Origin: a virus
DNA: 28,501 nt
IMG/VR virus record: IMGVR_UViG_3300017917_000619
Coordinates: 1-28,501 of that record
Direction: 5' to 3' (one strand)
Below, piece by piece: positions 1-28,501 of the stretch. Under the pieces are notes generated by a model, which had not been told where the DNA came from, did no database searches, and saw only the letters and a list, made by a program, of their open reading frames with translations. A program made the position numbers and the translations under genes. How positions within the stretch are numbered: position 1 is the stretch's first letter; every line of letters begins with the position of its first letter.

Positions 1-191
1 ACATCTAATGGTATATATTTGGATAAGGTAGGAAGATTTTGCTCTGCCATAACAGCATTAAAGCGATCAACATCGTCAGACGGTTCGCAAAGAACCACAT
101 GACACTTGTCGATGTGACCGCTATAGATCATATCTATAAGGTCGCGATTAGAGAATCTAGGTACACCTAACTCGTCTGTTTTTATAAGCAT
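1..191 (-). CDS. Partial phage protein of unknown function (C-terminus cut by window edge)
   Basis: The reading frame opens at an ATG at 191 and runs off the left edge, so only the first 63 residues are visible. It begins MLIKTDELGVPRFSNRDLID. The visible part is acidic and soluble-looking, with no signal peptide or membrane segment. It starts 9 bases after the stop of the 79-aa gene and has no clear Shine-Dalgarno sequence, so it is probably translated from the same message. I do not recognise the family. The open frame and spacing support a real gene; function is unknown. Confidence 0.6.
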   Translation of the reverse strand, partial: MLIKTDELGVPRFSNRDLIDMIYSGHIDKCHVVLCEPSDDVDRFNAVMAEQNLPTLSKYIPLD

Positions 192-200
192 TTAGCTATT

Positions 201-440
201 TTAATTGATATTGATCAAATGGTCAAGACCAGGATTGCCGTTTTGTTGTGATTGTAATTGTGCGCGAGCACGTCTTGCTCGCATTTCTTCTTTGAACATA
301 TCTAGTATAGCCGCTATTTGAGCCTGAACCTCTGGGTTTCTAGATATAAAATATTTGCGACTTAGATCCGAAATTTTTGCTTCAACTTCCGGATCTGTCA
401 GCTTTGAAAAATCATCTACTAATGGATTAAACGCTATCAT
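201..440 (-). CDS. Small phage protein of unknown function, 79 aa
   Basis: A charged, mostly helical small protein. Its middle is rich in Lys, Arg, Glu and Ala (around residues 45-65) and its tail is rich in Gln and Asn. The frame extends back to a TTG at 452, but the ATG at 440 is the more natural start and gives MIAFNPLVDDFSKL. It overlaps the 3' end of the 200-aa structural gene by 14 bases, which points to translational coupling. It has no membrane segment and no recognised domain. Its place at the end of the fibre module suggests a structural or assembly accessory role, but that is inference from position only. Confidence 0.65.
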   Translation of the reverse strand: MIAFNPLVDDFSKLTDPEVEAKISDLSRKYFISRNPEVQAQIAAILDMFKEEMRARRARAQLQSQQNGNPGLDHLININ

Positions 441-1029
441 CGTCGGAATCAATCGCTACAAGGTTACCGTGATAGAAGCCATAGAATGTAATACCATCTG
501 TGGTCCAAATATCAACTAACACTGGCTGATTAGCCGTTACGCTGAATTCGTTAGTCGGATTAATTCTTTTTGGCCAAGTAGAATTAACTCTAAAAATATT
601 GCTAGGAGATCCAACTAACCATTTTACTGTTCCTGTGCCATTGAACAAGATTTGAACTTTATATAAAACCTGTGCGCCTGACGCAGGTCTAAAATTTTCT
701 AGGTCAACATTAACATCACCGTTGATGTTTAAAATTTGGTAATGACCGTCAGTTATTAATAACTCGTGTGTAGTATCTTGACTTACGTTTTTATTAAAAT
801 AAACCTGCGGTGTATTTCTAAGTTTAGCATTAGAAATTTCTGTTGCGTTAAAGTTATTATTAACGTTTAATTTTGCAGTATCTTCCTGCAGATCTGAAAT
901 TTCAGTCTTAGCAGATGCTAAACTGCTTTTGATTGTTGCAAAGTTATCGCGGAATCCTTGGCTGTCATTGTCCTGCCCAGCTACTGGAAAATCTTCGTCG
1001 ATACTTGCATAATTTATATTACTGGCCAT
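427..1029 (-). CDS. Virion structural / fibre-associated protein, 200 aa
   Basis: The N-terminus (residues 5-36) has the pattern fPvaGQDNDSQGFRDNFa followed by a short helical stretch. It is related in layout to the N-terminal motif of the larger fibre proteins nearby, a GTGD or DNDS turn followed by R-x-x-F/NF. The rest (residues about 70-200) is rich in Asn, Thr and Val and predicted mainly beta. It ends in an acidic DSDDDSV tail. A good ribosome site (AGGAGATTAAGAGAATATG) and a late-promoter motif at 1051-1058 precede it. I infer a short fibre, collar or baseplate-attached protein. The exact role is unknown, though similar N-termini are common in marine T4-like phages. Confidence 0.7.
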   Translation of the reverse strand: MASNINYASIDEDFPVAGQDNDSQGFRDNFATIKSSLASAKTEISDLQEDTAKLNVNNNFNATEISNAKLRNTPQVYFNKNVSQDTTHELLITDGHYQILNINGDVNVDLENFRPASGAQVLYKVQILFNGTGTVKWLVGSPSNIFRVNSTWPKRINPTNEFSVTANQPVLVDIWTTDGITFYGFYHGNLVAIDSDDDSV

Positions 1030-1050
1030 ATTCTCTTAATCTCCTAACAG

Positions 1051-1058
1051 TATTTATT
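1051..1058 (-). promoter_or_regulatory. T4-like late promoter motif (AATAAATA)
   Basis: Minus-strand AATAAATA followed by CTG, about 20 bases upstream of the ATG of the 200-aa structural gene. It differs from the GATAAATA boxes of the neighbouring fibre genes at the first base. It is the expected place for a gp55-type late sigma factor box, but one AT-rich octamer is weak evidence alone. Confidence 0.45.
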
Positions 1059-1062
1059 TACC

Positions 1063-3744
1063 TTACACGTTGAACTGATAATTTGCGAACAGTAGATACT
1101 GAGGCTGACTGCTTATAAGTGTATTATCAATAATGTATCTATCCATATCTAGATCAAACTGACTAAAGTCAAAACCGCTTGCTTTAATCGCACTTTGTAT
1201 AATTTGGCTAGTACCGGGCTTGCAGTAGCATAGCACGATAGCAGAAGTATAGCCTAATTCATTTACGCTACTTTCTTGAGAAGATCTCATCCATAAAGGA
1301 ACAAAGTTTCTCTCGGTGCGGCCCAACGGACGTATGTTATCTCTCATATTAGTAATGTTACTAATGTATTTGATAGAGTCAGTTGTTTGTCCAGCTTTAA
1401 CTATATTGCTGTCAACTTTGATAGTATTTGCTTCGGGTTCAGGGCGCAGTACCATATTAGGTGATAAGCCTTCAAGTATAGAAAGAATTTTAGTTTCTGT
1501 TCTTGAATCAACTTCTAATCCTTCTTGCCACTGTAGTTCAAAACTTCCGTCATCACGAGTTTCAACTATAAAGTCTTCGCCTAGCGTAACAGTTATAGTA
1601 TTTCTTCTTGTTTGAATAGAAAAAGAAGGTTTTTCTTCGTAGTCATAAAATGTATTCTTAGGAGTAGCACTTACAGAATTTACTTTTATTTTTTTAGGAT
1701 TAGAAACTGTAATACTCTTTCTAGTTCTTCCTTCATCAGGATTTGCAGGATCACGCACTTCCAAATAAAGAACTTCGTACACTACGTCATTAGTTCCGGG
1801 AACTTTTGCTACAGCAGATTTTAACTCACCAATGCGATAACGTTTTCTTCTGTGATTTGTAGCCATAGCCGCAACAACTTCTTGCAACTCTTTAGTTTCA
1901 ATACCTGCGTAGGCAAGCATTTTGATTTCTCTTTGTATTCCAAAATTTGGATCACTTGGGCGATAAATGTAATCAGGTATAAAAATTTCTGGATTAGAAA
2001 TAAAAGCATTGAAATTTCTACGCACTTCTTCTTTTAAGAAAGGCTTCATGAATAGATTACTGTACTTTTTATTATCTGGGTCTGAAACACTAATAACAAA
2101 TTCTTTGCTTACAACACTATATCTATAAAGGTCCTGTGCTGTTACAGTGAATCTGTATTCTCTGTCGATAGTAGTAGTGTTAGCATCTAGTCTAAATGTG
2201 TCACCGTCAAAGACTGTAAGTCCGTTAGTTCTATAATTATATCTTGCCCACAATGCTTGATCAACACTGAACACTCCTGTGCTAGTACTTTGATGAGTAC
2301 TTAGTGCTTGATACAGTACACCTTCGTGTCGAACTACGTCATTTAAGTTGTATTGACGACTTGCTCGCCAAATACTTCTATAAACGTTTTCACCGAACGC
2401 ATTTACTTTACCTACAATTTCTCCGTCGAAACTTAGAGCTAAACCTGGAGGTAGTCTACCTGATGACAAACTATATAGTACTCTACTGCCCGGAACGTTA
2501 GTTGTTGCTTCTACTTTTAAAACAGAAATTACGTTAGAGCCTATCAATCCAAGATTAGTGTCAGTAACCCATTTAGTCTCAGAGTTAATCTCGCCAAGTA
2601 GTCTTAGTGTAAATGTTTTACTGCTTGCAACAATTTCTTCTTCTTGGTCAGGCGTAAATCTTTGAGCTCTTATTGTGAATTTAAATTCTTTAGTAACTTC
2701 TGCTTGATAAGGAACTCTACCAGCAATTTCACCTGTGCTTGAATCTAATTCTAAGCCTGGCGGTAATATGCTAGGACTTCCATCTGGATTAGTTGGTCTT
2801 AGGAAATAAGTTATAACACCTGTTAAGGTATTTGAATCTATAACATCTAAAAATAATGTTATGTAATTATTTGCACGTCTGATTCCCAAATCGCCAGGAG
2901 TAATCCAAATAGGAACTCGTATGTTAGTGTTGTCAGCAGTAAAAGTTCCAGTGCCAACCTGCATAATGGTGTTGTCAGCACGTAGGAAATCATCACCGAC
3001 TACATAGATTCGAAATGTTCTTCTTGATATAATATCACCGTCAGATACACTAACAGTAAATTGATAATATCTGTTTAATTTTTTTGGAGTTCTTTCAGGA
3101 TAGTTGAAATCATAAATTGCGGTATCGTAGAAAAAACTATCAAAACCGTTAGATGATCTCAAGCCAAAGTCGAAGCCTGCTGATACAAAATCGTATGGTG
3201 CAGTATCGTATGTACCTGCATTGTATATTAAAGTTCTTTCGATGGCTAGTATAGGATCTACAACACCTATAAGTCTACCGTCTCTAGTTAATTGTATACC
3301 TGGCGGTAGTTGTCCGTCGCCAGATGCAATATAATAATCTAAACTTTGTCCTGCAGGTAAGTCCACGTCAGTAGCAATCAATTGAAAATCTACAGGAGAA
3401 TTGTCTAATATATAGAATGTGCTGTTGTTACCGACAGGCAATAATCCAGAACTAGTTTGCCACACAGGAGCATCGGAACCGCCTACAGTAATTACAAAAG
3501 TTCTGTCTCTAACAGTACCATTTAATTCTGCTCTTAGAACAAATCTATAGTCAATTACTCTAGGAACTTCGTAAGGGGTCCCTACGATTTGAGAACCGGA
3601 TATTCTTACGCCACCGGGTAGTTTGCCGCTGATAAGTGTAACTGTAGCTGATGGATTAACTAACGGTAAGTCTATGCTTACAGTTACATTTTCTTCTAGT
3701 GTAGCTAACTTAGTGTTAGACGGTTGCGTCCATAAATCTGCCAT
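1063..3744 (-). CDS. Large adhesin-like structural protein with putative Ig modules, 893 aa
   Basis: The protein contains repeated modules of the putative-Ig (He_PIG) type, each marked by L-P-x-G followed by G-x-I-x-G. They lie near residues 42-55, 146-160, 327-342 and 430-445, and are followed by beta strands typical of cadherin/Ig folds. Residues about 459-502 (W...Y...DVV..EG..Y.A...H) resemble a small carbohydrate-binding module of the chitinase type. The C-terminal 330 residues are different and begin around SNLFMKPFLKEEVRR. No signal peptide is present, as expected for a virion protein. The position between fibre genes and a late promoter suggest a tail-fibre or adhesin that binds cell-surface glycans. 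Module assignments are from motif reading; the binding target is unknown. Confidence 0.8.
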   Translation of the reverse strand: MADLWTQPSNTKLATLEENVTVSIDLPLVNPSATVTLISGKLPGGVRISGSQIVGTPYEVPRVIDYRFVLRAELNGTVRDRTFVITVGGSDAPVWQTSSGLLPVGNNSTFYILDNSPVDFQLIATDVDLPAGQSLDYYIASGDGQLPPGIQLTRDGRLIGVVDPILAIERTLIYNAGTYDTAPYDFVSAGFDFGLRSSNGFDSFFYDTAIYDFNYPERTPKKLNRYYQFTVSVSDGDIISRRTFRIYVVGDDFLRADNTIMQVGTGTFTADNTNIRVPIWITPGDLGIRRANNYITLFLDVIDSNTLTGVITYFLRPTNPDGSPSILPPGLELDSSTGEIAGRVPYQAEVTKEFKFTIRAQRFTPDQEEEIVASSKTFTLRLLGEINSETKWVTDTNLGLIGSNVISVLKVEATTNVPGSRVLYSLSSGRLPPGLALSFDGEIVGKVNAFGENVYRSIWRASRQYNLNDVVRHEGVLYQALSTHQSTSTGVFSVDQALWARYNYRTNGLTVFDGDTFRLDANTTTIDREYRFTVTAQDLYRYSVVSKEFVISVSDPDNKKYSNLFMKPFLKEEVRRNFNAFISNPEIFIPDYIYRPSDPNFGIQREIKMLAYAGIETKELQEVVAAMATNHRRKRYRIGELKSAVAKVPGTNDVVYEVLYLEVRDPANPDEGRTRKSITVSNPKKIKVNSVSATPKNTFYDYEEKPSFSIQTRRNTITVTLGEDFIVETRDDGSFELQWQEGLEVDSRTETKILSILEGLSPNMVLRPEPEANTIKVDSNIVKAGQTTDSIKYISNITNMRDNIRPLGRTERNFVPLWMRSSQESSVNELGYTSAIVLCYCKPGTSQIIQSAIKASGFDFSQFDLDMDRYIIDNTLISSQPQYLLFANYQFNV

Positions 3745-3764
3745 ATTTTATTTCCCATATAGCG

Positions 3765-3772
3765 TATTTATC
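3765..3772 (-). promoter_or_regulatory. T4-like late promoter motif (CCGATAAATA)
   Basis: Minus-strand GATAAATA preceded by CC, about 20 bases upstream of the ATG at 3744. The same CCGATAAATA is found before the 415-aa fibre gene and nearly the same before the giant fibre gene. This makes a phage late promoter likely. Confidence 0.6.
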
Positions 3773-3785
3773 GGAAACAAACTAA

Positions 3786-4481
3786 TTAAAATCCGCCCAG
3801 GTCTACTGTATCACCGCTAGGAGGGTCAAAAGGCCCAAAGTCTACATCAGATCTTTTTAAGATAAAATCTAGAGCGTTGTTGTAAATAGGTTGAAATTCA
3901 CCAAAGTCAAACCCTGCTAAGTAAGGTCCAAATGTTCTTACATCGTAACCCCACACGTTGCCTTGTAGTTCGCCACTGAATGTTGTAGCTGATATTAGGT
4001 TAGCATTTTCAATACTCTTGTTGTTTGCATTTACATTTCCACCTAATATAGGTGCTGTATCTTTAACAACAATGCCAGTTGAATCTAGATCAAGAATAAG
4101 TTGTTGACCATTAACTCTAGTGTTAATGCCCTCACCGCCTACTAGAGATAATGTTTGTCCTCTAGAAATTGAAACAGTACCACTGTCACTAATAATAATG
4201 AGTTGATCTAAACTGTCGGCTGCATTAATTGTAATACTGTTTGCAGTTGATGTAAGTGATACATTTGAACCTGCTAACAATCGTTTGAAACTTTGTTCAC
4301 CATCGATCTTACCTGCATATATGCCTTGTCCTAGAGACCCGGCATTAACAATTACTGTTTCTTCAACAATTCTTAAATCAAGTTCTTGAAAGTTGTCATT
4401 AACTTTTATAAATGCTTCGCGGAGATCGTCGCCAGTTCCGTCATTTGCAATAATACCTACATCAATATAATTTATAGCCAT
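3786..4481 (-). CDS. Fibre-like structural protein with shared anchor motif, 231 aa
   Basis: Residues 5-35 (IDVGIIANDGTGDDLREAF then KVNDNFQEL) are nearly the same as the N-terminus of the 3020-aa giant fibre. This suggests both attach to the same particle site or the same partner. The rest is beta-rich with Val/Ile/Ser/Thr repeats, including a stretch ILGGNVNANNKSIENANLIS typical of phage fibre shafts. The C-terminus is rich in Gly, Asp, Pro and Phe (repeated DFG elements), like the DFG-containing segment of the 893-aa protein. The ribosome site GGAGAT lies 7 bases before the ATG. The gene follows the 415-aa fibre by only 12 bases and is probably cotranscribed with it. Confidence 0.75.
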   Translation of the reverse strand: MAINYIDVGIIANDGTGDDLREAFIKVNDNFQELDLRIVEETVIVNAGSLGQGIYAGKIDGEQSFKRLLAGSNVSLTSTANSITINAADSLDQLIIISDSGTVSISRGQTLSLVGGEGINTRVNGQQLILDLDSTGIVVKDTAPILGGNVNANNKSIENANLISATTFSGELQGNVWGYDVRTFGPYLAGFDFGEFQPIYNNALDFILKRSDVDFGPFDPPSGDTVDLGGF

Positions 4482-4493
4482 TTTAAATCTCCA

Positions 4494-5741
4494 TTACCAA
4501 GAAGTTGTGAACGTTAATCTACGCCAAATGTCGTCAACACCGTTTGTATAATCTGAAACACAGTAGTATAGATATGTTGTTGAAGCAACGCTTGCAAATC
4601 TAATTTCTCCAGCTTTATCTCCAGCGGCACCTTTTGTTGATGCAGGTGCTGATCCTAGAGGTCTTAGAAGAACTTTCCCGCCTTGTAGTGTTAAGTTTGT
4701 AAATGCTTCAATGTTTATAAATGAAGAACTTGAAGCAATTTCAGTTTCTGTAAAAGATGTTACTTGTACAGTACCTGAACTACTTTGTATACCAACTTCA
4801 GTTGAACCAGAAATCTGTACGTCGTTAGATGCATTTAGTGCAAGATCTACAGCATTAGTAACATTAAAGTTGCCAGTAGGAACAAAGTCAATACCGTTGC
4901 CTGCGGTAACAGTTAACTTATTTTGAGCACGATTGATATCGCCGTTTAGTGTTCCTAAGAAAGTACCAAAGTGTCTGCCGGTCTTGCCGTCGATTAGTAA
5001 TCCAGAGTCGTCGCCTAGCAAGTTACCTTCTACTGTTAAGTCTTCAATGTTAGTTATTGCAGCCGATAATCGAACAGCACTTACTTGATTAAATGCGCTG
5101 TTTCCTAAACTGTTTATGTCTATACTTGCAGTACCTGACAATACTGTTGCTGGAACAATGCCATTGATATGGTCTACAAGCAAAGTTCCTGTTTCGGAAT
5201 ATACACTACCTGTTAGGTCACCGGTGTTATTAACGTCAATGGTCAAACCGCCGTTGGTAAACTCACTACGAGTAATTACATCAGGTAAGTTATCTAAATC
5301 GTTGTAGTCGTTAGTTACAGCTACTTCTGCAAGACCAGTTACATTCGCTGCCGGCACTATTGCAGTAACGTTTGTAATGTATCCTGCATCATTGGTTAAC
5401 TGTGAAATTGCTGTAGGAATAACAGGTTTATTAGTTAAGTCAGTGTAGCTTCCTGAGAAAATTACAGGTTTATTTGCTAGGTCGTTAAAGTCGCCACTAA
5501 AGATAACTGGCTTATTAATTAAATCGTTGTAATCCCCAGTTATTGCTACCTCAGCAATGTTGCCTCCGCTTGCTGTAAGATTATCAACAATTATAGTATC
5601 TGCCTGTATTGTTCCTGTCGCACTGATGTTAACAACATCAACAATACTGCTACCTTGTAAATTTAAATTATCACCATTGGGCAACTCTTTAATGCGGTTG
5701 CCATCAGTGGTATCAAATATTAACGGAAACTTATTTGCCAT
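4494..5741 (-). CDS. Tail fibre protein with DYNDLxNKP repeats, 415 aa
   Basis: Residues 66-108 hold three tandem copies of a unit of about 14 residues (G-D-Y-N-D-L-x-N-K-P-V-I-F-S). A fourth, diverged copy lies at 145-154 (DYNDLDNLPDV). The segment AISQLTNDAGYIT at 111-123 is another common fibre-shaft element. The remainder is repetitive beta structure (IxxxTxVQVT-type strands). The C-terminus (about 370-415) has GAAGDKAGEIRF and a YLYYCV strand before the terminal W, typical of fibre-tip trimer domains of marine phages. Ribosome site AGGAC lies upstream, and a CCGATAAATA late promoter lies at 5762-5769. I infer a trimeric tail fibre. Confidence 0.8.
   Translation of the reverse strand: MANKFPLIFDTTDGNRIKELPNGDNLNLQGSSIVDVVNISATGTIQADTIIVDNLTASGGNIAEVAITGDYNDLINKPVIFSGDFNDLANKPVIFSGSYTDLTNKPVIPTAISQLTNDAGYITNVTAIVPAANVTGLAEVAVTNDYNDLDNLPDVITRSEFTNGGLTIDVNNTGDLTGSVYSETGTLLVDHINGIVPATVLSGTASIDINSLGNSAFNQVSAVRLSAAITNIEDLTVEGNLLGDDSGLLIDGKTGRHFGTFLGTLNGDINRAQNKLTVTAGNGIDFVPTGNFNVTNAVDLALNASNDVQISGSTEVGIQSSSGTVQVTSFTETEIASSSSFINIEAFTNLTLQGGKVLLRPLGSAPASTKGAAGDKAGEIRFASVASTTYLYYCVSDYTNGVDDIWRRLTFTTSW
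5418..5546 (-). repeat. Tandem coding repeats (DYNDLxNKPVIFSG), three copies
   Basis: Three in-frame repeats of about 14 codons in the 415-aa fibre gene. The protein repeats are clearer than the DNA repeats, so the copies are old or kept by selection on protein structure. Copy number change by recombination could alter shaft length. Confidence 0.7.
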
Positions 5742-5761
5742 CTTTATGTCCTATTATTCTA

Positions 5762-5769
5762 TATTTATC
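5762..5769 (-). promoter_or_regulatory. T4-like late promoter motif (CCGATAAATA)
   Basis: Minus-strand CCGATAAATA, about 20 bases before the ATG at 5741. It lies directly after the stop of the giant fibre gene, so the 415-aa fibre can be transcribed on its own. Confidence 0.6.
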
Positions 5770-5774
5770 GGTTA

Positions 5775-14840
<9,066 letters not shown>

Positions 14841-14883
14841 TTACTCCGATATAGATAATGATAAGGTCATGCCCTTGCTCAAT

Positions 14884-14891
14884 TATTTATC
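14884..14891 (-). promoter_or_regulatory. T4-like late promoter motif (ACGATAAATA)
   Basis: Minus-strand ACGATAAATA about 47 bases upstream of the giant fibre ATG. It matches the boxes at 3765 and 5762 in eight or more positions, giving a family-wide CGATAAATA consensus. The leader of about 40 bases includes the ribosome site CGGAGT. Confidence 0.6.
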
Positions 14892-14911
14892 GTAAAATTT
14901 TATAATCTTAA

Positions 14912-14919
14912 TGTAAATA
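14912..14919 (+). promoter_or_regulatory. Possible late promoter for the zinc-ribbon gene (TGTAAATA)
   Basis: Plus-strand TGTAAATAC ends 4 bases before the ATG at 14924. If used, transcription would begin at or next to the start codon, giving a leaderless message. No ribosome site is visible for this gene. The motif is short and in an AT-rich region. Confidence 0.35.
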
Positions 14920-14923
14920 CTAT

Positions 14924-15211
14924 ATGTTCACTGGTACTCGAATAGAAAAAACACAACACACTAGGAAAAGTAAACTAGGAGTTGAACATTCTTACGAGCG
15001 AGAAAGAACCTATGCTCTATTTCGTTGCGACAGTTGTGGAATTGAGTTCTCTAGAGAACGGGGAAAGATGGATCCAAAGCGTCTAAGCAACAATTATTTT
15101 CATGTATGTTCAAACTGTGATGCTAAACGATTTGCACAGAAACGCGGAATACAAAAAAAGCAGGTATGGGATTTACCTGCTAGTTCAAATTTAGACATTA
15201 GTAAGTTATGA
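14924..15211 (+). CDS. Small zinc-ribbon protein, 95 aa
   Basis: Two Cys pairs (C-D-S-C at residues 37-40 and C-S-N-C at about 63-66) flank a basic stretch, giving a classic four-cysteine zinc ribbon. Both ends are rich in Lys and Arg, which fits nucleic-acid binding. It is one of only two plus-strand genes in the window and is transcribed away from the giant fibre. No Shine-Dalgarno sequence is seen. Its stop overlaps the stop of the convergent 59-aa gene by 6 bases. Similar small zinc-ribbon proteins occur in marine T4-like phages, sometimes described as HNH-like or transcription-factor-like, but no HNH residues are visible here. Confidence 0.75.
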   Translation: MFTGTRIEKTQHTRKSKLGVEHSYERERTYALFRCDSCGIEFSRERGKMDPKRLSNNYFHVCSNCDAKRFAQKRGIQKKQVWDLPASSNLDISKL

Positions 15212-15385
15212 TCTTTTTAATCCGTCTGAAGTTACATTTGGAACATTCTTCATAGCCTTTGGTAGCTGTGGAAGACTAGTATCTGGCTTCACTAAACTCT
15301 GAATAGGAGTTGCACGCTGTCCTTTATCGTGTCTAATTCCAGTAACTTTATCTAATTTTAAACTACCTTGATATAGTGCAGTCAT
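15206..15385 (-). CDS. Small phage protein of unknown function, 59 aa
   Basis: The frame from the ATG at 15385 gives MTALYQGSLKLDKVTGIRHD and ends VTSDGLKRS. A strong ribosome site (AGGAGA, 7 bases before the ATG) and a late-promoter-like ACTAAATA at 15407-15414 support it as a real gene. It is soluble and has several Pro and Lys residues but no recognised domain. It overlaps the zinc-ribbon gene tail to tail. Confidence 0.7.
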   Translation of the reverse strand: MTALYQGSLKLDKVTGIRHDKGQRATPIQSLVKPDTSLPQLPKAMKNVPNVTSDGLKRS

Positions 15386-15406
15386 ATTTTTTTCTCCTGT
15401 TGATAA

Positions 15407-15420
15407 TATTTAGTTAAATA
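15407..15420. promoter_or_regulatory. Pair of outward-facing late promoter motifs
   Basis: The stretch TATTTAGTTAAATA reads ACTAAATA on the minus strand (15407-15414), before the 59-aa gene. It reads GTTAAATA on the plus strand (15413-15420), before the EF-hand gene. Each lies 22 bases from its start codon. Both genes have strong ribosome sites, so a shared divergent late promoter is plausible. Confidence 0.45.
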
Positions 15421-15428
15421 AAAGACCT

Positions 15429-15442
15429 TAAGGAGGTTTAAT
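15429..15442 (+). promoter_or_regulatory. Very strong ribosome binding site of the EF-hand gene
   Basis: TTAAGGAGGTTTAAT directly before the ATG contains AAGGAGGT, an eight-base perfect complement to the 16S rRNA 3' end. It is the strongest ribosome site in the window and implies high expression. Confidence 0.8.
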
Positions 15443-15766
15443 ATGGAAATTATAATTGCAATTATAGCTATCGTAGTTATTGGAGCGATTTGGTACTCAA
15501 ACCGTGGTACCGGTGCTGATGTAAATCAGGACGGTAAAGTTGATCTAGCAGATGCTAAGGCCGCTGTCGAACAGACTGTAGCTGAAGTAACCAAGGCTGC
15601 TGATGCAAATCAAGACGGTAAAGTTGATGCAGCCGATGTTAAAGAAGTTGCTAAAAAGACCAAAGCTGCCGTTAAGAAGACAGCCACTAAAGCTAAAGCA
15701 ACCGTAAAAAAAGCAGCCACTAAGACTGCTTCTACACGCGGCCGTAAACCAAAAACTGGTGCTTAA
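15443..15766 (+). CDS. Membrane-anchored EF-hand/dockerin-like protein with histone H1-like tail, 107 aa
   Basis: Residues 2-18 are a hydrophobic helix (MEIIIAIIAIVVIGAIW), a membrane anchor or uncleaved signal. Two calcium-binding loops follow: D26-N28-D30-G31-V33-D34-D37 and D54-N56-D58-G59-V61-D62-D65, both perfect DxNxDGxVDxxD patterns as in dockerins and EF-hands. From residue 66 the protein is almost only Lys, Ala, Thr and Val, resembling an H1-type histone or bacterial H1-like tail. It ends RGRKPKTGA, which resembles an AT-hook core. The start is fixed by the strong ribosome site. By topology the basic tail could sit in the cytoplasm or periplasm, so DNA, RNA or envelope polymers are all possible partners. 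Function is unknown. Confidence 0.8.
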   Translation: MEIIIAIIAIVVIGAIWYSNRGTGADVNQDGKVDLADAKAAVEQTVAEVTKAADANQDGKVDAADVKEVAKKTKAAVKKTATKAKATVKKAATKTASTRGRKPKTGA

Positions 15767-16050
15767 TTACGAGAGCGCAACAGACCTTCAATAGTCTGTA
15801 TTGCACTATCCTGGCGAGCCAGCTTTCGTTCTAATACATCGATAGCGGCTCGCTGTTTTCTTATTTGTTCTTCCAAACTTTGAACATAGGCGTGTGTGGG
15901 AATACGTTTTTCCATGCCATCTTCACCTAGCATAGTAAATGTATCTACACCTTGAGCCCGCAGTCCACCCGCGACTCTGTTAGGATTCTTTTCAGATTTC
16001 TGTTCGATTGCGGCAGGATTTCTGCCATACATTTTAGTTAAGTAGCTCAT
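15763..16050 (-). CDS. Coiled-coil phage protein of unknown function, 95 aa
   Basis: The N-terminal half is basic and polar (MSYLTKMYGRNPAAIEQKS). Residues about 52-92 form a likely coiled coil with heptad-spaced hydrophobics (YVQSLEEQIRKQRAAIDVL and onward). Such short proteins often act as assembly or scaffolding accessories. The start codon is 8 bases after the stop of the next upstream gene. There is no Shine-Dalgarno sequence, and a TAAATA box ends 4 bases before the ATG. It overlaps the EF-hand gene end to end by 4 bases. Confidence 0.7.
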   Translation of the reverse strand: MSYLTKMYGRNPAAIEQKSEKNPNRVAGGLRAQGVDTFTMLGEDGMEKRIPTHAYVQSLEEQIRKQRAAIDVLERKLARQDSAIQTIEGLLRSRN

Positions 16051-16054
16051 ATTG

Positions 16055-16062
16055 TATTTACC
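16055..16062 (-). promoter_or_regulatory. Possible late promoter motif (GGTAAATA)
   Basis: Minus-strand GGTAAATACAATATG: the box ends 4 bases before the ATG of the coiled-coil gene, so a transcript from here would start at or near the ATG. It also contains the stop codon of the upstream gene, so its base content is partly constrained by coding. Confidence 0.35.
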
Positions 16063-16252
16063 GTTTTAATTCGTTCAATAAAAACTCTTTTGGGTCACAC
16101 CAATAAGTTTCAAATACAGGTTCACCAGGGCCCGTTACCATGCTGGTTATTACATCACAGCGTTTAAGCCACAATGATTTGTTAGACAGGTAACAGCGCC
16201 TCGGCCAAAAGCATATTTTTTGTTCCTGAGTTACTCTTCGATTGTTGAACAT
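16058..16252 (-). CDS. Small conserved-looking phage protein, 64 aa (WPRRC...WTGPG type)
   Basis: Basic and aromatic, with C-F-W-P-R-R-C near the N-terminus, KSLWLKR in the middle, and GPGEPVFETYW followed by EFLLNELKR at the end. This pattern recurs in small uncharacterised proteins of marine T4-like phages. The frame can start at an ATG at 16297, which would overlap uvdE by 116 bases. It can also start at an ATG at 16252 (MFNNRRVTQEQK), with an overlap of 71 bases. I chose the shorter form because the family pattern begins there, but neither start has a clear ribosome site. Function is unknown. Confidence 0.65.
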   Translation of the reverse strand: MFNNRRVTQEQKICFWPRRCYLSNKSLWLKRCDVITSMVTGPGEPVFETYWCDPKEFLLNELKR

Positions 16253-17300
16253 CCACTGATCCGTTAGACCCGTGCTTATTCTCTCTGGTATTGGCATAGT
16301 TATATAGATCCAGCGTTGCTAGATTTTTGCATTTAGATTCGACCATAATGTCTGCATAGTCGCGGAATGACAATGCCCAATCATTTACTGCATTATTCCA
16401 CATGTAATCGCTATGAGCTCGCAGTTTGGCTTTCTTGTAGCCCTGGTCTAGTAGCGTCCGAAGATCGGGGCGCTGGTGTCTGGAATGGCCAATAAGACAG
16501 TCTTCCCGTGACACACTATAATGTATGACAGGGCGAACGCCACGCCAACTATCAATAATCCTTTTAAAACGGTCGTCAGTTGCTTCAATATATTCTCCGG
16601 AGTTAATCCAATGGTGATGTATGTCTAGCACCAAAGCGAGATGCTTTGATAGTTCGAGAGAAGCGTCGATTCCCCAGGACATTTCGTCGTTTTCGATAGT
16701 AATACAGTTTCGCGCTTCTGGTGTGAGACGCCCAAGTGCGTCGATGATACCGGCTGGACCTCTACGACCCGCGATGTGGACGTTGATTTTAAAGTCTTGG
16801 AATGATTTGCCGTACCCCATCCAACGGGCCATGTCAACATGATATTCAAACTCCTCTATGCTTCTTTCTACGATCTCATCTGACTCAGATGCAAGAACAG
16901 TAAACTGGCCAGGATGCATAGACAAACGAACGCCAAGCCTACGAGCTGTCTCACCCACAAGGGCAAACTCTCTTTCACAGTAAGCTCTAACATCTGGTAG
17001 TCTCCAATAGTACCCCCAAGTCGGCTCAGTGTACACAGGAAGGCAATCGCTACCAAGTCTAACCATTCTAAGATCTTGTGGTAAGCTACCAACATATTCG
17101 ATCAATCTCCTAAATGAAGCGATGTTGTGTTCCATAATGTCCCACAATCGCTGTTCTGCAACATCACGAGTTTGGCGATTAAGCCACTGAACTGTAGTTG
17201 CTTTAGTATTTAACGGACGCTGAATCTCCTCCAAAAGTTTTTTCTTTTGGGTCTGATCAGGGTGCATGTATTTGCAGGCAAAGCCGATTCGTTTAGTCAT
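16182..17300 (-). CDS. uvdE: UV damage endonuclease (UvdE family), 372 aa
   Basis: UvdE is a metal-dependent TIM-barrel endonuclease that nicks DNA 5' to UV photoproducts such as pyrimidine dimers. Visible signatures are RIGFACKY at the start, SMHPGQF around residues 127-133, NVHIAGR at 173-179, TIENDE at 201-206 and LDIHHHW at 225-231. These provide the His, Glu and Asp metal ligands expected for the family. The bacterial enzymes are around 300 residues; this one has an extra Asn/Ser-rich C-terminal tail of some 40 residues that overlaps the next gene. Translation appears to begin directly at the transcription start of a perfect sigma70 promoter. Early expression for repair of phage or host DNA fits a sunlit habitat. 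Confidence 0.9.
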   Translation of the reverse strand: MTKRIGFACKYMHPDQTQKKKLLEEIQRPLNTKATTVQWLNRQTRDVAEQRLWDIMEHNIASFRRLIEYVGSLPQDLRMVRLGSDCLPVYTEPTWGYYWRLPDVRAYCEREFALVGETARRLGVRLSMHPGQFTVLASESDEIVERSIEEFEYHVDMARWMGYGKSFQDFKINVHIAGRRGPAGIIDALGRLTPEARNCITIENDEMSWGIDASLELSKHLALVLDIHHHWINSGEYIEATDDRFKRIIDSWRGVRPVIHYSVSREDCLIGHSRHQRPDLRTLLDQGYKKAKLRAHSDYMWNNAVNDWALSFRDYADIMVESKCKNLATLDLYNYANTRENKHGSNGSVDVQQSKSNSGTKNMLLAEALLPV

Positions 17301-17306
17301 ACAGTT

Positions 17307-17335
17307 ATTATACAGGATTTAACGCCAGTTGTCAA
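17307..17335 (-). promoter_or_regulatory. Consensus sigma70 promoter of uvdE (TTGACA-N17-TATAAT)
   Basis: The minus strand reads TTGACA (17330-17335), a 17-base spacer, and TATAAT (17307-17312). The -10 box ends 6 bases before the uvdE ATG, so the expected start of transcription is the A of the start codon. It lies at the 3' end of the glycosyltransferase gene. Confidence 0.85.
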
Positions 17336-18182
17336 TGACCCAAGGATCTTCACAGTTATGAGGATTTGGATCGCCATGAAAAACACATACGCAACATTCA
17401 ATTCTCGGTTTTACGTCTTCTACGGTTTTGAGTTTTCTATTACCCTTTGTACCACCTAGGGCAAATTCTTTGGTTTTACGAACTTCCCATTTCCAACTTA
17501 ATATCCAACTATCGGGGTAGAGCATTGCCTGTTTGCTTCTAGTTGCTTCGTAGAGCCAATCTTGATCACCGTGCAATCTACGCTGAATGTTTATGCGATC
17601 CTTTTCGAAATCTTCCCAAACATTGTGTAGCTCGCCTGTTTTAAATCTTACAATCGAACTGTTATACTTTTTCCAATTAGGACGCATTGCTCTAGTAAAG
17701 TCTCGTATAGTACACCAATTGTTGGGTTGGTAAGTGAACAGTTTATCAATGTTACCTGCAATAACTACATCAAGGTCCATGTACAGTATAGTGCCGTTAA
17801 TGGGTAAGTTTTTGCTGAACATATAAGGCTTGCACCACCAACCTTGTAGATCTGGAGGCAAAGGAATAGTTTTTATTTTAGGGTCTAATCCTTTAGCATC
17901 GTCAGTTAGGCAAACAAATTCGTAAGAAACTGTGCAGTTGCGTTCAACCATATTGAACAGTTTGTTTACATATTCTGGACCGTATTTTGTGCCGTGCTTT
18001 AAACAGAGAAGATAGTTTTTTGGACTATCTTCTCTGACTTTAAGAACTGGCGTAGGTTCTTGTTGCTCAGTTGCTTCTTTTTCTAAGCGCCTTTGCTCTC
18101 GTATTCTACGCCATTCTTCTTTGGTATATTGACTTTTGTCTACTTTCACCTTAGCCTTCGTAAACTGCCGAATTACCTGCAT
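17319..18182 (-). CDS. Glycosyltransferase-like protein, 287 aa
   Basis: The first 48 residues are a charged, basic helical extension. The rest resembles a GT-A fold nucleotide-sugar transferase of the GT8-like kind. It has an early strand YLLCLKHGTKYG, a central M-D-L-D (residues 135-138, the DxD metal site), then S-S-I-V-R-F (about 175-180) and HGDQDWLYEA (about 204-213). It would transfer a sugar to DNA, lipid or protein in the cytoplasm; acceptor and donor cannot be told. The start is the ATG at 18182 rather than a TTG at 18188. It overlaps queD by 32 bases and has only a weak ribosome site. A perfect 13-base inverted repeat lies at the junction between extension and catalytic domain. Confidence 0.75.
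   Translation of the reverse strand: MQVIRQFTKAKVKVDKSQYTKEEWRRIREQRRLEKEATEQQEPTPVLKVREDSPKNYLLCLKHGTKYGPEYVNKLFNMVERNCTVSYEFVCLTDDAKGLDPKIKTIPLPPDLQGWWCKPYMFSKNLPINGTILYMDLDVVIAGNIDKLFTYQPNNWCTIRDFTRAMRPNWKKYNSSIVRFKTGELHNVWEDFEKDRINIQRRLHGDQDWLYEATRSKQAMLYPDSWILSWKWEVRKTKEFALGGTKGNRKLKTVEDVKPRIECCVCVFHGDPNPHNCEDPWVIDNWR
18004..18036 (-). repeat. Perfect 13-base inverted repeat inside the glycosyltransferase gene
   Basis: Arms at 18004-18016 and 18024-18036 are perfect complements (CAGAGAAGATAGT and ACTATCTTCTCTG) around a 7-base loop. In the mRNA this is a strong hairpin at codons 49-60. It sits exactly where the charged extension meets the catalytic domain. It is not followed by a U tract, so an intrinsic terminator is unlikely. 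Confidence 0.85.
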
Positions 18183-18675
18183 GTTCAAAAACTTCTACGG
18201 AACGTAGTTTAACACCTTGACCTACAGGATAGCGAGCAGTAAACTCTCTTCCGTCAGGATGTGTCCAAGAACGACCTTCTTGATATGCTTCTAGAATCTC
18301 ATTCATTGTGCGATATGCTAGTTCTGCAAATTTTTCGCAGCCAACAGCTTCTACAAGACGTAGGTCCATTACACCGCCTTGATCCTGTAATCCTAGTTTA
18401 GCAAGAGCTTTGAATTTGTCTAAGTGGGGATCGTCAAGTGCAATACAAGTTGTATGATCGAATTGCCATTCGCTCCATTCTTTGAATGCTTTGAGTCCAC
18501 CAAAGTCCATAACCCAGTTACGGTCGTCTAGTGTTTCTGATTCAAAGATTAGTTTGATACCAATTGAGTATCCATGTAGCAACGAGCAATGTGAATGTGT
18601 ACTTCTCCACTGTCTAAAACAGCATGAAAGTCCGCGGTCGTTGCCGTAAGTTTTTGTTGAAAGATATTTTGCCAT
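18151..18675 (-). CDS. queD: QueD / 6-pyruvoyl-tetrahydropterin synthase family protein, 174 aa
   Basis: QueD converts 7,8-dihydroneopterin triphosphate to 6-carboxytetrahydropterin, the second step toward preQ0 and queuosine. Phages use the pathway for 7-deazaguanine modification. Visible features are Cys30 (the catalytic Cys position) and C-S-L-L-H-G-Y at 30-36. Also present are NWVMDFGGLK at 53-62, the Asp73-His74 pair in FDHTT, and a terminal VEVFEHAGNSAVYE with the catalytic Glu around 164. The usual HGH is HGY here, so one zinc ligand is replaced. The start at 18675 has a ribosome site AAGGAGA; an upstream in-frame ATG at 18714 lacks one. No other queuosine gene is in the window, so the phage may feed a host pathway or have further genes elsewhere. 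Confidence 0.85.
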   Translation of the reverse strand: MAKYLSTKTYGNDRGLSCCFRQWRSTHSHCSLLHGYSIGIKLIFESETLDDRNWVMDFGGLKAFKEWSEWQFDHTTCIALDDPHLDKFKALAKLGLQDQGGVMDLRLVEAVGCEKFAELAYRTMNEILEAYQEGRSWTHPDGREFTARYPVGQGVKLRSVEVFEHAGNSAVYEG

Positions 18676-18720
18676 CTCTAGTCTCCTTGTAAAAAGTAGC
18701 AAGTTTGATGACATGCAGAA

Positions 18721-18728
18721 TATTTAGA
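18721..18728 (-). promoter_or_regulatory. Possible late promoter motif before queD (TCTAAATA)
   Basis: Minus-strand TCTAAATA 45 bases upstream of the queD start, between the sigma70 promoter and the gene. With the early promoter at 18770-18798 it would allow expression in both phases. Short motif, modest support. Confidence 0.35.
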
Positions 18729-18763
18729 GTGGGATGAATGCCATGTAAGACCACTTTGTTATA

Positions 18764-19360
18764 CTATGTATTATAGTATATGTTACTTATCTTGTCAACT
18801 ACAACATTAGGTTTAATCCAGGCTTTGGGTGTTTCCCATCCTAATGGTCTGTAGATTGTAAACTGTGTCTTTGGAAAATGTTCAAATACTTTTCCAATTT
18901 GATGTATCCAATATCTTGGGTCAACTGCTGACTTGTCTTTTGAGTCGTAGCCCTGTGTATTCTTATACACATTGTTAACCAATTTGTCGTTGCTGTACAG
19001 ATCAAACCCTACCAGATTGACATAACGTTCTTTGGAAAGTTTTGCGGCAAGTAGAACAGCATAAGGGCCACTCCCCCATTGAAATGGTTCGTCGGCTCTT
19101 ATGTCTGATTCGTAGGGTATGTCTGGTACTTCTCTAATATTTTTAATATGACGGTAACTGCCGTACCAGTCTTTGCGTGTGTAGACTAATGTGTTCTCAT
19201 TTATGCCGCGTTCTACAGCTTCGTTGACCATACGACGATCAACGCACACAAGATAGTCCATTTGATGATCTCGCATAATGGCGTTACAACCTACCTTAAA
19301 TCCTTTCAGTAGATTGATGTCTATTTCTTTTCGACTTTCGCCATTACCAAAGACCCACAT
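18764..19360 (-). CDS. Uncharacterised protein, possibly nucleotide-sugar or pterin-related (198 aa)
   Basis: The N-terminus WVFGNGESRKEIDINLLKG resembles a glycine-rich Rossmann-like turn (G-N-G-x-S), followed by VGCNAIMRD and DYLVCVDRRMV. Later GSGPYAVLLAAK and VNLVGFDLY look like further alpha/beta strands. The layout recalls DUF115/MptE-like and sialyltransferase-like proteins of phages, but I see no diagnostic catalytic residue set. It starts one base inside the stop of the membrane-protein gene (TAATG), so the two are translationally coupled, and an AAAGG ribosome site precedes it. The last 30 bases carry the -35/-10 boxes for the downstream queD. Confidence 0.6.
   Translation of the reverse strand: MWVFGNGESRKEIDINLLKGFKVGCNAIMRDHQMDYLVCVDRRMVNEAVERGINENTLVYTRKDWYGSYRHIKNIREVPDIPYESDIRADEPFQWGSGPYAVLLAAKLSKERYVNLVGFDLYSNDKLVNNVYKNTQGYDSKDKSAVDPRYWIHQIGKVFEHFPKTQFTIYRPLGWETPKAWIKPNVVVDKISNIYYNT
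18770..18798 (-). promoter_or_regulatory. Consensus sigma70 promoter for queD (TTGACA-N17-TATAAT)
   Basis: Minus strand TTGACA at 18793-18798, 17-base spacer, TATAAT at 18770-18775. It lies within the end of the upstream gene and about 95 bases upstream of the queD start. It likely drives queD, the glycosyltransferase and onward genes. Confidence 0.85.
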
Positions 19361-19674
19361 TATTCGCCTTTAAATACTCGCCTTGTTTCGCGTAGTTCTT
19401 GTTTTACTTCTTCAAAATTATTATCAGTGTTTCTCAAAGATTGTATAACATATTTAATCTTATGTAAAGCCCACCACCACCAGAAAACACTTACAGCAAA
19501 AAATACCACAAGAACAGATGCTATAGTTTTTCTATATGCGTCTTCTAGTCCTATGTATTCTTCTACTAATAAAATTGCTAATGCTATGAATGGAAGTGTC
19601 CAAGCGGCATAACTCCACCATTTAACTTGACGTTTCGTTTGTTCTGCGGTTTGTGTATAGATATTTGGCCTCAT
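19360..19674 (-). CDS. Two-helix membrane protein, 104 aa
   Basis: Two hydrophobic helices are seen, at about residues 23-38 (WTLPFIALAILLV) and 48-68 (ASVLVVFFAVSVFWWWW). They are separated by a short acidic loop (EEYIGLEDAY), with charged ends on both sides and a C-terminal helix rich in Glu and Arg. It fits a hairpin inner-membrane protein with both ends in the cytoplasm. A holin is possible from size and topology, but the long charged tail and the lack of any lysis neighbour argue against a firm call. Ribosome site AGGGAAAA precedes the ATG, with a CATAAATA late motif at 19699-19706. Confidence 0.7.
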   Translation of the reverse strand: MRPNIYTQTAEQTKRQVKWWSYAAWTLPFIALAILLVEEYIGLEDAYRKTIASVLVVFFAVSVFWWWWALHKIKYVIQSLRNTDNNFEEVKQELRETRRVFKGE

Positions 19675-19698
19675 TTTATTTTCCCTAGTTTGGAAAAA

Positions 19699-19706
19699 TA
19701 TTTATG
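19699..19706 (-). promoter_or_regulatory. Possible late promoter motif (CATAAATA)
   Basis: Minus-strand CATAAATA 24 bases before the start of the two-helix membrane protein gene, in the gap after the fibre-like gene. It is one base from the T4 late consensus TATAAATA. Confidence 0.45.
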
Positions 19707-19735
19707 AAGTTTTAGAAACTTATAATGTAATGAGT

Positions 19736-20827
19736 TTATGCAGAGATACTGCCGAATGGTTTCCACATGCCGGGAGTACCTTCGCGCACACAGATCCAAC
19801 CAACAAAGCCACTGGGTTTAGGATCTGCATTCCACACAACGTCACCTTTCTTGTAGGTGCCTGCTGTAGGTTCTTCTGTGCCAACTTCAAACTTTTTGTC
19901 TTGGAATCTTACAGGACCTGCTGTAGTAATATCAGCATCTTCTGTGAAGTTCTTAACACCAACACCTAGCTTGTTCTTTAGTACAACACGATCGTTGAAT
20001 GTTACAACACCGTTGTGAGCTACCTCTATTCTTGTAGTATCATCTGTGACAATTTCAAGAGCAGTTGTAGTCCAAGTACCTAGTTTAAATTTCTTATCGT
20101 CTGTTGGATCAATAACAAATTCGTGATCCCAGCTCATGATGCTGATAGCACCGTTTGGGGAATCTGTACCTAGTCCTAGTCGCTGATTATCTGCGTCCCA
20201 GAACAAGTATTCGTCTATTACAACATTTCCAGCAACACGAAGTTCTTCTAGTGTGCCTATTTTGCGTAAATTACTCTTTACAACACTAGTACCTAGCTCT
20301 GTTTGTGTTAGGACAGGCTGTCCTGAAATAGAGTAGTGTCTGTCTTTGAATAGATCAATTGATTCAGAGCTAAAGAAACGATCCGGTTTTGGTTGTAGCA
20401 CAAACTGTTTAGTGTAACCACCGCCTGGCCATATTAGACCTTTGCCGTAGCCTATGCCGCCATCGTCGGCTTTAAACTCTAAAGGACTTGATCTTTCGTA
20501 TCTTATGTCTGCTGATACTTCGTCAACGTGTAATTTACGAGCATGTATTTCACCCTCAACAGTTAAGTTTCCTTTAACAGTCAACGGATTTGCTATTACA
20601 CCTGTGTATAATACATCAACTCTTACACCGTCATCGGCTACCCGAAGAACAGCTTTTGTAGCAGTATCTTTGATACCAACACTTGCGAAGTTGGTAATCA
20701 TACCGCCGTTGATTTTATCCCCGCTCAGTTCCCTGTCGAGGATCTTGGTTTTTTGAACCTGTTGCTTGGAAATACCATCTATGGCATCACCAAGATTCTT
20801 TAAAATGTCGTGGATGTTTGTGCTCAT
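19736..20827 (-). CDS. Fibre-like virion structural protein, 363 aa
   Basis: The N-terminus (MSTNIHDILKNLGDAIDGIS) is helical, followed by beta-rich, Val/Thr/Asp-rich shaft segments such as NPLTVKGNLTVEGEIHARKL. The last 40 residues (KKGDVVWNADPKPSGFVGW, then TPGMWKPFGSIS) match a C-terminal tip domain widely seen in marine phage fibres and host-recognition proteins. The frame extends to a GTG at 20842, inside the late promoter, but the ATG at 20827 is the likely start. There is no Shine-Dalgarno sequence. The start codon lies within one arm of a perfect 14-base hairpin with a GATAAATA late promoter in and next to its loop, which suggests controlled late translation. Confidence 0.75.
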   Translation of the reverse strand: MSTNIHDILKNLGDAIDGISKQQVQKTKILDRELSGDKINGGMITNFASVGIKDTATKAVLRVADDGVRVDVLYTGVIANPLTVKGNLTVEGEIHARKLHVDEVSADIRYERSSPLEFKADDGGIGYGKGLIWPGGGYTKQFVLQPKPDRFFSSESIDLFKDRHYSISGQPVLTQTELGTSVVKSNLRKIGTLEELRVAGNVVIDEYLFWDADNQRLGLGTDSPNGAISIMSWDHEFVIDPTDDKKFKLGTWTTTALEIVTDDTTRIEVAHNGVVTFNDRVVLKNKLGVGVKNFTEDADITTAGPVRFQDKKFEVGTEEPTAGTYKKGDVVWNADPKPSGFVGWICVREGTPGMWKPFGSISA

Positions 20828-20857
20828 ACATGTATTTATCACGATACATGTATGAGC
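20822..20857 (-). promoter_or_regulatory. Hairpin containing late promoter and start codon (possible translational switch)
   Basis: Perfect 14-base inverted repeat: arms 20822-20835 and 20844-20857, 8-base loop. On the minus strand the loop and second arm contain GATAAATA (20833-20840), and the ATG of the structural gene lies in the second arm. Read-through RNA from the upstream gene would fold and hide the ATG, while RNA starting at the late promoter would lack the first arm. T4 genes e, soc and the I-TevI intron gene use this arrangement. It lies 11 bases after the stop of the 430-aa gene. Confidence 0.7.
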
Positions 20858-20867
20858 GTGTTTTGAA

Positions 20868-22160
20868 TTATGCTACTTTGAGCAATACTGTGTCTGCATT
20901 AATACGTCCGTTCATGGTCGTATCTGTGGTATTGATTTCTTCCAAAAACTTACGCAGAGCAACCTTTCCAGCCGCCTTAAATGCCTTGAGTTGTTCTTCG
21001 GGCTTACGCAAAGTCTTTTGAATACTCTTGGCTTCGTCAAATCCTGTAATCGAAGTGCCTTTGACGCTGAGTCCGCTACCTGCACGACCCATTCCAGTTG
21101 GATCAATGTTAGTGGCTACATACTTGCCCAATTTGCGTGTTTTAACATTGAACACCCAAAGTTCGTTTGCACCCACAATTTCGCTCGGATTAATAGAAGC
21201 CAAACTGTACTTTTGGTCCACTTTCAAGTATTTGAGTTTTGCAATCAATTTATCAGCCGATTTAGGCTTAGGTGTGCGAGCTTTGCGTGTGGCTTTGCTG
21301 GCGTCTACGATAAGCGTACAAGCGTCTACAAGCGTTTCTAGAGCGGCAATGTAGTTAGAGATGTCCTTCTTAGCAAGGTGGCTGTAGGCTTCTTTTAGCT
21401 GTTCTGCATAGTCCGCTTCACGAGCATCCATTTTTTTGAGTTGTGCGGATGTAGGCTGATTTTGGAGTTCGCGGAACTCGTTAAGGGTAGCTTCGTAAAA
21501 CCCCATGAGCTTGCGAGCATGAGCTTGTGTAACACCCATTTTACTAAAGTGCGATTTAAAGTCAAATCCTTTTGGATTGAAGTTCTTTTTGTCTGTTACA
21601 AATCCTTCAAGCCACTCATCAATTTCTTCTGCGGCTTTTTGAGCCTGTTCAGTGATACGTTCTTGAATAGTCGGAATATAGGTATTGGCTTTGATCTTTT
21701 CGTCTTTGGCTTCTTGTACCACAATTGACTTACCGCTTGTAATAGCAGATTCGATTGCTACCTTAATGTGATCAGTGACTGGCTTGACTGGACCAATAGT
21801 TCCAGCAAGACTCTGCCAATATTCGTCGTGTGCTTTATTGTAATCAGGCATGCCACTACGAAGCAGTTTGCAAGAAATAGAAGTTGTAACACTTACGCCT
21901 GCGGCTTTAACACTCTTAATGTCGTCTGCCTTATAACCGTTTTCTTTCATCCAAGCCAATACTTCCGGAAGCAAGTCTGCAGGCTTGTAATTGTCGTAAT
22001 AGAAGTCACGAGCATTGCGAACAGCTCGGTGATAGTCTGCACCGCTCCAAGTTTCCCACCCTTCAAAGCTAGGACCCTTTACTTTGGATCCTTGACGAAC
22101 TGTGGGTGCAAGACGAGCTTTTTTCTTTTTGGGTGCTTTAACTGCGGCCTTTGTAGCCAT
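20868..22160 (-). CDS. Lys/Ala-rich phage protein of unknown function, 430 aa
   Basis: The N-terminus is strongly basic (MATKAAVKAPKKKKARLAP) and could bind nucleic acid. The remainder is mostly helical with a long charged middle (about residues 145-290) and a C-terminal part with GRAGSGLSVKGTSITGF near residue 368. No catalytic motif is recognised. Ribosome site AGGAGTTTCC and a strong sigma70 promoter (22192-22220) precede it, so high early expression is likely. The N-terminus resembles phage DNA-binding or host-takeover proteins in composition only. Comparable proteins are annotated as hypothetical in marine T4-like phages. Confidence 0.75.
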   Translation of the reverse strand: MATKAAVKAPKKKKARLAPTVRQGSKVKGPSFEGWETWSGADYHRAVRNARDFYYDNYKPADLLPEVLAWMKENGYKADDIKSVKAAGVSVTTSISCKLLRSGMPDYNKAHDEYWQSLAGTIGPVKPVTDHIKVAIESAITSGKSIVVQEAKDEKIKANTYIPTIQERITEQAQKAAEEIDEWLEGFVTDKKNFNPKGFDFKSHFSKMGVTQAHARKLMGFYEATLNEFRELQNQPTSAQLKKMDAREADYAEQLKEAYSHLAKKDISNYIAALETLVDACTLIVDASKATRKARTPKPKSADKLIAKLKYLKVDQKYSLASINPSEIVGANELWVFNVKTRKLGKYVATNIDPTGMGRAGSGLSVKGTSITGFDEAKSIQKTLRKPEEQLKAFKAAGKVALRKFLEEINTTDTTMNGRINADTVLLKVA

Positions 22161-22191
22161 ATGGAAACTCCTAACTGTTATTCAAGTTGTT

Positions 22192-22220
22192 AGTATATAT
22201 GCTTGCCCAAAAAAAGTCAA
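22192..22220 (-). promoter_or_regulatory. Sigma70 promoter for the 430-aa gene (TTGACT-N17-TATACT)
   Basis: Minus strand TTGACT (22215-22220), 17-base spacer and TATACT (22192-22197), one mismatch in each box. It lies at the stop of the 96-aa gene and gives a leader of about 25-30 bases with an AGGAG ribosome site. Confidence 0.75.
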
Positions 22221-22507
22221 CCTTTTTTGAGTAAAAAATAAGTCAAATGTTTGCCCGAAAGAATGCCCGTTATAATAACCCTATGGCCCATAGTTAAATG
22301 ATCTACTTGAGTTTGGTACTGTAAATCTGTGGCATTTTCCATACACCACTTGCCCAAGTCTGTTTGTTGCCATTCGTAAATTGGTTGGGCTATGTATATT
22401 TCTACATCTTCGCAATCGCTCATCCTAAATTCGTGTAGAACAACCTTGCGTCTTTCCTCTACACGATCATCAACTAGATGGTAGGTTGGCTGTCCTAGCC
22501 AAGTCAT
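22217..22507 (-). CDS. Small phage protein of unknown function, 96 aa
   Basis: Acidic and soluble, with QTDLGKWCMENATDLQYQTQ in the middle and GHRVIITGILSGKHLTYF at the end. No domain is recognised. Its ATG overlaps the stop of the 44-aa gene (ATGA), so it is coupled. The DHLTMGHRVIITG stretch looks like an alternation of strand and helix. The stop overlaps the -35 box of the next promoter. Confidence 0.65.
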   Translation of the reverse strand: MTWLGQPTYHLVDDRVEERRKVVLHEFRMSDCEDVEIYIAQPIYEWQQTDLGKWCMENATDLQYQTQVDHLTMGHRVIITGILSGKHLTYFLLKKG

Positions 22508-22638
22508 TTCTTAGGTAGCCAATATGTGGCCCAGGAAAGATATAGTTCGATCCATGCTTGATTATATTTGCAATACAGATTCCAGGCTTCAATGTTTTTG
22601 GCCATTTGATCAGATATTGGATTTCCATTGCAATTCAT
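22504..22638 (-). CDS. Very small phage protein, 44 aa
   Basis: The frame can be extended to 22704, but the ATG at 22638 has a strong ribosome site (AAGGAGT, 6 bases away) and sits in an ATGA overlap with the upstream gene. It encodes MNCNGNPISDQMAKNIEAWN, continues as an aromatic helical protein and ends WATYWLPKK. The helix (about residues 13-40) carries several Trp and Tyr residues and is amphipathic, so membrane-surface or protein binding is possible. No family is recognised. Confidence 0.65.
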   Translation of the reverse strand: MNCNGNPISDQMAKNIEAWNLYCKYNQAWIELYLSWATYWLPKK

Positions 22639-22865
22639 TTTGACTCCTTGAGTGTTTGAAAAGTTAAATCTCTTGAGTACACATTGGCTACGGGTTTGAG
22701 CCAACCTGCGTTAATTGCTGTAATAAAAATACTTTTATATTCTGCAGGACAGTTTTGACTAATCTCAAATCCTGCACGAGGAGAGGTAACGAATCCGTCT
22801 GTGAGCATAAACCCAGGATCACCTTGCCGTAGAGTAGTGAGTTTAGATTTTCCTGTGACTATCAT
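22635..22865 (-). CDS. Small phage protein of unknown function, 76 aa
   Basis: Starts MIVTGKSKLTTLRQGDPGFM with an AAGGAAG ribosome site before the ATG. It contains GFEISQNCPAEYKS and ends LTFQTLKESK. The G-K-S near the N-terminus is not a full P-loop. It overlaps the 62-aa gene by 23 bases and couples to the 44-aa gene (ATGA). No family is recognised. Confidence 0.6.
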   Translation of the reverse strand: MIVTGKSKLTTLRQGDPGFMLTDGFVTSPRAGFEISQNCPAEYKSIFITAINAGWLKPVANVYSRDLTFQTLKESK

Positions 22866-23031
22866 TCAGCACTTCCTTGTATCTCGCAACAAAACTTTCT
22901 TCATAACAACTGTATTCTTGAGCAGTTTTGGCATTGCGATAGTGAATCCAAATATGGCCTTCTCGTTCCACAATACCAATTACAACAAATCTAAGATCAA
23001 ATGATTCCCAAATACTACCTACTCTTATCAT
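22843..23031 (-). CDS. Small phage protein of unknown function, 62 aa
   Basis: Begins MIRVGSIWESFDLRFVVIGI and is a short beta-rich protein with EGHIWIHYRN, like a small SH3-type barrel, then a helical tail. The ATG overlaps the stop of the DNA ligase gene (ATGA), so it is translated after the ligase. The function is not known; the fold suggestion is from strand pattern only. Confidence 0.65.
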   Translation of the reverse strand: MIRVGSIWESFDLRFVVIGIVEREGHIWIHYRNAKTAQEYSCYEESFVARYKEVLNDSHRKI

Positions 23032-24344
23032 ATCTTTTCGCCTTTCTCAAATCCACGGAATGTTTTAAAACGAGGAAAGCGCAGACTGTAAGTGCCGTCT
23101 TGATTTTGGGTCACAGCATCTGCACGGACTTCCACCAAAGCACTAATAAGATCATTGCGACCAGACCAAAAATCGGATCTTTGATCATCCGTAAAGCCAC
23201 TGCCAACATTGACCCTAATATCACGCCCATCATCCGAGCCACTGCATACAAAAGCCCCGAGTCGTCCTTCATTCTTTCCTGTTCCTTCTTCTACTGCGGT
23301 AATACTTAATGTTACTTCTATAAATGGCTTAGCCTTGAGCCACGAATGGCTCCGCTTGCACTCGTAGGGTGCGTTAACATCCTTGATCATAACACCCTCG
23401 TAACCACCGTCTACAGCCGCTTTATTCAGCTCTACAAAGCGTTTTTGTCCTTCGGGAGTATCAAGGTCTACAGTTTCCCAAGCCAAGCATTGGACGTGTG
23501 GCAAAAGTGCCACATTCTTTTCCACCCAAGCCTTGACCATTTCACTGCGAGTACTCTGTGGCTTTTTCCATACACCTTTTTGGAAATCCGCTAAAGGAAT
23601 CATGTCAAACAAATGTAGTACAGCATCACCTGCGGCAACATTGTCCTTGCGGTGTACCTGCTTCATCAAGTCCTGGAACGAGTCGCTCATTACTTCTCCG
23701 TCCAACACAAGGTCATAAGGCGGAGGGCTCTGTTTAACTACTGCGGAAATTTCATCTGCAATGTGTCCAAAGTTATGGAACTCTTTACCGTTGCGACTGA
23801 ACATGTCCACACGACCGTCTACACGAACCACAGCCAGCACACGAACACCGTCTAGTTTGACTTCAATCTGTTTCTTGCCAGTCATCTTCTTTTCGTGATT
23901 GGCAGAGTCGTGTGCAAGTTGGCACTCGAATACAGGAATACTATATTGTGGGAATTTCTTTGCAACCTTGTTTACAGTCTTTTCTGAAACACCACAGCGC
24001 AGGTCTTTGATTAGAATTCTGCGATAGAATCTGTTCCACTGAGATACCGTTGCAGTATCCATGCAAAGTTTGATGGCATCACGAGCCGCATGTCCTGTGA
24101 GCTCACGACGATTGAGTTGCTCTGCGAGCATTTTAAAATTAGTCCAAGCAAGCCCTTGTCCGTCTACAGTAGCTTCAGGTACCTGCTTAACGCCGAATGT
24201 AATCAATGGATCTAAGGCCATGCGTACACCTTCAAAGAACTCGTCTAGTCCTTCCTCCATTGCGGCTTCAAGAATAGCTTCTTTGTTAAGACGACTAGGA
24301 TGATCTTCTAGATTACCAATAATATATTCTGGTTGTGTACGCAT
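23028..24344 (-). CDS. lig: ATP-dependent DNA ligase (T4 gp30-like), 438 aa
   Basis: The enzyme joins nicks during replication, repair and recombination using ATP. The nucleotidyl-lysine motif is E-V-K-L-D-G-V-R with Lys163 as the adenylated residue. LDGEVM (214-219), EGVMIKD (316-322) and WLKAKP (335-340) provide the next conserved motifs in order. An N-terminal helical domain (1-150) and a C-terminal OB-fold (about 342-438) complete the layout. The family member in T4 has 487 residues, so this one is somewhat shorter but has all motifs. Ribosome site GAGGAC precedes the ATG. The gene sits in the nucleic-acid repair module. Confidence 0.93.
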   Translation of the reverse strand: MRTQPEYIIGNLEDHPSRLNKEAILEAAMEEGLDEFFEGVRMALDPLITFGVKQVPEATVDGQGLAWTNFKMLAEQLNRRELTGHAARDAIKLCMDTATVSQWNRFYRRILIKDLRCGVSEKTVNKVAKKFPQYSIPVFECQLAHDSANHEKKMTGKKQIEVKLDGVRVLAVVRVDGRVDMFSRNGKEFHNFGHIADEISAVVKQSPPPYDLVLDGEVMSDSFQDLMKQVHRKDNVAAGDAVLHLFDMIPLADFQKGVWKKPQSTRSEMVKAWVEKNVALLPHVQCLAWETVDLDTPEGQKRFVELNKAAVDGGYEGVMIKDVNAPYECKRSHSWLKAKPFIEVTLSITAVEEGTGKNEGRLGAFVCSGSDDGRDIRVNVGSGFTDDQRSDFWSGRNDLISALVEVRADAVTQNQDGTYSLRFPRFKTFRGFEKGEKI

Positions 24345-24350
24345 TTGTCC

Positions 24351-24725
24351 TCAGCTGTAGTTAAAATGGAATTCTTGTGCAAAGTAGAAGTTACCTGGGG
24401 TATCTTCACTGTTATGCAATTTTACAACCATTTCTGGAATAAGTCTACCAAAACGGTTAAAAAACTCTTCCTTGCTCAAATTCTCAGCAAAATGAACATG
24501 AAAGTCTCCAAAACGTTCTTTGAACTCTCTAGCCGCAATAAACTTTTGGCTATGTTTAAGAACGCCCGGAATATATTTCATTCTACCATCTGCGTCTTCT
24601 TTAAAGTCAGGCGGTACATCGTAGTCTTCCTGTTTTGGATAGGCTCTTGTAATCAGCACACACATAGTTCTGCCCTCACCTGTGGCGGCATAGTCAGATG
24701 CTAGGTATTGATAAACGTTATCCAT
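24351..24725 (-). CDS. Phage protein of unknown function, 124 aa
   Basis: Soluble, charged, starting MDNVYQYLASDYAATGEGRT with strands such as MCVLITRAYPK and a helix KHSQKFIAAREFKERFGDFH. It ends on an aromatic stretch FYFAQEFHFNYS. The start overlaps the end of the GIY-YIG-like gene by 8 bases and has an AAAGAT site in it, so it is coupled. It ends 6 bases before the ligase start. No domain is recognised. Confidence 0.7.
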   Translation of the reverse strand: MDNVYQYLASDYAATGEGRTMCVLITRAYPKQEDYDVPPDFKEDADGRMKYIPGVLKHSQKFIAAREFKERFGDFHVHFAENLSKEEFFNRFGRLIPEMVVKLHNSEDTPGNFYFAQEFHFNYS

Positions 24726-25377
24726 TTTCTTTATCTTTCAAATATTTCTTAACCCTTACAAGGTCAAGTGGCGGATTACATGCTGGTATACTATTATACT
24801 TTAAGTAATATTGTGCAAGCAACACCATCTCGCTCGATTTACAAAAACTAGGGTGCATGGGCAAATAGGCTTGATAGCACTTGTCAATAGTAGCCTTACC
24901 AAAATTTTCCTTAAACGCTGTGCCACAACCGTAAGGACTCAGACGCTCGTTGCGTACAGTACCTTTAAAGTCTGTTCTACGACCTAGCATACAGTTTCTA
25001 GTAACTGCTCGTGACTCACCAATGTATATAACTTCTGGTCCTAGAAAGTCAGCAGAAACGGCGCCCGGATGTTGTTCAAATATTCCATATACATAACAGC
25101 CTGGATTAGTTTTACTGAATCCCCAACTCTCATTCCATTGTTCGTCAATGTGATGCCACTGTGTGAACTTTGTGAAGTCTGGCGCCGCAACTGCTTGATC
25201 CTGTGTTACGAAATAGTTCTTGCCACTCAGTTCAGCACATTTCCGTAGACTATATGCTAGTTGATCTATGTTATTAGAGTGGCTAAAGATTTCGTAGAGC
25301 TGGTCTTCAGTTAAGCCGTGATTACCTGATCCTAGTCTAATATTTCTGGCCAGTATTCTTGCTTCAAGATTTTCCAT
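24718..25377 (-). CDS. GIY-YIG nuclease-like protein, 219 aa
   Basis: Residues about 93-99 (GCYVYGI) and 117-122 (IYIGES) form the paired GIY and YIG strands. Arg residues follow (RAVTRN, GRRTDFKG), with an Glu in SSEMVLLAQYYL (about 183) and an Asn in ACNP (about 201) at the spots of the catalytic Glu and conserved Asn. The first 85 residues form a helical N-terminal domain (DQLYEIFSHSNNIDQLAYSL). The start is the ATG at 25377 with an AAAGG site; an upstream in-frame TTG at 25392 is less likely. GIY-YIG proteins cut DNA in homing, repair or restriction. No intron is visible beside it, so a stand-alone nuclease is one option; degenerate function is another. Confidence 0.65.
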   Translation of the reverse strand: MENLEARILARNIRLGSGNHGLTEDQLYEIFSHSNNIDQLAYSLRKCAELSGKNYFVTQDQAVAAPDFTKFTQWHHIDEQWNESWGFSKTNPGCYVYGIFEQHPGAVSADFLGPEVIYIGESRAVTRNCMLGRRTDFKGTVRNERLSPYGCGTAFKENFGKATIDKCYQAYLPMHPSFCKSSEMVLLAQYYLKYNSIPACNPPLDLVRVKKYLKDKENG

Positions 25378-25549
25378 CTTGTAACCTTTCAATCTCGTTG
25401 GCAGCTTCTTCTAGTAAATCCGCTATGCGGTCAGCCTTGCCTTCTTGTACTGATTTACGGTCTTTAATTTGTCTACGAATTTCTGCTCGCTTGCGTAGAC
25501 GGAATACTAAGCTCTGTTCTGCAACAGGTAAGTGACTTTCATCGTTCAT
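25364..25549 (-). CDS. Small conserved-type phage helical protein, 61 aa
   Basis: A charged helical protein (FRLRKRAEIRRQI, then RIADLLEEAANEIERLQ) with heptad-like spacing. The pattern RKRAEIRRQI...RKSVQEGKxDRIADLLEEAA recurs as an uncharacterised small protein in marine T4-like phages. Both ends overlap neighbours (ATGA with the 103-aa gene upstream, 14 bases with the GIY-YIG gene downstream). This suggests a coupled string of genes. Function unknown. Confidence 0.7.
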   Translation of the reverse strand: MNDESHLPVAEQSLVFRLRKRAEIRRQIKDRKSVQEGKADRIADLLEEAANEIERLQDGKS

Positions 25550-25857
25550 ATATTGTTCCGTCCTATTCTACTGTAACCTAATTTTGACCAAATGCTTTTT
25601 CTATCTTGGTTCTTTTCTGGCTTCCAGGCTCTTGGATCTACTGTTTGACCCGTTAGCTCATATCTGTAATCTGGATCGTAAACCATGTAGCCCAGTTTGT
25701 TCCATTTGATTACACCGTCGTCAAATAGAAAGATACAACCACGACACATACAGAAACTGGCACCATTATCGCTCATCACATTACCATTTACCGTGCCAAC
25801 ATATTTGACGACATTGCCCTTGTGCATTTCTCGTAGGGCCTCGTGGTAATCAATCAT
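25546..25857 (-). CDS. Phage protein of unknown function, 103 aa
   Basis: Begins MIDYHEALREMHKGNVVKYV and contains a Cys pair region (FCMCRGC) followed by FLFDDGVIKWNKLGY. The Cys-x-Cys-x-x-Cys could bind a metal but is only three cysteines. A YDPDYRYELTG stretch and a basic C-terminus follow. Start and stop both overlap neighbours by ATGA. No family is recognised. Confidence 0.65.
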   Translation of the reverse strand: MIDYHEALREMHKGNVVKYVGTVNGNVMSDNGASFCMCRGCIFLFDDGVIKWNKLGYMVYDPDYRYELTGQTVDPRAWKPEKNQDRKSIWSKLGYSRIGRNNI

Positions 25858-26036
25858 TCTTCTTTTCCAAAAACAAATTTAATCCGATTAGCAACAACTT
25901 TGCCATCATATCTAGTATCGTTAGCAATGTCAATGCATTCCTGGATGATTAAATCTGCAAATTCTTGTAGTCTAACATGACTAACACAATGCTCTACTTG
26001 TGCTTTAACAGCAATTTCTTTTAGTTTATCGTTCAT
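25854..26036 (-). CDS. Small phage protein of unknown function, 60 aa
   Basis: Helical and charged: KLKEIAVKAQVEHCVSHVRL, then FADLIIQECIDIANDTRYDG. The pattern FADLIIQECIDIAN recurs in small proteins of T4-like phages. Ribosome site AAAGGTGA precedes the ATG. It is part of the coupled string. Confidence 0.65.
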   Translation of the reverse strand: MNDKLKEIAVKAQVEHCVSHVRLQEFADLIIQECIDIANDTRYDGKVVANRIKFVFGKEE

Positions 26037-26248
26037 TGTTCACCTTTAATTACATCAAATATTGTTCCATACTCGTAACGCTTCCAATCGTCATGATCAA
26101 CATATGTATTGATACAACGGCGGTAAACAGTTTTAAGCCATTTACGCTTGCCGTGTATCTTTACAGGATGCCACGCAAACCATGGTTGCCAAGGACTCAT
26201 TGTTTGCTTTCTCGGAACATAGGTTGTACCCTGTGGTCCGTCAAACAT
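26033..26248 (-). CDS. Small phage protein of unknown function, 71 aa
   Basis: Rich in Trp, Lys, Arg and Tyr: SPWQPWFAWHPVKIHGKRKW in the first half, then YRRCINTYVDHDDWKRYEYG. The basic and aromatic content fits binding to nucleic acid or a host protein. Ribosome site AAGGATG precedes the ATG. Placed between RNA ligase and the coupled small genes. No domain is recognised. Confidence 0.65.
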   Translation of the reverse strand: MFDGPQGTTYVPRKQTMSPWQPWFAWHPVKIHGKRKWLKTVYRRCINTYVDHDDWKRYEYGTIFDVIKGEQ

Positions 26249-26255
26249 TTCATCC

Positions 26256-27161
26256 TTAGGCCGCCTCCATATAATTGCGCACCCACTCTAAACGAGCTTG
26301 CTCGTCCATAGCAGTATACTCAACAATGTTAGCACGAATAGCATCCACTAGTGGATAGTATTCTTCGTCTAGATTGTGCTTGATATCTTTGTTCAAGTCT
26401 ACTAACTTATCTGTACGTGGATTGCGAGCGACCCACTTTGAAGTTAAGTAGTATGGTGACTTGATCTTAGCACTCACACCATCTTCTGTATAGAATACAA
26501 ATCCTTCGTGTCGCACAGTCTTAGTCATTTCAACTAAGCGGCCAACAGTAGTAGCATACACTTCTGGCACAAAACAGTTCAAGCGTTCAGCCATATCTTG
26601 TAGGATAAGGCCGTTTGCTCCAACTTCACTACGCCAAACGTTTTCACGATAGCCTAGCAGATACATACCTGGCTTTTCTGGAATGATGTGTGGGTCATTG
26701 GGATGAACACACTCAAACATTACAGTCATGCCTTCTAGTTCTGCGTTAGCGAACGCTATTTGCCAATCGGCCCAGCTCATGTGAGTTAACATCATTTCCT
26801 TGGCCATAGCAACGTATGGACTGTCTGTGCTACCAGTAGTAGACACTAGAACGTCACCTTTGTACCAAGTACAAGCAACCATAAAGCCGTTGATCTTACG
26901 ATGTGCCATAACACGAGTATCTGGAGGTAGCACAGGTGCTTCCTTTTCGATACCGTAGTTATAAATCTTTGTAAATGGATATGCAACTAGGTTGAAGTCG
27001 GCGTCTACGATAGACCCACGGCACTCGGCAATATAGTCGTTCCACAGGCCATCGTAGAATACCTTCTTCTTGTACTTGAGTACATAGATACCTTCGCCGG
27101 CTGATTTCATGTTCACGAGCCCAGAAGTAGCTACATACTCTTTCAATTCATCCTTAAACAT
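26256..27161 (-). CDS. rnlA: RNA ligase (T4 Rnl1-like family), 301 aa
   Basis: The enzyme seals 5'-phosphate and 3'-hydroxyl RNA ends with ATP. In T4, Rnl1 with polynucleotide kinase repairs tRNA cut by host anticodon nucleases. Motifs, counted from the GTG at 27170, are ECRGSIV at 49-55, K-I-N-G at 92-95 with Lys92 as the adenylated residue, and MFECVHP at 151-157. EGFVFY at 222-227 and AKIKSPYY at 234-241 follow. T4 Rnl1 has 374 residues, so the C-terminal domain is shorter here. I chose the ATG at 27161 because AGGTGAG lies just before it; the GTG at 27170 overlaps the HD gene. Its likely partner kinase lies at the window's right edge. Confidence 0.88.
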   Translation of the reverse strand: MFKDELKEYVATSGLVNMKSAGEGIYVLKYKKKVFYDGLWNDYIAECRGSIVDADFNLVAYPFTKIYNYGIEKEAPVLPPDTRVMAHRKINGFMVACTWYKGDVLVSTTGSTDSPYVAMAKEMMLTHMSWADWQIAFANAELEGMTVMFECVHPNDPHIIPEKPGMYLLGYRENVWRSEVGANGLILQDMAERLNCFVPEVYATTVGRLVEMTKTVRHEGFVFYTEDGVSAKIKSPYYLTSKWVARNPRTDKLVDLNKDIKHNLDEEYYPLVDAIRANIVEYTAMDEQARLEWVRNYMEAA

Positions 27162-27162
27162 T

Positions 27163-27666
27163 TTACTCACCTACATTCTTTCTAGCGATAGCCATTAATG
27201 TAGCATCGCCCTTGGTCATAACTTCTAACAATAATCTCTTTTCCTCTAAGTAGGTCTTGGCAAACTTTTCGTCGTGTGCCATGATACTACGAGTGTTAGA
27301 GATTAAGTCTGCTAACTTAACTGTTTGTGCTTCGGCAGGAGCAGCCGCAGAGTGTGCTCTGTCTACTGCCTTGCGAGCGGCTCTGTTGCCGTGATCCGGA
27401 CGACTAACGTCAGTTAACCATCCAACCAATGTAGCAACCTCATCGCCAAACTCTGCACGAACAGTTTCTAAGGTAACACCTGTGTCCTCTACTGTGTCAT
27501 GTAACCAAGCAGCCGCTAACATCGCTTCAGTGTGCGGAACACTCCTAACAATGCTAACAACTTCGGCAGGATGGACGATGTAGGGTTCGCCGGTGTACTT
27601 GCGAAGTTGGGCCACAGCCGCATGTGCCGCAGTAGCAAAAACTCTAGCTCTTTCTACAACATCCAT
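27163..27666 (-). CDS. HD-domain (p)ppGpp hydrolase-like protein (SpoT/MESH1 type), 167 aa
   Basis: This family removes the 3'-pyrophosphate of (p)ppGpp with manganese. The metal and catalytic motifs are present: His32 in YIVHP, His56-Asp57 in LHDT, Glu60-Asp61 in VED, and Asp120/Asn124 in KLADLISNT. QLRKYTGEPY (20-29) is also typical of MESH1-type enzymes. It has only the hydrolase domain; no synthetase or regulatory domain follows. Ribosome site AAAGGAGT precedes the ATG. In a phage it could remove host stringent-response alarmone or related toxic alarmones, or hydrolyse another nucleotide. It sits between metallophosphoesterase and RNA ligase. Confidence 0.85.
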   Translation of the reverse strand: MDVVERARVFATAAHAAVAQLRKYTGEPYIVHPAEVVSIVRSVPHTEAMLAAAWLHDTVEDTGVTLETVRAEFGDEVATLVGWLTDVSRPDHGNRAARKAVDRAHSAAAPAEAQTVKLADLISNTRSIMAHDEKFAKTYLEEKRLLLEVMTKGDATLMAIARKNVGE

Positions 27667-27677
27667 GTCTTACTCCT

Positions 27678-28235
27678 TTACATAACAGTATCGTGATGAC
27701 CTTTTACTTTACCTTTCATGGCATCAGCAATGGCCTGCTCCATAGTAATCGCAATCATTCCTGTTGCATCCATGCCCATGTCTCTTGCACGATACTCTTC
27801 TAATCCACTCTTGCCACCGTGTAAGTGACCATGGAAGTGAACAGCACCTCTGTGCATTTGATCCCATTCTGCAATAGGATAGTGAAACATCACTACACGA
27901 GTCTTTTCGTAAGTAATGCACAGATACGGATGTACCTGAACAAAACAGTTACGAAACACAGGATCATTCAACAGTTTACGATCATGGTTTCCTTCAATCA
28001 AAATTTTATCACCATTCAAACGCCGCATAATCTTTATAGCCTTGTCAGCCGATAAGAATGCAACATCGCCTAAAATGTAGACAGTATCACCAATATTGAT
28101 CTTGTCATTCCATTCGCGAATCATTTGTTCGTTCATGTACTCTACATCATTGCAAAATCTAGATCTTGAATCTGGGCAGAAACGCATAATGTTTGCATGC
28201 CCAAAATGCAGATCACTTGTAATCCAAGTAGTCAT
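27678..28235 (-). CDS. Calcineurin-like metallophosphoesterase, 185 aa
   Basis: The two-metal phosphoesterase signature is complete: D8-L-H10 in SDLHFGH, G-D at 56-57 in LGDVA, G-N-H-D at 82-85, H118 in MFHYP, and H-G-H-L-H at 135-139. Size and motifs fit small single-domain phosphoesterases of phages and bacteria, which act on phosphodiesters or nucleotide phosphates. The substrate is unknown; RNA-end or cyclic phosphate processing would fit beside RNA ligase. A consensus sigma70 promoter lies upstream, and the leader has GAGG before the ATG. It is the first gene of the long minus-strand operon in region 4. Confidence 0.88.
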   Translation of the reverse strand: MTTWITSDLHFGHANIMRFCPDSRSRFCNDVEYMNEQMIREWNDKINIGDTVYILGDVAFLSADKAIKIMRRLNGDKILIEGNHDRKLLNDPVFRNCFVQVHPYLCITYEKTRVVMFHYPIAEWDQMHRGAVHFHGHLHGGKSGLEEYRARDMGMDATGMIAITMEQAIADAMKGKVKGHHDTVM

Positions 28236-28265
28236 TTTTCCCTCTTACTTTCTTTTATATGTTAT

Positions 28266-28294
28266 ATTATACAGTCACAAGAAAGCCCTGTCAA
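28266..28294 (-). promoter_or_regulatory. Consensus sigma70 promoter (TTGACA-N17-TATAAT)
   Basis: Minus strand TTGACA (28289-28294), 17-base spacer and TATAAT (28266-28271), both perfect. It lies between the kinase stop and the metallophosphoesterase start and gives a leader of about 25 bases. It probably drives the whole run from the phosphoesterase to DNA ligase and beyond. Confidence 0.88.
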
Positions 28295-28333
28295 CCATTT
28301 TCAGGAAGACAAGGCGTTGTATTTTTGCAACAG

Positions 28334-28501
28334 TTATTCAGCGAACCAAATTTCTTTGAAACCTTCGTCCTCTGTAGGCATGTCAAAATTCTCAATCATA
28401 CTACGCATGACTGCATCCGGAATATGCTTTCCCGGGCGACTTGCCAAACGACGAGCTAGTTCTTCCTTTTCAGGAGTCTTAAACACAACAGCAATATGTT
28501 C
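28334..28501 (-). CDS. C-terminal part of a probable polynucleotide / P-loop kinase (partial)
   Basis: Only the last 55 residues are in the window. VFKTPEKEELARRLASRPGK followed by IPDAVMRSMIENFDMPTEDE and GFKEIWF is the lid and C-terminal pattern of small P-loop kinases of the AAA_33 / polynucleotide-kinase type. The R-x-x-x-R residues of the lid, the I-P-x-x-V-x-x-x-M step and the final F-x-E-I are all recognisable. The P-loop itself would be upstream, outside the window. Together with the RNA ligase 1 kb away this suggests an RNA-end healing and sealing pair. Confidence 0.65.
   Translation of the reverse strand, partial: EHIAVVFKTPEKEELARRLASRPGKHIPDAVMRSMIENFDMPTEDEGFKEIWFAE

Follow-up and report, generated by a model that had tools for sequence, protein, structure and literature searches.

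The start codon of a virion-type gene appears to be governed by a late-only translational switch, in which RNA reading through from the gene upstream would be silenced by a hairpin and a leaderless late RNA would be translated. We put the probability of this reading at roughly three in four. The DNA analysed, here called the window, is a stretch of 28,501 nucleotides from an uncultured T4-like phage (IMG/VR record IMGVR_UViG_3300017917_000619, positions 1 to 28,501). Early in infection, host sigma-70 RNA polymerase would transcribe a gene for a 430-aa protein and continue into the virion-type gene. In this long RNA a 14-bp hairpin would pair the AUG and keep the virion-type gene untranslated. 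Late in infection, the phage late polymerase would initiate from a T4-type box within the hairpin, and the resulting RNA, with the A of the AUG as its 5' end and with neither the 5' arm nor a Shine-Dalgarno sequence, would be translated as a leaderless message. The transcription start, the leaderless translation and the silencing of the long RNA are what we infer from the arrangement of the following elements:

22192-22220, minus strand: sigma-70-type promoter TTGACT-17-TATACT of the 430-aa gene, 31 nt ahead of its ATG
20868-22160, minus strand: 430-aa gene (phrog_11903, function unknown), directly upstream of the late gene and presumed source of the read-through RNA; stop codon at 20868-20870
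20857 to 20822, minus strand: the whole hairpin, 5'-GCTCATACATGTAT CGTGATAA ATACATGTATGAGC-3'
20844-20857, minus strand: 5' arm GCTCATACATGTAT, predicted to be confined to the read-through RNA
20836-20843, minus strand: loop CGTGATAA, 8 nt
20822-20835, minus strand: 3' arm ATACATGTATGAGC, in which the late box ends and the ATG lies
20833-20840, minus strand: T4-type late promoter box GATAAATA (-13 to -6), retained in nearly all orthologous leaders
20825-20827, minus strand: start codon ATG inside the 3' arm, its A being the predicted +1 of the late transcript
19736-20827, minus strand: 363-aa virion/tail-fibre-like gene under the late promoter, its C-terminus matching tail fibre and head decoration PHROGs

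A preliminary description of this DNA had reported a perfect 14-base inverted repeat with an 8-base loop that holds both a late promoter and the ATG of the fibre-like gene, and both observations were confirmed. The arms, of 14 nt each, are complementary at 14 of 14 positions (100%) on either side of the 8-nt loop. The box (20840-20833) and the ATG (20827-20825) both lie within the hairpin, the box having five of its bases in the loop and the other three in the 3' arm. This hairpin is the longest perfect spaced inverted repeat of the window and exceeds what is expected by chance: perfect hairpins of at least 13 bp occurred in 0 of 100 dinucleotide shuffles of the window, the longest in the shuffled sequences being 12 bp. 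RNA folding of the region gave a z of -2.5. Identical arms were present in five further contigs from other metagenomes (L001-L005), where the loop is the variant CTTGATAA; the hairpin is therefore not an assembly artefact. A second perfect hairpin that is likewise beyond chance, with 13 bp and a 7-nt loop, was observed at window 18004-18036 inside a 289-aa ORF, at the onset of a glycosyltransferase domain; L015 retains it only in part.

The silencing of a read-through RNA presupposes transcription from upstream, and the 430-aa gene does appear to be strongly promoted, as had been proposed in the preliminary description. A sigma-70 promoter was found at this gene in 71 of the 71 distinct relatives with enough upstream sequence. 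All of these promoters agree with the sigma-70 consensus at 9 or more of the 12 positions, many at 12/12 and often as TTGACA-17-TATAAT, versus 28% of the composition-matched controls. No late box was found for the 430-aa gene in the window, and a scan of the window returned no terminator-like sites on the minus strand between its promoter and the late gene. Because the promoter is conserved and no terminator intervenes, early RNA should extend into the late gene. The order of the two genes is kept in nearly all relatives. For the 430-aa protein, AlphaFold yielded a model of moderate confidence (pLDDT 69) that had no meaningful PDB match. A homolog of it is encoded by Pseudomonas phage PA5oct, a cultured phage without the hairpin whose gene order resembles that of the window: in L349 2197-2265, a AATAAATA box lies over the stop codon of the homolog and is followed by a neck protein gene.

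In the T4 numbering, late boxes begin at -13 (PMC2988020). As the box of the window gene begins 13 nt ahead of the A of the ATG, the ATG coincides exactly with the predicted +1, a placement that had been overlooked in the preliminary description. The latter had stated that RNA begun at the late promoter lacks one arm. By the T4 numbering the 5' arm is indeed expected to be absent, with the start corrected to the A of the ATG; the predicted late RNA is also without the loop and without 8 of the 14 nt that make up the 3' arm. The spacing and the position of the ATG imply that the late mRNA of the window gene is probably leaderless, with the AUG at +1 and no Shine-Dalgarno sequence. If so, what the hairpin occludes is probably an AUG that has no Shine-Dalgarno sequence.

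Among 81 distinct orthologous leaders, extracted from the collected relatives of the late gene, 54 had a box-to-ATG spacing of 13 and one had a spacing of 12, and in the remaining 26 the spacing ranged from 29 to 42; no spacings between 13 and 29 occurred. Leaders with a spacing of 13 have no room for a Shine-Dalgarno sequence past +1, and the longer-spaced leaders mostly carry one. For other genes on the same contigs a spacing of 13 was found at 13 of 62 sites and a spacing of 12 at five. The pelagiphage HTVC008M has the spacing of 13 at 8 of its 20 late-box gene starts, none of them with a Shine-Dalgarno-like motif, and T4 has it at 0 of 28. The HTVC008M starts of this type (L225-L232) include those of long genes, of 687 and 629 aa. 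A search of the open-access literature, the coverage of which is incomplete, returned nothing on late mRNAs of T4-like phages being leaderless. Elsewhere in the window, late boxes are found at:

19699-19706, minus strand: CATAAATA, late box of the gene that follows, whose leader has a Shine-Dalgarno sequence; the contrast case
14884-14891, minus strand: late box GATAAATA, with a leader
5762-5769, minus strand: late box GATAAATA, with a Shine-Dalgarno leader
3765-3772, minus strand: late box GATAAATA, with a Shine-Dalgarno leader

Folding was computed for both forms of the transcript. Opening of the start region required 20.0 kcal/mol in the long RNA versus 0.1 kcal/mol in the RNA from +1, which corresponds to a predicted closed and a predicted open start, respectively. 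When the 45 nt upstream of the box were shuffled, opening required 6.5 +/- 2.1 kcal/mol and 0 of 400 shuffles reached 20.0. The occlusion z amounted to 6.4 for the window gene and 7.2 for its sister. An identical scan of T4, in which genes were identified by encoded sequence or length (I-TevII additionally by annotation), gave 3.9 for gene e, 4.4 for I-TevII and 5.3 for a 208-aa gene that is presumably gene 26. Gene e, I-TevII and gene 26 are all named as hairpin-controlled in reviews (PMC3014915, PMC2988022). No start-occluding case was found in HTVC008M by the same scan. The wider class with Shine-Dalgarno leaders (mean 10.5 kcal/mol, versus 7.8 for shuffled and 7.6 for swapped upstream sequence) is only slightly above these controls, and occlusion is not claimed beyond the strong cases. 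In the absence of the hairpin, too, translation of the long RNA might be poor, as it has no Shine-Dalgarno sequence.

The arms were then compared across relatives. In L272, the same phage as L001-L005, the 5' arm is identical at 14 of 14 positions, 42-50% of the fourfold sites differ and the remaining spacer is changed. A homologous hairpin of the same layout is present in L269 and L273, which are sisters by the upstream gene (SH-aLRT 99). In their stem two pairs are changed on both sides, from A-U to G-C and from U-A to G-U, ten pairs are invariant and one is broken; sliding the partners destroys the pairing. The covariation rests on four sequences and two pairs, and 32 of 500 shuffles score equally high, so that it is supportive and not conclusive. 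In the tree of the upstream gene, a clade of ten members surrounds the window (SH-aLRT 97), each of which has either a start-occluding structure, of 14 bp, 12 bp, 13-15 bp or 9 bp, or an intrinsic terminator. The 5' arm is the promoter itself in L032 and L277 (15-bp helix) and in L276 (13-bp helix). L285 has a 9-bp hairpin with the layout of the window ahead of a different gene, and in L295 the helix extends into the coding sequence of the upstream gene. Taken singly, L276 and L295 are weak cases, since 20 and 19 of 400 shuffles, respectively, are as high. A canonical intrinsic terminator occupies the site of the window hairpin in L274, between the 430-aa gene and the late box, and another is present at the same junction in the distant L215. 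L218, which has only a partial upstream gene and is absent from the tree, has a very long stem around the box and the ATG that runs into the coding region.

Most other relatives have an upstream TGA or TAA that overlaps the late box, and no stem; a clear hairpin is also absent from three relatives that do have a spacer (L168, L181 and L330). Retention of the promoter with loss of the pairing, which the preliminary description had regarded as evidence against the switch, is thus literally found in many relatives. There the overlap of the upstream stop with the box leaves no intergenic room for a stable hairpin, and ribosomes ending the upstream gene would be expected to melt a stem. The conserved arms, the paired changes and the recurring hairpins and terminators support the view that the pairing is under selection. 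We lean slightly towards the broader view that leaderless late mRNA, set by a box at -13, is a standing mode of translation in a large uncultured T4-like group and in pelagiphages, and is accompanied by hairpins or terminators, evolved more than once, that close the bare AUG behind early promoters. Two viral contigs with perfect matches to the arm layout, L101 and L103, are regarded as unproven, as the expected place on that strand is not the start of any long gene. At 3790-3830, L103 has a perfect 15-bp inverted repeat over the ATG of a gene with a phage lysozyme-like product, and a late-box-like motif on the opposite strand.

The hairpin could alternatively belong to the upstream message, marking or protecting the 3' end of the early 430-aa mRNA or being cut by RNase III in the read-through RNA, in which case the hiding of the AUG would be a by-product. 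It begins 10 nt beyond that gene's stop codon, and a stem of 14 uninterrupted base pairs can serve RNase III as a substrate. However, a 3'-end stem needs no coding start as its 3' arm. The start codon is enclosed in every strong hairpin lineage, even where the promoter acts as 5' arm (L276, L032, L277) or where the stem involves the coding region (L218), and this explanation is therefore considered unlikely.

A 10-bp palindrome, ATACATGTAT, is found in each arm, and its two copies lie 18 bp apart around the box. This would suit an operator, or an element of DNA structure, at the late promoter, which would provide two flanking protein sites or form a cruciform affecting promoter opening. Yet the repeat reaches past the palindromes to GCTC/GAGC, the GAGC being set by the start and codon 2, and many orthologs have the same box and no repeat. 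As L269 and L273 keep the pairing without the palindromes, this reading was rejected as very improbable. Template switching characteristically leaves perfect inverted copies, and the arms are such copies. A recent template switch might have copied the 3' arm upstream and left a functionless relic, or the repeat might be due to chance, which would agree with the lack of the hairpin in most orthologs. It is nevertheless hard to credit, as the arm outlasted change at about half of the fourfold sites, paired changes are seen in the sister pair, and further terminators and start-occluding hairpins recur at this position. A transcription terminator, acting on minus-strand read-through or on plus-strand antisense RNA, was rejected as extremely improbable, because the transcribed strand has no U run past the stem (ACAAACATCC follows instead) and the plus-strand terminator-like site called by the scan, with the tail TTTTGAATTA, loses this tail in L272, L269 and L273; chance alone would give about four sites of this kind.

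The logic of the late-only switch that is favoured here is known from T4 e, soc, 49 and I-TevI, which are under hairpin/late-promoter control (PMC3014915, PMC2988022); e, soc and I-TevI had been put forward as precedents in the preliminary description, and the reviews bear this out and add 49. With an early promoter, no terminator, the box in the hairpin and the ATG in the 3' arm, the anatomy fits a switch of the gene-e/I-TevI type. Together with the comparison of relatives it supports the mechanism first proposed, in which read-through RNA would be shut and late RNA translatable. As in these T4 genes, a helix in the early read-through RNA would cover the initiation region (PMC3014915), and, again as in these genes, the late promoter in or beside the 5' strand of the helix would give rise to RNA without that strand. 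Whereas T4 late RNAs retain a leader with a Shine-Dalgarno sequence, the window gene would yield a leaderless late RNA and have the AUG alone hidden, and it is of virion type, not one for lysis or homing. The position of the late promoter also leaves late transcripts of I-TevII, I-TevIII, segB and Aeh1 mobE without one arm (PMC2988022). The hairpins of these homing endonuclease genes, however, hide a Shine-Dalgarno sequence and guard mobile genes, whereas the window gene is a conserved late phage gene.

Three features are new: a geometry that predicts a leaderless message, a gene of virion type and, within one group of phages, insulating elements of different kinds that recur at a single junction. 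An example of a leaderless phage mRNA is lambda cI, which has its AUG at the 5' end and no Shine-Dalgarno sequence, as is predicted for the window. In contrast to cI, leaderlessness would here result from a T4-type late box at exactly -13, recur across several late genes and be combined with a silencing hairpin. The T4 gene-e switch would then reach beyond a few genes of coliphages into a large group of uncultured phages, and do so in a minimal form, in which a single short segment would combine the promoter, the transcription start, the start codon and the silencer. From the spacing of exactly 13 nt, late translation is predicted to be leaderless in widespread phages of aquatic habitats, among them HTVC008M, a cultured pelagiphage. 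Published work that tried to predict the middle and late promoters of pelagimyophages was unsuccessful (PMC7029224).

A gp55-like late sigma factor (phrog_12791) is encoded in G002, the large contig that bears the L273 hairpin, and a gp55-like factor is also present in HTVC008M. It was not detected in four other relative contigs, which are possibly fragments, as the window itself is. The 363-aa product of the late gene showed short-stretch matches, mainly C-terminal, to tail-fibre and virion structural families, and annotated phages, searched at the nucleotide level, yielded no more than a short fibre match at the C-terminus. A full ortholog of this gene was found in no isolate, and AlphaFold gave a poor model of its product (pLDDT 38). 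Located downstream of the late gene in the window are a UvdE-type UV endonuclease gene and a QueD-like gene (16182-17300 and 18151-18714).
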